Source of the DNA: an uncultured Clostridia bacterium
GTDB taxonomy: Bacteria > Bacillota > Clostridia > Lachnospirales > CAG-274
Assembly: GCA_947632615.1 (NCBI GenBank)
Contig: CANRPW010000009.1
Coordinates: forward strand, 1 to 64,000
Length of the DNA: 64,000 bases
Direction: 5' to 3'
Under the pieces are notes generated by a model. The model ran no database searches. It was given only the letters and a program-made list of their open reading frames with translations, and was not told the DNA's origin. Position 1 is the stretch's first letter; every line of letters starts with the position of its first letter. The position numbers were made by a program, and so were the translations under genes. Shown in pieces: positions 1 through 64,000 of this stretch.

Positions 1-24
1 CCACCCACCCGCCCTTGAATGGTT

Positions 25-48
25 AAAAAAGGGGCTGCGCCCCTTTTT
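25..48 (-). terminator. Terminator of ileS
   Basis: A 10-bp stem (arms 26-35 and 39-48, loop TGC) lies just after the ileS stop codon. Read on the minus strand it ends in a run of six T, as an intrinsic terminator should. It is A/T-flanked and U-tailed, unlike the long GC hairpins elsewhere in the window. Confidence 0.8.
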
Positions 49-74
49 GTCGTCGGCGCCGCCCCTTTACATTA

Positions 75-3000
75 TCAGATTTTTTTTACTCCAAGAGTAG
101 TTGTTTCGCCGTTAATGTTCCATTCCTTAGAATATGCCGCTGCATCCGTTCCGTTTACGGCATTTTCAGCGAGAACATCAGCTGTTATTTCGCTTTCTCT
201 GTTTTTGAATATATCGGCTATCTTTTCGTTTCCGCTATAATAAACAGTTATTCTGTCAAGAACCTCAAAGCCGGCTTCCTTTCTCATTGTCTGTACCTTT
301 GATATTATCTCACGTACAAAGCCTTCTTCAATAAGGTCTTCAGAAAGATTGGTGTCAAGCACAACTGTTGTCTGCTTGTCGCTTTCGGAAACAAAGCCTT
401 CTTTTTTAGCTGTTTCTATAAGAAGGTCCTCCTCAGCAAGCTCAACTAAAGTTCCGTCAATTTCAAATGCTATTTTTCCGTCAGCCTTCAAAGCGCTCAT
501 AAGCGCTGAACCGTCGGCTTCTCTTAAATAGCTGCTGATGGCAGGTATGAGCTTTCCGTACTTTCTGCCCAGAGTTCTCAGCTGAGGCTTAAAGCTATAG
601 CTTGTAAATTCGGAAACATCGTCTGTAAATTCACATTCCTTAACATTAAGCTCATCAAGAATTATTGCCTTATACATATCATCAAGCGCATTTTCAGCCT
701 TTACATACATTTTGCCAATAGGCTGTCTGTTTTTGATGTTTGCGGAGTTTCTTGCTGCTCTTCCGGCTATAACTATTGAAAGGACTTCTTCCATTGATGT
801 TTCGAGGTCTTTGTCTATCAGGCTTTCGTTTGCTGCCGGGAAGTCGCAAAGGTGAACCGACTCGGGAGCGTTTTTATCAACATTTACAACAAGGTTCTGA
901 TAGATCATCTCAGACATAAATGGCACGAAAGGAGCTGAAAGCTTAGCCATCTCGGTAAGCACAGTGTAAAGTGTCATATATGCGTTTACCTTATCCTGCG
1001 GCATATCCTTGCCCCAGAAGCGCTCACGGCTTCTTCTTACATACCAGTTTGAAAGCTCGTCAACAAAATCATTAAGCGCTCTTGCAGACTCGGTTATCTT
1101 GTAGTTTTCAAGATTGTTGTCCACATATTTAATAAGTGTGTGAAGTTTTGATATTATCCACTTATCTATAGCTGCAAGCTTGTCATACTCAAAGGTATAT
1201 TTTGTTGGGTCGAAATTATCTATGTTGGCATAGAGCACGAAGAAAGCATAGGTGTTCCAAAGAGTCCCCATAAATTTTCTCTGAGCTTCATTTACTGCCT
1301 TTTCATAGAAGCGGCTTGGCAGCCATGGATTTGAGTTGGTGTAGAAATACCATCTTACAGCATCGGCGCCCTGATTGTCCAAAACCTCCCAGGGGTCTAC
1401 TACGTTGCCAAGATGTTTAGACATCTTTCTTCCGTCTTTATCCTGCACAAGACCCAGGACGATTACGTTTTCGTAAGGCGATTTGTCGAATATAAGTGTT
1501 GAAATTGCTATAAGTGTATAGAACCAGCCTCTTGTCTGATCCACTGCTTCCGAAATGAAGTTAGCAGGAAAGTGCTTTTCAAAAAGCTCCTGATTTTCAA
1601 ATGGGTAGTGAAGCTGAGCAAATGGCATAGAGCCTGAGTCGAACCAGCAGTCTATAACTTCAGATACTCTTGTCATCTGCTTGCCGCACTTAGGACATTT
1701 AATATGAACGGCATCAATGTAAGGCTTGTGAAGCTCTATATCTTCGGGACAGTCGTCTGACATTGACTTAAGCTCTTCTATGCTGCCTATGGCGTGGCGA
1801 TGACCGCACTCACATTCCCATATGGGAAGGGGCGTTCCCCAATATCTTTCACGGCTGAGACCCCAGTCGATAACATTTTCAAGGAAGTTTCCGAAACGTC
1901 CGTGCTTTATATTGTCGGGTATCCAGTTTACGGTTTCGTTGTTCTTAAGGAGCTGCTCCTTTACCTTTGTCATGGCTATAAACCATGTATCTCTTGCATA
2001 GTAGAGAAGAGGTGTGTCACATCTCCAGCAGAATGGGTAGTCATGCTCAAAGGGGAGGGCTGCAAAGAGCTTGCCTTCTTTTTTGAGCTTTTCTATAATG
2101 AGAGGATCGCCGTCTTTTACAAACTTGCCTGCGAAGTCATATACCTCTTTTGTGAAGTTGCCTTGCTCGTCTACAAGCTGAACGAAAGGAAGGTCGTAAT
2201 TTCTGCCGACTCTGGCATCGTCTTCACCGAAGGCGGGAGCTATATGAACGATACCTGTACCGTCTGTAAGAGTTACATAGCCATCGCAGGTAACAAAATA
2301 TGCATCTTTATCAAGGCTGTCCTTTACATAGTCGAAAAGAGGTTCGTAGTGTCTGCCTTCAAGGTCTTTACCGACATATTTTTCAATTACTTCTGTGCCT
2401 TCACCAAGGACAGTTTCAACAAGGGCTTCTGCCATTATGAAATATTCATCTCTTGACTTTACCTTAACATAGGTTTCCTTTGGGTTTACACAAAGACCTA
2501 CGTTTGAGGGGAGAGTCCAGGGTGTGGTCGTCCATGCAAGGAAGGATGTGTTTTCGTCGTCTACACATCTAAATCTTGCTATAACAGATGTTTCCTTTAC
2601 ATTTTTATAGCCCTGAGCTACCTCGTGGGATGAAAGGGCTGTTCCGCAGCGTGGGCAGTAGGGTACGATCTTGTGACCTTTATAGAGAAGTCCCTTGTCC
2701 CATATCTTTTTAAGCGCCCACCAGATAGACTCTATATATGAGTTATGGTAGGTGACGTATGGGTTGTCCATATCAGCCCAAAAGCCTACTCTGTCAGACA
2801 TATTTCTCCAAAGTGTTTCATATTTGAATACAGAAGCCTTACACTTCTTTATAAAAGGCTCTACGCCGTATTCTTCTATCTGAGGCTTGCCGCTGATGCC
2901 AAGCTCCTTTTCTATTTCAAGCTCTACAGGCAGTCCGTGGGTGTCCCAGCCTGCTTTTCTGAGTACATGATAGCCCTTCATAGTGCGATATCTCGGAATG

Positions 3001-3200
3001 ATATCCTTAATTACACGTGTAAGTATGTGGCCTATGTGGGGCTTGCCGTTGGCTGTCGGCGGTCCGTCGTAAAATGTAAACTCAGGATTGCCTTCTCTTA
3101 GCGCAATACTCTTTTCAAAAATATTGTTTTTCTTCCAAAATTCCAGAATGTCTTTCTCTCTGGAAGCAAAGTCTAAATTTGTGGTGACTTTGTTATACAT
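75..3200 (-). CDS. ileS: Isoleucyl-tRNA synthetase (IleRS)
   Basis: Charges tRNA-Ile with isoleucine in the cytoplasm. The 1041-residue protein has the class I signature HIGH (in PHIGHIL, near residue 57) and KMSKH near residue 595, an editing-domain region between them, and an anticodon-binding C-terminal half. The length fits the longer IleRS subgroup. The gene stands alone and is controlled by the T-box leader upstream (3221-3463), so its transcription should respond to uncharged tRNA-Ile. The ATG at 3200 is preceded by AGGAGG with good spacing. The family assignment is secure; the subgroup is inferred from length only. Confidence 0.98.
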   Translation of the reverse strand: MYNKVTTNLDFASREKDILEFWKKNNIFEKSIALREGNPEFTFYDGPPTANGKPHIGHILTRVIKDIIPRYRTMKGYHVLRKAGWDTHGLPVELEIEKELGISGKPQIEEYGVEPFIKKCKASVFKYETLWRNMSDRVGFWADMDNPYVTYHNSYIESIWWALKKIWDKGLLYKGHKIVPYCPRCGTALSSHEVAQGYKNVKETSVIARFRCVDDENTSFLAWTTTPWTLPSNVGLCVNPKETYVKVKSRDEYFIMAEALVETVLGEGTEVIEKYVGKDLEGRHYEPLFDYVKDSLDKDAYFVTCDGYVTLTDGTGIVHIAPAFGEDDARVGRNYDLPFVQLVDEQGNFTKEVYDFAGKFVKDGDPLIIEKLKKEGKLFAALPFEHDYPFCWRCDTPLLYYARDTWFIAMTKVKEQLLKNNETVNWIPDNIKHGRFGNFLENVIDWGLSRERYWGTPLPIWECECGHRHAIGSIEELKSMSDDCPEDIELHKPYIDAVHIKCPKCGKQMTRVSEVIDCWFDSGSMPFAQLHYPFENQELFEKHFPANFISEAVDQTRGWFYTLIAISTLIFDKSPYENVIVLGLVQDKDGRKMSKHLGNVVDPWEVLDNQGADAVRWYFYTNSNPWLPSRFYEKAVNEAQRKFMGTLWNTYAFFVLYANIDNFDPTKYTFEYDKLAAIDKWIISKLHTLIKYVDNNLENYKITESARALNDFVDELSNWYVRRSRERFWGKDMPQDKVNAYMTLYTVLTEMAKLSAPFVPFMSEMIYQNLVVNVDKNAPESVHLCDFPAANESLIDKDLETSMEEVLSIVIAGRAARNSANIKNRQPIGKMYVKAENALDDMYKAIILDELNVKECEFTDDVSEFTSYSFKPQLRTLGRKYGKLIPAISSYLREADGSALMSALKADGKIAFEIDGTLVELAEEDLLIETAKKEGFVSESDKQTTVVLDTNLSEDLIEEGFVREIISKVQTMRKEAGFEVLDRITVYYSGNEKIADIFKNRESEITADVLAENAVNGTDAAAYSKEWNINGETTTLGVKKI

Positions 3201-3220
3201 TTTTATACCTCCTATAAATT

Positions 3221-3463
3221 AAAAAAGCTTTCGTCACACTACAGGACGAAAGCGTAATTTCGCGGTACCACCCGAATTGACCCCTATATAAGGAGTCCTC
3301 TTTATTCCTTTAACGATGGTCTTCGTCAGAGCCTACTTTAGTTTCGTCTCTGCCGCTCGAGGGTGATCTGACGTAAGAAAAGTGACTGCCGGACTTCCAC
3401 TGCCGCCGGCTCTCTGAAGGTGTTTTTCTTAGTCCCTTCCCTGTCAAGGCGTTTGAACAATAT
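3221..3463 (-). promoter_or_regulatory. T-box riboswitch leader of ileS
   Basis: The minus strand carries the conserved T-box sequence GGGTGGTACCGCG (3261-3273), which forms the antiterminator bulge that pairs with the acceptor end of uncharged tRNA. It is followed by a competing terminator: 9-bp arms 3227-3235 and 3245-3253, then six T (3221-3226). The upstream 150 nt contain the GC-rich Stem I region (about 3363-3420). An ATC triplet at 3365-3367 is a candidate isoleucine specifier, but I did not resolve the specifier loop. Its position directly before ileS supports isoleucine specificity. Confidence 0.93.
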
Positions 3464-3470
3464 GTTAATT

Positions 3471-3499
3471 ATTATACCCAAATTAAAGAGTTTTGTAAA
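3471..3499 (-). promoter_or_regulatory. Sigma-A promoter of the ileS T-box transcript
   Basis: On the minus strand TTTACA (3494-3499) and a perfect TATAAT (3471-3476) are separated by 17 bp. Transcription would start near 3464, just before the T-box leader. Confidence 0.8.
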
Positions 3500-3568
3500 G
3501 CCCTTTTGAAAATTTATTTGCCTAAATTTAAGTTTTATTTTAAGCAAAACCATTTTTAGAGCTCAATA

Positions 3569-6064
3569 TTATTTAATGGAGATCAATTTATAGTCGGCTT
3601 TTTTGATAGCCTTTTTAAGAATGGCGTCTGAAACAGGCGAATTAAGCTTGATATGAGCCGTACCTTCAACATGGCTTACCTTTGCCTCGTCTACCTGAGG
3701 GAGGGCTTCCAAAGCCTTTTTTACTCTTGCCTCGCAGTGTTCGCACATCATACCTTCTATTTTTAATGTTTTTTCTGTTGTGTTTTCTGTATTTGTCATA
3801 TTTTCAGTCGTTTCCTTTCTTATCTTTTTATCCTTGCTGCTGTTGTGTACATTGAAAAGATTGAGCCTTAAGGCATTTGTTACAACGCAGAAGCTGGAAA
3901 GGCTCATTGCGGCTGCTGCAAACATAGGGTTGAGCCTTAAACCAAACAGAGGTATAAGCGCGCCTGCGGCAAGGGGTATGCCTATTACGTTGTAGAAGAA
4001 CGCCCAAAACAGATTTTCGTGTATATTGCGAAGGGTAGCCCTTCCCAGGCGAATAGCCGCAGGAACATCGGAAAGATTGCTTTTCATAAGTACAATATCC
4101 GCTGCATCTATGGCTACGTCTGTGCCTGCGCCTATAGCAATGCCTATGTCAGCTCTTGTAAGGGCAGGGGCATCGTTTATTCCGTCACCTACCATTGCCA
4201 CCTTGCCTTGGTTTTTAAGTGAGCGCACAACGCTTTCCTTACCGCCCGGCAAAACCCCTGCTATAACCTGGTCAACGCCTGCCTGCTTGCCTATGGCTTT
4301 TGCCGTTCTTTCATTGTCGCCTGTAAGCATAACTGTTTTTATACCCATATTTTTAAGCTCTTTTATGGCTGTGGGGCTGTCTTCCTTTATAACGTCCGCT
4401 ACGGCAATAACGCCTATAAGACTGCCGTTTTCCGCAAAGAGCAGGGGAGTTTTGCCTTCTTCTGAAAGTTTTTCGGTTTTTTCTTCAATTGTTTTGTCAA
4501 GATCTATTATTTCGCTTATATATTTAACGCTGCCGCCTATAATTTCATTTTTGCCAAGTTTTCCCCTGAGTCCGTTGCCCGAAAGGGCTTCAAAATCTGA
4601 AATTTCATGAGGTGTTATGTTAAGCTTTTTGCTTTCTTCAAGTATTGCCTTTGCGAGAGGGTGTTCGCTTTTTGCCTCTAAGGCGGCGGCTTTTTGAATA
4701 AGCTCATTTTCGGAGCTGCTTGTTGTTACAACATCTGTAACGTGAGGCTCGCCCTTTGTAATAGTGCCTGTTTTGTCAAGTACGGCTATTTCTATCCTGC
4801 CTGCTTCTTCAAGGGAGGCTGCCGTTTTAAACAAAACGCCGTTTTTTGCGCCTAAGCCGCTGCCTACCATTATGGCTACGGGGGTCGCTAAGCCCAAAGC
4901 ACAGGGACAGCTTATTACAAGTACGGAAATTCCTCTTGCAAGGGCAAAGCCTGCTTCTTCCCCGGCTATAAGCCAAATAAGGGCTGTTATAATGGCTATT
5001 GTTATAACTGCCGGAACAAATACTCCCGATACTTTGTCTGCTATCTTGGCGATGGGAGCTTTTGTGGCTGCGGCATCGCTTACCATTTTTATTATCTGAG
5101 AAAGTGTAGTGTCTTCGCCTACTCTGAGCGCGCGGCATCTTATATAGCCTGAGGTGTTGAGTGTGGCGGCGGAAACATTATCTCCCTCTGCTTTGTCTAC
5201 GGGAACGCTTTCGCCTGTAAGGGCAGACTCGTTTACCGCTGTTTTGCCTTCCGTTATAACCCCGTCTACGGGTATATTTTCACCGGGTCTTACGGCGAAT
5301 ATGTCATCCTTTTGCACCTGCTCTATAGGTACGGTGACCTCTTTGCCGTCTTTGACAACAACTGCTGTTTTGGGGGCAAGCTGCATAAGACCCTTAAGCG
5401 CATCCGTGGTCTTTCCCTTAGATATTGACTCCAGCAGTTTGCCTACTGTAATAAGTGTGAGTATCATAGCCGAGGACTCAAAATAAAATTCGTCCATAAG
5501 TGCCATGGCTTCGTGCATGGAGGTTTCCATAACGCCTATCATTTTAAACAGTGCGTACACGCTGTATACAAAGGCGGCGGATGAGCCAAGAGCGACTAAG
5601 GTATCCATATTGGGGGCGCGGTGTATAAGTCCTTTAAAGCCGCTTATGAAAAATTTTTGATTTATTACCATTACGGCTGCGGTGAGCAGAAGCTCTAAAA
5701 GTCCCAGCGCCACAGGGTTTTCAAAATACGCCGGCACGGGGAAGCCCCACATCATATGCCCCATTGAAAAGTACATAAGCACAATAAGAAATATAAGAGA
5801 AGCTAAAAGTCTTTTTTTAAGAACAGGCGTCGCCTTGTCTTCAAGAGTATTTTCGCTTTTATTTACTCCTTCAAGAGATGCTCCGTAGCCTGCTTTTTCT
5901 ACAGCGGCAATTATGGCTTCGGGTGTGGCCGTGCCTTCAACGCCCATAGAATTTGTAAGAAGGCTCACGCTGCAGGAGGTCACGCCCTTAACGCTGCCTA
6001 CCGCCTTTTCTACTCTTGCGCTGCAGGCAGCGCAGTTCATTCCCGTTATTTTATATTTTGTCAT
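3569..6064 (-). CDS. copA: Copper-exporting P1B-type ATPase with N- and C-terminal metal-binding domains
   Basis: Pumps Cu(I) out of the cytoplasm using ATP. The order of parts is: an N-terminal heavy-metal-associated domain with CAAC (C11, C14), membrane helices, the TGES actuator loop near residue 285, the CPC metal site in SCPCALG near residue 386, the DKTGT phosphorylation site near 430, the GDGIND hinge, and a second heavy-metal-associated domain with GMMCEHC near 771. The last domain sits after a hydrophilic linker where a separate CopZ chaperone is often encoded. It lies 19 bp downstream of csoR and shares its copper-responsive promoter. At 831 residues it is slightly longer than usual because of the C-terminal domain. 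Confidence 0.96.
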   Translation of the reverse strand: MTKYKITGMNCAACSARVEKAVGSVKGVTSCSVSLLTNSMGVEGTATPEAIIAAVEKAGYGASLEGVNKSENTLEDKATPVLKKRLLASLIFLIVLMYFSMGHMMWGFPVPAYFENPVALGLLELLLTAAVMVINQKFFISGFKGLIHRAPNMDTLVALGSSAAFVYSVYALFKMIGVMETSMHEAMALMDEFYFESSAMILTLITVGKLLESISKGKTTDALKGLMQLAPKTAVVVKDGKEVTVPIEQVQKDDIFAVRPGENIPVDGVITEGKTAVNESALTGESVPVDKAEGDNVSAATLNTSGYIRCRALRVGEDTTLSQIIKMVSDAAATKAPIAKIADKVSGVFVPAVITIAIITALIWLIAGEEAGFALARGISVLVISCPCALGLATPVAIMVGSGLGAKNGVLFKTAASLEEAGRIEIAVLDKTGTITKGEPHVTDVVTTSSSENELIQKAAALEAKSEHPLAKAILEESKKLNITPHEISDFEALSGNGLRGKLGKNEIIGGSVKYISEIIDLDKTIEEKTEKLSEEGKTPLLFAENGSLIGVIAVADVIKEDSPTAIKELKNMGIKTVMLTGDNERTAKAIGKQAGVDQVIAGVLPGGKESVVRSLKNQGKVAMVGDGINDAPALTRADIGIAIGAGTDVAIDAADIVLMKSNLSDVPAAIRLGRATLRNIHENLFWAFFYNVIGIPLAAGALIPLFGLRLNPMFAAAAMSLSSFCVVTNALRLNLFNVHNSSKDKKIRKETTENMTNTENTTEKTLKIEGMMCEHCEARVKKALEALPQVDEAKVSHVEGTAHIKLNSPVSDAILKKAIKKADYKLISIK

Positions 6065-6083
6065 TTATATCATCTCCCATAAT

Positions 6084-6392
6084 TTACATAAGGCGGCGCA
6101 TAATGTCTGTAAGCTCGTCTATTACCTCATCTCTGCCTTCTCTTATTCCGTCGGCAACACAGCTTTTGATGTGGTCTGACAGAAGCTCTCTGTTGAATGA
6201 ATTAAGCGCCGAAAGGGCAGCTGACGACTGCATTAGTATATCTGTGCAGTATGCCTTATTTTCTACCATTGTTTTTATGCCTCTTATCTGACCCTCTATT
6301 CTGTTGAGCCTGTTGAGAAGCTTTTTCACATCGTCGGGCGTTCTGTCCTTCGTTTTATATTCTGTACAACAATTCGGTTTTTTATCTGACAT
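6084..6392 (-). CDS. csoR: CsoR-family copper-sensing transcriptional repressor
   Basis: A 102-residue all-helical repressor of the DUF156/CsoR family. The Cu(I) ligand set C-x-H-x3-C is visible as C49, H74 and C78, and the family motif LNRIEGQIRG is at about residues 29-38. Two extra cysteines (C8, C9) near the N-terminus are unusual. It is first in the operon with copA and should release the operator at 6415-6431 when copper binds. Known CsoR proteins work this way; regulation here is inferred from the operator and operon. Confidence 0.95.
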   Translation of the reverse strand: MSDKKPNCCTEYKTKDRTPDDVKKLLNRLNRIEGQIRGIKTMVENKAYCTDILMQSSAALSALNSFNRELLSDHIKSCVADGIREGRDEVIDELTDIMRRLM

Positions 6393-6409
6393 AATATCAC
6401 CTCAACGTC

Positions 6410-6438
6410 ATTATATACCCCTGTGGGGTATTTGTCAA
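6410..6438 (-). promoter_or_regulatory. Copper promoter with CsoR operator inside the spacer
   Basis: On the minus strand TTGACA (6433-6438) and TATAAT (6410-6415) are exactly 17 bp apart. The spacer is filled by the perfect inverted repeat ATACCCC-ACA-GGGGTAT (6415-6431, 7-bp arms), which matches the GC-centred character of CsoR operators. A repressor bound here would block both promoter elements, giving tight autoregulation of csoR-copA. Confidence 0.9.
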
Positions 6439-6448
6439 CAACAATTAA

Positions 6449-6483
6449 GCCCCTGCAAAGATAAAATTACCGTATGCAGGGGC
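6449..6483 (-). terminator. Possible weak terminator after the XRE/membrane pair
   Basis: The perfect 8-bp arms GCCCCTGC (6449-6456) and GCAGGGGC (6476-6483) enclose a 19-nt loop just beyond the stop at 6492. No strong U-tract follows on the minus strand, so termination efficiency is doubtful. Confidence 0.4.
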
Positions 6484-6491
6484 AGCCTGAT

Positions 6492-6917
6492 TTAATATTT
6501 TTTTCTTACAAACAAATAGCAAATATAATATATAAGGGCTTGTGCGCAGATGACATATGAAAGCATTGTTGCTTCGGTGTCTTTGCCTGCTATAAATAAT
6601 ATTATCATGGCAAAGGCTGCAAAAATGAGAGAAAAGCTGAAAGTGTAGCTTTTGGCTCTGTCAGAAAGCCATATATTTCTTTCGTCTTTTGCGGCTATTT
6701 CACGCTGTTTCATAAGCTCTTCGTTTTTTATCAGCTTTATGCTTCTGTAAATTCTTATAAAACCGCAGACCGCATAAGCTATGCCTATGGAAAAAAGGGC
6801 ATTATTTAGCCTGCCATTAATAATGCCCAAAAAGCCTGTTGCGGCTATAATTATGCCTAAAATAATGAATATAACGAATATAAATATATTTGTTTTTATT
6901 TTGTTTTTAAAATTCAT
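6492..6917 (-). CDS. Four-helix membrane protein, DUF2178-like, partner of the XRE regulator
   Basis: A 141-residue protein with four predicted membrane segments (about residues 9-31, 38-56, 89-110 and 117-136) and a charged cytosolic loop containing KDERN. That pattern resembles the DUF2178 family often found beside small XRE regulators; this is recognition from memory, not a search. Its ATG overlaps the stop of the XRE gene (ATGA), so the two are translationally coupled. The function is unknown. A role as an inner-membrane stress or signalling partner of the regulator is inference. Confidence 0.75.
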   Translation of the reverse strand: MNFKNKIKTNIFIFVIFIILGIIIAATGFLGIINGRLNNALFSIGIAYAVCGFIRIYRSIKLIKNEELMKQREIAAKDERNIWLSDRAKSYTFSFSLIFAAFAMIILFIAGKDTEATMLSYVICAQALIYYICYLFVRKKY

Positions 6918-7117
6918 AGCTCATCCTCCTCATATATAAAAACTTCTTCAACAGTCCTTCCGAAAAAGCGGGAAATTTTAAAGGCAAGCTGAAGGGATGC
7001 TGTATATTTTCCGCTTTCTATAGATATTATGGTCTGTCTTGTGACATTGCAGGCATTTGCAAGCTCGTCCTGAGTAATGCCCTTTTCCTTTCTTAAGTTT
7101 TTAATATTATTTTTCAA
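6914..7117 (-). CDS. Small XRE-family HTH transcriptional regulator
   Basis: A 67-residue single-domain helix-turn-helix protein (KGITQDELANACNVTRQT is the recognition motif region). I place the start at TTG 7115-7117, because GGGGGAG lies 5 nt upstream. The open frame extends farther, but that would put the start inside the promoter. It shows the usual layout of small DNA-binding regulators paired with a membrane protein. Two direct repeats flank its promoter and are the likely autoregulatory sites. Confidence 0.85.
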   Translation of the reverse strand: MKNNIKNLRKEKGITQDELANACNVTRQTIISIESGKYTASLQLAFKISRFFGRTVEEVFIYEEDEL

Positions 7118-7147
7118 TTTTTCTCCCCCATTGTTTATAAAATGTAT

Positions 7148-7211
7148 AGCATGCTTTACATTTTTATAATAGCATAGCTTAGTATAAATGTCAAGCATAC
7201 TTTACATTTTT
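7148..7211 (-). promoter_or_regulatory. Promoter of the XRE pair bracketed by two direct-repeat operators
   Basis: On the minus strand TTGACA (7189-7194) and TATTAT (7166-7171) are 17 bp apart. The 18-bp sequence AAAAATGTAAAGYATGCT occurs twice (7148-7165 and 7194-7211) with one mismatch. One copy abuts the -10 and the other touches the -35. Two sites 46 bp apart suit cooperative binding by a small XRE dimer. The sequence is observed; the operator role is inferred. Confidence 0.75.
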
Positions 7212-7215
7212 GCAT

Positions 7216-7251
7216 AAAAAAAGACTCACATCTTTTAAAGATATGAGTCTT
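7216..7251 (-). terminator. Terminator of the rpsF-ssb-rpsR operon
   Basis: Arms 7221-7234 and 7238-7251 form a 14-bp stem with one mismatched pair region. On the minus strand it is followed by seven T (7216-7222). It lies 10 bp past the rpsR stop. Confidence 0.85.
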
Positions 7252-7260
7252 GTGAGTTTA

Positions 7261-7491
7261 TTATTCAGCTACATATGGTAAGAGTGCAACGTGTCTTGCT
7301 CTCTTTACAGCTACTGTAAGTACCCTCTGGTGCTTAGCACAGTTTCCTGTAATTCTTCTTGGAAGAATTTTACCTCTTTCGGAAACGAACTTACGGAGTC
7401 TGGCTGTATCTTTGTAGTCGATATGATTTATACCTTCGGCACAGAATGCGCAAACACGCTTTTTTCTTCTGCCGCGTCTTTTGTTTATCAT
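7261..7491 (-). CDS. rpsR: 30S ribosomal protein S18
   Basis: A 76-residue S18 with the conserved core [18 protein letters not shown] and a basic C-terminal half ending ARHVALLPY. The N-terminus has CAFC, part of the zinc-type variant of S18. I chose ATG 7489-7491, which has AAGGAGG at 10 nt. A TTG three codons earlier sits almost on that site and is less likely. Third gene of the rpsF-ssb-rpsR operon; S18 binds next to S6 on the platform of the small subunit. Confidence 0.97.
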
Positions 7492-7547
7492 AGCGTTCAA
7501 TCCTCCTTAAACCTGTTGTTTATAGGCAACAGGAATATTTAATAGAA

Positions 7548-8012
7548 TCAGAATGGCAGATCATCCGGGTCTACACTATCTTCGACCTGATAAAAACCGT
7601 CATCGTTGTTGTTATAGGTGTTTACTTTTGGTGTTGAGGATGCAGGAGTCGGAGCCGGAGCAAACGCGTTATCTCTGTATGACTGATTTGCTGATTTCTT
7701 CTCAACAAATTCGGCTTCTTCCGTTACGACCTCAGCGCTTGTTCTTCTCTGACCCTGGCTGTCTTCCCAGTTTCTTATCTGAAGTCTGCCGCTAATGCCT
7801 ATCTGCATACCTTTTACAAAATATTTCTGAATAAACTCGCCTGTTTTGCCAAAAGCCACACAATTTATGAAGTCTGCATCTGCCTCGCCCTCACGTCTGT
7901 ACCGTCTGTTTACAGCGATTGAAAAACGGCAGATAGCAAGAGGCTCTGCTGACTGTGAATATCTTGTTTCAGGGTCTCTGACAAAACGGCCTACAAGTAA
8001 TACTTTATTCAT
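7548..8012 (-). CDS. ssb: Single-stranded DNA-binding protein
   Basis: A 154-residue SSB. It has an N-terminal OB fold (MNKVLLVGRFVRDPETRYS onward), a disordered Pro/Asn-rich linker from about residue 105, and the acidic tip DPDDLPF that recruits repair and replication partners. GAGGG precedes the ATG at 8010-8012. The upstream GTG start is possible but lacks proper spacing. It sits between rpsF and rpsR, the usual place in Bacillota. Confidence 0.97.
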   Translation of the reverse strand: MNKVLLVGRFVRDPETRYSQSAEPLAICRFSIAVNRRYRREGEADADFINCVAFGKTGEFIQKYFVKGMQIGISGRLQIRNWEDSQGQRRTSAEVVTEEAEFVEKKSANQSYRDNAFAPAPTPASSTPKVNTYNNNDDGFYQVEDSVDPDDLPF

Positions 8013-8025
8013 ATTCTTCACCCTC

Positions 8026-8313
8026 TTATTCTTCTACCTTAGTGATAAGGTAACGCAGAACATTATCCATAATTCTCATACGCTTTTCAACTTCTACAGG
8101 CACTGACGGTTCGCCTGTGAAAGTAACGAAATTGTAGACGCCCTCTCTGAGCTTCTGAATTTCATAAGCAAGTCTCTTTTTGCCCCAATCGTCTACGTTT
8201 TCAACCTTTCCGCCGAAACGCTCGATTAAAGACTGTACACCTGCCTGAGCAGCAGCATAAGCTTCTTCTTCTAATGTAGGATTATAAACTACAGCAAGTT
8301 CGTACTTGTTCAT
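8026..8313 (-). CDS. rpsF: 30S ribosomal protein S6
   Basis: A 95-residue S6 starting MNKYELAVVYNP, with the typical central GKKRLAYEI segment. The ATG at 8311-8313 follows AGGAGGTG at ideal spacing, which rules out the longer open frame. First gene of the rpsF-ssb-rpsR operon, 13 bp before ssb. In several bacteria the S6:S18 complex represses this operon through its leader; a candidate site is listed separately. Confidence 0.97.
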   Translation of the reverse strand: MNKYELAVVYNPTLEEEAYAAAQAGVQSLIERFGGKVENVDDWGKKRLAYEIQKLREGVYNFVTFTGEPSVPVEVEKRMRIMDNVLRYLITKVEE

Positions 8314-8340
8314 CTTTCTTACACCTCCTTTTGGACTTTG

Positions 8341-8359
8341 GCCCTTTCGGTAAAAGAGC
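8341..8359 (-). promoter_or_regulatory. Candidate S6:S18-binding hairpin in the rpsF leader
   Basis: On the minus strand GCTCTTT and AAAGGGC form a 7-bp stem (one G-U pair) closing a loop TACCG. An exposed CCG in a hairpin of the rpsF leader is the known recognition feature of S6:S18 autoregulation. The full published motif was not verified here. Confidence 0.4.
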
Positions 8360-8420
8360 AAGGTTTAGGATATTTACTATCCTGTTAGCTTACGCAGTCT
8401 GATGACCGCTACGAAATAGT

Positions 8421-8449
8421 ATTTTATCACACATTTTTTATAAATGCAA
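8421..8449 (-). promoter_or_regulatory. Promoter of rpsF-ssb-rpsR
   Basis: On the minus strand TTGCAT (8444-8449) and TAAAAT (8421-8426) are 17 bp apart, giving a leader of roughly 100 nt before rpsF. Confidence 0.65.
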
Positions 8450-8464
8450 GCATTTTTTTGAAAG

Positions 8465-9571
8465 TTATACCAAATTTTCAGGATTTAAGCATAAAAGCTC
8501 GGGAACGGTGAATACTCCGTCTTTTCTTATTAAAACGTCGTCAAAATATATCTCTCCGCCGCCGTAGTCTTGTGTCATTATAAGCACAAGATCCCAGTGT
8601 ACGGCGCTTCTGTTGCCGTTGTCGGCATCGTCGTAGGCATTGCCGGGGGTGAAGTGTACAGAGCCTCTTATTTTTTCGTCAAAGAGAATGTTTTTCATAG
8701 GCTTTGTAATGAATGGGTTTACGCCTATGGCAAATTCGCCTACATATCTTGCGCCCTCGTCTGTATTGAATATTTCGTTGGCTTTGTCTTTGTCGTTGGC
8801 TTCTACGTTTACTATTTTGCCGTCCTTGAAGGTAAGGCTTACATTTTCAAAGTCAAAGCCTCTGTAGGGGCTGGGGGTATTGTAGGTTATTTTGCCGTTT
8901 ACGCTGTCTTTAACCGGGGCTGTGTATACCTCGCCGTCGGGTATATTCATTTCACCTGCACATTTTATGGCGGGTATGCCCTTTATGGAGAAGGTTATGT
9001 CGGTATCTTTTGCCACAAGGCGGACCTTGTCTGTCTTTTCCATATATGCAACAAGGTTATCCATAGCTTTTGACATTTTAGAATAGTCAAGGTTGCATAC
9101 CTTATAGAAGAAATCTTCAAAGGCTTCCTGGCTTGTGCCCATGCTCTGAGCAAGGCTGGGGCCGGGGTATCTTAATACTACCCATTTCTTTTTAAGGCGT
9201 ACGTCTGTCACCGGGCGCTGATATAGCCTTGTGTATATGCCCAGCTTTTCTGGGGGAACGTCAGAAAGCTCCGACTGATTTGCATTTGCGCCTATGCCAA
9301 TGTAGGCATCCATGCCCTTCATTTTCTCCATGTCTATATTTGCAAGAAAACGCCACTGTTCCTCTGTAGAGCCAAGCAAAAGCTCCCTTGTGACCGAGTT
9401 TTCACCAAGGTCTACATAGGGAACGCCGCCTGCTTTGTATATTTCTTTAATAAGCAATTTTACAAGGGGGAGGCAGTCGCCGTTTGCGTTTATAAGCACC
9501 TTTTCTCCCTCTTTTACGTTGATTGAGTAGCCAACTATATTTTTGGCAAGCTCTGCCGCTCTCTGATCCAT
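8465..9571 (-). CDS. M29-family metallo-aminopeptidase
   Basis: A 368-residue cytosolic aminopeptidase of the thermophilic metalloprotease family (AmpS/AmpT type, MEROPS M29). The family's C-terminal ligand region is visible: GEFAIGVNP, HFTPGNAYDDAD, then AVHWDLVLIM with the expected His and Asp. It releases N-terminal residues from peptides and probably uses two divalent metal ions. It stands alone, downstream of a GC-rich hairpin region. The ATG (9569-9571) is followed by the standard DQRAAELAKNIV opening. Confidence 0.93.
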   Translation of the reverse strand: MDQRAAELAKNIVGYSINVKEGEKVLINANGDCLPLVKLLIKEIYKAGGVPYVDLGENSVTRELLLGSTEEQWRFLANIDMEKMKGMDAYIGIGANANQSELSDVPPEKLGIYTRLYQRPVTDVRLKKKWVVLRYPGPSLAQSMGTSQEAFEDFFYKVCNLDYSKMSKAMDNLVAYMEKTDKVRLVAKDTDITFSIKGIPAIKCAGEMNIPDGEVYTAPVKDSVNGKITYNTPSPYRGFDFENVSLTFKDGKIVNVEANDKDKANEIFNTDEGARYVGEFAIGVNPFITKPMKNILFDEKIRGSVHFTPGNAYDDADNGNRSAVHWDLVLIMTQDYGGGEIYFDDVLIRKDGVFTVPELLCLNPENLV

Positions 9572-9676
9572 AAGCTACACTTTCCTTTCATATAAATTTT
9601 TGCCGACCGGACTGCGGCGCCTCCACTTTGCGCCGGAGGCGATTTTGTTTATGGGTTTGGTGACGGCACCGGGGGA

Positions 9677-9763
9677 GCGGGCAGAACGCCGCAGCAGCCG
9701 CTGCGGCAGCCGGTCCCCAGCCGGGGACCGGCTAAACCGCCCTACGGGCGGTTTGTTCTGCCC
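9677..9763. repeat. Cloverleaf-like GC-rich hairpin element between the M29 gene and the exchanger
   Basis: An 11-bp outer stem, GCGGGCAGAAC (9677-9687) with GTTCTGCCCGC (9753-9763), encloses three consecutive perfect hairpins: about 9688-9707 (GCCGCAGC arms), about 9708-9733 (AGCCGGTCCCC arms) and about 9734-9754 (AAACCGCC arms). The whole 9597-9835 gap has no convincing gene. The motif CCGGGTCGGCT lies at 9815-9825 and recurs at 42892-42902. Confidence 0.8.
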
Positions 9764-9835
9764 GCATTTCCCCACCCGAAGCCGCCGTGCAGACTTCTAC
9801 ATGCCGCAATTCTTCCGGGTCGGCTATTATCTTCC

Positions 9836-10813
9836 CTAAGCCGCGATTGTCATAGGCAACGCGATGGAGCATACGTATGATGCTATCAATAATAAGCCCA
9901 GAATTCTGCAAAGAAATACGTACTTTTTGGAAAACATAACAACTAAGGCTAATAAAGTAGATATTACACCAAACAGTATCATAAATAATGAGGCTGTTTC
10001 GTTAAAATATATGCTTCCGCTTGTAAGAAGCAGGTCACCGAATACCAATATTATAAAGTTGAATATATTGCTGCCCGTTACATTGCCTATAGAAGCATTG
10101 AAGTTTCTGAGTCTTACAAGGTTGATGGATGATGTAAGCTCGGGAAGCGATGTGGCAACGCCTAAGAATATAGCTCCTGCCACAGTCTTGCCAAGCTGAA
10201 GCTCGTCGGCAATTATGTCGGTCACCTTAGTAAGCACAATGCTCACAATTACAAGCAATACGGCAAATATAACAAACCTGACCAAAATCTGCTTAGGTGT
10301 CAGATCTGTTGCAGCCTTGTTATCATTTCCGTCGTCTTCATCTCCCGCAATAAGCTTTACATTTATAATATAGACAATAAGTATTACAACAGATGCTATG
10401 TCAACAGAAAAAATAACAAGATTTAAAGTGGAATTCTGATGTGTAACACCAAAATAAGTTGCCCCGAACATTACAAGGGTAAGGAGAAGTGTGTATATAT
10501 GAGTTTTGGATACTTTCGACTCCTTATATATGCCTGCGGCAAACACAAGGCATATACCTATAATTATAAGGTTGAAGTTGTCGCTTCCCAGTACGTTTCC
10601 CAAAACAAGGTTTGGCTCTTTTACAATAAGCACCGAGGTTATACTGGTGAAAAGCTCAGGCAGGCTGGTTACTGCGGCAAGCATTATGCCCCCTATAAAA
10701 GCCCCCGAGAGATTAGTTTTCTTGTCAAGCTCGTCTACATAAAATGACAGCTTGATAGAAAAATAAACAACCATAACCGCCAATATCAAATAGCAAATCA
10801 AATGCAGCGCCAT
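9836..10813 (-). CDS. Sodium/calcium exchanger family (CaCA) membrane protein
   Basis: A 325-residue integral membrane protein with about ten helices and the two inverted alpha-repeats of the CaCA family: GIMLAAVTSLPELFTS near residue 40 and GVATSLPELTSS near residue 220, each followed by a GNVLGSD/GNVTGSN segment. These TSLPE motifs line the cation site. An acidic cytosolic loop (GDEDDGNDN) separates the halves. The likely role is Ca2+ or K+ exchange for Na+ or H+; the ion is not deducible. It is closest in layout to YrbG-like proteins. Confidence 0.9.
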   Translation of the reverse strand: MALHLICYLILAVMVVYFSIKLSFYVDELDKKTNLSGAFIGGIMLAAVTSLPELFTSITSVLIVKEPNLVLGNVLGSDNFNLIIIGICLVFAAGIYKESKVSKTHIYTLLLTLVMFGATYFGVTHQNSTLNLVIFSVDIASVVILIVYIINVKLIAGDEDDGNDNKAATDLTPKQILVRFVIFAVLLVIVSIVLTKVTDIIADELQLGKTVAGAIFLGVATSLPELTSSINLVRLRNFNASIGNVTGSNIFNFIILVFGDLLLTSGSIYFNETASLFMILFGVISTLLALVVMFSKKYVFLCRILGLLLIASYVCSIALPMTIAA

Positions 10814-10896
10814 AATAATACCTCCATTAAAAAATTATTAACATTATAATTATAAACCATTTCATAAAAGTCTGCAAGAAATATATTCCGGCGATA

Positions 10897-12087
10897 TCAT
10901 ATAATAATAAGCCCCTCGGTAAAGTCTGCTCCTTTTATATGCCGTGTTTTAAGCATATATAAATCAGCAGCAAAAACGTCCTTCATCAGGCAGCTTCGCC
11001 CAGACTCAGAAAGCCCCTCCATGTCCTTTTTCACATTGGTAATAACAGGCACACTCGCCTTCTCCGCAAGTTCTCCCAAAAGGCGGCGCTTTTCACTTTT
11101 CACACCCAATACCCTTATGTAAGGCACTTTCCTCGGCGGATAAGCCTCATTTTTATTGACATCTAAAAGAATATGCAATATAGCCCGTCTTATTTTAGCC
11201 ATAGTATAACGCTTAGACTTTAAGCTCTCTATAAGCTCGTAGGTGTCTGAAAAGCCGCAGCCCTTATATATTTTATTTTCAAGGCCTTCGGTGACATCAC
11301 AGATATCTCCCAGCCGCTCCTTGCCCAATTTAAGTATGATATATCTTAATTCCTCGGCAAAATCATTTAATGATACCGTACCCTTGTGAATTTCCGTTAA
11401 ATACATATCCCAGACATTTTCTGGCACGGCGCTGCGCGCAGCTTCATACTCTCCCGATAAAAGGGCTTTTCTCACAGCGGCGGCAGAAGAAAATTCGCCT
11501 TTGCCGGTGACATCATTATATCCCCGCCCTATCCTTTTTATGCCAATAGGCTCTATAGGCGAACACAATTTTTTAAGGCTTTTTACATATTCCACGGCTA
11601 AAATATTGTTAGGCTCTGACATAAGCCCCGCAGGAAGGTCAATAAGCCCTCTGACGGCTCTTTCTCTTGCCCCGGGAAAGCTAAGCCCCTCGTCAGAGTA
11701 TGCCTTTATAAGCTCCCTAAGCCTCTCAGGCTCTTCCGAAAGCAGTTCCCCCACAGCCTTTATATGCTCCAAGCCGTCTGCTTCGCAGCCAAACATCATC
11801 TTATCAAATATGCCTGCTTTTGTGAGAACATCACAGCAGCCAAAGCCAAACACATCTGCCGCTCCAGTGGCGTATATAACAGGCAGCTCCAAAACCATAT
11901 CTGCCCCATTTAAAAGGGCAGCCCTTGTGCGCACAAACTTATCATATACGGCAGGCTCTCCTCTCTGAACAAAGCAGCCGCTCATAACAGCTCCCACAAA
12001 AGCCCCGTGCTCGTGGGCTTTTTCTACTATATATTTATGTCCCTTATGAAAAGGATTAAATTCCGCAGCAATACCAACGCCCGTCAT
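10897..12087 (-). CDS. tmcAL: tRNA(Met) cytidine acetate ligase
   Basis: A 396-residue protein of the YlbM/TmcAL family, which adds an acetyl group to C34 of elongator tRNA(Met) using acetate and ATP. The N-terminal nucleotidyltransferase signature GIAAEFNPFHKGHKYIVEKA and the downstream GCFVQRGEPA are clear, as is the family's SEPNNILAVEYVKSL segment. It is divergent from pta-ackA, with a 240-bp shared gap. The proximity to acetate metabolism genes is notable but may be chance. Confidence 0.92.
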   Translation of the reverse strand: MTGVGIAAEFNPFHKGHKYIVEKAHEHGAFVGAVMSGCFVQRGEPAVYDKFVRTRAALLNGADMVLELPVIYATGAADVFGFGCCDVLTKAGIFDKMMFGCEADGLEHIKAVGELLSEEPERLRELIKAYSDEGLSFPGARERAVRGLIDLPAGLMSEPNNILAVEYVKSLKKLCSPIEPIGIKRIGRGYNDVTGKGEFSSAAAVRKALLSGEYEAARSAVPENVWDMYLTEIHKGTVSLNDFAEELRYIILKLGKERLGDICDVTEGLENKIYKGCGFSDTYELIESLKSKRYTMAKIRRAILHILLDVNKNEAYPPRKVPYIRVLGVKSEKRRLLGELAEKASVPVITNVKKDMEGLSESGRSCLMKDVFAADLYMLKTRHIKGADFTEGLIII

Positions 12088-12226
12088 TGTATTACCTCCA
12101 ATTTTACCATATTCCGCTTATTATATTATGCACAATAAAAAAAGCTCTGTCAATTTGTAAAATAAATTTTTTATAACATTTTTCACAAAAAAATCACCTT
12201 CACATTAAAAAAACAGTAAAAATTGC

Positions 12227-12254
12227 TTGAAAGACTTTTAAAAAGTGGTATAAT
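12227..12254 (+). promoter_or_regulatory. Promoter of pta-ackA
   Basis: TTGAAA (12227-12232) and TATAAT (12249-12254) are separated by 16 bp, about 70 bp before the pta start. The rest of the 12088-12327 gap is A/T-rich, with no other clear element. Confidence 0.7.
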
Positions 12255-12327
12255 AAAATTAACAGGTTTTGTAAAGAGGGCAAAAGCCTTCCATACCTTA
12301 TTTCAATAATGAAAGGAGTTTTATAAA

Positions 12328-13329
12328 ATGAGTTTTTTGGAAAAAACAAAGGCAAGAGCAAAGGCAAATGTTAAGACTATTGTTCTTCCCGAAACAAATG
12401 ATGTAAGAACTATCGAGGCTGCCGACAAGGCAATAGCTGAGGGCATTGCCAAAATAATTTTAGTAGGCAAAAAGGACGAAATAGCAGCATATGAAAAGGA
12501 CTATCCCAACATTGCAAAAGCAACTGTTATAGACCCCGAAACATATGAAAGGTTTGACGAAATGGTAGCTCTTCTTGTAGAGCTTCGTAAGGCTAAGGGC
12601 ATGACAGAGGAAAAGGCTATATCACTTCTTAAGGGCGACTACCTCACATTTGGCGTAACTCTCGTTAAGATGGAAATAGCAGACGGTATGGTATCAGGCG
12701 CATGCCACGCTACGGCAGACGTACTTCGTCCCGCACTTCAGATAATCAAGGCAAAGCCCGGCGTTTCAACAGTTTCTTCATTCTTCGTAATGGTAGTGCC
12801 AAACTGCGACCTTGGCGAAAACGGAACATTCGTATTCTCCGACTGCGGACTTGAACAGAACCCAACAAGCGACAAGCTTGCAGCTATAGCTTGCTCCGCT
12901 GCTGACTCCTTCAAGCTCCTTATTGAAAGCGAGCCAAGAGTAGCTATGCTTTCACACTCTACAAAGGGCTCGGCAAAGCATGCCGATGTAGATAAGGTTA
13001 CGGCAGCTGTTGAGATAGCTCACAGTTTACGTCCCGAGCTTAACATTGACGGCGAGCTTCAGGCAGATGCAGCAATGGTTCCGTCGGTTGGTCAGTCAAA
13101 AGCTCCCGGTTCTGCGGTAGCAGGCAAGGCAAACGTACTTGTATTCCCCGACCTTGATGCAGGCAACATTGGCTACAAGCTCGTACAAAGACTTGCAAAG
13201 GCAGAAGCATACGGCCCTGCAACACAGGGTCTTGCAAAGCCCGTAAACGACCTTTCAAGAGGATGCTCGGCTGACGACATCGTAGGCGTTATAGCTATCA
13301 CCTGCGTACAGGCGCAGGCAAACGACTAA
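12328..13329 (+). CDS. pta: Phosphate acetyltransferase
   Basis: A 333-residue Pta (short form, without the DRTGG extension) that converts acetyl-CoA and phosphate to acetyl phosphate. Recognised by the opening of the PTA_PTB fold (KTIVLPETNDVRTIEAA), GMVSGACHATADVLRPALQ, and the C-terminal VFPDLDAGNIGYKLVQRL with GPATQGLAKPVNDLSRG. AAAGGAG precedes the ATG. It is followed 23 bp later by ackA; together they make ATP and acetate at the end of fermentation. Confidence 0.98.
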   Translation: MSFLEKTKARAKANVKTIVLPETNDVRTIEAADKAIAEGIAKIILVGKKDEIAAYEKDYPNIAKATVIDPETYERFDEMVALLVELRKAKGMTEEKAISLLKGDYLTFGVTLVKMEIADGMVSGACHATADVLRPALQIIKAKPGVSTVSSFFVMVVPNCDLGENGTFVFSDCGLEQNPTSDKLAAIACSAADSFKLLIESEPRVAMLSHSTKGSAKHADVDKVTAAVEIAHSLRPELNIDGELQADAAMVPSVGQSKAPGSAVAGKANVLVFPDLDAGNIGYKLVQRLAKAEAYGPATQGLAKPVNDLSRGCSADDIVGVIAITCVQAQAND

Positions 13330-13352
13330 TATTTACATAAGGAGGATAACTC

Positions 13353-14549
13353 ATGAAAATTCTCGTACTTAACTGCGGAAGCTCATCTCTTAAATATCAG
13401 CTTATAGATATGGACAACAACAACGAGGTATTGGCTGTCGGTCTTTGCGAAAGAATAGGTATTGACGGCAGATTAAAGCACGAACCTGAGGGAAAGGATA
13501 AATTCGTAAGCGAAGCTCCTCTTCCTGACCACAACGCAGCGGTCAAAGCTGTTATGGATGCACTTCTTGACAAGGATCACGGCGTTATTTCAGACATTTC
13601 CGAAATCAACGGCGTAGGTCACAGAGTAGTCCACGGCGGCGAAAGCTTTGCTTCATCCGTTATTATTACTCCCGAGGTAAAGGCAGCCATCCAAGACTGC
13701 TGCAAGCTCGCTCCGCTTCACAACCCCGCAAACCTCATTGGTATAGATGCTTGTGAGGCTCTTATGCCCGGCGTACCTCAGGTAGCTGTATTTGACACAG
13801 CTTTCCATCAGACAATGCCCGAAAAGGCTTATATGTATGCCCTTCCCTATGAGCTTTACGAAAAGCATAAAATTCGTAAATACGGCTTCCACGGCACAAG
13901 CCATAAGTTTGTAACTCAGGAATGTGCTAAGCTTATGGGCAAAGCCCCCGAAGACATCAACATTATCACCTGCCACTTAGGCAACGGCGGTTCTCTTTCA
14001 GCCGTAAAGAACGGCAAGTGCGTTGACACGACCATGGGTCTTACACCTCTTGCAGGTATAGTAATGGGTACACGCTGCGGCAATATCGACCCCGCTATCG
14101 TAAATTTCATTATGGAAGCAGAGGGAATGACAGGCAAAGAGGTTGACAACCTTATGAATAAGGAATCAGGCGTTTTAGGTCTTTCAGGTGTTTCTTCAGA
14201 CTTCAGAGACCTTGAAGCAGCTGCGGCAGAGGGCAACAAGAGAGCAAAAATAGCTCTTGATACTTTCCACTATACAGTAGCTAAGTTCATAGGCGAATAT
14301 TTAGTAGCTCTTAACGGCACAGACGCTATCGTTTTCACCGCAGGTATAGGCGAAAACTCAGGCTCAAGCCGTCAGGAGATCTGCAACTACCTTACCTTCC
14401 TTGGCATCAAGCTCGACCCCGAGAAGAACGCTCAGAGAGGAAAGGCACAGTGCATTTCTACAGCTGATTCACCGATAAAGGTATATGTAATACCTACAAA
14501 CGAGGAGCTTATGATAGCTCTGGACACAAACAGACTTATCACAGCATAA
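13353..14549 (+). CDS. ackA: Acetate kinase
   Basis: A 398-residue ASKHA-fold kinase that makes ATP and acetate from acetyl phosphate. It opens [17 protein letters not shown] and has the signatures [44 protein letters not shown] and [18 protein letters not shown] lies before the ATG. It is co-transcribed with pta and ends at a clear terminator. Confidence 0.98.
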
Positions 14550-14562
14550 GCAATAAATAATT

Positions 14563-14593
14563 AGCCCGTTTTGTTCCCAAAGCGGGCTTTTTT
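14563..14593 (+). terminator. Terminator of pta-ackA
   Basis: AGCCCG...CGGGCT stem (with inner TTTG/CAAA pairing) followed by six T, 13 bp after ackA. Confidence 0.9.
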
Positions 14594-14615
14594 GTGTTTA
14601 AATTTCAATTAGGGC

Positions 14616-14644
14616 TTGCTTTTTTTTGAGTATGAATATATAAT
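14616..14644 (+). promoter_or_regulatory. Promoter of purC
   Basis: TTGCTT (14616-14621), a 17-bp spacer and TATAAT (14639-14644). A second overlapping option is TTGAGT with TATAAT at 14650-14655. No purine riboswitch core is visible in the short leader. Confidence 0.6.
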
Positions 14645-14704
14645 TTTAATATAATGTTATAAGGGAGAATTTTTCTCTGTTATTTTAAGAAAGGTGTAAT
14701 AAAA

Positions 14705-15421
14705 ATGGATAAAAAAGAACTTCTCTATACCGGTAAGGCAAAAAAGGTATATGCAACAGACGACCCGACACTTTGCATATTTGAATATAAGGACGATGCT
14801 ACGGCATTCAACGGGCTTAAAAAAGGCTCATTTGAAGGCAAGGGCGAAATAAACAATCAGATGGCAAACTTTATATTCAGACTTCTTGAAAAGGACGGAA
14901 TAAAGACACATCTTGTAAAGGAATTAAGCAAAAGAGAGACACTTGTTAAAAAATGTGAGATAATTCCTCTTGAAGTTATAGTAAGAAATGTTGCCGCAGG
15001 CTCTTTTTCCAAGAGATTTGGCGTAAAAGAGGGCACTCCTCTTAAGAACCCTACCTTAGAGTTCAGCTATAAGGATGACGACCTTGGAGATCCTATGATA
15101 AATACATCACAGGCGCTTGCGATCGGTCTTGCCACAAAAGAGGAAATAGATCAGATAGCGGAGCTTGCATTTAAAGTAAACGAAAGCCTTAAAAAGATAT
15201 TTTTAAATATCGGCATTAAAATAATAGACTTTAAGATCGAAGTAGGCAAGACAGCTGATGGAGAGATAGTGCTTGCCGATGAAATTTCACCCGACACCTG
15301 CCGCCTTTGGGATGCAGAGACCAACAAGAAGCTGGATAAAGACCGCTTCCGTTTTGACTTAGGTGAATTTTCCGACGTATATTTTGAAGTTTGGGGAAGA
15401 CTCAACGATTTTTATAAATAA
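14705..15421 (+). CDS. purC: SAICAR synthetase (phosphoribosylaminoimidazole-succinocarboxamide synthase)
   Basis: A 238-residue enzyme of purine synthesis that joins CAIR and aspartate using ATP. Diagnostic segments are LYTGKAKKVYAT, VIVRNVAAGSFSKR, PTLEFSYKDD and ADEISPDTCRLWD. It is a single gene here, not inside a pur operon. AGAAAGGTG precedes the ATG. Confidence 0.97.
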   Translation: MDKKELLYTGKAKKVYATDDPTLCIFEYKDDATAFNGLKKGSFEGKGEINNQMANFIFRLLEKDGIKTHLVKELSKRETLVKKCEIIPLEVIVRNVAAGSFSKRFGVKEGTPLKNPTLEFSYKDDDLGDPMINTSQALAIGLATKEEIDQIAELAFKVNESLKKIFLNIGIKIIDFKIEVGKTADGEIVLADEISPDTCRLWDAETNKKLDKDRFRFDLGEFSDVYFEVWGRLNDFYK

Positions 15422-15440
15422 TTACTTGTTCGGCTATGAT

Positions 15441-15468
15441 GCCCCTCAAGCCTGACGGTTTGAGGGGC
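15441..15468 (+). terminator. Hairpin after purC, weak terminator
   Basis: Arms GCCCCTCAA (15441-15449) and TTGAGGGGC (15460-15468) form a strong stem. It is followed only by TTATATGTT, so it may be a leaky terminator that lets transcripts run into the glycosylase gene. Confidence 0.55.
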
Positions 15469-15488
15469 TTATATGTTCGGGAGGACAA

Positions 15489-16067
15489 ATGGACTACAAG
15501 CGCTTGAAAAAGGAATTTTATCTGCAAGACACCCATACCGTTGCCAAAGGGCTTTTGGGCAAATATATTGTGCGTAATAATATTGCCCTTGAAATCACCG
15601 AAACGGAAAGCTATATAGGCAGCATTGATAAAGCCTGCCATGCCTACGGCGGAAGGCGTACTGCCCGTACGGAGCCGCTGTTTGCAGAGGGCGGTATATT
15701 TTATATTTATCTTATTTACGGTATGTACTGCTGTCTTAATGTTATATCCGAGGGGAAGGACGTGCCCTGCGGAGTGCTTATAAGAGGGGCGGAGATAGCA
15801 GAGGGCTATGATGAAGTAAGCAAAAACAGATATAACAAGCCCTACGGCCTTCTTTCCCCATATCAGAAGAAAAATATATTAAACGGACCGGGCAAGGTGT
15901 GTATGGGGCTTGGTATTGACAGAAGTCAGAACGGCATCTCCTGCCTGTCCGACAAGCTATTTATAGCAGAGGGCAAGGACGTAGAGGTAATAAAAACAGG
16001 CAAAAGAATAGGCATAGACTACGCCGAGGAGGCAAAGGATTTTTTGTGGAGATATTATAAGGGGTGA
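15489..16067 (+). CDS. 3-methyladenine DNA glycosylase (AAG/MPG family)
   Basis: A 192-residue base-excision repair enzyme of the Aag fold that removes alkylated purines. The family hallmarks are [23 protein letters not shown], the [14 protein letters not shown] strand with the catalytic Glu just before it, [10 protein letters not shown], and the late [19 protein letters not shown] lies before the ATG. Its stop lies just before the nadD-yqeK start, so the two are probably co-transcribed. Confidence 0.94.
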
Positions 16068-16072
16068 TATGT

Positions 16073-17281
16073 ATGAACAAAATAGGAATAATGGGAGGCT
16101 CTTTCGACCCTATACACATAGGGCACATGAATATAGCGGAGGAAGCCGCTGCCCGTCTGGGGCTTGACGAGGTTTTGTTTATACCTGCAAACAAGTCATA
16201 TAATAAAGACCCCAACGAAAATATGAGCTCCGACAAAAGGCTTTATCTGACAGAGCTTGCAGTGGAGGACGATCCTCTTTTTAAGGCAAGCGACATAGAA
16301 ATAAAAAGAGGGGGCACTACCTACACGGTGGATACCCTTGAGGAGCTTAAAGGCCTTTACGGAGATGACACAGAGCTTGTTTTTCTGTTAGGCGCTGACT
16401 CTATGCTTGCCGTTGACAAATGGAGAGAGCCTGAGAAGCTGTTTAAGCTCTGCCGCTTTGCAGTGGTTTCACGCCCCGGCTGCAGCGACGGCGAATTGGA
16501 GAAAGAAATAAAAAGGATAGAGAAAAAATACAATTCCGAAATATACAGAATGAATACCCCAGGGCTGGACGTTTCGTCAACGGATATAAGAAACAGGATA
16601 GCAGGGGGCGAAGGCTTCAGATATATGCTGCCTGCCAAGGTGTGGAAGGCTATAACGGACAATGATCTTTACGGCTTTAAGCCCGAATTTTATCCCGAAG
16701 CGGCTATATATGTAAAAAGGCTTGAAAAGGAGCTTAAGCCCTCGAGGTTCAGGCATACATTAGGCGTTGCCGCTGAAGCAAGAAAGCTTGCAAGGACATA
16801 TTCGGAAGACCCATACAAGGCATATATAGCAGGGCTTCTCCACGACTGCGCTAAAAACTTTGACAGGGAAAAGACATATGCCCTTTGCGAAAAATACGGC
16901 GTAGAGCTTGACGAGGTTTTAAAGGCACAGCCCGACCTTATACACAGCTTTTTGGGAGCGGAGGCAGCCAAAGAGGAATACGGCATAACAGACGAAGAAA
17001 TACTCAGAGCCATAAAATACCATACCACAGGGCATGGCGAGGGTATGAGCCCTCTTGAAATGATAATATATTTAGCGGATATTATAGAGCCTAACAGGGC
17101 ATATTTTAAAGGGCTTGACAAAATACGTAAATTAGCTTATTATGATTTAAAATCAGCCATGGAGGAAGCCTTGGAGCAGACAATAAGCTTCAACAGCGAA
17201 AAGGGAAGGCTTATACACCCGCTTTCCTCTCAGGCTTACAGTTATTTTAAAGAAAACAACAGGAGGAAACGCATTGAGTAA
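16073..17281 (+). CDS. nadD: Fused nicotinate-nucleotide adenylyltransferase and YqeK-type HD hydrolase
   Basis: A 402-residue two-domain protein. Residues about 1-205 are NadD (GIMGGSFDPIHIGHMNIAEEA nucleotidyltransferase motif, then SSTDIRNRI), which adenylates NaMN for NAD synthesis. Residues about 215-400 are a YqeK HD domain (HTLGVAAEARKLA, AGLLHDCAKNFD, LIHSFLGA, KYHTTGH), a family shown to hydrolyse Ap4A. Start ATG 16073 chosen because AAGGGGTG sits at good spacing; a GTG at 16064 is possible. The two functions are separate adjacent genes in most Bacillota. It overlaps rsfS by 8 bp. Confidence 0.95.
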   Translation: MNKIGIMGGSFDPIHIGHMNIAEEAAARLGLDEVLFIPANKSYNKDPNENMSSDKRLYLTELAVEDDPLFKASDIEIKRGGTTYTVDTLEELKGLYGDDTELVFLLGADSMLAVDKWREPEKLFKLCRFAVVSRPGCSDGELEKEIKRIEKKYNSEIYRMNTPGLDVSSTDIRNRIAGGEGFRYMLPAKVWKAITDNDLYGFKPEFYPEAAIYVKRLEKELKPSRFRHTLGVAAEARKLARTYSEDPYKAYIAGLLHDCAKNFDREKTYALCEKYGVELDEVLKAQPDLIHSFLGAEAAKEEYGITDEEILRAIKYHTTGHGEGMSPLEMIIYLADIIEPNRAYFKGLDKIRKLAYYDLKSAMEEALEQTISFNSEKGRLIHPLSSQAYSYFKENNRRKRIE

Positions 17282-17621
17282 GGAAAAGATTTTACAGGGA
17301 GTAAAAGCGGCAGTAGAGGCGCTGGACGATAAGAAGGCTAATGATATAGTTGTGCTTAACATAGGCAAAATAACTACCATTGCCGACTATTTTATAATCG
17401 CAAATGCCAAAAATCCTAACCAGCTGCAGGCTATGGCAGACTCTGTGCAGGAGGCTATGTATAAAATAGGCATAAGCAAAACAGGGGGAGAGGGCATTGG
17501 CAATAAAAGCTGGGTACTTCTTGACTACAACGACATAGTTGTACACCTTTTTGACGAGGAAAGCAGAGAATTTTACGATCTTGAAAGAATTTGGGCAGAT
17601 GCCGAGAGGGTAGAGCTGTAG
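17274..17621 (+). CDS. rsfS: Ribosome silencing factor RsfS
   Basis: A 115-residue RsfS/Iojap protein that binds L14 and blocks subunit joining when nutrients are short. Diagnostic segments are LDDKKANDIVVLNI, TIADYFIIANAKNPNQLQAMAD and the C-terminal GNKSWVLLDYNDIVVHLFDEESREFYDLERIW. Starts at TTG 17274 with AGGAGG 7 nt upstream; the start overlaps the end of the nadD-yqeK fusion, indicating coupling. Confidence 0.95.
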   Translation: MSKEKILQGVKAAVEALDDKKANDIVVLNIGKITTIADYFIIANAKNPNQLQAMADSVQEAMYKIGISKTGGEGIGNKSWVLLDYNDIVVHLFDEESREFYDLERIWADAERVEL

Positions 17622-17630
17622 GAGATAAAA

Positions 17631-18095
17631 ATGTTTGTGTTCTGTCTTAAAAATGAACAGGTAAAGACCTTTATGAGCAGGCTTTTTTCTAAGGGTTTTA
17701 TGGACGGCTTTACGGTTATTGGCGTGGAGTTGTTTTGTGTTGCAAGATTTACAACAGACGGAAGGATAAACCCCGATTATTTAGAAGAAGGGGAAGAAAG
17801 ATCCCTCTGCCTTTGGAGCGAGCTTCGCCCTTACATATACAGTCTTATAAAGGGCAGCAAAAAGCCCAAATATTTTAAGGCGGTGTTTGCTTTAAGACCC
17901 TACCAAGCAGAGATGCTGCACGAAAATGCAGCTTCTATGCACCTGACTATGAGCTTTGAAAATGACGTCATAACCTTTACGGCAGGCACAGCGCAGAAGA
18001 CCTTTTCACTTAGCAAGGAAGAGGATTTGGCTTGGGAAAATTATCTGAGAAAATTTTTTAATAAAAATGGTTTTATTTGTGAAACTCCCGAATAA
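17631..18095 (+). CDS. Uncharacterised protein downstream of rsfS, DUF5721-like
   Basis: A 154-residue soluble protein with no signal peptide or membrane segment. The pattern FTTDGRINPDY, LWSELRPYIYSLIKG and a C-terminal SLSKEEDLAWENYLRKFF resembles the DUF5721 family that often follows rsfS in Lachnospiraceae. This is from memory, not from a search. It is 9 bp after rsfS, so in the same operon. The function is unknown. Confidence 0.8.
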   Translation: MFVFCLKNEQVKTFMSRLFSKGFMDGFTVIGVELFCVARFTTDGRINPDYLEEGEERSLCLWSELRPYIYSLIKGSKKPKYFKAVFALRPYQAEMLHENAASMHLTMSFENDVITFTAGTAQKTFSLSKEEDLAWENYLRKFFNKNGFICETPE

Positions 18096-18169
18096 AATTT
18101 ACGTATATACTTTAGTATGAAATAATGACCATACAATGCGATATTACTATATAAGGAAGTGTTTAAATT

Positions 18170-20047
18170 ATGAACAAAGGCAGCTTATCTATAAACAGTG
18201 AAAATTTATTGCCTATAATCAAAAAATGGCTTTATTCCGATACGGATATATTTTTAAGAGAGCTTGTATCAAACGGCTGTGATGCTGTAAACAAGTATAA
18301 AAAGCTCATATCTATGGGAGAAGCCGAGGGAAATGCCGACGACAAATATAAGGTAGTCGTAAGCCTTGATAAGGAAAATGGCATAATTACCGTGTCTGAC
18401 AACGGCATAGGTATGACAGAGGATGAAATAAAGGAATATATAAATCAGATAGCTTTTTCGGGGGCAAACGCCTTTATTGACAAATATAAAGATAAAATTG
18501 GCGGTGAAAATGACATAATAGGTCATTTCGGACTTGGCTTTTATTCGGCGTTTATGGTTGCCGATCAGGTAGAGATAGAGTCACTTTCATACACCGAGGG
18601 CGCAAAGCCTGCTCATTGGAGTTGTGACGGCGGCATAGAATACGAGCTTGGTGAGGGCAGCCGCACCGAACGAGGTACTGATGTTATACTTCACATAAGC
18701 GAGGACAGGAAAGAATTTCTCAATGCCTACAAAATAAAGGAAATACTCACAAAATATTGCTATTTTATGAATGTTGAAATTTATTTTGAGGATATGGATG
18801 AGCTTAAAAAGAAGGAAGCTGAGGCTGCCAACACCGAAATAAAGGAAAACGCAGGAAACGAAAAGAAGGACGAACCTCAGCCCATAAACGACATAAGCCC
18901 TCTTTGGCTCAAAGCGCCGGGGGACGTTACGGAGGAGGAGTACAAAGCCTTTTATCACAAGGTATTTACAGACTTTAACGACCCTCTTTTCTGGATACAT
19001 CTCAATATGGACTACCCCTTCAAGCTCAAGGGCATACTTTACTTCCCTAAGCTCCGCAGCGAGTTTGACTCTATAGAGGGTCAGGTGAAGCTGTATAACA
19101 ATCAGGTGTTTATTGCGGACAACATTAAGGAAGTCATACCCGACTTTCTGCTGCTGCTAAAGGGAACTATAGACTGTCCCGACCTGCCCCTTAACGTAAG
19201 CCGCAGCTTTTTGCAGAATGACGGCTATGTGACGAAGATATCCAAATATATAATCAAGAAGGTGGGCGACAAGCTCAACTCACTTTTCAAGAAGGACAGA
19301 GAGTCTTATGAGAAATATTGGGAGGATATAAACGTATTTATAAAGTACGGCTGTTTAAGAGATGAGGAGTTTTATAAGAAGATAAAGGGCTCGCTTCTCT
19401 ATAAGTCTACAGAGTCGGGCTTTAAGACCCTTGATGAATATCTTGCTGCCAATGAAGAAAAGCTCGGCAAAAAGGTAGTTTATGTAAGTGACGAGCAGCT
19501 TCAGGCTCAGTATGTAAATATGTTTAAGGAAAACGGACTTGAAGCCGTTGTGCTCTCTAATCAGATAGACACAGCATATATAAATTATATGGAAATGTAT
19601 AACGAAGGCGTCAAGTTTGCAAGAATAGACTCCGAAATAGCAGAAATTTTAAAGGGCGGAGAGGCAGAAGAAAAAACCTCGGAGAAGCTTATAAAGCTGT
19701 TTAAGGATGTTTTGGGTGACGAGAGCCTTACCGTCAAGGTGGAGGCACTTAAGGCGGACAATGTTTCCGCAGTGATAGAGCTTAGCGAGCAGTCAAGAAG
19801 AATGCAGGAAATGTCTAAGATGTACGGCTTTGGGGGAGAAATGCCCATGGCGGTCACTCTCATACTCAACAGTGAAAATGACGTTATAAAGCTTTTGGCA
19901 GATATGGACGATGAAAAGACGGAGGAAAAGGAGCTTATTGTAAAGCAGGTATACGACCTTGCTTCACTTAGCCACAGAACACTATCTGCCGAGGAAATGA
20001 CAGCCTTTATTGAAAGAAGCAACAAAATACTCAGAATTTTAAAATAA
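18170..20047 (+). CDS. htpG: Chaperone HtpG (Hsp90 family)
   Basis: A 625-residue Hsp90. The N-terminal GHKL ATPase site is visible as ELVSNGCDA, DNGIGMT and GHFGLGFYSAFMVAD. The middle domain carries YFPKLRSEFD, DFLLLLKGTIDCPDLPLNVSRSFLQND, and there is a C-terminal dimerisation part. A charged linker (about residues 215-245) follows the ATPase domain. GCD replaces the commoner ASD in the first motif. It is a single gene with its own terminator. AAGGAAG precedes the ATG. Confidence 0.97.
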   Translation: MNKGSLSINSENLLPIIKKWLYSDTDIFLRELVSNGCDAVNKYKKLISMGEAEGNADDKYKVVVSLDKENGIITVSDNGIGMTEDEIKEYINQIAFSGANAFIDKYKDKIGGENDIIGHFGLGFYSAFMVADQVEIESLSYTEGAKPAHWSCDGGIEYELGEGSRTERGTDVILHISEDRKEFLNAYKIKEILTKYCYFMNVEIYFEDMDELKKKEAEAANTEIKENAGNEKKDEPQPINDISPLWLKAPGDVTEEEYKAFYHKVFTDFNDPLFWIHLNMDYPFKLKGILYFPKLRSEFDSIEGQVKLYNNQVFIADNIKEVIPDFLLLLKGTIDCPDLPLNVSRSFLQNDGYVTKISKYIIKKVGDKLNSLFKKDRESYEKYWEDINVFIKYGCLRDEEFYKKIKGSLLYKSTESGFKTLDEYLAANEEKLGKKVVYVSDEQLQAQYVNMFKENGLEAVVLSNQIDTAYINYMEMYNEGVKFARIDSEIAEILKGGEAEEKTSEKLIKLFKDVLGDESLTVKVEALKADNVSAVIELSEQSRRMQEMSKMYGFGGEMPMAVTLILNSENDVIKLLADMDDEKTEEKELIVKQVYDLASLSHRTLSAEEMTAFIERSNKILRILK

Positions 20048-20057
20048 TATAAAAATA

Positions 20058-20088
20058 GGCAGAAGGCAAAAACCTTCTGTCTTTTTTT
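20058..20088 (+). terminator. Terminator of htpG
   Basis: Arms GGCAGAAGG (20058-20066) and CCTTCTGTC (20073-20081, one G-U pair), then seven T. Confidence 0.88.
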
Positions 20089-20167
20089 GTGATAGAAAAA
20101 GGTAAATTTAAACGTAATATATAATAGAGGCGCTTCTTGGAAACAAATGATAAGGCAGGTGATATGC

Positions 20168-20725
20168 TTGGCAGATGATGATAAAAGGCTCTCGGAGAGG
20201 GTCGCTTTGAAAGATGAAAAGGCTTTTGAAGAGATTGTGAGGCTTTACGGAGGACTTATTAAGTCTATTGTTAAATACCATCTTAAAAATATGCCTATGT
20301 GGCAGGAGGATTGTATAAATGAAATTCTCATGAATATATGGTGCAATATGAAAAGATTTGACCCTGAGAAAAGCTCTCTTAAAAATTGGATAGGCGCTTG
20401 CAGCAAATATCGCTGTATAGACTTTAAGAGAAGATATTGCAGGGAGCTTTTAAAGGGAGAGCTTGACGAAAATATTGAAGATGTGCAAGCACGTACAGAA
20501 CTGCTTAAGCAGGAAACAGAGGAGGAAATAAATTCTCTGCTTGCAGGGCTTGACAGTAAAGACAGAGAAATTTTTATAAAGAGATATTTGCTTGATAAGA
20601 CAATAGACGAAATATCTGTCACTGAGGGCAGATCGCCTTCTTATGTATACAATCGCCTGTCACGTGGGCGAAAAAAGCTGCGTCGTTTGTTTGGCAGGAA
20701 AGGGTGGGGACAAAATGAAAAATGA
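20168..20725 (+). CDS. Sigma-70 family RNA polymerase sigma factor
   Basis: A small alternative sigma factor of about 185 residues. Region 2 includes the segment around DCINEILMNIWCNMKRFD and region 4 is SKDREIFIKRYLLDKTIDEISVTEGRS followed by a helix YVYNRLSRGRKKL. I favour TTG 20168 because AGGTGAT lies 7 nt upstream; an ATG at 20147 has no ribosome site. Its end overlaps the next gene, a membrane protein with anti-sigma features. Which signal it answers is not visible. It belongs to the ECF-like small group. Confidence 0.9.
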   Translation: MADDDKRLSERVALKDEKAFEEIVRLYGGLIKSIVKYHLKNMPMWQEDCINEILMNIWCNMKRFDPEKSSLKNWIGACSKYRCIDFKRRYCRELLKGELDENIEDVQARTELLKQETEEEINSLLAGLDSKDREIFIKRYLLDKTIDEISVTEGRSPSYVYNRLSRGRKKLRRLFGRKGWGQNEK

Positions 20726-21560
20726 ATACAATTATTTAAACGATGTAAAAATGGACTTTAGCTGTTATGAAGCTTGGGAGCTTAGCGAAAAGGAGGTAAT
20801 TAAAATGACTGAAAGTATAAAAAAGAAAAGGGGCAAAAGGCTTGCCTTTGTATTTGCCTGCGCTGCGGTGATAGTGACGGTAACGGGAGTCGCTGCAGCA
20901 GAGGGCTGTTTTGACGGGGTTTTGAAAGCATTTTCAACGGGGCACGTCTTTTTTTATCAGACAGACCCCAACGAATTATACGACTTGCCCGAGGAGCTTA
21001 AGGGAAAGCTGTTTGATGAAAACGGAAATGCCCTTACATCATTAAGCAAAGACAGGCTCGATCATTTGTATGACAGTGACGGAAACCATATTAGTATGGA
21101 GCAGCTTAAGGAAATGTTTGGGGATATTCCCGGCATAACCTTAGAAGAAAATGATGGGGACGGGCTTGAAAAGAGTTATTTATCTGTAGATGAGGCTCAG
21201 GCAGTATGTGACTTTGATATTAAAGAGCCCACATATTTGCCCGAGGGCTATGGCTTTACAAAGGCTTATGGATATACCGACGAGGAGGGAAACATAAGCG
21301 GATATTATATGAATTTAGTCTATGCAGATGATGGCGGAAATGAGATAGTTTGTTTTGAAAGGCTTATAAATGAAGAGACTGCCTTTGCGATCGGGACTGA
21401 CAGCAATATTGAAAAGGTTGACATAAACGGTATCAGCGCCGTTATAATGGATGAAAGAAATATAGACTTTGAAAGCGCCGATAATGTTTCTGTTGGAATA
21501 CGTACTCATGGGGATGTTTCGAGAGAAGAACTTATAAAAATGGCAGAAAGTGTAAAATAA
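20715..21560 (+). CDS. Membrane anti-sigma factor, DUF4179/DUF4367-like
   Basis: A 281-residue single-pass protein. A cytosolic N-terminal part of about 40 residues is followed by one membrane helix (RLAFVFACAAVIVTVTGVAA) and a large outside domain. The C-terminal half (YLPEGYGFTKAYGYTDEEG, GNEIVCFERLI, NGISAVIMDE) resembles the DUF4367 sensor domain of anti-sigma proteins. It overlaps the sigma gene by 11 bp, the standard arrangement for a sigma/anti-sigma pair. I chose ATG 20715, preceded by GGGTGGGG. Confidence 0.85.
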   Translation: MKNEYNYLNDVKMDFSCYEAWELSEKEVIKMTESIKKKRGKRLAFVFACAAVIVTVTGVAAAEGCFDGVLKAFSTGHVFFYQTDPNELYDLPEELKGKLFDENGNALTSLSKDRLDHLYDSDGNHISMEQLKEMFGDIPGITLEENDGDGLEKSYLSVDEAQAVCDFDIKEPTYLPEGYGFTKAYGYTDEEGNISGYYMNLVYADDGGNEIVCFERLINEETAFAIGTDSNIEKVDINGISAVIMDERNIDFESADNVSVGIRTHGDVSREELIKMAESVK

Positions 21561-21572
21561 AGGTTCCGCCCG

Positions 21573-21612
21573 CGCTTTGCCCGAACTGTCTACGACAGTT
21601 CGGGACAAAGCG
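21573..21612. repeat. Intergenic GC-rich hairpin C1
   Basis: CGCTTTG-CCCGAACTGTC, loop TAC, and its complement with a single bulged A. First of four long hairpins stacked between the anti-sigma gene and the SpoIIQ-like gene. No U-tract follows on either strand. Confidence 0.85.
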
Positions 21613-21622
21613 GGACGGGGGG

Positions 21623-21680
21623 GGGGAGAAGGTGAAGAAAGGGAGAGGGCGCGCCCTCTCCCTTTCTTCACCTTCTCCCC
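21623..21680. repeat. Perfect 58-bp palindrome C2
   Basis: A fully self-complementary 58-bp purine/pyrimidine-asymmetric palindrome with no spacer; the centre is GGGCGCGCCC. The left arm is G/A-rich and the right arm C/T-rich. Confidence 0.9.
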
Positions 21681-21685
21681 TTATG

Positions 21686-21748
21686 CCCACCCGCCCTGAC
21701 TCAGCCCGAACCGCCTACGGCGGTTCGGGCTGAGTCAGGGCGGGTGGG
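21686..21748. repeat. Intergenic GC-rich hairpin C3
   Basis: Perfect 30-bp arms with a TAC loop. The 15 bases at 21737-21751 (AGGGCGGGTGGGTGG) recur exactly, inverted, as the first 15 bases of this window. Confidence 0.9.
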
Positions 21749-21752
21749 TGGG

Positions 21753-21833
21753 GGCGGCGGAGGGCGAGCAGGGGGAGAAAAAAGGGGAGGGCACGCCCTC
21801 CCCTTTTTCTCCCCCTGCTCGCCCTCCGCCGCC
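21753..21833. repeat. Intergenic GC-rich hairpin C4
   Basis: About 40-bp arms with a 2-nt loop and a single one-base difference (six A against five T). It ends 23 bp before the stop of the SpoIIQ-like gene. Confidence 0.9.
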
Positions 21834-21856
21834 TTGGCAAACCGGTAGTTTTTTGG

Positions 21857-22630
21857 TTATTCTTCAGAATTAAATAAAAGCTTTGGGTCTTCGGGCTCTT
21901 CATTGTGAGTTAAATAAAACTCAAGATGAGAACCTAATGCAGAGCCGAATACGGTGGGCTCGCCCACATAGGCTATAACTTCTCCCGCGTTTACTATGTC
22001 GCCTACAGCCGCCGGCATATTTTCGCCGAGCTGACTGTATGTAGACATCCAGCCATTTCCATGATCTACAACTATATAATGTCCGTCGGTCTCGTTAAAG
22101 CCTGCATCATACACAACACCGTCAGCGGCTGCCACAACATTGCTGCCCGGGTCTGCGGCAATACAGATAGTGTCATTTGTTCTGTACTGCTCTAAGGTAG
22201 GGTCGTAAACTGCCAGGTCGGGGCTGTAGTCCATTACTATCTGACCGGCGGTAGGCATGAGCATATCCTGCGTGTTTTCATCAAATGAAAAAAGATTGTC
22301 GGCAGTTGCCGTTTTTGTGGGCTGCTCTTTGGCAGGCGGCGTAGTCACCGCTTCGGGCTTTTTGGTTTCCTCTGCTGTTTTCTGAGTTTCGCCCTCAGTT
22401 GATTTTTCCTTTTTTTCTTCAACATAGCTTTTGTCTTTTGAAAGACTTACGGGCGCTTCGTAGGGTTCGTCAGGTGCATAATTTTCTGATATTTCACCTT
22501 CGGGTTTTGTAATGCTTAAGCTGTCATAAAAGGCGACTCCTGCCGCAAGAATGACAACAAGGGCTATGCATGAATATACCGCAGCAGCATAGCTGTTTTC
22601 TTTTAAAAATTGTTTGAGTTTATCTTTCAC
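21857..22630 (-). CDS. SpoIIQ-like M23-fold protein with degenerate zinc site
   Basis: A 257-residue protein with one N-terminal membrane helix (about residues 15-34), a Lys/Glu/Pro-rich linker and a C-terminal LytM/M23 fold (about 120-250; GSNVVAAADGVV, VDHGNGWMSTYSQL, VNAGEVIAYVGEPT). The metal ligands look replaced: in the expected H-x3-D motif N and C stand for His and Asp, and HxH reads HLE. This matches the non-catalytic SpoIIQ of Bacillus, which joins SpoIIIAH across the forespore membranes. Membership of a sporulation channel is inferred from architecture. The gene stands alone. Confidence 0.8.
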   Translation of the reverse strand: MKDKLKQFLKENSYAAAVYSCIALVVILAAGVAFYDSLSITKPEGEISENYAPDEPYEAPVSLSKDKSYVEEKKEKSTEGETQKTAEETKKPEAVTTPPAKEQPTKTATADNLFSFDENTQDMLMPTAGQIVMDYSPDLAVYDPTLEQYRTNDTICIAADPGSNVVAAADGVVYDAGFNETDGHYIVVDHGNGWMSTYSQLGENMPAAVGDIVNAGEVIAYVGEPTVFGSALGSHLEFYLTHNEEPEDPKLLFNSEE

Positions 22631-22704
22631 TAAAAAACACCTCCGTAAAGGTATTATTGACGAAGATGTGTTTTAATATTCATTTTTGATATTAAAAATA
22701 TGCT

Positions 22705-22739
22705 TAAAAAAAGGAGCTTGCTTAAAACTGCAAGCTCCT
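22705..22739 (-). terminator. Terminator of the AGCS symporter gene
   Basis: Arms AGGAGCTTGC (22712-22721) and GCAAGCTCCT (22730-22739), followed on the minus strand by a run of T (22705-22711). Confidence 0.88.
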
Positions 22740-22747
22740 GTTATTTT

Positions 22748-24256
22748 TTATTCTGCGCCTTTCTTTACTTCTTCGGCGTGCTTTGCCTGAATATCAGGGA
22801 AAACTGAGAGCATAGGCTCTATATCCTTTCCGTGAATAATTCTGTCGATATAGTTTTTGGTTATTGCAGCGACTAAGGGGGAAAGCACCAAAACACCTAT
22901 AAGGTTGGGGATAGCCATAAGACCGTTAAGTGTGTCGGCAATATCCCATGCAAGGTTGTCGCCCATAACTGCTCCGCCAAAAATAGCAATAACGAATATG
23001 ACTCTGTATACCATAACTGCCTTTTCTTTAAAAAGGAACTCGCATGCCTTAGAACCGTAGTGACTCCAGCCAAGAACAGTTGAGAAGGCAAAGAGCGCAA
23101 TAGCAACAGCCACAAACCATGAGCCTATCTGACCAAACTGCATGCTGAAAGCCGTGCTTACTATGTTAGAGCCTGAGGATGAAATTGCGATGCCGTTGAA
23201 GGTTTCGGCAGTTATACCTGTTTCCAGATCAACAATACCTGATGTAAGAACGGTAAAGGCAGTAAGTGTACAAACAACTATTGTGTCTGCAAATACCTCA
23301 AATATGCCCCACATACCCTGTCTTACAGGCTCTCTTACGTTAGAATTTGAGTGTACCATAACGGAAGAACCAAGACCTGCCTCGTTTGAGAATACGCCTC
23401 TCTTCATACCGAGTACAACTGCTGTTTTGATGCCGTAGCCTACGATACCGCCGCCAACAGCCTTCATACCAAATGCGCCTTTAAATATAGCGCCGAAAAC
23501 CGCAGGAACGGAGGTTATATGTGTAAAGAATATGAATAAGCTGCCGAATATGTAGAGAATTACCATAAAGGGAACTATCTTTTCGGTAACGGCTGCAATT
23601 CTCTTAAGTCCGCCTATAATAACAAGACCTGCAAGTACAAGAATAACGATACCCGAAATCCATGTGGGAACACCAAAGGCTGTATTCATATTGCCTGCTA
23701 TTGAGTTTACCTGAGTCATATTTCCTATACCGAAAGAAGCAAGGAAACAGAAAATCGAGAAGAGTACGGCAAGTATTGCGCCTATTGTTTTGCAGTGAGG
23801 CTTTGAGCCAAGACCGTCACGAAGGTAATACATTGCGCCGCCCGACCATTCGTCATTGGCATTTTTGCGGCGGTAGAATATACCCAAAACATTTTCCGAG
23901 TAGTTTGTCATCATTGAGAATAAGGCAATTGCCCACATCCAGAAGACTGCACCGGGACCGCCGGCTGCTATAGCCCCTGCAACGCCTACTATATTACCTG
24001 TACCTACTGTGGCTGCAAGAGCCGTACAAAGGCTTTGGAACTGGGATATTGATTTATCCTTTGTGTGTCCCAAAACGTTTTTGTCGCTGAAGATAGCGCC
24101 TATGGTGTTTTTCAGCCAGTGACCTATTCTTCTGAACTGAAATACGCCTGTAAGAATTGTCATGAGAACGCCTGTAACGCCCATAAGCACGAGCATAGGC
24201 GGACCCCATACAAAATTGTTGACAGCGCTGTTGATTGCTGTGATAATGTCTATCAT
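22748..24256 (-). CDS. Alanine/glycine:cation symporter (AGCS family)
   Basis: A 502-residue sodium:amino acid symporter with about eleven membrane helices. The family signature is in FQSLCTALAATVGTGNIVGVAGAIAAGGPGAVFWMW near the N-terminus, followed by GMKRGVFSNEAGLGSS and FSTVLGWSHYGSKACEFLF. I place the start at ATG 24256, where AAAGGAG is correctly spaced; the frame extends upstream without a ribosome site. It is divergent from the TetR-RND operon. The likely substrate is alanine or glycine with Na+. Confidence 0.95.
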   Translation of the reverse strand: MIDIITAINSAVNNFVWGPPMLVLMGVTGVLMTILTGVFQFRRIGHWLKNTIGAIFSDKNVLGHTKDKSISQFQSLCTALAATVGTGNIVGVAGAIAAGGPGAVFWMWAIALFSMMTNYSENVLGIFYRRKNANDEWSGGAMYYLRDGLGSKPHCKTIGAILAVLFSIFCFLASFGIGNMTQVNSIAGNMNTAFGVPTWISGIVILVLAGLVIIGGLKRIAAVTEKIVPFMVILYIFGSLFIFFTHITSVPAVFGAIFKGAFGMKAVGGGIVGYGIKTAVVLGMKRGVFSNEAGLGSSVMVHSNSNVREPVRQGMWGIFEVFADTIVVCTLTAFTVLTSGIVDLETGITAETFNGIAISSSGSNIVSTAFSMQFGQIGSWFVAVAIALFAFSTVLGWSHYGSKACEFLFKEKAVMVYRVIFVIAIFGGAVMGDNLAWDIADTLNGLMAIPNLIGVLVLSPLVAAITKNYIDRIIHGKDIEPMLSVFPDIQAKHAEEVKKGAE

Positions 24257-24334
24257 TTTTTTCTCCTTTCTCCCGACCCAAATTACGACAAACCCACACG
24301 CCGCAAAAGGTCGATTTTTCAAACATTCCAAAAC

Positions 24335-24363
24335 ATTATATCATATATAACATTTTATTGCAA
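24335..24363 (-). promoter_or_regulatory. Promoter of the AGCS symporter gene
   Basis: On the minus strand TTGCAA (24358-24363), a 17-bp spacer and TATAAT (24335-24340). Confidence 0.75.
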
Positions 24364-24401
24364 GAGCTAAAAAAATATATTATTAAGTATGTAAAAAATT
24401 A

Positions 24402-24451
24402 TTGACAGAGGAAAATTTGGGGCTTATAATAAAATTTGACCGAACGGTCAA
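24402..24451 (+). promoter_or_regulatory. Promoter and TetR operator of the efflux operon
   Basis: TTGACA (24402-24407), a 17-bp spacer and TATAAT (24425-24430) form a consensus promoter. Five bases later comes the perfect 16-bp palindrome TTGACCGAACGGTCAA (24436-24451), covering the expected start point. GACCG-type palindromes are typical TetR sites. The regulator encoded next should repress its own operon from here. Confidence 0.88.
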
Positions 24452-24474
24452 TAAAATTTTGGGAGCGTTAAAGC

Positions 24475-25032
24475 ATGAGGGATAATTCTAAGCGGGAGAT
24501 CATACTTGAGGCGGCTAAAAATTGCTTTAAAGACAAGGGCTTTTATGGCTCGGGCATGGATGAGATAGCCAAAAAAGCAGGCATAACAAAGTCGCTTTTA
24601 TACTACTATTTTAAAAGCAAGGACGATATATTTATTGCTCTATTGGAGGAGAGTCTTGAAAGACTTTTAGAAAACCTTTCAAAATGCCGGTCGGATGACT
24701 TAAGAGTAAGGTTTGAAAATCTCCTTGAAAACATAAAAAAGGAAAGCGATGTGCTGACTATAGGGCTGGTGGATATGCTTATGGAAGACACAAAGACAAA
24801 TGTGATAATGGAGCTTTCAAAATTAGAGTTTTCCAAAAGCGAGTTTAAAAATAAAATAAATGAGAAAAACAGGCTTTTATATGTTATGTTTATAATGAGG
24901 GCTATTATGTTTTTCTCACTTAAAGGCAAAATAAGCGAATGTTTCGGCATATCTGCCCGGAACGCAGAGCTTATAAACAAAGAGGATCTTTTTAACTTAT
25001 ATAAGAAAATCAACGAGGAGGATATATTATGA
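24475..25032 (+). CDS. TetR-family repressor of the RND efflux operon
   Basis: A 185-residue TetR protein. The N-terminal HTH (ILEAAKNCFKDKGFYGSGMDEIAKKAGITKSLLYYYFKSKDDIF) is textbook; the ligand-binding C-terminal part is unrecognisable, as usual. The stop overlaps the adaptor gene (ATGA). With the palindrome on its promoter, it should be an autoregulated repressor released by a pump substrate. The inducer is not deducible. Confidence 0.95.
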   Translation: MRDNSKREIILEAAKNCFKDKGFYGSGMDEIAKKAGITKSLLYYYFKSKDDIFIALLEESLERLLENLSKCRSDDLRVRFENLLENIKKESDVLTIGLVDMLMEDTKTNVIMELSKLEFSKSEFKNKINEKNRLLYVMFIMRAIMFFSLKGKISECFGISARNAELINKEDLFNLYKKINEEDIL

Positions 25033-26354
25033 AAAAAAGTATTGCCTGCATATTATCACTTATGATCTTTATGACGGGGTGCCAAGGCTCAGCAGACGAC
25101 AGAGTCCCTGTAAGAGTTGAGGCTGTTAAGGTAGAAACTGACGGCTATACCGAGAGCTTAAGCTATACTGGCTATGCTCAGGCTGACGAAACCAAAAACT
25201 TTTCATTTCCCCTTTCGGGAAAGATAGCCGAGGTATATGTAGAAAAGGGCGACCCTGTGACGTCGGGGCAGCTTCTTGCAAAGCTCGACACGGAAACCAT
25301 ACAGCTTGCTATAGACAATGCACAAGACAACATAAGAATTGCAAACAACAACATATCTCAGCTGAACAACAATATTTCAACTCAAAAGCTGACTCTTGAA
25401 AAGGCTCAGATAGCCTTAGATGCCGAAAGGCTTAACCTTAAAAAGATAGAAGATAGCTATGACTCTGAGATAAACACCATACAGCTGAATTATAACGACG
25501 TAAAGGCAGATTTTGACAGAGCCCAGCAGATGTATGACGAAAATTTTATAAGTCAGACAGACTATGAGGATGCTAAGTTGGCCCTTGACACTGTAGATGA
25601 AAAGCTAAGAACGGCTAAGCAGAACAAGGAAGACGACGTAAATCTTGAAAATAAAAAAATAGAAACTATGGAAAACGACTATAAGCTACAGCAGACAGCC
25701 GTTAAAAACTCACAGACACAGCTTGAGGCTGCCGAAATTTCTCTCAGTCAGGCACAGACCGCTCTTGAACAGGCCAAGAAGAATATGAATGACGCAAGTC
25801 TTAACTCTACTGTGGACGGCTATGTAACAGAGGTAGTTATGAAGGCGGGAGAGGTAACTTCCGCGGGCACGCCTGTTGTCTGTGTAAAATCCGGAAGTCA
25901 GGTTATAAACATAGGCGTGGGCACTGCCGATTATGCAAAAATAGCCTTGGGTGATAAGGCTAAAGTGACCTATAATAACAAAACCTACAACGGCTCTATA
26001 ACCAACATAGCCTTATATCCCGATGATAAAACAAGGACTTATCAGGTGGAGATAACCCCCGAAAACTGCGACGTGGCAATGGGTACTCTTGTAAATGTGG
26101 ATATACCCATAGGCGAAGCCAAGGGTTGTTTTATACCCATAAGTGCTGTATTCAACTCTGAGGATGTAGACTATGTATATGCCCTTGAAGACGACGGCTA
26201 CGGTCATTACAGAACAGTGAGAACGGAAGTGCAGCTTGGAGAGGTAAACGGCGACAAGGTTTTGGCGCAAAATCTATCTGAGGGACTTCTTATAATTTCC
26301 GAAGGCGCTTCGGATGTTGGCGACAATCAGCAGGTTGACATAAACGAGGTGTAA
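25029..26354 (+). CDS. Lipoprotein periplasmic-adaptor (MFP) subunit of RND pump
   Basis: A 441-residue HlyD/AcrA-type membrane fusion protein. A lipoprotein signal ends in LMIFMTGC (lipidated C18). Then come a split lipoyl domain (KIAEVYVEKGDPVTSGQLLAKLD), a long coiled-coil hairpin (about residues 95-250, rich in Q, N, A and E) and a beta-barrel/C-terminal region. It probably joins the RND transporter encoded 3 bp downstream. No outer-membrane channel gene accompanies it, consistent with a single-membrane cell. Confidence 0.94.
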   Translation: MKKSIACILSLMIFMTGCQGSADDRVPVRVEAVKVETDGYTESLSYTGYAQADETKNFSFPLSGKIAEVYVEKGDPVTSGQLLAKLDTETIQLAIDNAQDNIRIANNNISQLNNNISTQKLTLEKAQIALDAERLNLKKIEDSYDSEINTIQLNYNDVKADFDRAQQMYDENFISQTDYEDAKLALDTVDEKLRTAKQNKEDDVNLENKKIETMENDYKLQQTAVKNSQTQLEAAEISLSQAQTALEQAKKNMNDASLNSTVDGYVTEVVMKAGEVTSAGTPVVCVKSGSQVINIGVGTADYAKIALGDKAKVTYNNKTYNGSITNIALYPDDKTRTYQVEITPENCDVAMGTLVNVDIPIGEAKGCFIPISAVFNSEDVDYVYALEDDGYGHYRTVRTEVQLGEVNGDKVLAQNLSEGLLIISEGASDVGDNQQVDINEV

Positions 26355-26357
26355 GCT

Positions 26358-29300
26358 ATGAACAATAAAAATCCTATATATATGGCAGTCTTAAAAAGGC
26401 GCATAACTGTTTTTGTTGTGCTTATGATATTCCTCGCAGGCGGCTTTTGCTATCACATACTGCCAAAACAGCAATATCCTGTTATAACCCTGCCTATGGT
26501 AATTATAACTGCCACCTACCCCGGGGCAAGCGCAGAGGACATGGAGGAGCTTGTTACTTCACCGTTGGAGGATACCTGTATGGCTGCCGATGGCTTTGAA
26601 TACGTTACATCCGAGTCCTTCAACAGCTTAAGCGTTATAAGAATGAGCTTCGACCAAAATTTAAGTCAGGAGGAGCTTAAGGAACGTGAGGACGACTTAA
26701 GAAGAGATATAGAAGACACCGTTCTTCCCGATGGTGTGACAAATATCACATATAATGATGATGCCTTTGATACAGCAGGGCTTATTCTTGCATTTACAGG
26801 GGACGGCATAACCGAAAAGGAGCTTAAGCAGAGAGCTGAGAGCCTAAAAGACGAGCTAATGGGTATGGACGGCGTAAGCAAGGTAGAAATAGAGGGCGAC
26901 AGACAGCAGCAGATAAAGGTAACGGCAGACAGCGCAAAGCTTAATTATCTCGATCTTTCTCTTACAAATCTTTCTACACTTATTTCCGCACAAAACAGCC
27001 ACATTCCCGTTGGCACGTTGGAATTTGCCGAGGACGAAATAAACATAACCACCTCGGGAGAGTTTGAAGACCTTGATGAAATAAAGAATATAGTAGTGTC
27101 GGTAGACGGAAAAACGGGAGCCGTTGTGAAATTAGGCGATATAGCCACAGTTGACTACGGCTATGACGATGATGACAAATATTATACATTCAACGGCAAA
27201 AACGCAGTTATTTTAAACCTCTATTTTGCCGAGGGCGAAAACGTGCTTTCTATAGGCAAAGAGGTAATGAAAACCGTAGACAAATATAGAGCCTCTATTT
27301 CCGACGGTATAAATATTGAAAATGTAGTTTATCTGCCCGACGACGTAAACTCTTCTATAAATGACTTTGTGCTAAATCTTATAGAGAGTGTTGTAATAGT
27401 TCTTTTAGTTGTTATGGTGGGAATGAGTATCAGAAACGGCACCATAGTTTCTGTAGTAATACCCCTTGTTATATTTGCTTCCTTCATATGTATGAAGCTG
27501 TTTGGAGTGGAGATAAACTTCGTTTCACTTGCTTCTCTTATAGTGGCTTTGGGTATGCTGGTGGATAATGCCATAGTTGTAAGCGATGCTATACAGGTAA
27601 GGATAGACAAGGGAGAGGAAAAAATGTCAGCCTGTGTAAACGGCACTATTGAGGTTGCGTTGCCTGTTTTTGCATCTACACTTACCACGGTAATTATATT
27701 CAGCGTTTTCTTCCTTCTGCCGGGAGCTATGTACAGGCTGGCGGTAGGTCTGCCTATGATAGTAATTTCGTCCCTCAGCTGCTCTTTCCTTGCGGCGTTG
27801 TTTGTTACGCCTACAATGTGCTACTTCCTTATGAAGAAGTCACAGGAGAAGAAGCTGAAGGAAAGTAAGATAAGAAAGTTCTTCCAAAATGTGCTAAAGC
27901 TTTCTATGAGGCATAAATTCCTTACATTTGTTGTAAGCGCAGCAGCCGTTGCGGCTTCCGCAGTATTGCTTTTAAGCTTAGATCTGGAGCTTATACCCAA
28001 TTCGGATAAGGAGATAATCGACATTAACGTATCTACATATAACTATTACGACATAAGAAAAACCGAAGAGGTTATGGCGCAGATAGAAAACATACTTAAA
28101 GACGAGCCTGAAAATGTGAACCATCTGATAGCCGTAGGCGGACATGTGCCTAAATATGACTTTGGTACTCAGCCCTCAACAGATGCTGTAAACAACGGAA
28201 GTATTATATACAATGTGGACATAAAGCAGGGCGGCCGCTTTAAAAAGAAGGCTGAATATCGCCAGCATTTGCAGGACCTTATAAATGAAAAGGTGACAGG
28301 GGCAAAGGTGACAGTCACAGAGCTTTCTATAGTTCCTTCAAGAACCGATCCCGTAAGCGTGACCTTCTATGGCGACAACGTAAAAAGACTTAACGAGGTA
28401 GGCGAAGAAGCCGAAAAGATATTAAGAGATGTGGAAGGCACGGAAAACGTACATCTTGACAGAAAATATAATACATACAACTATTATATCGATATGAACA
28501 ACGACGAGCTTAACACCTGCGGACTTACAAAGGCAGAAGTGCAGCACGAGCTTAATTTTGCCATAATGGGCGGCGAAGCCACAGTATATCGTAAAAACGG
28601 ACAGGAATATCCCGTTGTTGTAAAAAGCGATATATCAGACACAGGGGCACTTGAAGACTACGCATTTATTTCTTCCATCACAGGGGGCAAGTTTAAGCTC
28701 AGCCAATTTGCAAATGTTGGCGTAACAGACAACAGCAACACCGTGACAAGATATAACGGAAGAAAGAGCATAACCCTCTCTTGTAATGTCAACCACGGCA
28801 AGAGCGCCGTTGAAATTGCAAACGCGCTTAAGAAGGGGCTTAAGGATGTAGACCTTTCGGGAGTAGAGGTAAAATTTTTGGGCGACGTTGATACCTTCAA
28901 CACTGCTCTTTCTGCCATACTTTCAGGCGCACTGATGGGACTTTTTGCAATTATATTTGTGCTTTACATACAGTTCTATTCACTTAAGAGAGCACTTATA
29001 ATTCTGGCAAGCATACCGTTTTCTATAATAGGTGCTTCGGTAGGTCTTTGGGTAACGGGACAGAACCTTTCATTCTTTGCCATAATTGGTATAATAAGCC
29101 TTTTGGGAGTGGTGGTAAACAACGCCATTGTGCTTATAGACTATATAGACATAGAGCTTAAAAACGGCTCGGAAACGGACACAGCCTGCGTAGATGCTGT
29201 AGAAAAGCGTTTCCGTCCTATACTTTTAAGCACCACAACAACGGTTTTGGGTCTTATACCCTTAGCCCTTACGGGAAATGTGATTTTCAGAGGTCTGTCT

Positions 29301-29426
29301 ATTGCCTTTATGTCAGGTCTTACAACGTCACTTTTGTTTACTCTCGTAATTATACCAACCATATGCTCCGTTTTGCTTAAAAACGAAAATGTTATAAAGG
29401 CGGATAAAACGGAGGAAGCACTTTAA
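26358..29426 (+). CDS. RND-family efflux transporter
   Basis: A 1022-residue AcrB/MexB-like transporter with the family layout: TM1 (about 13-30), a large outside loop starting AKQQYPVITLPMVIITATYPGASAEDME-type sequence, TM2-6, a second outside loop and TM7-12. Motif LVDNAIVVSDAI (near residue 400) carries the proton-relay Asp of TM4; GVVVNNAIVLIDYI lies in TM10. It uses the proton gradient to export drugs or lipophilic compounds. Third gene of the TetR-controlled operon. Confidence 0.95.
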   Translation: MNNKNPIYMAVLKRRITVFVVLMIFLAGGFCYHILPKQQYPVITLPMVIITATYPGASAEDMEELVTSPLEDTCMAADGFEYVTSESFNSLSVIRMSFDQNLSQEELKEREDDLRRDIEDTVLPDGVTNITYNDDAFDTAGLILAFTGDGITEKELKQRAESLKDELMGMDGVSKVEIEGDRQQQIKVTADSAKLNYLDLSLTNLSTLISAQNSHIPVGTLEFAEDEINITTSGEFEDLDEIKNIVVSVDGKTGAVVKLGDIATVDYGYDDDDKYYTFNGKNAVILNLYFAEGENVLSIGKEVMKTVDKYRASISDGINIENVVYLPDDVNSSINDFVLNLIESVVIVLLVVMVGMSIRNGTIVSVVIPLVIFASFICMKLFGVEINFVSLASLIVALGMLVDNAIVVSDAIQVRIDKGEEKMSACVNGTIEVALPVFASTLTTVIIFSVFFLLPGAMYRLAVGLPMIVISSLSCSFLAALFVTPTMCYFLMKKSQEKKLKESKIRKFFQNVLKLSMRHKFLTFVVSAAAVAASAVLLLSLDLELIPNSDKEIIDINVSTYNYYDIRKTEEVMAQIENILKDEPENVNHLIAVGGHVPKYDFGTQPSTDAVNNGSIIYNVDIKQGGRFKKKAEYRQHLQDLINEKVTGAKVTVTELSIVPSRTDPVSVTFYGDNVKRLNEVGEEAEKILRDVEGTENVHLDRKYNTYNYYIDMNNDELNTCGLTKAEVQHELNFAIMGGEATVYRKNGQEYPVVVKSDISDTGALEDYAFISSITGGKFKLSQFANVGVTDNSNTVTRYNGRKSITLSCNVNHGKSAVEIANALKKGLKDVDLSGVEVKFLGDVDTFNTALSAILSGALMGLFAIIFVLYIQFYSLKRALIILASIPFSIIGASVGLWVTGQNLSFFAIIGIISLLGVVVNNAIVLIDYIDIELKNGSETDTACVDAVEKRFRPILLSTTTTVLGLIPLALTGNVIFRGLSIAFMSGLTTSLLFTLVIIPTICSVLLKNENVIKADKTEEAL

Positions 29427-29441
29427 TATATTTCATAAAAA

Positions 29442-29471
29442 AGGGGAGAGCTTGGCTTCTCCTCTTTTTTT
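29442..29471 (+). terminator. Terminator of the TetR-MFP-RND operon
   Basis: Arms AGGGGAGA (29442-29449) and TCTCCTCT (29458-29465), then six or more T. Confidence 0.8.
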
Positions 29472-29583
29472 ATATCGGTAAATTTTTGGCATAAGGCGAA
29501 AAATAGCTTTATGTACTTGTATTTTTTGATTTAATTTGCTATAATGTATGAGATTATATAGTGAAGCGGCAGGTGAAGAGTTT

Positions 29584-30216
29584 ATGTCGGGTTTATTTAT
29601 AAGTTTTGAAGGCAACGACGGAGCGGGAAAGTCCACTCAGGTGGAAAAATTGGCTGCGCACCTCAGAAAATCGGGCTTTACCGTACAGACGATGAGAGAC
29701 CCCGGTGGTACGGATATTTCCGAAAAAATAAGAGAAATAATATTAGACAATTCAAATTATAAAATGAAGCATATGACAGAGGCTCTTTTATATGCCTCAT
29801 CAAGATGTCAGCTTGTGTATGAAAAGATAATGCCGGCTCTGAGAGCAGGGCAGGTAGTAATATGCGACCGCTTTGTAGACAGCTCTCTTGTATATCAGGG
29901 AATTGCAAGAGGACTGGGCATAGACGTCATAAAAGAGATAAATAAGTTTGCTACGGGGGGACTAGAGCCTGACATAACCTTTTTTCTCCATTTAGACCCT
30001 GCCGAGGGAATAAAGCGCAAGCAGTCACAGGGCAGCCTTGACAGAATGGAAAACGAAAAAAGCTATTTCCACAACAAGGTATATCAGGGCTTTGAAGAAA
30101 TTTCACAGCTTTATCCCATGAGAATAGTCAGAATAGAAGCAAAGGCATCTGCAAAGAAAATAGCAGAGCGTATTGCCTATTATATAGACACCTATATAAA
30201 CGAAAGGGGAATCTGA
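29584..30216 (+). CDS. tmk: Thymidylate kinase
   Basis: A 210-residue kinase that makes dTDP from dTMP. P-loop FEGNDGAGKSTQ, the DR(F) motif CDRFVDSSLVYQG and the lid region with LDPAEGIKRKQSQG are clear. Start ATG 29584 has AGGTGAAGAG before it. First gene of the tmk-holB-ricT-trmN6-rsmI cluster, a standard Bacillota arrangement. Confidence 0.96.
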   Translation: MSGLFISFEGNDGAGKSTQVEKLAAHLRKSGFTVQTMRDPGGTDISEKIREIILDNSNYKMKHMTEALLYASSRCQLVYEKIMPALRAGQVVICDRFVDSSLVYQGIARGLGIDVIKEINKFATGGLEPDITFFLHLDPAEGIKRKQSQGSLDRMENEKSYFHNKVYQGFEEISQLYPMRIVRIEAKASAKKIAERIAYYIDTYINERGI

Positions 30217-30218
30217 GC

Positions 30219-31196
30219 ATGTACAGCTTTGACGATTTTCTCGGAAACGAATATGTGGTAAAAGGGCTTGAAAATATGATATCCTCAGGCAGAATGAGCC
30301 ATGCCTTCATATTTGATGCTCCCGAGGGCTTCGGAAAGCTGACCCTTGCCAAAACCTTTGCCAAGACTTTGCAGTGCGAAAAGGGCGGAACTGCCCCCTG
30401 CGGTGAATGTTTTTCATGCAAAAGCGCTGACAGCGACGAAAACCCCGATATTATATTTGTGTCAAGCGACAAAGCCACCTTCGGCGTTGATAAGACAAGA
30501 GAGGAAATAATCGAAAAGTCATTACTTAAGCCCTATTCCTCAAGATATAAGATATTTATAATAAAGGATGCTCAGAAAATGACCGAGCAGGCACAGAATA
30601 CCTTGCTGAAGACCATTGAAGAGCCGCCGTCCTACGGCATTTATATACTTCTTACAACAAATTATAATACATTTATAGAAACCATACTTTCAAGATGCGC
30701 TCTTATAAGGCTTAACGGGCTTTCGGAGGGCGTTATAGAGAGGGAGCTTGTTAAAAAGGGGCTTTGCGGCGAAGACGACGGCAGAGTTATTGCGGCGTGC
30801 AGCGGCGGAAGTCTTGGCAGGGCAATAAAGCTGTCGCAGGATGAGGGCTTTATGGAGCTTCGTATGAAGGCGGCGCACATACCTGCAAGGATAGAGGATG
30901 CCGACCTTATGGGGCTTTATGACATTATGAATGATATGATAGCCACGGAAGACAGGCTGCCCGAGCTTATAGAGCTTTTGTATGTTTTTTACAGAGATGT
31001 GCTTGTTCAGGCTTGTGGAGGAAGTATCATACAGAAGGATCTTGAAGAAGAAATAAAGAAAATAAGTAAAAAAGTGAGCCTTAAAAGGCTTTTAAGAGGG
31101 GCTAATTCCGTTTTGGAAGCCGGAAATATGATAAAAATGAATGTAAATAAGCAAATGAGTATTGAGAATATGCTTTTTAAGATAAAGGAGAGGTAA
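30219..31196 (+). CDS. holB: DNA polymerase III subunit delta'
   Basis: A 325-residue clamp-loader subunit. It has the AAA+ fold with a P-loop-like APEGFGKLTLAKTF, a zinc module (C-x9-C-x2-C type around CEKGGTAPCGECFSC), AQNTLLKTIEEPP and the SRC motif in ILSRCALIRL. Two bases separate it from tmk. It works in the complex that loads the sliding clamp. Confidence 0.94.
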   Translation: MYSFDDFLGNEYVVKGLENMISSGRMSHAFIFDAPEGFGKLTLAKTFAKTLQCEKGGTAPCGECFSCKSADSDENPDIIFVSSDKATFGVDKTREEIIEKSLLKPYSSRYKIFIIKDAQKMTEQAQNTLLKTIEEPPSYGIYILLTTNYNTFIETILSRCALIRLNGLSEGVIERELVKKGLCGEDDGRVIAACSGGSLGRAIKLSQDEGFMELRMKAAHIPARIEDADLMGLYDIMNDMIATEDRLPELIELLYVFYRDVLVQACGGSIIQKDLEEEIKKISKKVSLKRLLRGANSVLEAGNMIKMNVNKQMSIENMLFKIKER

Positions 31197-31199
31197 AGA

Positions 31200-32027
31200 A
31201 TGGTTACCATAATAGGGGTAAGATTTAAAAAAGTAGGCAAGATATATTATTTCGGACCCAAGGGCGAGCAGCTCAATGTGGGTGACGGCGTTATCGTAGA
31301 AACGGTAAGAGGCATAGAATACGGCAAGGTAGTCATTCCCAACAGGCTTATGGAGGAGGAAAAGCTCGTTCAGCCTGTAAAGGACATTATAAGGATAGCT
31401 ACCAAAGAGGACGACGATATTTATGCTTCAAATAAAGAAAAGGAAAAAGAAGCCTTTGATATCTGCCTTGAAAAAATAGCAAAAAACGGGCTTGATATGA
31501 AGCTTATAAACGTAGAATTTACATTTGACGTAAGCAAGATAATATTCTATTTTACCGCAGACGGCAGGGTCGATTTCAGAGATCTGGTAAAAGATTTGGC
31601 GGCGGTTTTCCATACGAGAATAGAGCTGAGGCAAATAGGCGTAAGGGACGAGGCGAAAATGCTTTCGGGCATAGGATGCTGTGGAAGAAAGCTCTGTTGT
31701 TCTGCATTTTTAGGCGAATTTCAGGCTGTTTCCATAAAAATGGCAAAGGATCAGAACCTGTCACTCAACCCATCTAAAATATCGGGAAACTGTGGCAGCC
31801 TTATGTGCTGTCTTAAATATGAAGACGAAACCTATAAGGAGCTTAACAAGGGTATGCCCAAGGAGGGGGATATTATATCCACACCCCAGGGCACGGGCGA
31901 GGTTTTGTCTGTAAATGTGCTGAGAGGACTTATAAGAGCCGCCGTAAGAGAAAACCCGGGAGACAATGCTTCGGTGGGATATTTTACGCCGGATGAAATA
32001 GAGATAGTAAGAAAGAAAAGATATTGA
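31200..32027 (+). CDS. ricT: PSP1-domain protein RicT (YaaT)
   Basis: A 275-residue protein with the PSP1 C-terminal domain: RIELRQIGVRDEAKMLSGIGCCGRKLCCSAFL, then SGNCGSLMCCLKYEDETYKEL. The many conserved cysteines bind an Fe-S cluster in the RicA-RicF-RicT (Y) complex, which in Bacillus promotes RNase Y maturation of mRNAs and affects sporulation. RicA and RicF are not in this window. Starts 3 bp after holB. Confidence 0.93.
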   Translation: MVTIIGVRFKKVGKIYYFGPKGEQLNVGDGVIVETVRGIEYGKVVIPNRLMEEEKLVQPVKDIIRIATKEDDDIYASNKEKEKEAFDICLEKIAKNGLDMKLINVEFTFDVSKIIFYFTADGRVDFRDLVKDLAAVFHTRIELRQIGVRDEAKMLSGIGCCGRKLCCSAFLGEFQAVSIKMAKDQNLSLNPSKISGNCGSLMCCLKYEDETYKELNKGMPKEGDIISTPQGTGEVLSVNVLRGLIRAAVRENPGDNASVGYFTPDEIEIVRKKRY

Positions 32028-32028
32028 T

Positions 32029-32763
32029 ATGGAAAATCTGAATGAATACGAGCGGATCGACGATCTGCAGAGAAACGGCTTCAGGATAATACAGGATGCA
32101 AGGCTTTTTCGTTTCGGCACAGATGCCGTGCTGCTTTCTCATTTTGCCACGGTGAAAAGGGGAGAGCATGTGGTGGATCTGGGAACGGGAAACGGGGTTA
32201 TAGCCTTGCTTCTTTGTTCTTTATACGAAGATATAAGGGTGACGGGGGTGGAGCTTCAGCAGGCAAGCTATGAGCTTTGCAGGCGGAATATAGAGCTTAA
32301 CGGCATTTCCGAGCGTATGAGCGTTATACATGGGGATATGAACAATGTTTCCGAAATGTTTAAGGCGGGAGAGGCTGATGTGGTTATCACCAATCCCCCT
32401 TATATGAAAAAGGGCGGCAGCCTTAAAAACGAGGGCTATGAAAAGAGCCTTTCAAGACACGAGATCGCGGTGGATCTTGAAGGAGTAATAAGGGCAGCGG
32501 CTTATCTTCTTAAATTCGGCGGAAGATTTTATATGGTACACCGCCCCGAAAGGCTTGCGGAAATTTTTGGGGTAATGAGCAAGCTTGCTTTAGAGCCTAA
32601 AAAAATAAGGCTTGTGCAGGCAAACCCCAATAAGGCGGCTTCTATGGTGCTTATAGAGGGCTGCCGAGGGGGAAAGAGCGGACTCACGGTTATGCCGACT
32701 CTTAACATAACCGACGAAAACGGCGTTTTGACCAAGGAATACGACAATATATACAACGGGTGA
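32029..32763 (+). CDS. trmN6: tRNA1(Val) adenine-37 N6-methyltransferase family protein
   Basis: A 244-residue Rossmann-type SAM methyltransferase. Motif I VDLGTGNGVIALLL and the N6-adenine motif VITNPPYMKKG are clear. It corresponds to YabB of Bacillus, in the same gene order after ricT. It starts one base after the ricT stop and meets rsmI at its end. The exact tRNA target is by family analogy. Confidence 0.9.
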   Translation: MENLNEYERIDDLQRNGFRIIQDARLFRFGTDAVLLSHFATVKRGEHVVDLGTGNGVIALLLCSLYEDIRVTGVELQQASYELCRRNIELNGISERMSVIHGDMNNVSEMFKAGEADVVITNPPYMKKGGSLKNEGYEKSLSRHEIAVDLEGVIRAAAYLLKFGGRFYMVHRPERLAEIFGVMSKLALEPKKIRLVQANPNKAASMVLIEGCRGGKSGLTVMPTLNITDENGVLTKEYDNIYNG

Positions 32764-32768
32764 TGATA

Positions 32769-33617
32769 ATGGCGGGAAAACTTTATGTATGCGCAACGCC
32801 TATAGGTAATCTTGAGGACATAACTCTGAGGTGTTTAAGAATATTAAAAGAAGCGGATATCATAGCGGCAGAGGACACAAGAAATACCATCAAGCTTTTA
32901 AACAGCTATGATATAAAAACGCCCCTGACCTCTTATCACAAATTCAACGAAGAGGAAAAGGGACAAAAGCTTTTGGCTGAGCTTGAGGGCGGAAAAAATA
33001 TAGCCTTAGTCAGCGATGCAGGTATGCCCGGCATATCAGACCCGGGAGAGGTGCTTATAAATATGTGCTACGATGCCGGTGTGGAGGTAGTTATTATTCC
33101 CGGGGCAAGTGCAGGCATATCGGCACTTGTGCTTTCGGGTATAGGCGGCAGAAGCTTTATATTTGAGGGCTTTTTGCCCTCAAACAAGCATATGCGACGG
33201 GAAGTTTTGGAAAGGCTCAGAGAAGAAACAAGAACCGTCATATTATACGAAGCCCCTCATCATCTTAAAGATACTCTCAAGGAGCTTTACAACTTTGTAG
33301 GCGACAGAGAGGCAGCGGCGATAAGAGAGCTTACCAAAAAGCACGAGGAAGTAAAAAGAATGGAGCTTTCCCGTCTTATTGCTTATTACGATGAAAACGA
33401 GCCGAGAGGAGAATTTGTGATAGTCCTCAAAGGCGCAGACCCTGCCATATTAAAGCAGGAACGCATAAAAGCTGCCGAGGAACTCACTATAGAGCAGCGA
33501 TATGAGCAGCTTTTGGAACAAGGCTTAGACAGAAAAGCCGCTATGAAACAGTGTGCCAAGGAAAGAGGAATTTCTAAAAAAGAGGTTTACGCAAGCCTTG
33601 TTTCTCATACCGAATGA
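32769..33617 (+). CDS. rsmI: 16S rRNA C1402 2'-O-methyltransferase
   Basis: A 282-residue tetrapyrrole-methylase-fold enzyme. Family marks are ATPIGNLEDITLR, AEDTRNTIKLL, YHKFNE, SDAGMPGISDPGEVL, PGASAGISALVLSG and FLP near 140, with a C-terminal extension. I chose ATG 32769 (MAGKLYVCATP), with GGGTGAT upstream; GTG 32760 and ATG 32763 are alternatives. Last gene of the tmk cluster, ending just before the long hairpins D1-D3. Confidence 0.95.
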   Translation: MAGKLYVCATPIGNLEDITLRCLRILKEADIIAAEDTRNTIKLLNSYDIKTPLTSYHKFNEEEKGQKLLAELEGGKNIALVSDAGMPGISDPGEVLINMCYDAGVEVVIIPGASAGISALVLSGIGGRSFIFEGFLPSNKHMRREVLERLREETRTVILYEAPHHLKDTLKELYNFVGDREAAAIRELTKKHEEVKRMELSRLIAYYDENEPRGEFVIVLKGADPAILKQERIKAAEELTIEQRYEQLLEQGLDRKAAMKQCAKERGISKKEVYASLVSHTE

Positions 33618-33630
33618 TAATGAGGCTGCC

Positions 33631-33677
33631 CAGCAATTTTTAACGATACGCCTCCAGCGTATCGTTAAAAATTGCTG
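33631..33677. repeat. Intergenic hairpin D1
   Basis: Perfect 21-bp arms (CAGCAATTTTTAACGATACGC and its complement read as 33657-33677) with loop CTCCA. Only about 40% GC, unlike its neighbours. It shares its last base with hairpin D2. Confidence 0.88.
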
Positions 33678-33768
33678 ACCCGTGGGGGAGCGGGGGATGC
33701 AAAAACAGCCAAAGGGACAGCTTGCTGTCCCTTTGGCTGTTTTTGCATCCCCCGCTCCCCCACGGGTC
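33677..33768. repeat. Intergenic hairpin D2, 45-bp perfect arms
   Basis: Arms 33677-33721 and 33724-33768 are perfect complements with a 2-nt loop. The outer end reads GACCCGTG/CACGGGTC, the motif that recurs at other hairpin loci. No U-tract follows. Confidence 0.92.
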
Positions 33769-33769
33769 G

Positions 33770-33843
33770 CACGGGCGGCACACCTTGCCCCTGAAAAAAT
33801 GAGCTTTAGCTCATTTTTTCAGGGGCAAGGTGTGCCGCCCGTG
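33770..33843. repeat. Intergenic hairpin D3, 36-bp perfect arms
   Basis: Arms 33770-33805 and 33808-33843, loop TT. The same arm (one mismatch) occurs once, without its partner, at 42845-42880. The flank 33844-33885 is an inverted copy of the end of ybaK. Confidence 0.92.
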
Positions 33844-33885
33844 TGAGCAGAGCCTTCATTGGTTGTCGAAAATTTCCGCGTTGGC
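33831..33885 (-). repeat. Inverted copy of the 3' end of ybaK plus hairpin arm
   Basis: Read on the minus strand, this matches 42802-42856 with two mismatches. It includes the last codons of ybaK (encoding NAEIFDNQ and its stop) and the following GAAGGCTCTGCTC. It lies immediately past the stop of the hydrolase gene, where no ybaK gene exists, so it is a passenger fragment. Confidence 0.85.
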
Positions 33886-33892
33886 TAATTGA

Positions 33893-34606
33893 TTACTTTA
33901 TAAAATCTTCAAGAACCTTATTAAATACATCAGGCATCTTCTTTGACATAAAATGATCTGCGCCCTTGATTATTTTAAGGGTAGAATTCGGCAGATTTTT
34001 TGCTATTTTCTTTGTGTGGCTCTCTCTTATAAGGTCACGGCTTCCTGCGATAACAAGAGTTCTTGCGGTTATCTTGCTAAGATCCTCAGGAGCTATATAC
34101 GGTTCGTTTACCATAAGCCCCAGATACTCCTTATTCAGATTAGCCATTGCCGGGTTAAGCAGAGATGCCACCTTTGCAAGCTGATAGGATATAAATGTAG
34201 GTCCTTGAAAATGCAGCTTAACGCCCCAGGGGGTTATGTTTGCCCCAACGAGTATGAGATTTCTTATCATATCGTTATGCTTAAGAGCAAAATACATGGC
34301 AATACTTCCGCCGTCAGAAAATCCCAGCAGGTCAAAATTCGTAAAGCCAAAGCTGCGCACTATATTATACAGATCATCCGCCATAACGGTAAGGCTTAAT
34401 GAGCCCTGCCCGAAAGAGGATTCTCCGTGTCCCCTGCTGTCTATCGCAAGCACAAGCCTATCCTTTTTAAAATATTCTATCTGCTCATCAAAATAGTGAA
34501 GATTTCCCGAATTGCCGTGCAATAATATCAATACATCCTTGTTTTCTTCACCGTGGATCTGATAATGTATGTTTGCACTGCCGCAGGGTATATATCCTTC
34601 TTTCAT
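33893..34606 (-). CDS. Alpha/beta hydrolase
   Basis: A 237-residue cytosolic hydrolase. The oxyanion region LLHGNSGN, the strand DSRGHGES, the nucleophile elbow LLGFSDGG (Ser) and the late KGADHFM (His) are in the right order; the acid is probably the Asp in GSRDLI. The substrate is unknown. It starts 13 bp after rnjA reads in the opposite sense of transcription order, that is, it is the last gene downstream of rnjA on the same strand, and may be read through from it. Confidence 0.92.
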   Translation of the reverse strand: MKEGYIPCGSANIHYQIHGEENKDVLILLHGNSGNLHYFDEQIEYFKKDRLVLAIDSRGHGESSFGQGSLSLTVMADDLYNIVRSFGFTNFDLLGFSDGGSIAMYFALKHNDMIRNLILVGANITPWGVKLHFQGPTFISYQLAKVASLLNPAMANLNKEYLGLMVNEPYIAPEDLSKITARTLVIAGSRDLIRESHTKKIAKNLPNSTLKIIKGADHFMSKKMPDVFNKVLEDFIK

Positions 34607-34618
34607 TATCTCACTCCG

Positions 34619-36304
34619 TTAATAATCACATATGTCCATTATGATAGGAAGTATCATAGGACCTCTCTTTGTCTTTTTCCAGATATAGTCCTTAAGAGTG
34701 TCCTTAATAAGGCTCTTTATATATGTCCATTCGGTTATATGTTTGTTTTCGCACATATCAAGAGTATCTCTTACAACAGCCCTTGCTTCCTCCATAAGAG
34801 ATTCCGACTCTCTTACATATACAAAGCCTCTCGAAATTATGTCCGGCCCCGTGATTACACGGCCCGTTTCTCTTTCCATAGCCACAACAACTATCATAAG
34901 ACCATCTTGCGAAAGATGTCGCCTGTCTCTTATAACTATATTTCCAACGTCGCCAACTCCAAGACCGTCTACAAAAACCTGCCCTGTAGGCACACTGCCT
35001 GTAATTTTGGCGTGAGCCTTATCCAGCTCCAGAACATCTCCAAGCCCCAGCACAAACACATTCTTTTTATTCATGCCAAGCTCTTCAGCAAGCTTTGCAT
35101 GGGTCTTGAGCATTTTAAACTCACCATGCACGGGAACAAAAAACTTAGGCTTTACAAGGCTGTGCAAAAGTTTTATTTCCTCCTGCTTTGCGTGTCCCGA
35201 AACATGAACGTCCATAAGACCTTCGTATATGACCTCTGTTCCCTTTTTAAGAAGATCGTTTATAAGCTTATAAACCGCCTTTTCATTTCCGGGAATAGGA
35301 GATGCGCTTATAACTATTTTATCTCCGGGCTTAGCCTCTATTAGCTTGTGGTCGTTTGAGGCTATTCTTGAAAGAGCCGACATAGTTTCACCCTGAGAGC
35401 CTGTCATTATAATAACTACCCTATGATCCTCATATCTCTTTGTTTCGGAAATATCTATAAGCGTATTTGGCGGTGGGGTAAGATATCCAAGCTCTGTTGC
35501 GGTTTTAACAACATTCGACATACTTCTTCCTATAACAGCGACCTTGCGGTTGTGCTTGTAAGCAGAATTCATTATCTGCTGTATTCTGTGTATGTTGGAT
35601 GAAAATGTAGCAACCATTATTCTGCTGTCGGGAGTATCGTCAAATATCTGCTCGAATATTTTGCCTACGCTTTTTTCGCTCATGGTATAGCCGGGTATTT
35701 CCACATTTGTACTTTCGCACATAAAGAGAAGCACGCCCTCCTTGCCAAGCTGAGCAAAGCGTTGCAGATCTATCATTTCGCCGTCTATAGGCGTATAATC
35801 CACCTTAAAGTCACCCGAATGTATTACCGTTCCCACGGGAGTTTTTATGGCAAGCGCCGCAGCATCTGCTATGGAGTGATTTGTGTGTATAAATTCCACC
35901 TTAAAATATTTGCCTAAATGGATCGTTTCGCCGGCATTTACACAATGGGCTTTTACTTCGTTTATTAAATTATGCTCTCTGAGCTTTGACTCCACAAGAC
36001 CTATGGTCAGTCGTGTTCCAAAAATAGGAGTATTTATCTCCTTAAGAAAATAGGGCAGCGAGCCAATATGATCCTCGTGTCCGTGTGTAAGGGCTATGCC
36101 CTTTATTTTAGATTTTATTTTATGGCAATAAGAAAAATCGGGAATTACCAAATCTATTCCCAACATATCGTCCTCGGGAAATGCGACCCCGCAGTCCACA
36201 ATTATAGCTTCGTCCTCGTACTCGAATAACGTCATATTCTTTCCGATCTCATTAAGTCCGCCCAAAGGAATTACCTTGAGCTTACCTACTTTTTTTCCGG
36301 CCAA
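34619..36304 (-). CDS. rnjA: Ribonuclease J
   Basis: A 561-residue RNase J of the beta-CASP metallo-lactamase family, with 5'-3' exo- and endonuclease activity in mRNA turnover and rRNA maturation. Motif ALTHGHEDHIGSLPYFL (HxHxDH zinc site), HTNHSIADAAALAI, HSGDFKVD, FMCESTNVEIPG and the later PVHGEFKML are all present. It follows DUF1292, ruvX and ireB on the same strand. Confidence 0.97.
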   Translation of the reverse strand: MAGKKVGKLKVIPLGGLNEIGKNMTLFEYEDEAIIVDCGVAFPEDDMLGIDLVIPDFSYCHKIKSKIKGIALTHGHEDHIGSLPYFLKEINTPIFGTRLTIGLVESKLREHNLINEVKAHCVNAGETIHLGKYFKVEFIHTNHSIADAAALAIKTPVGTVIHSGDFKVDYTPIDGEMIDLQRFAQLGKEGVLLFMCESTNVEIPGYTMSEKSVGKIFEQIFDDTPDSRIMVATFSSNIHRIQQIMNSAYKHNRKVAVIGRSMSNVVKTATELGYLTPPPNTLIDISETKRYEDHRVVIIMTGSQGETMSALSRIASNDHKLIEAKPGDKIVISASPIPGNEKAVYKLINDLLKKGTEVIYEGLMDVHVSGHAKQEEIKLLHSLVKPKFFVPVHGEFKMLKTHAKLAEELGMNKKNVFVLGLGDVLELDKAHAKITGSVPTGQVFVDGLGVGDVGNIVIRDRRHLSQDGLMIVVVAMERETGRVITGPDIISRGFVYVRESESLMEEARAVVRDTLDMCENKHITEWTYIKSLIKDTLKDYIWKKTKRGPMILPIIMDICDY

Positions 36305-36321
36305 GCTTACACCTCCATTTA

Positions 36322-36609
36322 TTAAAATTTCATTTCGTAATCACTGTCTTCGCTGTTTAATACAACTGCCGCCTGTGCATATTCATTGTCGTCCTCTACA
36401 AACTCAAAGGATATTTCATCACCGTCGTCCTTGACTTCCTTAATAATGTATGCTTCAGGCTCTTCCTCGTCATAATCCTCCGCACATACAACGAGCATAT
36501 ACTTTGTGCCTCCCACAGCTGCGCCATTTAAAACAATAAAATCGATCTCGTTTCCGTCCTCGTCCGTAAGGGTTATAACGCTCAGTTCATTTTCATAATT
36601 GTCAGTCAT
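36322..36609 (-). CDS. DUF1292 family protein
   Basis: A 95-residue very acidic protein. ITLTDEDGNEIDF at the start and YIIKEVKDDGDEISFEFVEDDNEY in the middle are typical of DUF1292 (YrzB family). It is almost always encoded beside ruvX and ireB, as here. The function is unknown. Confidence 0.93.
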   Translation of the reverse strand: MTDNYENELSVITLTDEDGNEIDFIVLNGAAVGGTKYMLVVCAEDYDEEEPEAYIIKEVKDDGDEISFEFVEDDNEYAQAAVVLNSEDSDYEMKF

Positions 36610-36613
36610 GATA

Positions 36614-37051
36614 TTATTCCTCGTTTTTTGTATTTATTTTGTCAAGATATGTCTGTAAAATAAGTATAGCCGCCTGCTCATCAATGCAAAAATCTATTTT
36701 CTCTTTCCGCACGCCTGCCTCTTTCATGGCTTTTTCCGCCTGAACAGACGTAAGTCTTTCGTCCTGCAGATCAAACTCGGTTCTTTTAAAGGTACGCTCA
36801 AGCCTTTCTTTAAATAAGACTGTTTTTTCGCACCTTTCGGATATTGTCCCGTCCATATTCATAGGATATCCTAAAACGACCTTGCCTATATTATATTCCT
36901 TTATAATATCCCCTATCCTATGAACATTTGCTTTCAGATTTTCTTCCCGTTCTCTTCTCAGCGTTTCAAGCCCCAAGGCAAGCCTGTTTTTTTCGTCACT
37001 GACAGCTACACCTATGGTTTTTGCTCCAAAATCAAGCCCTAAAATTCTCAT
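36614..37051 (-). CDS. ruvX: RuvX/YqgF family pre-16S rRNA nuclease or Holliday junction resolvase
   Basis: A 145-residue RNase H-fold protein. MRILGLDFGAKTIGVAVSD opens the fold with the catalytic Asp; VVLGYPMNMDGT, DERLTSVQAEKAM and the late CIDEQAAILILQTYL carry the other acidic residues. YqgF is the essential 16S rRNA 5'-end nuclease in E. coli; which role applies here is not decided. It follows ireB by 6 bp. Confidence 0.95.
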   Translation of the reverse strand: MRILGLDFGAKTIGVAVSDEKNRLALGLETLRREREENLKANVHRIGDIIKEYNIGKVVLGYPMNMDGTISERCEKTVLFKERLERTFKRTEFDLQDERLTSVQAEKAMKEAGVRKEKIDFCIDEQAAILILQTYLDKINTKNEE

Positions 37052-37057
37052 AGTGGC

Positions 37058-37330
37058 TTAACGGCTTTTCTTTAAATTTTTAAGATAGCTTGAAACGATC
37101 TCTTCAAGAAGCTCATCTCTTTCAAACTTGCTGATAAGGCTTCTGGCATTGTTATGCCCTGTAATATAGGTAGGCTCTCCCGAAAGAATATAACCAACTA
37201 TCTGGTTTACAGGGTTATATCCCTTTTCCTTAAGAGCCTTATATACCTGTGCAAGAACATAGCCGGCATCCTCATGTCCACCCTTATCTACCTGATAATC
37301 AATGTGTTGAGTTTCATTTATGTTTCTCAT
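37058..37330 (-). CDS. IreB family regulatory phosphoprotein
   Basis: A 90-residue protein of the IreB/UPF0297 (DUF965) family: [41 protein letters not shown]. In Enterococcus IreB is a substrate of the Ser/Thr kinase IreK and affects cephalosporin resistance. Start ATG 37330 has AGGGGAG before it. First gene of ireB-ruvX-DUF1292-rnjA. Confidence 0.95.
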
Positions 37331-37384
37331 AAAATCTCCCCTGTTCCTATAATATTTTTCATCAAAAACATTTTTCACAACTAT

Positions 37385-37413
37385 ATCATACAATATTTTC
37401 CCAAATAAATCAA
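37385..37413 (-). promoter_or_regulatory. Promoter of the ireB operon
   Basis: On the minus strand TTGATT (37408-37413), a 17-bp spacer and TATGAT (37385-37390). Confidence 0.6.
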
Positions 37414-37477
37414 CCATTTTTAATAATTCTTAATATCATTATATAAGAAGGTATAGCCAAAAAACCTGCGGTTCCGA

Positions 37478-37561
37478 GCGGGTCGGGAAGCGATGAGCCA
37501 ATTCATCAGGCAGAGGATTTATCCTCTGCCTGATGAATTGGCTCATCGCTTCCCGACCCGC
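37478..37561. repeat. Intergenic GC-rich hairpin E1, 41-bp arms
   Basis: Perfect arms 37478-37518 and 37521-37561 with loop TT. The outer end is GCGGGTCGGG/CCCGACCCGC, containing the recurrent CGGGTCGG motif. It lies in the gap between the ireB operon promoter and the mtaB stop. Confidence 0.92.
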
Positions 37562-37568
37562 CCCGCGG

Positions 37569-37611
37569 CCCCACCCAAACAAACCGCCTGCGGCGGTTTG
37601 TTTGGGTGGGG
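37569..37611. repeat. Intergenic hairpin E2
   Basis: Perfect 20-bp arms starting CCCCACCCAAACAAACCGCC, loop TGC. It ends 12 bp from the mtaB stop, so it could act as a non-canonical terminator for mtaB, but no U-tract follows. Confidence 0.88.
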
Positions 37612-37622
37612 CAAACGTATTT

Positions 37623-38927
37623 TTAATTAAGGACCTCACCCAGAACTCTGCCTTCTCCAAGTATTTTATTTATTTTGACATTTACAATTTTATTTACAAT
37701 ATTTTCGCTGCTGTTCACACTGACATTTACATAATTTGAAGTATGCCCTTCATAATAGCCTTCATCATTCAGTTTTTCAAACAACACAGGATACACTCCC
37801 CCCGGCATTTTATCAAGAAAATGCAGATTGTTTCTTTCGGAGAGCTCTAGCAGCCTGCCAACTCTCTCCTGTTTTACACTGCTTTCTATCTGAGGCTTCA
37901 TATCTGCCGCAGGGGTGCTCTTTTTGGGTGAAAAAGGGAAGGCATGGATCTTGAAAAATCCGCATTTTTCGGCAAATGCAAGGGTTTCGGCAAAATCTTC
38001 TTCGTCCTCCCCGGGAAATCCGGCTATAATATCGGTGGTTATAGCGGCATCCTGCCACATATCCAAAACCTTCAGAAGAGCATTATAATATTCGTCGGTA
38101 GTATATCTCCTGTTCATCAGCTTAAGTATTTTGTCACAGCCGCTTTGAAGAGATAAGTGTATGTGGTGACAAACCTTGTCAAGCCCGCTTACAACATTTA
38201 CAAACTCATCGGTAACTACTGTAGGCTCTATAGAAGAAAATCTTATTCTCTCTATAGTATCGATTTCAGAGACCTTCTTAAGAACATCTATGAGCCTTAC
38301 ATCTCCGCCGTCAAGTCCGTATGATGCAACATGAATACCTGTAAGCACGATCTCCTTAAAACCGTTTTGCCCCAGCCTTTCAACCTCGCTTATTATGTCA
38401 TCTAAGGGGCGGCTTCTTATAGGTCCTCTTGCATACGGTATCATACAGTAGGAGCAAAATCTGTTGCAGCCCTCCTGTATTTTTATATAAGCTCTCGTCC
38501 TGTCCTTAAGCTCGTCTATGGAAAGTCTTTCAAACTCTCTTACCTTCATTATGTCCCCAACGCAGTTAAGTATTCCCTCTCCGCCATAATTTTCTACTAT
38601 TTCCACTATGCGGCTTCTTGAGTTAGTGCCTATAAGTATGTTTACGCCCTCTATTTTTGAAATTTCCTCCGGCCTTGTCTGTGTATAACAGCCTGCTGCC
38701 ACCACGACCGCCTCCGGATTTTTTCGTTTTGCCCGTCTTATAGCCTGTCTTGATTTTTTGTCGCCAAAATTTGTCACTGTGCAGGTGTTTATAACATATA
38801 CATCAGCAAAATCATCAAAATCAACTATTTCATATCCTTTGTCTTTAAAAAGCTCTGCCATTGCCTGTGAGTCATAAAAATTGACCTTGCAGCCTATGGT
38901 CGTAAAAGCAACTTTTCTGAATTTCAT
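37623..38927 (-). CDS. mtaB: tRNA (t6A37) methylthiotransferase MtaB
   Basis: A 434-residue radical-SAM methylthiotransferase. The N-terminal UPF0004 domain has TIGCKVNFYDSQ, NTCTVTNFGDKKSRQ and AAGCYTQTRP, whose Cys residues hold one cluster. The radical-SAM motif is GCNRFCSYCMIPYARG, and a TRAM-like C-terminus follows. The TIGCKVN form and TNFGDKKSRQ point to the MtaB (YqeV) branch, which forms ms2t6A on tRNA-Lys. Confidence 0.95.
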   Translation of the reverse strand: MKFRKVAFTTIGCKVNFYDSQAMAELFKDKGYEIVDFDDFADVYVINTCTVTNFGDKKSRQAIRRAKRKNPEAVVVAAGCYTQTRPEEISKIEGVNILIGTNSRSRIVEIVENYGGEGILNCVGDIMKVREFERLSIDELKDRTRAYIKIQEGCNRFCSYCMIPYARGPIRSRPLDDIISEVERLGQNGFKEIVLTGIHVASYGLDGGDVRLIDVLKKVSEIDTIERIRFSSIEPTVVTDEFVNVVSGLDKVCHHIHLSLQSGCDKILKLMNRRYTTDEYYNALLKVLDMWQDAAITTDIIAGFPGEDEEDFAETLAFAEKCGFFKIHAFPFSPKKSTPAADMKPQIESSVKQERVGRLLELSERNNLHFLDKMPGGVYPVLFEKLNDEGYYEGHTSNYVNVSVNSSENIVNKIVNVKINKILGEGRVLGEVLN

Positions 38928-38959
38928 AATTCGCTCATTCCTTTATTAATGCTGCCCCC

Positions 38960-38992
38960 TCTTTTAGTCCGCCCAAAGGACGGACTAAAAGA
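38960..38992. repeat. Intergenic hairpin G1
   Basis: Perfect 12-bp arms TCTTTTAGTCCG and complement with a 9-nt loop. It lies upstream of mtaB. Confidence 0.75.
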
Positions 38993-39004
38993 AGGACCAA
39001 TAAG

Positions 39005-39047
39005 GGGCGAACTTAAGCGGCTCCTACGTCGCCGCTTAAGTTCGCCC
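39005..39047. repeat. Intergenic hairpin G2
   Basis: Perfect 17-bp arms GGGCGAACTTAAGCGGC and complement around a 9-nt loop. The 38928-39147 gap shows no gene. Confidence 0.8.
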
Positions 39048-39147
39048 GCCCCAAAACCGCTGTGGTAAAGCCGTTTACGGTTAAGCGCCGATAGATATAT
39101 ATGATATATTATCACAACTCTCAAACTAAAACAAGCATAAACAAACC

Positions 39148-39783
39148 TTAGATTTGTCTATGCTTTAAGATAATTTGCTGTTTGTTTATGTCCATAACTC
39201 CCTCGTTACGAAGCTTAGTAAGCTCGCGGGAAAGAGAACATCTGTCAACGCACAGATATTCGGCAAGCTCAGATCTGGTCATATTAAGGCTAAAGCTGCT
39301 GTCTCCGTGGATCTGCTTCTGAAGGCGCAAAAATTCCAACAGTTTATTGCGAAGAGTATTTTGCGACAGCACGCTGAGTCTTTGACTGTAAAGCATATTT
39401 CTCTCAGATATGATGCCGAAAATATTATCCAATATTCTGTAGAAAAAAGGATATCCCATACAAGAGCACTTCAAAAGCTTTTTAAAGTTTATAAACAAAA
39501 CCTCCGACTCCTCTGCGGAATATAGATCGTACATTAATGAGCCCTCTGCCGCAGCCTCTTCCACGGCAAAAAAGTCGCCTCTTTCAAATACTGCTTCGCC
39601 TCCCCAGGCAGAGCCATCAAGCACTATACATATATCTCTGCAGATCACGTTTTTCTTGCACACTATTTGCTTAGGGCTAAATTTTTTTATTTTTACATCA
39701 GCCGCTTTGATTATCTCTAAAATGTTTTCTTCGCTTACATTTTTAAAAATATCACACCGCTTAAGTACATCTATGTATTTCAT
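39148..39783 (-). CDS. Crp/Fnr-family transcriptional regulator
   Basis: A 211-residue regulator with an N-terminal cyclic-nucleotide-binding-like beta domain (about 15-120), a dimer helix and a C-terminal winged HTH (MTRSELAEYLCVDRCSLSRELTKLRNEGV). Several cysteines lie in the N-terminal part, but not in the classic FNR cluster spacing. The effector is unknown. It is divergent from the secreted-protein gene at 40059; whether it controls that gene cannot be told. The 39784-40058 gap is strongly A/T-rich. Confidence 0.93.
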   Translation of the reverse strand: MKYIDVLKRCDIFKNVSEENILEIIKAADVKIKKFSPKQIVCKKNVICRDICIVLDGSAWGGEAVFERGDFFAVEEAAAEGSLMYDLYSAEESEVLFINFKKLLKCSCMGYPFFYRILDNIFGIISERNMLYSQRLSVLSQNTLRNKLLEFLRLQKQIHGDSSFSLNMTRSELAEYLCVDRCSLSRELTKLRNEGVMDINKQQIILKHRQI

Positions 39784-39991
39784 AATTTACCTCTCAAGGA
39801 TTATTTATTCATAAAAAAAATTTATACAAATAATATTATAGCTCAATATTTTATATTTGTAAATATAAAACTTCAAATAAATATAATTTTTTATAATAAA
39901 TGACAAATTTAATTTTATCAGGTCCGTTTATAAGCGCTCATTCCTAATAAATATTTCAATTATTACAAATTTGTTAAAATACGAATATTGG

Positions 39992-40020
39992 TTGAAAATC
40001 ATAAATATGTTTGGTATAAT
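39992..40020 (+). promoter_or_regulatory. Promoter of the secreted-protein gene
   Basis: TTGAAA (39992-39997), a 17-bp spacer and TATAAT (40015-40020), about 40 bp before the ATG. Confidence 0.7.
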
Positions 40021-40058
40021 TACTTTGATTAATAAAAAAATAGAATAGGGTGTTTGTT

Positions 40059-41666
40059 ATGAAAATAAAAAGAATATTAGCCGCTGCGCTTATACTTACA
40101 TCGGCTATGGGTGTAACGGCAAACGCAAAAAACAAAGTGAATGTAGGAAAGCCTGCCGAAACGGAGATACTCACCGAAGCTACAACAGAGGCAGCTTCCG
40201 AGGCTATTACAGAGTTAGCGGAAAAGGTCACAACTTCTGATATACCTACTGATGAATACGGCAATCCTCTTACAGGAAAGGATCTCATTTGCTATAATAC
40301 TCTTAAAAAGTATGCAAAATGGGGCGCAAAGCCTATAGAAGCGACCTATAGCGAAACCTCCAATACCGAAAGCCCTGTACAGGCTAAACAAAAAAATATA
40401 AAATTCGGAAGCGGAGATTTTTTCTGGGTAAGAAGATATAACTTCACAGATTCTTCGGAGGAAAGATATTCTGAAAATATATTTATTCCGGGAGATACCG
40501 TTGAAATAAGAGCCTTTGACTTTAATACTACAAGCTGGTTCTATACCCTCAACATCGCAAACGAAATACCAAAGCAGGTTGTATTTTTAGACACAGACAA
40601 ATATCATATGGTTTTAGGTCTTCCTGCCGTATATAAAAACAATGAATTTACCTGCAATACTCTTACCATCGTGCCGGAGCAGGAGCAGCCCATAAAGCTT
40701 ACAAAGGCTGACGGCGGCTATAATGTAAATTTCTCATTTCCTCATAGCCCGGACTATATAGGCGAAATATGGTGTCTTGAGTCTTCAAGAGTTCTTACGG
40801 ATTGGAATAACTCTGATGTCTATTCTCTCATCAGATTAGACCTTGCAAGCAACAGAAGATTTTGCTATGACGGATATTACTTCCAAACTCCTGACAACTA
40901 TTCACCCGGCGGAGCGAATGTACTCTATCGCCAGCCATCCAACTATACAGGCTCGGCAATGATAAATTACAACAACATACCTACAGCATACGACTTAGGC
41001 TATGTCACCACTTATATCTGTGCAGGTAATCAGAATGACGAAGGCTTCTGGCCCACAGGTCCTCAGTCAGGATGGTTATACAGCGACTTCGGCATAACCG
41101 CAGGCTTCTATGACACAAGATTTAACACAGACTTTGCTTCAAATCTTATAGAGGCTTATCGTCTTTATTATGACGAATATTTCCTCAAAGCCCTTTTAGC
41201 CTACGGCGACTTTTTCAACGCCCACGCCGCAGTAAATCACTATGAAACAGAAAACGGCGGCTGGCTTATAGAAGACTATAGGGGACAAGAGGGATATACA
41301 AGAACCCATTGCTCTCTCAATCACCTGCTTGCAGAAATGGATGTTCTCTATAAATTATCCTATATTACAGGCGTAAAGTCTTATAAAGAAACTGCCGATA
41401 ATATGCTTAAGGGAATAGAAGATACTAAGGAAGACTGGATAATGCCCGACGGCAATCTCTACTATGCCCTCTACTATTCGGGCACACTTGAGCTTACGGA
41501 CTATCCTTATCTTACCTATAACGACCTCTATACCACTCAGCAGATACTGAACACATATTGGCATTATACAAACGCTACTCTTGACGAGCTTATGGCAACC
41601 AAAAAGAAATGGATGGATGCCAACAATATAACAGGCTATTACACAACTCAACAGGTTGTAAAATAA
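40059..41666 (+). CDS. Secreted protein of unknown function, possible alpha/alpha-toroid C-terminal half
   Basis: A 535-residue protein with a Sec signal peptide (MKIKRILAAALILTSAMGVTANA, cleaved after ANA) and a Thr/Glu-rich segment. An aromatic-rich middle region (about 110-290) looks like a beta domain. In the C-terminal half, helix-sized segments (NLIEAYRLYYDEYFLKALLAYGDF, LAEMDVLYKLSYITGVKSY) resemble the paired helices of alpha/alpha-barrel carbohydrate-active or epimerase enzymes. That is a shape impression only. I chose ATG 40059; a GTG at 40050 is possible. No family is recognised. Confidence 0.85.
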   Translation: MKIKRILAAALILTSAMGVTANAKNKVNVGKPAETEILTEATTEAASEAITELAEKVTTSDIPTDEYGNPLTGKDLICYNTLKKYAKWGAKPIEATYSETSNTESPVQAKQKNIKFGSGDFFWVRRYNFTDSSEERYSENIFIPGDTVEIRAFDFNTTSWFYTLNIANEIPKQVVFLDTDKYHMVLGLPAVYKNNEFTCNTLTIVPEQEQPIKLTKADGGYNVNFSFPHSPDYIGEIWCLESSRVLTDWNNSDVYSLIRLDLASNRRFCYDGYYFQTPDNYSPGGANVLYRQPSNYTGSAMINYNNIPTAYDLGYVTTYICAGNQNDEGFWPTGPQSGWLYSDFGITAGFYDTRFNTDFASNLIEAYRLYYDEYFLKALLAYGDFFNAHAAVNHYETENGGWLIEDYRGQEGYTRTHCSLNHLLAEMDVLYKLSYITGVKSYKETADNMLKGIEDTKEDWIMPDGNLYYALYYSGTLELTDYPYLTYNDLYTTQQILNTYWHYTNATLDELMATKKKWMDANNITGYYTTQQVVK

Positions 41667-41674
41667 AAAAGCAC

Positions 41675-41706
41675 TGCCGGCACAAACCAACTGTGCCGGC
41701 ATTTTT
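41675..41706 (+). terminator. Terminator of the secreted-protein gene
   Basis: Arms TGCCGGCACA (41675-41684) and TGTGCCGGCA (41692-41701), followed by five T. Confidence 0.9.
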
Positions 41707-41726
41707 AAAATATGGGGGAAGAGAAA

Positions 41727-42362
41727 ATGAATGTAAACAAAATACTTGAAATACTCGACAGAGAATTTCCCACTGAGGATAAATGCTATTTAAACCACGA
41801 AAATGCTTGGCAGCTTCTTTTTGCCACTATCCTTTCGGCACAGTGTACAGACGACAGAGTGAATATGGTCACAGAAAAGCTGTATAAAAAATACACCTGT
41901 CTTGAAGACTTTGCTAATGCGGATATAAAGGAGCTTGAAAATGACATAAGATCCACCGGCTTTTATCACAACAAAGCCAAAAACATAAAGGCAGCAGCAA
42001 AGACTTTGATAGATGAATATAACGGTGAAATGCCCTCAGAGGTAGAAAAGCTCACGACTCTTGCGGGAGTTGGCAGAAAAACAGCTAATGTTGTAAGAAG
42101 CCATATATTCAACCTGCCCAGCATAGTAGTTGACACCCACGTAAAAAGAATAAGCAAAAAATGGGGCTTCACCGATAAAGATGACCCCGTAAAAATAGAG
42201 TTCGAGCTTATGGAGCTTTTGCCCAAGGAGCATTGGATAAGATATAACACTCAGGTAATAGCTCTCGGAAGGACTGTCTGCAAGGCAAGAAAACCCGAAT
42301 GTGACAAATGCGCCTTCAGCGAATACTGTGATTATTATTTAAAGGGTGATAAAAATGTCTAA
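41727..42362 (+). CDS. nth: Endonuclease III
   Basis: A 211-residue DNA glycosylase/AP lyase for oxidised pyrimidines. The helix-hairpin-helix LTTLAGVGRKTANVV has the catalytic Lys; the Asp follows in VVDTHVKRIS. The C-terminal cluster site C-x6-C-x2-C-x5-C is CKARKPECDKCAFSEYC. Start ATG 41727 has GGGGGA upstream. It overlaps ybaK by 8 bp. Confidence 0.96.
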   Translation: MNVNKILEILDREFPTEDKCYLNHENAWQLLFATILSAQCTDDRVNMVTEKLYKKYTCLEDFANADIKELENDIRSTGFYHNKAKNIKAAAKTLIDEYNGEMPSEVEKLTTLAGVGRKTANVVRSHIFNLPSIVVDTHVKRISKKWGFTDKDDPVKIEFELMELLPKEHWIRYNTQVIALGRTVCKARKPECDKCAFSEYCDYYLKGDKNV

Positions 42363-42831
42363 AATAGTAAAAACAAACGCAATGCGAATACTTGACAAGG
42401 CAAAAATAAGCTATGAAGTAAAAACATATGACTATGATGAAAGCGACCTGTCGGGAACTACAGCTGCGGAAAAAATGGGTGTAGACCCCAACACAATATT
42501 CAAGACCCTCGTGCTCAGAGGCGAAAAGAACGGCATTATGGTATGTGTAATACCGGTAAATCAGGAGATTGCCTTACGCAGCCTTGCCGCCTTCGTTAAG
42601 GATAAAAAGGTAGAAATGATACACCTTAAGGAGCTTTTGCCCCTTACAGGTTATATGCGCGGCGGCTGCTCGCCTATAGGCATGAAAAAAGCCTACCCCA
42701 CCTACATCGAAGCCTCCTGCCTTAAATATGACACTATAGGTGTAAGCGGAGGTAAAAGAGGGCTTCAGATAATATTAGCCCCTAATGACCTTATAAAAAT
42801 CGCCAATGCGGAAATTTTCGACAACCAATGA
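42355..42831 (+). CDS. ybaK: Cys-tRNA(Pro) deacylase YbaK/EbsC
   Basis: A 158-residue editing protein that removes Cys mischarged on tRNA-Pro. Family marks are KTNAMRILDKAKISYE, EKMGVDPNTIFKTLVLRG, RGGCSPIGMKK and SGGKRGLQIILAPNDL. Start ATG 42355 has AAAGGGTG upstream. Its 3' end is the source, or sister copy, of the inverted fragment at 33831-33885. Confidence 0.94.
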   Translation: MSKIVKTNAMRILDKAKISYEVKTYDYDESDLSGTTAAEKMGVDPNTIFKTLVLRGEKNGIMVCVIPVNQEIALRSLAAFVKDKKVEMIHLKELLPLTGYMRGGCSPIGMKKAYPTYIEASCLKYDTIGVSGGKRGLQIILAPNDLIKIANAEIFDNQ

Positions 42832-42880
42832 AGGCTCTGCTCGCACGGGCGGCACACCTTGCCCCTAAAAAAATGAGCTA
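42802..42880 (+). repeat. End of ybaK plus single hairpin arm, shared with 33.8 kb
   Basis: Covers the last ybaK codons, GAAGGCTCTGCTC and a 36-nt arm starting CACGGGCGGCACACC. The inverted partner is at 33808-33885. Here the second arm is missing, and the sequence runs on into CCGGGTCGGCT (42892-42902). Confidence 0.85.
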
Positions 42881-42905
42881 AGGTGGTTTTGCCGGGTCGG
42901 CTGCG

Positions 42906-42990
42906 GGGCGGGGCGATGAGAGGTGCACAAGAGGCAAAGCAGATTTTTTAAATCCGCTTTGCCTCTTGTGCGCCTCTCATCGCCCCGCCC
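42906..42990. repeat. Intergenic GC-rich hairpin H, 41-bp arms
   Basis: Arms 42906-42946 and 42950-42990, 3-nt loop, with two mismatches. One keeps a G-U pair in the plus-strand RNA and the other a G-U pair in the minus-strand RNA. It is preceded by CGGGTCGG (42893-42900). Confidence 0.9.
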
Positions 42991-43024
42991 GCGAAAAGTG
43001 TAGAAATATGCTTACGATTAATAA

Positions 43025-43053
43025 TTGACATAAATGCCAAAAAATGGTAATAT
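43025..43053 (+). promoter_or_regulatory. Promoter of the cold-shock gene
   Basis: TTGACA (43025-43030), a 17-bp spacer and TAATAT (43048-43053). The leader is about 60 nt. Confidence 0.65.
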
Positions 43054-43122
43054 AATATTGTACTTGAGGAAGAATAGAATACTTTAGGAGTACATAATTT
43101 ATATTTTGGAGGATTTGCATTA

Positions 43123-43323
43123 ATGAAAAGCGGTACAGTAAAATGGTTTAACGCTGATAAGGGCTTTGGCTTTATATCAGTTCCCGGTGAAGATGATGTG
43201 TTCGTACATTTTTCCGCAATCAAGCAGGACGGTTTCAGAACCCTTGATGAAGGACAACGTGTGGAATTTGACGTTGTACAGGGGGATAAGGGACCTCAGG
43301 CGGCAAATGTAATAAAACTATAA
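43123..43323 (+). CDS. Cold-shock protein (CspA family)
   Basis: A 66-residue single OB fold. RNP1 is KGFGFISV and RNP2 is VFVHFSAI; the start [14 protein letters not shown] is diagnostic. It binds single-stranded RNA and DNA and melts RNA hairpins. Its gene sits between two of the longest hairpins in the window. AGGAGG precedes the ATG. Confidence 0.97.
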
Positions 43324-43390
43324 ATTTCTGAAACAGGGACTTTCTTTTATGTGCTTCGCCCACTTTTTTGCGGGTGTCTGACCCGTTTGA

Positions 43391-43483
43391 GCTGCGGGGG
43401 CACGGGCGAGGGCAAGTGAAAAGCCGAGGGGGCGCTATGCGCCCCCTCGGCTTTTCACTTGCCCTCGCCCGTGCCCCCGCAGC
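43391..43483. repeat. Intergenic GC-rich hairpin I1, 45-bp arms
   Basis: Perfect arms 43391-43435 and 43439-43483 with loop TAT. GACCCG is at 43380-43385 just outside. It lies between the cold-shock gene and the UPF0210 gene (both read toward it). Confidence 0.93.
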
Positions 43484-43523
43484 GTCCGTCTCAGACCGCC
43501 ATTCGGCGGTATGAGGCGGACGC
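43482..43523. repeat. Intergenic hairpin I2
   Basis: About 19-bp arms around ATTC with a few mismatches (GCGTCCG ... CGGACGC outer, ACCGCC/GGCGGT inner). It abuts the stop of the UPF0210 gene. Confidence 0.75.
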
Positions 43524-43529
43524 TTTGGC

Positions 43530-44888
43530 TTAATTTTTAAAGCTGTGCACAGGGGCAGGTATTCTTCCGCCTCGCTTTATAAATCTTTCGCATGACCAGC
43601 CGTTTACGGGCATGATAGGCGCCATGCCTAAAAGTCCGCCAAATTCTACGATTTCGCCGACCTTCTTGCCGTATGCCGGTATTACCCTTACAGCCGTTGT
43701 TTTGTTGTTTATCATGCCAATAGCCATTTCATCGGCAATTATGCCTGAAATAGTAGATGCCGGCGTATCTCCGGGAATTGCTATCATGTCAAGCCCCACA
43801 GAGCATACGCAGGTCATAGCCTCTAACTTTTCTATAGAAAGAGCGCCGCTTTTTGCCGCCTCTATCATACCGTGGTCTTCACTGACGGGTATAAATGCTC
43901 CGCTGAGTCCGCCCACAGAAGTAGAAGCCATAAGTCCGCCCTTTTTAACATTGTCGTTAAGTATTGCAAGAGCTGCAGTTGTGCCCGGCGCGCCTGCTGC
44001 CTCAAGCCCCATTTCGTTGAATATCTCGGCTATACTGTCGCCGATGGCAGGTGTTGGCGCAAGTGACAGGTCAATAATTCCGAATGGAACGCCCAAGCGG
44101 GCTGATGCCTCTTTTGCCACAAGCTGACCTACTCTTGTTATTTTAAAAGCCGTTTTCTTTATGGTTTCGCACAAGGTCTCAAAGTCGGCATCTCTTGCGC
44201 TTTCCAAAGCGTATTTTACAACGCCCGGTCCGCTGACACCTACGTTTATGACTCTTTCTCTTTCGCCTATGCCGTGAAAAGCCCCTGCCATAAAGGGATT
44301 GTCCTCTACGGCATTGCAGAAAACAACAAACTTGGCGCATGCCATAGAACCGTCTTTTCTTGTGAGATATGCCATTTCCTTTATTATCTCGCCCATTTTC
44401 TTAACGCCGTTCATATTTATGCCGTTACGTGAAGTGCCGAGATTTACCGAGGAGCAAACTCTCTCCGTAGATGCCAAAGCCTCAGGAATACTTCTTACAA
44501 GATTTATGTCGCTCTCCGAAGAGCCCTTCTGAATGAGCGCGCTATAGCCGCCTATGAAGTTTACGCCTACATTTATAGCCGCCTTGTCAAGTGTCTTTGC
44601 TATTTTAATACAGGTGTCCTGAGAATGTCCGCTTGCAACTAAAGCTATGGGGGTTACGGAAATTCTTTTATTTACAACGGGGATGCCATATTCTCTTGAG
44701 ATGTCTTCGCCTGTTTTTACAAGGTTTTCCGCACTTTTGGTTATTTTATCATATATTTTGGTGCACAGTCTGTCGCTGTCAGAGTCTGCGCAGTCTAAAA
44801 GATTGATGCCCATAGTGATGGTGCGGACGTCGAGATTTTCCTCGTTTATCATTTTATTGGTTTCTAAAACCTCGCCTTGAGTGATCAT
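43530..44888 (-). CDS. UPF0210 (DUF711, PFL family) protein
   Basis: A 452-residue protein of the UPF0210/DUF711 family ([68 protein letters not shown]). It is usually encoded with the small ACT protein that lies 12 bp upstream here. The biochemical role is not known; structure resembles glycyl-radical PFL-like folds only in name. No catalytic claim is made. Confidence 0.94.
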
Positions 44889-44900
44889 ATTAAGCCCCCA

Positions 44901-45170
44901 TTAAATTCTGTGCATGGTGTCGAATATATCCTCTCTCTGAAGTCTTATGTCCAAATTCATGGAAGCCCCTACTTCTTTGAGTCCGTTTGAGATCTCGTCA
45001 AATCTTTCCTGCTTGTCGGAAAGATCAACTACCATCATCATATGGAACATTCCGCCTGTTATTGTCTGAGAAATCTCTGATATGTTTATGCCCTCGGCTG
45101 AGAGATATGTGCATACCTTTGCTATAATTCCCACACTGTCCTTACCTAAAACAGTTATAATACCGTTCAT
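44901..45170 (-). CDS. ACT-domain protein (UPF0237)
   Basis: An 89-residue single ACT domain (ITVLGKDSVGIIAKVCTYLSAEGINISEISQTI) of the UPF0237 family, a small-ligand-binding regulator probably sensing an amino acid. It is paired with the UPF0210 gene. Confidence 0.94.
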   Translation of the reverse strand: MNGIITVLGKDSVGIIAKVCTYLSAEGINISEISQTITGGMFHMMMVVDLSDKQERFDEISNGLKEVGASMNLDIRLQREDIFDTMHRI

Positions 45171-45238
45171 TATATTTACCTCCCAATTAAATGTTTTTAT
45201 ATTATATAAAAGATAGACGTTTAAATGATATCACAGTT

Positions 45239-45970
45239 TTATTTATTTTTCAACTCATTTATTAGCTTTTTTTCATCTTCCGTAAGGTTTGCGCTTTCAA
45301 GAAGCTCCGGGCGCTTATAAAATGTGTTTATAATGGATTGCTCCCTCTTCCACTGAGCTACCTTGCCGTGATGACCGCTTAAAAGCACATCGGGCACTTT
45401 TCTGCCCATAAAGTCATAGGGACGTGTATATTGGGGATACTCCAGCAGCCCGTCGGAAAAGCTCTCGTCCTCGCTGCTTTCGGAGTTTCCCAAAACTCCC
45501 GGCACCAGCCTGCCAACGGCGTCGATTATCACCATTGCCGCAAGCTCGCCGCCTGTGAGCACAAAATCGCCTATGGATATTTCCTCCACATTAAGCTCAT
45601 CCAGTACTCTTTTGTCTATGCCCTCATAGTGGCCGCAAAGCAAAATGACGTCCTTTTCTTTGGCAAGCTCTCTTGCTTTTGCCTGATCAAAGACCTTGCC
45701 CTGAGGGGACATATACAATACCTTCGTTCCTTCCGAAACCTTGTCTTTAATGCTCATATAGGCATCATATACAGGCTCGGGTTTCATTATCATACCTGCG
45801 CCGCCGCTGTAGCAGTAGTCGTCTACATGCCTGTGCTTGTCTTTGGAAAAATCTCTTATATCTATGGCAGTTATATTTATAATGCCGCTGTCTATACCTC
45901 TTTTGATTATGGAATGACCAAGCCCGTCATTTATCATATCACAAAAAAGTGTAAGCACATAAAAATTCAT
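45239..45970 (-). CDS. trmD: tRNA (guanine-37 N1)-methyltransferase
   Basis: A 243-residue SPOUT enzyme making m1G37. The knot motifs LLCGHYEGIDKR and SIGDFVLTGGELAAMVIIDA are clear, and DYCYSGGAGMIMKPEP is early. Start ATG 45970 (MNFYVLTLF) overlaps the rimM stop by 4 bp and has GAGGGGCTGAG upstream; the frame runs farther but within rimM. Confidence 0.97.
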   Translation of the reverse strand: MNFYVLTLFCDMINDGLGHSIIKRGIDSGIINITAIDIRDFSKDKHRHVDDYCYSGGAGMIMKPEPVYDAYMSIKDKVSEGTKVLYMSPQGKVFDQAKARELAKEKDVILLCGHYEGIDKRVLDELNVEEISIGDFVLTGGELAAMVIIDAVGRLVPGVLGNSESSEDESFSDGLLEYPQYTRPYDFMGRKVPDVLLSGHHGKVAQWKREQSIINTFYKRPELLESANLTEDEKKLINELKNK

Positions 45971-46470
45971 TCTCTCAGCCCCTCTAAAAGCTTTACTGTC
46001 ATTCTGTTTGCAGCAACGTCGACCTTTAATATACATTGTTTTATGGCAGGTATCAATATATCATTACCCTGTGTTTTTACAATATAAACATCGTTTGCCC
46101 CTGTGAAAAGTATGTCGTAAAGCTCGCCTAAAACTTCGCCCTCGTCTGTTACGACCTCCATGCCGTAAAGGTCTTTTACAAAATATTCGTCATCCTCACA
46201 GGGAGCAGCCATCTCACGGGTGATTTTTACTTTGCTGCCCTTAAGCCTTTCGGCGGCTGTCATATCGTCTATGCCCTTAAGCTTTACAAGAGCCATTCCC
46301 TTGTGTTCACGTGTACTTACAACGTCATACTCCTTTATTTCGCCTCTTTGCTCTATAAAAAGTATGCTTTGCTCCGTGATTTCGGAAATGTCGTCTGCCT
46401 GCGGGTATATTTTGACTTCACCCTTTATTCCGTGTGTGTTTACTATCTCTCCTACCGTAAAATAGTCCAT
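45967..46470 (-). CDS. rimM: 16S rRNA processing factor RimM
   Basis: A 167-residue protein with the N-terminal RimM barrel (VGEIVNTHGIKGEVKIYP) and a C-terminal PRC barrel (YFVKDLYGMEVVTDEGEVLGELYDIL, DVYIVKTQGNDILIPAI). It binds S19 and aids 30S assembly. It is coupled to trmD; the usual rpsP and KH-protein genes are not upstream, where hairpins J lie instead. Confidence 0.96.
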   Translation of the reverse strand: MDYFTVGEIVNTHGIKGEVKIYPQADDISEITEQSILFIEQRGEIKEYDVVSTREHKGMALVKLKGIDDMTAAERLKGSKVKITREMAAPCEDDEYFVKDLYGMEVVTDEGEVLGELYDILFTGANDVYIVKTQGNDILIPAIKQCILKVDVAANRMTVKLLEGLRE

Positions 46471-46520
46471 ATTTTAACCTCCGTATATTACGTCATTTCC
46501 GACCAACTTGCGGGTAGTCT

Positions 46521-46581
46521 GGGGCGAGCCTACAGGGAAGGGAGAGGGCTTGTCCCTCTCCCTTCCCTGTAGGCTCGCCCC
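46521..46581. repeat. Intergenic GC-rich hairpin J1, 28-bp arms
   Basis: Perfect arms 46521-46548 and 46554-46581 with a 5-nt loop. It lies upstream of rimM and of the phosphohexomutase gene, between divergent transcripts. Confidence 0.9.
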
Positions 46582-46588
46582 CGCCAGT

Positions 46589-46637
46589 GGCAGTTTTTTT
46601 TCGGGAGCATCAGAGATGCTCCCGAAAAAAAACTGCC
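46589..46637. repeat. Intergenic hairpin J2, 23-bp arms
   Basis: Perfect arms 46589-46611 and 46615-46637, loop AGA. An eight-T tract is inside the left arm and eight A inside the right arm, the reverse of a terminator. Confidence 0.9.
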
Positions 46638-46775
46638 GCTTAAACATTTTTATTATAAATAATAACCAACCTCAAATCAAGAGAATTTTAATAAAAATCG
46701 AAGCTTCTGTAAGCCCCTTCACTGCAAATTGAATAAAATTATCAAAAAAAATATGAATAAATTGTAAAATATTAC

Positions 46776-46804
46776 TTGTTTTATTGGCAAAAAAATTATA
46801 TAAT
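46776..46804 (+). promoter_or_regulatory. Promoter of the phosphohexomutase gene
   Basis: TTGTTT (46776-46781), a 17-bp spacer and TATAAT (46799-46804). The remaining 46638-46775 stretch is A/T-rich with nothing recognisable. Confidence 0.7.
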
Positions 46805-46841
46805 GTATATAAAGTATATTAAATTAAGGAGGAATGTTGTT

Positions 46842-48584
46842 ATGTCATATATGGATGTTTACAAACAATGGCTTTCCGAGCCTGTTTTTGATGAGGACAC
46901 AAAGGCAGAGCTTAAGGCTATAGCCAATGACGAGAAAGAAATTGAGGACAGATTTTATCGCGAACTTGAGTTTGGTACTGCCGGGCTTCGTGGTGTTATA
47001 GGAGCCGGCACAAACCGTATGAATATTTACATTGTAAGCAAGGCTACTCAGGGTTTTGCCAACTATATCATCAAGCAAGGTCCTGAGGCTGTTAAGAAGG
47101 GTATTGTTATTGCTTATGACAGCCGTAACATGAGCCCTGAATTTGCTGAAGCAACAGCACTTGTAATGGCAGGCAACGGAATTAAGGCTTATCTTTTTGA
47201 GTCACTTCGTCCCGTTCCCGTGCTTTCATTTGCTATCCGTCATTTGGGAACGACCGGCGGCGTAGTTGTTACTGCAAGCCACAACCCGCCACAGTATAAC
47301 GGCTATAAGGTATATTGGGAAGACGGCGCACAAGTTCCTTATCCTCGTGATGAGGCTATCATGGCAGAGGTTAATGCGATCACAGATTTTGCTTCCATTA
47401 AAAAGCTTTCTAAAGAAGAAGCTCTTGCAAAGGGTCTTCTCGTAATGGTTGGCAAAGAGGTTGACGATGCTTATGACGAAAACGTACTTGCACAGCTTGT
47501 TAATCCTGAAGTAGTTAAGGAAATGGGCAAGACTTTAAAGGTAGTTTATACACCTCTTCATGGCTCAGGCAACCTTCCTGTAAGAAGGATACTTGCCAAG
47601 GCGGGTCTTGAAAATGTTATCGTAGTGCCCGAGCAGGAGCTTCCCGACGGAAACTTCCCCACGGTTGCACTTCCAAACCCCGAGGATGTAAATGCGTTTA
47701 AGCTTGCTATGGAGCTTTCCGAAAAGGTTGGCGCTGACTATATGTGCGCAACCGACCCCGATGCTGACAGAGTTGGCGCGGTTGTTAAAAATTCTGAGGG
47801 AGAATATGTTGTATTCACAGGTAATATGATGGGTACGCTTATTTGCGACTATATACTTTCACAGAAGGCTAAGAAGGGCATACTTCCCAAGAATGCGGCT
47901 GTTGTTTCCACAATAGTTTCTTCAGACCTTACAAAGGCTATATGTGCAAACTACGGAGTAACATATTTTGACGTACTTACAGGCTTTAAGTATATTGGCG
48001 AAAAGATTAAGGAATTTGAAGCTGACGGAAGCTATAGCTATCAGTTTGGCTTTGAAGAGTCTTACGGCTGCCTCACAGGCGCATATGCAAGAGATAAAGA
48101 TGCTGTTGATGCTAACCTTATGATTGCCGAAATAGCTTCATATTATAAGAAGCAGGGCAAGACATTATATGATGCTCTTCAGGCTCTCTATGCTAAGTAT
48201 GGCTATTATAAAGAAACCGTTACTTCAATAAATCTGGGCGGTGTTGAAGGCGCAGCACAGATAAAGAAGGTAATGGCAGACCTGAGAAGCTCCTCACCAA
48301 CAGAGGTTGGCGGTGTTAAGGTAGTAGAAGCAAGAGATTATGCAGCTGACGTTATCAAAGACCTTAAGACAGGGGAAACAAAGCCAACAGGACTTCCCAA
48401 GTCAAACGTACTTTACTATGTTCTTGAAGACGGAACATGGTTCTGCGTAAGACCTTCAGGCACAGAGCCTAAGATCAAGGTTTATTTCGGAGCAAACGGC
48501 GACACTATGGAAGAAGCTGAAGCAAAGGCTAAAAGGGCTTCCGACGGTATCCTCGCTATTGTAGACAAAATTTTAGGCAAATAA
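46842..48584 (+). CDS. Phosphoglucomutase / phosphomannomutase family protein
   Basis: A 580-residue alpha-D-phosphohexomutase. The phosphoserine loop TASHNPPQYNGYKVYW, the metal loop DPDADRVG, the sugar loop GFEESYG and the phosphate site RPSGTEPKIKVY are all present in order, as in PgcA-type enzymes. It interconverts glucose-1-phosphate and glucose-6-phosphate for glycogen and envelope synthesis. Start ATG 46842 has AAGGAGG; the frame extends upstream into the leader. Confidence 0.96.
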   Translation: MSYMDVYKQWLSEPVFDEDTKAELKAIANDEKEIEDRFYRELEFGTAGLRGVIGAGTNRMNIYIVSKATQGFANYIIKQGPEAVKKGIVIAYDSRNMSPEFAEATALVMAGNGIKAYLFESLRPVPVLSFAIRHLGTTGGVVVTASHNPPQYNGYKVYWEDGAQVPYPRDEAIMAEVNAITDFASIKKLSKEEALAKGLLVMVGKEVDDAYDENVLAQLVNPEVVKEMGKTLKVVYTPLHGSGNLPVRRILAKAGLENVIVVPEQELPDGNFPTVALPNPEDVNAFKLAMELSEKVGADYMCATDPDADRVGAVVKNSEGEYVVFTGNMMGTLICDYILSQKAKKGILPKNAAVVSTIVSSDLTKAICANYGVTYFDVLTGFKYIGEKIKEFEADGSYSYQFGFEESYGCLTGAYARDKDAVDANLMIAEIASYYKKQGKTLYDALQALYAKYGYYKETVTSINLGGVEGAAQIKKVMADLRSSSPTEVGGVKVVEARDYAADVIKDLKTGETKPTGLPKSNVLYYVLEDGTWFCVRPSGTEPKIKVYFGANGDTMEEAEAKAKRASDGILAIVDKILGK

Positions 48585-48600
48585 TATATTGATATACAAT

Positions 48601-48638
48601 TGCCGCAAACAACAAAACTGTTGTTTGCGGCAGTTTTT
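48601..48638. terminator. Terminator of the mutase gene, shared with the facing gene
   Basis: Perfect 14-bp arms TGCCGCAAACAACA and complement (48619-48632), then five T on the plus strand. It overlaps the end of the facing deacetylase gene by 2 bp. Confidence 0.9.
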
Positions 48639-49437
48639 ATGGATATAGTTTTTGCACAAGCTCGTCTGCGGTGACAAATTTTATGCCGCTGTTTTCAAAG
48701 TCTTTATATACAGAGGCTATGGCCTCCGCTGTCACCTTTCCGCCTTCTGCTCCTACATGACCTATACATATTGCCCGGCCCTTTTTAAGAGCTATGTCCT
48801 TTGTTTTATTCAGGTTTTCAACTATCTTTTCACGGCTGTGGGTGGAGTCTAAAAATACATCCCTTTTCAAAACGGGCACATTGTATTTTTCACTGTATTT
48901 GCCGCTCAGACTGTCCGGTGAGGTCATACTGTCTATAAAGAACATATTGTTTTTTTGAAGATGTTTAAAAAGAATATCCATTACCTTGTCGCTTTCTACA
49001 GCCTTAGAGCCCATGTGATTGTTGACTCCTGTGCCATAGCCCTGAGAAAGAGATGAAGAAATTGTTTTTTCAAGCTCCTCCTCGGTCATAGATGTAAGAA
49101 CAGGATTATCTCCCAGCCAGCTTGCTTTTCCTGATTTTGCCTCCATAGGCAGGTGAACTATAACGCCCTTGCCCTTGCCCATAAGCAGGGTAGCCTCCTG
49201 CCTGCTTTTTTCCATAAGGGGCATAACCGCTCCCGTGAATTTTATAGGGAGGTCAAGCATTTCATCTGTGCCCTCCGAGTTGTTTCCGAAATCGTCTATT
49301 ATTATGCAGATGTAAGCGGAAGCGTTTTTGGACAGTACGGGTTTTGTACCTGTTTCATTATTTATAAGTGTTATTCCCGCCGCCAGTAAAAAAAGGGCTG
49401 CTATTATACCTAAGTTGAGTTTATACTTTATATTCAT
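48637..49437 (-). CDS. Divergent polysaccharide deacetylase (DUF610 family)
   Basis: A 266-residue exported protein with an N-terminal membrane anchor (LGIIAALFLLAAGITLI) and the divergent deacetylase fold (YICIIIDDFGNNSEGTDEMLDLP, VIVHLPMEAK, GVNNHMGSKA, FFIDSMTSP, IGHVGAEG). The family is related to NodB-type deacetylases, but its activity is unproven. The likely site of action is the cell envelope. Confidence 0.9.
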   Translation of the reverse strand: MNIKYKLNLGIIAALFLLAAGITLINNETGTKPVLSKNASAYICIIIDDFGNNSEGTDEMLDLPIKFTGAVMPLMEKSRQEATLLMGKGKGVIVHLPMEAKSGKASWLGDNPVLTSMTEEELEKTISSSLSQGYGTGVNNHMGSKAVESDKVMDILFKHLQKNNMFFIDSMTSPDSLSGKYSEKYNVPVLKRDVFLDSTHSREKIVENLNKTKDIALKKGRAICIGHVGAEGGKVTAEAIASVYKDFENSGIKFVTADELVQKLYP

Positions 49438-49520
49438 TAAAAATTAGCCTCCTTCAAGGATTTTTTGGTTGAAAAAAATTCGGTCAAAATTTATAATTAA
49501 AACAAATCAGATTTTTATTT

Positions 49521-49600
49521 TTGGTCAATCTGTATGTTTTTAAGGTCGATTTTTGGCGGTTTTATACAAAAGCGTATTTTAAAACCGATGATTTGACCAA
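49521..49600 (+). promoter_or_regulatory. Inverted-repeat region before the HPr-like genes
   Basis: An outer inverted repeat TTGGTCAA (49521-49528) and TTGACCAA (49593-49600) encloses an inner pair CGGTTTTA/TAAAACCG near 49557-49587. A third GGTCAA is at 49482-49487. It lies 70-150 bp upstream of the promoter, so it could be a regulator-binding array. The gap 49438-49757 has no gene. Confidence 0.4.
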
Positions 49601-49672
49601 TTTTTGCTCTGAAAAATGCTTTATATTTATATAATTATTCGCTAAATTCTTAAATATTAGCAAAATATCAAT

Positions 49673-49701
49673 TTGACAAAATCCAAAATATAGTATAGAA
49701 T
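49673..49701 (+). promoter_or_regulatory. Promoter of the HPr-like tandem
   Basis: TTGACA (49673-49678), a 17-bp spacer and TAGAAT (49696-49701), about 55 bp before the first gene. Confidence 0.75.
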
Positions 49702-49757
49702 ATCAGTGTAACAAAGAGAAAAACAAGAAAAATTTTAAAGAGGAGGGTTTTTAAAAC

Positions 49758-49988
49758 ATGAAAAAAATTAAGGTAAATATCAACTCTGTTGATAAGGTTA
49801 AGGAATTTGTAAACGTTCTCAACACACTTGAGGGTGACTACGATCTTATAACAGACAGATATGTAGTAGATGCAAAGTCAATTATGGGCATCTTCTCACT
49901 TGACATTTCAAAAGACCTTGAGCTTGCAATTCATGACAATGCAGCTGCTGATGAAGCAGAAAAGGCTCTTGCTAAATTTACGGTTTAA
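49758..49988 (+). CDS. HPr-like protein lacking the active-site histidine (copy 1)
   Basis: A 76-residue HPr-fold protein. The region YVVDAKSIMGIFSLDISKDLEL matches HPr around the regulatory Ser46, including the KSIMG stretch. The N-terminal catalytic loop with His15 is absent (NSVDKVKEFVNVL there), so it cannot carry phosphate from PEP. It is not next to any PTS gene. Such proteins occur in Lachnospiraceae; a regulatory role through the Ser site is speculative. AGGAGG precedes the ATG. Confidence 0.88.
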   Translation: MKKIKVNINSVDKVKEFVNVLNTLEGDYDLITDRYVVDAKSIMGIFSLDISKDLELAIHDNAAADEAEKALAKFTV

Positions 49989-50016
49989 TATAATTTTATA
50001 AAGGAGGATTTAAACC

Positions 50017-50247
50017 ATGAAAAAGTTAACAGTAAAAATTGATACTATTGATAAGGTAAAGGAATTTGTAAACACACTCAACACACTTGAGGGTGACTAC
50101 GATCTTATAACAGACAGATATGTAGTAGATGCAAAGTCAATTATGGGTATCTTCTCACTTGACATCTCAAAGGATATAGAGCTTGCGATCCATGACAACG
50201 CTCCGGCAGATGCAGCAGAGAAGGCTCTTGCTAAGTTTTTAGTATAA
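50017..50247 (+). CDS. HPr-like protein lacking the active-site histidine (copy 2)
   Basis: A 76-residue near-copy of the previous gene (about 64 of 76 residues shared; the central stretch is the same even at DNA level). It differs mainly near the N-terminus (LTVKIDTI) and the last third. The gap between copies is 28 bp with its own AAGGAGG. The pair is a recent tandem duplication, with no His15 in either copy. Confidence 0.88.
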   Translation: MKKLTVKIDTIDKVKEFVNTLNTLEGDYDLITDRYVVDAKSIMGIFSLDISKDIELAIHDNAPADAAEKALAKFLV

Positions 50248-50260
50248 TTTTACATAATAT

Positions 50261-50288
50261 AAAAGGCAGACCTTAAGGTCTGCCTTTT
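50261..50288. terminator. Bidirectional terminator between the HPr-like pair and the SDR gene
   Basis: The perfect 12-bp arms AAAAGGCAGACC and complement around TTAA end in T-runs on both strands. It overlaps the last codons of the facing SDR gene. Confidence 0.9.
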
Positions 50289-51028
50289 TTCTTTTGAAAT
50301 TCATAGCAAAAATAAGTTTGTAAAAATACCGGGGAGAGCTTGGCGGCTATTGGCAGCAGCTTTTCAAATGTTCCCGGAATTATTACAGGCTTTTCTTCAA
50401 ACATTTTTTCTATGGCGTATTCTGCGCAGTATTTGGGGTCAAGCCCCTTTGTGGCGAAGCGTACGCCTGCTCTTTTGTTAAAATCCGTAGCCACAGGCCC
50501 CGGGCAGAGCACGCCGCAGTATACTCTTGAGCCTTTTCGGCGCAGCTCTTCTCTTACTGCCATGGTAAGACGATATACGTATGCCTTTGTGCCATAATAG
50601 GTTGCCATCATAGGCCCGGGGAGAAAGGCTGCAAGAGAACCTACATTAAGAATATAGCCATAGCCCTTTTTCACGAAATCCTTTAAAAACAGCTTTGTAA
50701 GTATATGAACGGACTTTATGTTTAAGTCGATCATATTAAGCTCCTTTTCAAGCTCGCCCTCCGTCAGGGCAGAAAACTCGCCGAAGCCTGCATTATTTAT
50801 AACTACCTCTATTTTTTCGTCCTTAAGCTCATTATAAAGCCTTATACATTCCTCGGGCTTTGAAAGATCCGCCGGAATGACTACTGCTCTTGTGCCTGCC
50901 TCTGCCGCTAATTTGTTGAGCTTGTCCCTGTTTCTTGCTGAAATAATAATGTCAAAGCCCATTTCCGACAGTTTTTTTGCCATATAATAGCCCATGCCGC
51001 CGCTTGCGCCTGTTATCAGTGCAGCCAT
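50273..51028 (-). CDS. Short-chain dehydrogenase/reductase
   Basis: A 251-residue SDR. The Rossmann motif is ITGASGGMGYYMAKKL, NNAG is present (INNAGFG), and the catalytic YxxxK is YYGTKAYVY after a Ser-containing strand. The C-terminal part is hydrophobic (PIAAKLSPVFLQTYF), as in YqjQ/DltE-like SDRs. The substrate is unknown. It overlaps the cca gene by 13 bp. Confidence 0.92.
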   Translation of the reverse strand: MAALITGASGGMGYYMAKKLSEMGFDIIISARNRDKLNKLAAEAGTRAVVIPADLSKPEECIRLYNELKDEKIEVVINNAGFGEFSALTEGELEKELNMIDLNIKSVHILTKLFLKDFVKKGYGYILNVGSLAAFLPGPMMATYYGTKAYVYRLTMAVREELRRKGSRVYCGVLCPGPVATDFNKRAGVRFATKGLDPKYCAEYAIEKMFEEKPVIIPGTFEKLLPIAAKLSPVFLQTYFCYEFQKKKGRP

Positions 51029-52188
51029 TTAGAAGCCTCCTCTGTGAGTTTTTCTTTAGTATTATTTTCAGGATCTTCAAATACAAAATTAAGAAGCCTG
51101 TCTATAGCCTTTCCTATTTCTATACCTTTAAAACCTAAAAGCTGAAGGTCTTTGCCGTTTATGTCAAGGTCCTTTTTTGTTATAGGCTTTTCGGAGGATA
51201 TGAAACGCTCTGCATTATCTGTTGGTTCTCCCTTAGCCCTTTTTATATCTATAAGCCTAAGGAAGCTGTCCCTACCTATATCCGACAAGACCCTTCGCAT
51301 TGTGACAATGTCATCAAAGGCATTTTCATCATAATATTTTATAAGCTTTAATGTCTCTCTTATTATCTCGTTTGAAAGCCTGAGGTCTTTAAGAATTTCC
51401 TCAGGGTCGTTTTCCTTGGCAAAAATGATGGCAAGGGCAGATATTTCGTCCTCATTCGTTTTGCTTATAAGCTCGGATATTTCATTGCTTCTTTTGTTAA
51501 GGGCGTTTTTGAGCCCTTCGCCGCAATAGCCCGAAAGACCTGAGTCTTTAAGCAAAAGTATTCTTTCTCTGTGGGGAGAGGTTATGAGCTTTAAAAGCTC
51601 GGTGGTTATTCTTTCAACGCTTACTTTTTCTATAAGGTGACAGTTTTCTTTCAATGCCTTATAGGTTTTTTCTTCGATATCAAAACCCAGCTGCGCCGAA
51701 AACCTTATACACCTAAACATTCTCAGTGCATCCTCTTTAAACCTGAGGTCAGGCTCACGCACGCCCCTTATAATGCCCTGCTTTATGTCGGCTATGCCTG
51801 AAAACGGGTCAACATAGCCCTTTTCGGGGTTATAGGCAATAGAATTCATGGTGAAGTCACGGCGGCTTAAGTCTAAGGTTATGTCGTCGGTAAATTCTAC
51901 CTTTGTTGGGTGGCGGAAATCGCCGTATTCTCCGTCTATGCGGTAGGTGGTTATCTCATAGCCGACTTTGCCTATAAGAACAGTCACCGTGCCGTGCTTT
52001 ATGCCTGTGTCAACGGTGCGCCTGAAAATCCTTTTTATTTCATTCGGCAGAGCATTGGTGGTTATGTCGTAGTCATGGGGAATGACCCCCATGAGAGCAT
52101 CTCTTACACAGCCCCCTACGATGTAACCCTCGTATCCTGCATCTCTTAAATTGTTTAAAATAAATAATACGTCCTTTGTGATTTCCAT
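51016..52188 (-). CDS. cca: CCA tRNA nucleotidyltransferase
   Basis: A 390-residue class II nucleotidyltransferase. GGCVRDALMG and the DYDIT acid pair are in the head; RRDFTMNSIAYNP and a helical tail follow. It adds or repairs the CCA end of tRNAs; Clostridia usually have one such enzyme, but a separate poly(A) polymerase cannot be excluded by sequence alone. Start at ATG 52188 after AGGAG. Confidence 0.94.
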   Translation of the reverse strand: MEITKDVLFILNNLRDAGYEGYIVGGCVRDALMGVIPHDYDITTNALPNEIKRIFRRTVDTGIKHGTVTVLIGKVGYEITTYRIDGEYGDFRHPTKVEFTDDITLDLSRRDFTMNSIAYNPEKGYVDPFSGIADIKQGIIRGVREPDLRFKEDALRMFRCIRFSAQLGFDIEEKTYKALKENCHLIEKVSVERITTELLKLITSPHRERILLLKDSGLSGYCGEGLKNALNKRSNEISELISKTNEDEISALAIIFAKENDPEEILKDLRLSNEIIRETLKLIKYYDENAFDDIVTMRRVLSDIGRDSFLRLIDIKRAKGEPTDNAERFISSEKPITKKDLDINGKDLQLLGFKGIEIGKAIDRLLNFVFEDPENNTKEKLTEEASKWLH

Positions 52189-52246
52189 AATTATTCTCCT
52201 TTATATTATAATAACATAAAATTTATTATTTTACTAATACTTTACG

Positions 52247-52275
52247 TTGAAAAAATATAAAAAAAATAGTATAAT
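52247..52275 (+). promoter_or_regulatory. Promoter of walR
   Basis: TTGAAA (52247-52252), a 17-bp spacer and TATAAT (52270-52275). Confidence 0.7.
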
Positions 52276-52320
52276 AGATATTTAAGGAATAGTAAATGTA
52301 TAAAAGAGAGGTGTTTAGAT

Positions 52321-53025
52321 ATGGATTATACAATTCTTGTAGTAGATGATGAAGAAAGTATTGTTAATATAATAGAATATAATCTTAAAAAAGACGGCTA
52401 TAATGTTATAAAAGCGTTCAACGGAGAGGACGGGCTTGCGGCAGCGACTACCAAAAACCCCGATCTTGTTATACTTGATATAATGATGCCTAAAATGGAC
52501 GGCTATGAGGTTTGCCGCAGGCTGAGAACTACCAGCGATGTGCCTATTATAATGCTTACTGCAAGGGCTGACGAGGTGGATACTGTAATAGGGCTTGAAA
52601 TGGGCGCAGACGACTATGTAACCAAGCCCTTTAAAACAAGAGAGCTTCTTGCAAGAGTAAAGGCCAACCTCAGACGTAAGCAGGGCAATATGGAAGTATA
52701 TAATAAGCAAAATGTAAGCGCTTCAACGGATGTATTTAAAGACCTTACAATAGATTATGACCGCTATGAGGTGACTAAGGGCGGAGAGACCATCAACCTT
52801 ACCCTCAGGGAATATGAGCTTCTTTCATTCCTCACCAAAAATAAAAAACAGCCCTTTACAAGAGAGGCTTTGCTTGAAAAGGTGTGGGGCTATGAATATT
52901 ACGGCGGCGATGCAAGATCCGTTGACGTTACTGTAAGAAGACTCAGAGAAAAGATAGAGGACGACCCCGGCAAGCCCAGATATATAATTACTAAAAGAGG
53001 CATAGGATATTATTTTGCAGGATAA
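52321..53025 (+). CDS. walR: WalR/YycF-type response regulator
   Basis: A 234-residue OmpR/PhoB-class regulator. The receiver domain has VVDDEESIVN, the phosphorylated Asp in VILDIMMPKMDG (near 53) and TKPF; the C-terminal winged helix ends RYIITKRGIGYYFAG. The sequence matches the WalR (YycF) group that controls wall hydrolases in Bacillota. AGGTG precedes the ATG. The kinase gene follows, separated by a hairpin-filled gap. Confidence 0.92.
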   Translation: MDYTILVVDDEESIVNIIEYNLKKDGYNVIKAFNGEDGLAAATTKNPDLVILDIMMPKMDGYEVCRRLRTTSDVPIIMLTARADEVDTVIGLEMGADDYVTKPFKTRELLARVKANLRRKQGNMEVYNKQNVSASTDVFKDLTIDYDRYEVTKGGETINLTLREYELLSFLTKNKKQPFTREALLEKVWGYEYYGGDARSVDVTVRRLREKIEDDPGKPRYIITKRGIGYYFAG

Positions 53026-53036
53026 AAAAGCTCCGA

Positions 53037-53083
53037 TGGGTTCGCTTATCAACTCGCCTTTGGCGAATCGATAAGCAAACCCA
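53037..53083. repeat. Intergenic hairpin K1 within the walR-walK gap
   Basis: Imperfect stem: TGGGTT/AACCCA and GCTTATC/GATAAGC, with an inner CGCC/GGCG. It starts 11 bp after the walR stop. Confidence 0.75.
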
Positions 53084-53090
53084 CGGGTCG

Positions 53091-53175
53091 GGGGCGAGGG
53101 GAAACCGGCTGAGAAAGCCCGCGGAAACCCCCTTGGGGTTTCCGCGGGCTTTCTCAGCCGGTTTCCCCTCGCCCC
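53091..53175. repeat. Intergenic GC-rich hairpin K2, 41-bp arms
   Basis: Perfect arms 53091-53131 and 53135-53175 with a 3-nt loop. CGGGTCGG (53084-53091) abuts the left arm. It lies between two co-directional partner genes, so any transcript of walR-walK must carry it. Confidence 0.93.
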
Positions 53176-53222
53176 TGACATCCCGCAGGTTTATTGGCGT
53201 AAATTTTATTGCAGGTGAAAAA

Positions 53223-55001
53223 ATGAGAAGTATTCGTTGGAAATTGGTATTTATGTACCTAACATTAGTGTTTATAGTTATGCTTATAAGCGGTACATTT
53301 ATTATTTTAAGAATAAACAATCAGGAAATAAAAAATGCCGAGGACGAGCTTTCGGGGTGTGCGGAATATATAGAGGAACAGATAGTTGACAGATATGACG
53401 ACCCAAAGGATTTTCAGGAGGCATTCTTACAGCTTTTTATCACAAGCTCTTCCCTGAGAAATGTTCAGGCGAACATAATAGACAACAACGGCGAAACGAT
53501 AGCCTCTTCCACGGTGGACTCTTCAAGGCAGCTTATAACATATAATAATTCTGCCGTAATATCGGCTCTTGCGGGAAGTAAAGCCTTTGACGCCAATACA
53601 AAAAGCATTGACTCAAACTCTCAGGTGAAAAGATGGCTGTCTTATGCTTTGCCCGTAGTTGATAATGCCGGCGGCGTGGAATATGTAATATATGTTCAGA
53701 TGGATGCATCGGGCATAACCTCAAGCCTTATGCAAACAGCCTCCACGATTTTTGTGTCTGTTTTGCTGGCGCTTTTGCTCACCTGTGTTATTGCGCTTAT
53801 TTTTGCAAATACCATCACAAGCCCAATAGCCCTTTTGACGAGAAAGGCAAACCAGCTGGCTAAGGGCAAGCTGAACAGCCGTATAAGCATTATGAGCAAT
53901 GACGAGATAGGTCAGCTTTCACGCAGCTTTAACCACATGGCAAGCGAGCTTAAAAAAACCGTCAGCGAAATGGAAAACGAAAACAGAAAGCTGGAAGTTC
54001 TTTTGCACAACATGACCGACGGCGTGCTTGCCTTTGACGAAAGAGGCTTCCTTATACATGCAAACAGCCTTTGCTATGAAATGCTGGATATTGACCAGTT
54101 TAAAATATCTCTTGACTGGTTTTTGAATAAGGTTGGGGTGGAACGCTCCGACCTGCTTGCCAATACCATAACGGAAGTCGTGGTAGAAGAACGCGGAAAA
54201 TATATAAATGTTGCCATAATACCTTATGAAAGCGAAAGAAATAACATTAACGGCGTTGTTGCCGTTCTTTCGGACATCACAAAGCACAGAGAGCTTGACG
54301 ATATGCGAAAGGAATTTGTGGCAAATGTTTCTCACGAAATCAGAACGCCCCTTACAACAATAAAAAGCTATGTTGAGACGCTTCTTGACGGAGCCATTGA
54401 AGATAAAGACACAGCCTACGATTTTCTTCACGTTATAGATGATGCAACAGACAGAATGTCACTGCTTGCAAGCGACCTTCTTGCACTTTCAAGACTTGAC
54501 ACAAACACCATCAGCTTTGATATGCAAAAGCTCAATTTGCGGCAGATAGCAGATAACTGTATCAAACAAAATATAATAACTGCCAAAAACAGCAACCACG
54601 ATATCAGGCTCATTCCGCCGTCAAAAAATGATTATTTTATATATGCCGATGAAGCAAGAATAAGCCAGATAATAAACAATATAATAGGCAATTCTATAAA
54701 ATACAGCGGAGACGGAGCCGACATAACACTGAAGCTTTCCAGCGGTAAGTCGAAGCACTATCTTGAGATAAGCGATAATGGCGTAGGCGTTGAAGAAAAA
54801 GAGCTTAAGAGAATATTTGAAAGGTTTTACCGCATAGACAAGGCAAGAAGCAGATCTATGGGAGGAAACGGCTTAGGACTCTCCATCGCAAAGGAGCTTA
54901 CGGAAGAAATGGGAGGAACGATCACTGCCTATTCTTCACCCGGCGAGGGCTTTACAATGATGCTTGCCTTCCCCAAATATAAAGGACAAAAAACAAAATA
55001 A
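53223..55001 (+). CDS. walK: WalK/YycG-type sensor histidine kinase
   Basis: A 592-residue membrane kinase: TM1 (about 8-28), an extracellular sensor, TM2 (about 175-198), HAMP, a PAS domain (NRKLEVLLHNMTDGVLAFDERG), the HisKA H-box VSHEIRTPLTTIKSY and an ATPase with N box NNIIGNSIKYS, G1 DNGVGV and G2 GNGLGLSI. It is the partner of the upstream WalR. Start ATG 53223 has AGGTG upstream; the frame runs back into the hairpin. Confidence 0.93.
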   Translation: MRSIRWKLVFMYLTLVFIVMLISGTFIILRINNQEIKNAEDELSGCAEYIEEQIVDRYDDPKDFQEAFLQLFITSSSLRNVQANIIDNNGETIASSTVDSSRQLITYNNSAVISALAGSKAFDANTKSIDSNSQVKRWLSYALPVVDNAGGVEYVIYVQMDASGITSSLMQTASTIFVSVLLALLLTCVIALIFANTITSPIALLTRKANQLAKGKLNSRISIMSNDEIGQLSRSFNHMASELKKTVSEMENENRKLEVLLHNMTDGVLAFDERGFLIHANSLCYEMLDIDQFKISLDWFLNKVGVERSDLLANTITEVVVEERGKYINVAIIPYESERNNINGVVAVLSDITKHRELDDMRKEFVANVSHEIRTPLTTIKSYVETLLDGAIEDKDTAYDFLHVIDDATDRMSLLASDLLALSRLDTNTISFDMQKLNLRQIADNCIKQNIITAKNSNHDIRLIPPSKNDYFIYADEARISQIINNIIGNSIKYSGDGADITLKLSSGKSKHYLEISDNGVGVEEKELKRIFERFYRIDKARSRSMGGNGLGLSIAKELTEEMGGTITAYSSPGEGFTMMLAFPKYKGQKTK

Positions 55002-55007
55002 AAATAT

Positions 55008-55046
55008 ATGCCGCAGACAGGAACTAACCCTATATGCGGCATTTTT
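55008..55046. terminator. Terminator between walK and the facing deacetylase gene
   Basis: Arms ATGCCGCA (55008-55015) and TGCGGCAT (55035-55042), then five T on the plus strand and an A/T-rich flank on the other, so it may serve both genes. Confidence 0.85.
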
Positions 55047-55061
55047 GTGTCAAAAAAATAT

Positions 55062-55892
55062 TTATGACGTAGTTTCTGTAGTCTCCTTTAAATATTGCCT
55101 GCCCTCGTGATCCATATAATAATCCCCTCTGAGCACAAGCTCGCTTATAGGCACAAGCTCATACCCCTTATCTTTAAGCCCCTTAATAATGGTGTCAAGG
55201 CAGTCCGGCGTATATTTGGTATCATTGTGAAACAAAATAATAGACCCCGGGCCCAAATGCTTGTGATTTAAGACCTGATTTATCTCGTGCTCCGTCCCAT
55301 GCTCCTGCCAATCCAAGCTGTCGATGTCCCATTGTATAGCATAATAGCCACATTCTTTGGCGGCGGAGAGGACGGTAGAGTTGTATTCGCCGTAGGGTGG
55401 GCGGTATAGCTCCATGTCTATGCCTAAAAGGTCTTTTACCTTGTTGTGGGCTTTCATTATTTCCTCTTTGTTTTGCTCGAGAGAAAGCTGAGCGCCGTGG
55501 GGGTGGGTGGCAGAGTGATTGCCTATGTCGTGACCGCCCTCATACATCTTTTTGACCTCCTCGGGATATTTGTCCACCCAATATCCGCAAAGAAAAAATG
55601 TCGCCCGCACATCATTTTTTTCAAGTATGTCTAAAATAGTGTCAGTGTCGTCTGCTCCCCAGGCGGCATCGAAGGAGATGGCGATTTTGTTGTCGTTTCG
55701 GTTTACGCAGTAGATGGGGAGAGGCTTTTTGGCGACGGAAACGGGGACGGAGGGGGAGAGGGAGAGGGCTAATGGGCGAACGCCTAAAAAACCTGCCAGA
55801 CAGATGGCTGCAATGAGCAGAATATAGGTTAGGACAGGTTTTTTGGCGAGAGCTTTAAATAAATTTTTAAGTTTTGTTTTCATATGGAACAA
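55062..55892 (-). CDS. NodB-type polysaccharide deacetylase, PdaA/PdaB-like
   Basis: A 276-residue exported deacetylase with an N-terminal membrane anchor (ILLIAAICLAGFLGV). The NodB motifs are SFDAAWGADD (metal Asp pair), GHDIGNHSATHPH (metal His), RPPYGEYN, and ILFHND late. It probably removes N-acetyl or related groups from peptidoglycan; FDAAWG is typical of sporulation-type enzymes. A 97%-identical fragment of its central and C-terminal region lies at 59925-60388. Confidence 0.94.
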   Translation of the reverse strand: MFHMKTKLKNLFKALAKKPVLTYILLIAAICLAGFLGVRPLALSLSPSVPVSVAKKPLPIYCVNRNDNKIAISFDAAWGADDTDTILDILEKNDVRATFFLCGYWVDKYPEEVKKMYEGGHDIGNHSATHPHGAQLSLEQNKEEIMKAHNKVKDLLGIDMELYRPPYGEYNSTVLSAAKECGYYAIQWDIDSLDWQEHGTEHEINQVLNHKHLGPGSIILFHNDTKYTPDCLDTIIKGLKDKGYELVPISELVLRGDYYMDHEGRQYLKETTETTS

Positions 55893-56486
55893 CTCCTGTT
55901 TTTATTATAATAGTATTCTTGGTAAATATTATATATTTCTTTATTTTGTAAAAAGTGTTTTTTGCAAGCTCAGGGATCTATGGGGTGATATAGTATGAAT
56001 TACAGATTGGTTTAAGCTTATTTATATAAATAGAAGAAACAACAAAACAAAATAAATTAATTTTATACACAACTTTAATATTCATAAAAATTTTTATGGA
56101 TAAATAGGGTAAAATTTATAAAATATACTGTAAACTTAATTGACTTTATGTACAATTTATGCCAACAAAAAATCAAAAAATACCCCTTTTTGACAATTAT
56201 AAAAAGGGGTTTTCATTGGTGTGCCCCAAAACATATAAAATCAACGGGTCAATGAGAAGGGCGGCGTTTTCGGACACCCGGCGCTGCTTGGGGAAAATAT
56301 TTATATTAACTGGTGCAGATATAGCCGGAATGTGGTTAGTTCGGTTGTTTCGGCTTATCTGTTAATTTTATGGAAAGGGTAAATGAATAACCGGCTGCTT
56401 TTGCGGTTAAACACTTATTATCGGGGTGAAGAGAAGAATGTCATTAAAATTTTCTGCCCTGCGCCCTTCGGTCGGCGGACAGATTT
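55893..56486. other. 594-bp gene-free stretch with one hairpin
   Basis: Strongly A/T-rich up to about 56215, then mixed. The only structure is the stem CCCCTTTTT/AAAAAGGGG (56183-56209) followed by TTTTC, a possible intrinsic terminator with no gene in front. No ORF with a ribosome site and typical composition is present; 56220-56480 may be decayed coding sequence. Confidence 0.5.
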
Positions 56487-56924
56487 TTACGGATTGATGA
56501 TTGTTTTTTCTTTCATTTCAAAAAGAAGGTCGTCGCACTGTTGAAGGCTCAGCTTGTTTTTAAGGGCAAATATAATGATGCTGTCTCTTCTGTTCCGGGA
56601 ATAAAGCTCTCCTTCGCTGGCGATTTTAAGAAGTCTTTGGGCATCCTGCAATTCAAGACCCAAGCCGAATATAAGCTGAATAAGCTTGTCTCTCGAAGGA
56701 TTTTTCCTGACTCCCGAAAAAATCTGATAGCCGTATATGCTGTCAAGTTTTGAGCGTTTTATTGCTTCATTTTTGGAAATGTCATATTTTTCAAGAAGTC
56801 CCTCCAGATATTCCGAAAGGTCAGCCTCTATCATTTCATCAGCATTTTCCTCCAAATAGTCGCTTATATTTTCGTGATTTTCCAATATTTTCAAAAGCTC
56901 GTCTGTGGTTTTTTGAATATCCAT
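56487..56924 (-). CDS. XRE-like HTH protein divergent from the kinase
   Basis: A 145-residue protein. The middle (EAIKRSKLDSIYGYQIFSGVRKNPSRDKLIQLIFGLGLELQDAQRLLKIA) has the spacing of an XRE-type HTH, flanked by an acidic N-terminal region and a helical C-terminal tail. TAAGGAGG precedes the ATG. It starts 66 bp from the kinase gene, on the opposite strand. Whether it binds that shared promoter region or is a kinase substrate is open. Confidence 0.8.
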   Translation of the reverse strand: MDIQKTTDELLKILENHENISDYLEENADEMIEADLSEYLEGLLEKYDISKNEAIKRSKLDSIYGYQIFSGVRKNPSRDKLIQLIFGLGLELQDAQRLLKIASEGELYSRNRRDSIIIFALKNKLSLQQCDDLLFEMKEKTIINP

Positions 56925-56990
56925 ATTTACCGCCTCCTTAAATTATGATATAATATTAAAAGCAAAAAATCAATATGCAGGAGATAAAAA

Positions 56991-58055
56991 ATGACAATGT
57001 TTGCAGACCAATATGAGCTTGAACAGTATAAAGCGCTTGAAAATCTTGACAAAAAAGGAAATGTCAGCCTTGCAAAAGACATAAGAGACAACAGCCTTTG
57101 GGTAATAAAAAAAATATCCGAAAGCGCAGCCGAAATATACAGGCGCATCATAGGAATAAACTGTGAAAGTCTGCCCTATATAAGGGGTGTGCTGGGAGCA
57201 GACGGTAATTATTATGTGATAGAAAAGTATGTTGAGGGTACGGAGCTTATAAAAATTATAGAGGAAAAGAAAAGTTTGCCCGTACATATGGTTACATACA
57301 TAATGAAGGATATATGCGATGCCATGCACATACTCCATTCAAGAGGAATAATACACAGAGACATAACACCCTCAAATATAATAATAACAAATAAGGGCAA
57401 AGCCGTACTTATTGATATGGGCATATCCCGCATAAAAAAGAACAATGTCTCCCACGACACATTTGTGCTTGGCACAGCGGGCTATGCCGCTCCCGAACAG
57501 TTCGGCTTTGCTCAGACCGACGTTACGGCAGATATATACGCCTGCGGAGTTATAATGAATGTTATGCTTACGGGGAGGCTGCCCGCCGATGAAAAATACA
57601 GCGGCAAAATTGACTATATAATAAACCGCTGTATTAGTTTAGACCCTAAAGAGCGCTATCTCTCGGCAGGAGAGCTTAAAAGAGCCCTCATACGCTCCGA
57701 GGGCTTTATGGGCAGAGCCACAGACTGCCTGGGCAGGCTTCCGGGCTTCGGTGGCGGAGGCCTCGAAAGGTCTGCCGCTGTTCTTGTTTATACGGCAGCC
57801 GCTCTTTTTGCCGCTCTTGCCCTTCTGAGCCTTGCCCTTCTGGGAGATATGAAGGACTTTTTAATGTATGCCCTGTTATGCCTGTTTGTTGTTCTTCTTC
57901 CTTTTTTTATTGCGGGAAATTATCTGGGCTATATTGACAGAATATCTTTTCTGAAAAACCGCAGCAGAAGGTTCAGACAAGTTCTGTGTTATGCTCTTGC
58001 CTTCTGCGAATTTACTCTGAGCCTGTATTTTATACTCTATTTTTTTGACAAGTAA
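56991..58055 (+). CDS. Membrane-anchored Hanks-type Ser/Thr protein kinase
   Basis: A 354-residue kinase. The ATP Lys is K40 (VIKKI), the catalytic loop is HRDITPSN (D124, N129), the metal loop is DMG (142-144) in place of DFG, and APE is at 167-169. A glycine-rich loop is not evident. After the kinase core come about four membrane helices (from residue 240). There is no PASTA domain, so it is not the usual PrkC. It is followed by a hydrophobic protein 11 bp later. Confidence 0.9.
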   Translation: MTMFADQYELEQYKALENLDKKGNVSLAKDIRDNSLWVIKKISESAAEIYRRIIGINCESLPYIRGVLGADGNYYVIEKYVEGTELIKIIEEKKSLPVHMVTYIMKDICDAMHILHSRGIIHRDITPSNIIITNKGKAVLIDMGISRIKKNNVSHDTFVLGTAGYAAPEQFGFAQTDVTADIYACGVIMNVMLTGRLPADEKYSGKIDYIINRCISLDPKERYLSAGELKRALIRSEGFMGRATDCLGRLPGFGGGGLERSAAVLVYTAAALFAALALLSLALLGDMKDFLMYALLCLFVVLLPFFIAGNYLGYIDRISFLKNRSRRFRQVLCYALAFCEFTLSLYFILYFFDK

Positions 58056-58066
58056 AGGAAATCGCC

Positions 58067-58594
58067 ATGCTTTATATTAAACGACTTTACGCCCTTTTTT
58101 CTTCTGCCTCAATGGTACTGTTCTGCTTTGCGCCCATCTGCAAGGACATCTATCTGACTTCGGCAAGACCCTTTTCTCTGTGGGAAATATTCGGCGCATA
58201 TATACTCCTTATACCCTTTATTGCCGTCCTCAATACCCTTTTTGACGGCCTTCTTTTTATGCGCTTTAAATTTAATTTCGTACTGGGAGAGCTTTGGTTT
58301 ATAATGCTTTTTTATATATACTGCCGCCTCGATGTATACGGCTTTACTCCACTATATATGAGTGCCCCTTTTTATATGGCATTTATACCCGCCATAATAA
58401 TTTCAGCTCTTGCCCTGAGTATAAGAGACTGCGACGGCTCAGGAATGTCCTGCATAACGAAATACGATTTTGTGTGGCTTATATTCTTTGGGGTTTTGGG
58501 AATTCTTACAATTATAAGATGTATAATTATGAAAAATGATATTTCCTCCCTTTATGCCTTTGACGACATAATTTCAAAGGCTGTTTTGGGATAA
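58067..58594 (+). CDS. Multi-pass membrane protein of unknown function
   Basis: A 175-residue protein with about five hydrophobic segments (about 8-25, 35-60, 70-90, 103-120 and 137-155). It starts 11 bp after the kinase, probably co-transcribed. It is a candidate partner or target of the kinase by position only; no family is recognised. Confidence 0.7.
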   Translation: MLYIKRLYALFSSASMVLFCFAPICKDIYLTSARPFSLWEIFGAYILLIPFIAVLNTLFDGLLFMRFKFNFVLGELWFIMLFYIYCRLDVYGFTPLYMSAPFYMAFIPAIIISALALSIRDCDGSGMSCITKYDFVWLIFFGVLGILTIIRCIIMKNDISSLYAFDDIISKAVLG

Positions 58595-58691
58595 AAAATT
58601 ATTTTACAATACCTTCCATATTATGCTGCAAGCATAGTACAATAAAAATTTTTTTTGGTAGAATAAAGAAAAAAACAGGGAGGTATTTTCT

Positions 58692-59405
58692 ATGAAAAAA
58701 ACTGTATCATTAATTTTAGGTTCATTACTTGCTTTAAGCCTGTGTTTTTCCGCTTATGCGGCAACGGATACAGGTGAAAGAATGGTAACAAAAGCAGAGC
58801 TTGAGGCTGCGGGTAAAGGCCCCGACTCCGTAAACTGGCGTTATCAGGAGGACTATCTTGCAAATAAGCCCATTCCCGAATCTATGCTTATATATAAGTC
58901 CAAAACAGCCCCCGCCGCTGCTCCCGCCGTTTCTGCCACAGGTGAAAAAATGGTAACCAAGTCAGAGCTTGAGGCTGCGGGTAAAGGCCCCGACTCTGTA
59001 AACTGGCGTTATCAGGAGGACTATCTTGCAAATAAGCCCATTCCCGAATCTATGCTTATATATAAGTCCAAAACAGCCGCTGCCGCTGCTCCCGCTGTTT
59101 CTTCCACAGGTGAAAAAATGGTAACCAAGTCAGAGCTTGAGGCTGCGGGTAAAGGCCCCGACTCCGTAAACTGGCGCTATCAGGAGGACTATCTTGCAAA
59201 TAAGCCCATTCCTGAGTCAGCACTTATTTACAAGCCCAAGGCTTCATCTTCATCATCTTCATCATCCAAATCAACCTATACGCCAAGCAGTAAGGGTCTT
59301 CTGGGAGATATTTTAAGTCCGATATCCGATCCTCTCACAAGTACGTTTGACGCTATATTCGGAAAAGGTGCGGCTGAAAACTATCTGAAATACGGTCATG
59401 TATAA
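58692..59405 (+). CDS. Secreted protein with three near-identical 56-residue repeats
   Basis: A 237-residue protein with a Sec signal peptide (cut after CFSAYA). Three tandem 168-bp units start at 58773, 58941 and 59109; each encodes GE(K/R)MVTKSELEAAGKGPD, then SVNWRYQEDYLANKPIPES and an Ala/Pro/Lys linker. A Ser-rich stretch and a C-terminal segment (GLLGDILSPISDPLTSTFDAIFGKG) follow. AGGGAGG precedes the ATG. The DNA units differ by only a few bases. The function is unknown. Confidence 0.9.
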   Translation: MKKTVSLILGSLLALSLCFSAYAATDTGERMVTKAELEAAGKGPDSVNWRYQEDYLANKPIPESMLIYKSKTAPAAAPAVSATGEKMVTKSELEAAGKGPDSVNWRYQEDYLANKPIPESMLIYKSKTAAAAAPAVSSTGEKMVTKSELEAAGKGPDSVNWRYQEDYLANKPIPESALIYKPKASSSSSSSSKSTYTPSSKGLLGDILSPISDPLTSTFDAIFGKGAAENYLKYGHV

Positions 59406-59411
59406 AAAAAT

Positions 59412-59648
59412 TTGTTTTTTCGGGATACTTCAAGGATAAAATATGTGTACTCTGCAAAGGTAAACTGCGGAATGTTTTTCGACACACTCCCCATCTTTAT
59501 GTACATATCGCCCCAAGTAGGAGAGCAGTCACGACCTTCGGCGGGTACTTATTTATCGGTTAAAAACTCATCCTTGGGTTTAGGTATACAGGACGCAAAG
59601 AAGCTTAACAGCATGTTGTCAAGACTGAGAGAGGCATATAACAGCTAA
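59412..59648 (+). CDS. Possible small ORF or gene fragment
   Basis: A 78-codon frame opening with TTG and no ribosome site. Its later part (MFFDTLPIFMYISPQVGEQ, then KNSSLGLGIQDAKKLNSMLSRL) looks protein-like and amphipathic at the end, and the next gene's ribosome site follows the stop directly. It could be the tail of a deleted gene. I could not recognise a family. Confidence 0.35.
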   Translation: MFFRDTSRIKYVYSAKVNCGMFFDTLPIFMYISPQVGEQSRPSAGTYLSVKNSSLGLGIQDAKKLNSMLSRLREAYNS

Positions 59649-59672
59649 GATAAGGAAAAAGGAGAAATAACA

Positions 59673-59858
59673 ATGGGAGCTATAGTAATTTTAGTATATG
59701 TTTTTATAGCATACTGGGCTGCAAAAAAGACAGTTTACAGAAGCAGAGTTATGATTGGAGATATTAACAGAATAAGGATACAGGTCATGACAGTGGGCCT
59801 TATTTTAGGTCCTTTACTGATACCTGTAGCTATTCTCAGGACTATTTTCAGGTTCTGA
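59673..59858 (+). CDS. Small membrane protein
   Basis: A 61-residue protein with two hydrophobic segments (about residues 2-17 and 37-57) separated by a basic loop. AAGGAG with 8 nt spacing precedes the ATG. It is the last gene of the accessory block following the kinase. Confidence 0.7.
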   Translation: MGAIVILVYVFIAYWAAKKTVYRSRVMIGDINRIRIQVMTVGLILGPLLIPVAILRTIFRF

Positions 59859-59912
59859 ATTCTGAAAAGGAATATTTCAAAAAATACGACTCCATATCAA
59901 AAAGTATATTTC

Positions 59913-59941
59913 AAAAGCCCTCCCTTAAGGGGAGGGCTTTT
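59913..59941. terminator. Terminator between the small membrane gene and the deacetylase fragment
   Basis: Perfect 12-bp arms AAAAGCCCTCCC (59913-59924) and GGGAGGGCTTTT (59930-59941), loop TTAAG. T-runs on both strands allow use in either direction. Confidence 0.85.
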
Positions 59942-60388
59942 CTGTTGCTTCTTCATTATTTTCTTCTTTCAGAAACTGCCTTCCCTCGTGATCCATATAA
60001 TAATCTCCCCTAAGTACAAGCTCGCTTATAGGCACAAGCTCATACCCCTTATCTTTAAGCCCCTTTATAATGGTGTCAAGGCAGTCCGGCGTATATTTGG
60101 TATCATTGTGAAACAAAATAATAGACCCCGAGCCCAAATGCTTGTGATTTAAGACCTGATTTATCTCGTGCTCCGTCCCATGCTCCTGCCAATCCAAGCT
60201 GTCAATGTTCCATTGTATAGCATAATAGCCACATTCTTTGGCGGCGGAGAGGACGGTAGAGTTGTATTCCCCGTAGGGTGGGCGGTATAGCTCCATGTCT
60301 ATGCCTAAAAGGTCTTTTACCTTGTTGTGGGCTTTCATTATTTCCTCTTTGTTTTGCCGGGGAAAAAGCTGAGCGCCGTGGGGGTGGG
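59925..60388 (-). pseudogene. Truncated second copy of the NodB deacetylase gene
   Basis: The frame from about 60388 to 59925 repeats residues of the deacetylase at 55062-55892 from the HPHGAQL motif to LKE with about 97% DNA identity, then has its own tail (EENNEEATEKPSP). Everything upstream of the HPHG motif, including the metal Asp pair, the signal anchor and a start codon, is missing. At 60389 the sequence changes abruptly to very A/T-rich DNA. It reads in the same orientation as the full gene. Confidence 0.88.
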
Positions 60389-60513
60389 AGGTTGTAAGAG
60401 AAGAAATAATAATATAATAAATAAAATAATTTTTTTAGCATAATATAATAATATATAGGCATAATACACTGAAATAATTTATATATTATTTTATGTTATT
60501 ATTGCAATATATA

Positions 60514-60543
60514 TTGACATCTTTTTTTGAAGCATAGTATAAT
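60514..60543 (+). promoter_or_regulatory. Promoter of the TIR gene
   Basis: TTGACA (60514-60519), an 18-bp spacer and TATAAT (60538-60543). The predicted start near 60550 leaves the ATG at 60560 without a leader, which favours the ATG at 60596. Confidence 0.75.
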
Positions 60544-60595
60544 ATAAGGAGATAATATTATGGATTATTTGTATAAATGTGGAAGGAAAATTAGT

Positions 60596-61642
60596 ATGAA
60601 AGTTTTTATTAGTTGGTTTGGTACACGAAGCAAAAAAGTTGCGGTAATTTTTCGTGATTGGCTTCCCACAGTAATTCAAGCTCTTGATCCATTTGTATCT
60701 TCAGAGGATATTGAGAAAGGTTCAAGGTGGAATACGGATATTGCCCAAGAATTAAAAGAGGCTAAATTTGGCTTAATATGTGTAACAAAAGATAATTTGA
60801 ATTCACCTTGGTTAAATTTTGAAGCCGGTGCTTTGTCAAAAACAATTGAAAATAGTTATGTTGCCCCAATTCTTTTTGATGTTAAACCTTCAGAATTAAC
60901 AGGCTCGCCAATATCACAATTTCAAGCAACTTCATTTTCTGAGGAAGATATGAAACGATTGGTAGAAACATTAAATACTGCAGCGGGAAATTGTCTTACG
61001 AATGCCAGATTAAATAAAGCCTTTGAATTATGTTACCCAGATTTAGAGAAAAGTCTAAATAACTTAAAAGAAGACCATTCAGAGCATAATGATGACAAAA
61101 GCACTGATGATTTGCAGTTAAATTCAGATATTCTTGAAGAACTGTTGGAAGTATCTCGTAATACACAAAGACTTCTTGGCAATACAGATACAAAAATATA
61201 TAATAATATTAATCAGCTGCAAAAAAGAATCGAAGATATTATTCCTAATATTGAAAAAAAGATTGATATTGGAAACAGGCGGATACTACGTAGGGGTAAT
61301 CCTGCATTAATGGAAGACATGATTTTTTATTTTCTTTATATAGATAGCGAATCAGATAATATTTTTCCATATAATATTTTGATAGTTCTTTCGTTTTATA
61401 AAGATGCTTTGCCTTGGTTATATGATGCAGACAGTGATTTAGTTAAAGTATTGGAATCAAAGGCTTCTGATGAAATTAAAGAAAAAGAAATAAACAAATT
61501 TAAAAGTATTATTGATTATACTTGTAGTAATCCCGCTGTTCGTGAAATGTTTGCTTATAGGAAAGATATTGTGATGCTGCTTAGAGAACTTCCATCTTAC
61601 TTCTCAAAAATATTAGACAAATTAAGAATAAAAATTGAATAA
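60596..61642 (+). CDS. TIR-domain protein with unknown C-terminal domain
   Basis: A 348-residue protein. Residues 1-135 are a TIR fold: MKVFISWFG (betaA), VSSEDIEKGSRWNTDIAQEL, KFGLICVTKDNL and SPWLNFEAGALSK, with E76 at the position of the NADase Glu. Residues 150-348 are helical, with a coiled-coil-like stretch (about 180-220), and match nothing I know. GGAAGG lies 9 nt before ATG 60596; an ATG at 60560 also has AAGGAG. Base composition is far more A/T-rich than the neighbours, suggesting recent transfer. Bacterial TIR proteins commonly act in anti-phage defence by NAD+ depletion; that role here is inference. Confidence 0.88.
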   Translation: MKVFISWFGTRSKKVAVIFRDWLPTVIQALDPFVSSEDIEKGSRWNTDIAQELKEAKFGLICVTKDNLNSPWLNFEAGALSKTIENSYVAPILFDVKPSELTGSPISQFQATSFSEEDMKRLVETLNTAAGNCLTNARLNKAFELCYPDLEKSLNNLKEDHSEHNDDKSTDDLQLNSDILEELLEVSRNTQRLLGNTDTKIYNNINQLQKRIEDIIPNIEKKIDIGNRRILRRGNPALMEDMIFYFLYIDSESDNIFPYNILIVLSFYKDALPWLYDADSDLVKVLESKASDEIKEKEINKFKSIIDYTCSNPAVREMFAYRKDIVMLLRELPSYFSKILDKLRIKIE

Positions 61643-61701
61643 TCTCATATGAAAAGTCAGTAAAAAAGTATAAATATTTAAAATTATTATAATTTTTAAC
61701 C

Positions 61702-61740
61702 GGTCGGTATACAGCAATTCAAACTGTATACCGACCTTTC
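61702..61740 (+). terminator. Terminator of the TIR gene
   Basis: Perfect 13-bp arms GGTCGGTATACAG (61702-61714) and complement (61724-61736), 9-nt loop, then TTTC. Confidence 0.8.
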
Positions 61741-61743
61741 TAT

Positions 61744-62019
61744 TTACACTATACTCAACTCTTCACCAAACCTATAAACATTATTACTCAGCACATCCTG
61801 CCCGGACACAATACCCCTATTTACATTCCTAAGCATATTTTTTGTATATTCGGTATCTATTGTGCTGCATGGCACGATGATGGACTCATTTATCGATGTA
61901 GGGATAACATAAAAATTCTCTCCCGGCTGTGTTCTTATATCCTTTAGTATATCATCATACAAGATGTAAGAAGCTCCCTCCATAGATATTTCATTTGAGT
62001 TATATACATAGGCACAGAC
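61744..62019 (-). pseudogene. C-terminal remnant of a DUF5688-like gene
   Basis: An open frame of about 90 codons (CAYVYNSNEISMEGASYI, then ILKDIRTQPGENFYVIPTSINESIIVPCSTI, and a late EDVLSNNVYRFGEEL-like end reading GQDVLSNNVYRFGEEL). The pattern resembles the C-terminus of DUF5688 proteins of Lachnospiraceae, from memory. The frame is closed upstream by a stop at 62020-62022, and no ribosome site precedes the internal ATG. The rest of the gene is gone. 62020-62138 holds nothing recognisable. Confidence 0.6.
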
Positions 62020-62138
62020 TTATCGTTTTGAAGCCGAGGGTGTTCTGCTTGTCATAAGCTGTACTACAAGAGCAAAGCTCGGATTTGTGGAATAAAACGA
62101 ATCGCAGAGCGGTAAAATGTTCAGATTTTTTGCTTTAG

Positions 62139-62167
62139 TTGACAAAAAAATATATAAATATTATAAT
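62139..62167 (+). promoter_or_regulatory. Promoter of the dynamin-like gene
   Basis: TTGACA (62139-62144), a 17-bp spacer and TATAAT (62162-62167), 35 bp before the ATG. Confidence 0.85.
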
Positions 62168-62202
62168 AATTACGAGTTAATAATTAAAAAAGGAGGTATT
62201 TT

Positions 62203-64000
62203 ATGAAGAATATTACATTAAAGGAATTGCAGGATCTTGTAGAGGACAGCACAAAATTGCTTAAATATGTGGTGAAAATAGATTCGGGGCAGGACATAGA
62301 AAAAATAAATAAGGCCTGTGAGGACATAATGGGTTCTCTGAGGAAGGTCATAATAGCGAACGAGCTTCAGGAAAGGCAGATAATATGTATATCGGGTCTT
62401 CAGGGAGCAGGCAAGACAACGCTTATGCAGAAATTTTATGACATACCCGAAAATATACTCAATATTTCAATGGGACAGGGCGAGAGGATACCCATAATAA
62501 TACATGAAAGCAAAGAATGTAAAAAAAGCATTGAAATGTATACAAGGGAGCTTGTAAAGGAAAATAATGAATATTCAGTAAGAAGAAGAGAAGTAGAAAG
62601 CGATGAATTCATAGAGGCTTCAAAGGGAAGTAACAGCATAAACAGAAATATCACCACAATGTATCTGGAGTTGAGTCTGCCTTACAAGTACATAAAAAAC
62701 GAGATAACAGCCTTTATGCTTCTGCCGGGATTCGAAAAGAAGCATGATTACTGGAGAAACCTCATTGATTTTTCTATCAAATGTTCAGATGCTGCTGTAT
62801 TTGTGTTCAATGAAAGCAGCTTTTCAAGGGCTGATAACGCAGTAATACTGGACGAAATAAAGAAAAAATTCGAAAATAATCTTATTTATGTTATATCACG
62901 CGCAGACCAAAGTCCTGATGACAACAAAGAGGTAAAGAATACGTGTATAGAAACTATGAAGATACCGTCTGCAGAAAAGGACAGGGTCGTTTGTACAGGC
63001 ATATATCCTGAAGACGAGAAAAATGAAAAATGGCGCAAACAGTTTATGGATGCTATTGACAGATACTGCAGACCTCCGTTAGACTTTCAGGGAAAGTGCT
63101 CCGAATACATATATAAAGAAATGGAAAAAATCATCAATAAAATAGATGAAATACAAACTTGTGTAGTCGTAGACAAGGAAATACAGCTTAAGAAGGAAAA
63201 TTCAGGAATATTAGAGGCTTTTGACAAAAAAACTGAAAAGGGAAAGAAAATGTTTAAAAAAAATATTGAAGATGCAGTACTGATGGCAGAAAACGACAGC
63301 CTTAAAAAAATAGAACAATATTTTAAAGAAACGACTACAAAGGGTACGCTGAAAGGTATAAAGCGTGCGATATTCGGAGAAAGTGCAAAGGATATAATCG
63401 AACTGAAAAATGTTGTACTGGATTCACTGAACGACGATTCGGGAAAGCCCTATATATACAGGAGTCTTATAAAATCTGCAGACAATGTAATAGGCTCTCT
63501 GCAGGACAATAATACAATAAAAAAACACATTCTTACGGACGGTACTCAGGATAATATTTCAGATGAAGAAGCGCGGAACACTCAGCTATACGAGGCAAAA
63601 AATGAATATGTTATGGATATAGCGCATTTTATTGACGGAAACAACAATGATGAGCTTAAAAGTAGTATGGAGGAACTGGCACAGGGTCTTGCCGATATGA
63701 CGGCATACTATTATACCCAGAACATGATATACTGTGTTAATCCCGAGTGCGGCAAAGGCATAGAGCTTGAAAAATCCCATCTTACACTTGATCAGATCGT
63801 AAAATCAGCCAAGGACACAAAGTTGTTTGGCGCAAGTATTTTAGGACTTGTAGCAGCAGATGTTGTAAAGGACGGCGAACTGAACGGCATTGCTGCCATA
63901 GGAAAGGCGCTGAATATCCCTTCAGGTGTTCTTTTTGCCGGTACAGGTGCATTGCTTGCGCTGGGAGCAGGTACGGCGATAACAAGGGATCTTAACCGTA
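62203..64000 (+). CDS. Dynamin-like large GTPase (partial, runs off the window)
   Basis: The open frame continues past position 64000 (at least 599 codons); AAAGGAGG lies before the ATG. An N-terminal helical part (1-60) is followed by a P-loop GLQGAGKTT (65-73), ERIPIII as the switch I region, LLPGF (173-177) where dynamins have DxxG/DTPG, and SRAD (232-235) in place of T/NKxD. Long helical stretches follow, a Cys pair CVNPEC near 511-516, and Ala/Gly-rich hydrophobic segments (about 541-555 and 574-590) that could insert in membranes. The layout fits bacterial dynamin-like proteins. The Asp-to-Leu change in G3 would be expected to weaken or alter hydrolysis. It is next to a TIR gene but has its own promoter. 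Confidence 0.8.
   Translation, partial: MKNITLKELQDLVEDSTKLLKYVVKIDSGQDIEKINKACEDIMGSLRKVIIANELQERQIICISGLQGAGKTTLMQKFYDIPENILNISMGQGERIPIIIHESKECKKSIEMYTRELVKENNEYSVRRREVESDEFIEASKGSNSINRNITTMYLELSLPYKYIKNEITAFMLLPGFEKKHDYWRNLIDFSIKCSDAAVFVFNESSFSRADNAVILDEIKKKFENNLIYVISRADQSPDDNKEVKNTCIETMKIPSAEKDRVVCTGIYPEDEKNEKWRKQFMDAIDRYCRPPLDFQGKCSEYIYKEMEKIINKIDEIQTCVVVDKEIQLKKENSGILEAFDKKTEKGKKMFKKNIEDAVLMAENDSLKKIEQYFKETTTKGTLKGIKRAIFGESAKDIIELKNVVLDSLNDDSGKPYIYRSLIKSADNVIGSLQDNNTIKKHILTDGTQDNISDEEARNTQLYEAKNEYVMDIAHFIDGNNNDELKSSMEELAQGLADMTAYYYTQNMIYCVNPECGKGIELEKSHLTLDQIVKSAKDTKLFGASILGLVAADVVKDGELNGIAAIGKALNIPSGVLFAGTGALLALGAGTAITRDLNR

Follow-up and report, generated by a model that had tools for sequence, protein, structure and literature searches.

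For the TIR gene described here, the closest precedent is the three-gene system of the P2-like phage AC1, made up of 2TM, 1TM and TIR genes, a clone of which gives E. coli C protection from lambda, LF82_P8 and P2, and for whose TIR protein a nucleotide messenger was suggested (Rousset et al. 2022, PMC9122126). For the dynamin-like genes beside it there are several precedents. DynA of B. subtilis delays lysis and in this way has an anti-phage effect (PMC8844932), and by analogy it may serve as a model for the mechanism of the operon described below, although DynA joins two dynamins in a single chain and the likeness is taken at the level of the superfamily. Eleos (LeoABC) has two dynamin-like proteins in tandem, Cj-DLP1 and Cj-DLP2 of Campylobacter are dynamin G domain proteins encoded by paired genes in one operon, and BDLP, mitofusin/Fzo1 and IniA have the dynamin G domain in common with them.

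The window (the whole stretch of DNA analysed, 64,000 nucleotides, being the first 64 kb of a 90626-bp contig of an uncultured Clostridia bacterium) carries a TIR gene and, 560 bp away in the same orientation, the first gene of a dynamin operon. Our reading, to which we give a probability of roughly 0.6, is that each is an anti-phage module in its own right, acquired horizontally, and that the two have come to adjoin in a decayed and variable region, with mechanisms as proposed below.

The TIR gene and its relatives

The TIR open reading frame can be read from 60560 (360 aa), the start taken in a first-pass annotation made from the sequence alone, but the start is likely to be 60596, since it is there that the relatives and the family model begin, with GGAAGG just upstream; the gene then spans 60596–61642 on the + strand and encodes 348 aa. 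Upstream lies a sigma-70-type promoter (TTGACA-18-TATAAT, 60514–60543, + strand) that matches the consensus hexamers at 12 of 12 positions, a match that by itself is no proof of function. Downstream, at 61702–61736 (+ strand), is a 13-bp hairpin (-22 kcal/mol, z -8.0), a probable terminator with a weak T tract that failed the T-run rule of the terminator scanner.

The protein consists of a TIR domain (residues 1–135; Pfam TIR_2, 2.6e-9), a long helix and a helical C-terminal domain, the last being the domain flagged in the first-pass annotation, present in the predicted structure and common to the Firmicutes relatives. The PADLOC model TIR-TM matched residues 13–331 of the long reading frame at 7.2e-92, and the meaning of that model was checked by scanning the three AC1 genes, which matched the models 2TM-TIR, 1TM-TIR and TIR-TM. 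The AC1 TIR thus matches the same TIR-TM model, which places the TIR of the window in one family with the TIR of a validated system. The match covers nearly the whole model, the TIR parts of the two proteins are 48% identical and the invariant glutamate motif is the same, whereas the C-terminal region is more diverged from that of AC1 and is the one shared by the Firmicutes relatives instead.

A profile search of the TIR protein against PDB sequences gave no useful match. The AlphaFold2 (AF2) model, mostly confident for residues 1–135, placed this part among TIR folds, with matches to SPARTA (Z 13.0, rmsd 4.4, 142 aligned), SARM1 (Z 12.3, rmsd 2.7, 120 aligned) and SpbK (Z 12.1). Glu76 (E88 of the long reading frame), in the motif W-x-x-F-E, was invariant in 30/30 relatives, and from the motif we take it to be the equivalent of SARM1 Glu642. 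The plausible NADase glutamate of the first-pass annotation was thereby borne out: with a glutamate of catalytic type and a TIR fold, the protein is a candidate NADase, for which cleavage of NAD+ upon infection is inferred from the family.

A further difference from AC1 lies in the gene's company. No 2TM or 1TM gene adjoins it, there being no + strand reading frame of at least 80 aa between 59405 and the TIR gene, and 3' of it are just a DUF5688 remnant and then the dynamin operon. The TIR is a new member of a known family, and assignment to the full 2TM-1TM-TIR system was not made. Its relatives are solitary too: among 80 on viral contigs, only 2 had detectable AC1-like 2TM and 1TM partners and 78 had none, a count from which small, fast-evolving membrane genes could have escaped, and those in two further genomes (G058, G518) and in two E. 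coli lambdoid (pro)phages also stand alone. On viral contigs the TIR gene of this validated three-gene system is thus mostly solitary, which makes the sufficiency of the TIR directly testable.

In the order to which the host belongs the family is rare (5/295 genomes). The nearest sampled homologue (G642, 47% identity) lies 3' of genes that read as phage tail, holin and endolysin, an apparent prophage, and directly upstream of genes for ThsA (1.6e-61), ThsB (4.9e-67), HamA (3.1e-113) and HamB (E 0), i.e., of Thoeris and Hachiman.

The dynamin operon

The first-pass annotation placed a dynamin-like GTPase 560 bp from the TIR gene, and both the distance and the dynamin nature of the protein held, although the gene is cut by the window end and its status as a GTPase is less plain. 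As the contig runs on to 90626, the gene could be traced past the window edge, and the advice to look beyond 64000 proved sound: it is the first of a three-gene operon, A-B-C, spanning contig 62203–67104. The operon has its own consensus sigma-70-type promoter (TTGACA-17-TATAAT, 62139–62167, + strand, 12/12 match), and the same promoter stands upstream of the homologous operon in a genome of a different genus (G027). Protein A (688 aa, 62203 to contig 64269, + strand) has its first 599 aa inside the window (62203–64000), dynamin B (655 aa, contig 64223–66190) shares 47 bp with the end of A when read from its first start codon, and the third gene (contig 66187–67104) encodes protein C, of 305 aa.

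That A has a dynamin G domain came from structure. Pfam Dynamin_N alone scored under the cut-off for A, NCBIfam (June 2026) had no family above cut-off for it, and profile searches of A and B against PDB sequences gave no useful match. With a predicted model reliable for the G domain only (mean pLDDT 53.9), Foldseek returned a list dominated by dynamins, headed by IniA (best E 1.3e-10), Fzo1/mitofusin, the Campylobacter pair, MxB and BDLP, with LeoA lower, and in VIA the Z scores were 18.9 against Fzo1 (222 residues, rmsd 3.8) and 18.7 against IniA. On this predicted structure the G domain clearly falls in the dynamin superfamily.

The two dynamins differ at G3. Where dynamins have DxPG, A has LLPG in 17/17 sequences, and B carries a GxxQxGK[TS] P-loop and LD[TL]PG in 17/17. 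A is accordingly classed by its fold as a dynamin whose G3 motif is degenerate, to which GTPase status is not assigned, and the contrast suggests a split into one degenerate (A) and one active (B) GTPase. In protein C, a single strong membrane helix at the C terminus is combined with a coiled coil of variable length; the variation comes in 14-residue repeats, of which G027 has nine motif copies (L013:11079-12422) and this genome about one (L004:11187-12104). Between these two operons, sliding dN/dS was lowest in the G domains (0.16–0.46) and reached about 1.1–1.4 in the window after each of them, a pattern that is only suggestive, coming from one pair and short windows.

Of the described systems, Eleos likewise has tandem dynamins. 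Dynamin_N matched B at E 0.001 in 14/17 sequences, and some B proteins are weakly similar to LeoA (6/17) or LeoBC (4/17, best 1.2e-13), but in this genome B matched neither Leo model at E 0.001 and A neither at E 1, the third gene here encodes a coiled-coil protein with one membrane helix, and A has no DxPG. From the Campylobacter pair, BDLP, mitofusin/Fzo1 and IniA the operon differs by a sequence identity of about 10–15% and by its G3 asymmetry, and the part of the Campylobacter literature consulted reports no third coiled-coil gene for Cj-DLP1/DLP2. The operon is a variant of paired bacterial dynamins not described before; no paper on it was found in the open-access literature, and as a defence system it appears undescribed.

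The trio is patchy, lying in islands and on plasmids, with no fixed core position. It was present in 3/392 genomes of the order, and its A and B coding sequences are about 89% identical to those of G027, vs 67–73% for the other genes compared, which argues for recent horizontal spread. A contig profile search with A1 found nothing, and one led by the Pseudomonas A found 18 further loci in named proteobacterial genomes, with the A-B-C order resolved in most; this order recurs in Firmicutes and Proteobacteria. Plasmids of Klebsiella, Enterobacter, Pseudomonas and Gluconobacter also carry the trio. E. coli has a full-length A in five genomes, a truncated A in one and only its first 61 bp in two; on several chromosomes the trio follows two small genes near ydeT, and sister genomes keep the first part of A but then carry an ABC-three-component system or a HEPN/Toprim gene instead. 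Genes for AbiTii, HamA and restriction lie near this site, type I restriction-modification near the trios of G002, P. boanensis and Gluconobacter, and AbiD, AbiH, DruH and Fic near others. The neighbours, 94 of which were scanned in bulk with PADLOC, had no matched control set. Some plasmid loci adjoin heat-resistance or sugar-use genes.

Proposed functions and alternatives

In the mechanism that we propose for the TIR module, infection would trigger the helical C-terminal part, the TIR domains would then assemble, and Glu76 would drive the cleavage of NAD+, which would lower NAD+ or make a signal, with the infected cell halting before phage release. For the trio, phage defence is probable on the grounds of its neighbours and mobility. 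We put forward more tentatively, at a little under even odds, that it is an undescribed anti-phage system with a membrane-anchored heterotypic pair of dynamins, in which C would anchor A and B to the inner membrane, its variable-length coiled coil setting the membrane distance. The pair would assemble where membranes are damaged or remodelled at a late stage of infection; B would hydrolyse GTP, A, which has no G3 Asp, would be its regulatory, nucleotide-binding partner, and the pair would delay or block lysis, much as DynA does in B. subtilis. If the trio does defend against phage, it is a widespread but rare paired-dynamin system reaching from Firmicutes to Pseudomonas and Klebsiella plasmids, and its asymmetry would offer a built-in test of the division of labour in heterotypic dynamins.

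One alternative, that TIR and dynamin operon together make up a single defence system in which a TIR signal acts on membrane-bound dynamins, drew on their adjacency and shared orientation and on an analogy, as the AC1 TIR works with membrane proteins. We rejected it as very improbable on the evidence of neighbours and promoters: each has its own 12/12 consensus promoter, the strong hairpin and the DUF5688 remnant lie between them, and the trios of two related genomes, G027 (~89% nucleotide identity) and G002, occur where there is no TIR of this family. No TIR of the family was found near the 18 trio loci (Citrobacter has a TIR protein of another kind, PDC-S66/ThsB-like, some 9 kb away from its trio), neither A nor B in the 80 viral TIR loci, and no A in five other TIR-bearing genomes. 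The first-pass annotation had seen the separate promoters and allowed that the systems may be independent, and these observations support independence; a functional TIR-dynamin unit finds no such support. It had also named what would speak against its candidate locus, namely relatives with the GTPase in a fixed core position without TIR, and TIR homologues that never neighbour dynamins; this is for the most part what was found, since trios without TIR do exist, and the two were never paired across the 18 loci and 80 viral TIRs, but a fixed core position is not what the trio has (3/392 genomes, islands, plasmids). The adjacency is best explained by chance, the two modules having arrived separately in the same unstable region.

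With the modules taken separately, a doubt attaches to each. The activity of the TIR family is known with 2TM and 1TM partners, and without them the TIR may have no activity or may depend on a partner encoded elsewhere. That it makes a messenger for an effector encoded elsewhere, on which it would depend like ThsB on ThsA in Thoeris, has in its favour the position of the G642 homologue directly upstream of ThsA and ThsB and the messenger proposed for the AC1 TIR (PMC9122126), but we think it unlikely, as no effector gene, ThsA included, adjoins the TIR and one ThsA model, run with no positive control, had no match in this genome. Less likely still, the TIR is what remains of a multi-gene system, decayed or inactive: the AC1-type partners are absent alongside and the region is full of truncated duplicates, yet the reading frame is intact, with a consensus promoter and a terminator-like hairpin, and the viral, genomic and (pro)phage relatives listed above are equally solitary. 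Bacterial dynamins also have roles in membrane repair and vesiculation, and the trio might, as proposed for LeoABC or IniA, serve in membrane stress or vesicle release and be mobile for other reasons. LeoA/LeoBC, among the studied relatives, are tied to vesicle release, IniA is among the best structural matches to A, and the plasmid loci beside heat-resistance or sugar-use genes would fit; that genes for restriction and abortive infection are repeatedly near it in hosts unrelated to each other, and that at one site in E. coli it is exchanged for defence-type genes, makes this somewhat unlikely, although it is the alternative to which we would give most weight.

The surrounding region

The gene series is flanked by a kinase region on one side and by two giant surface-protein genes on the other. 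The left edge of the TIR insert is formed by a truncated polysaccharide deacetylase gene (Pfam Polysacc_deac_1, 59925–60391, - strand), correctly recognized as such at first pass; its 5' end is missing and, by repeat comparison, it is 95% identical to 55082–55510, within the intact gene at 55062–55892. The DUF5688 remnant seen at first pass (61755–62067, - strand) is there as well, matching model positions 204–288 only, but it has a second copy, 98% identical, beyond the trio (contig 67635–67948), so that two copies flank the operon; both are C-terminal fragments, and DUF5688 has no other match in the genome. Duplicates and inserts make up a mosaic here, decayed and variable, and the earlier description of a hot spot for defence or mobile genes was largely right, both modules being defence-like and horizontally mobile.

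Several further features of the region were noted. Just past the second DUF5688 copy is a transposase-gene remnant (contig 67979–68766), with copies in the same genome (G000:C4) and in the sister species G005. The giant surface proteins (contig 70743–80837 and 81492–89939; about 3,360 and 2,815 aa) are paralogous, with His/Cys-rich HTHTDDCY-type repeats and an LPETGG-like end, and a 5' relic of their genes adjoins the deacetylase at window 56007–56449. A secreted-looking protein encoded at window 58692–59405 has three tandem repeats of 56 residues (168 nt, 77–95% identical). Serine-recombinase elements seem to use the interior of the deacetylase gene (window 55062–55892) as an attachment site: in G005 the deacetylase is split (G005:C15:476-717 and G005:C58:663-1086) at window position about 55322–55327, a large serine recombinase adjoins one of the halves, and the deacetylase copy of G008 ends at the same base as the G005 split.
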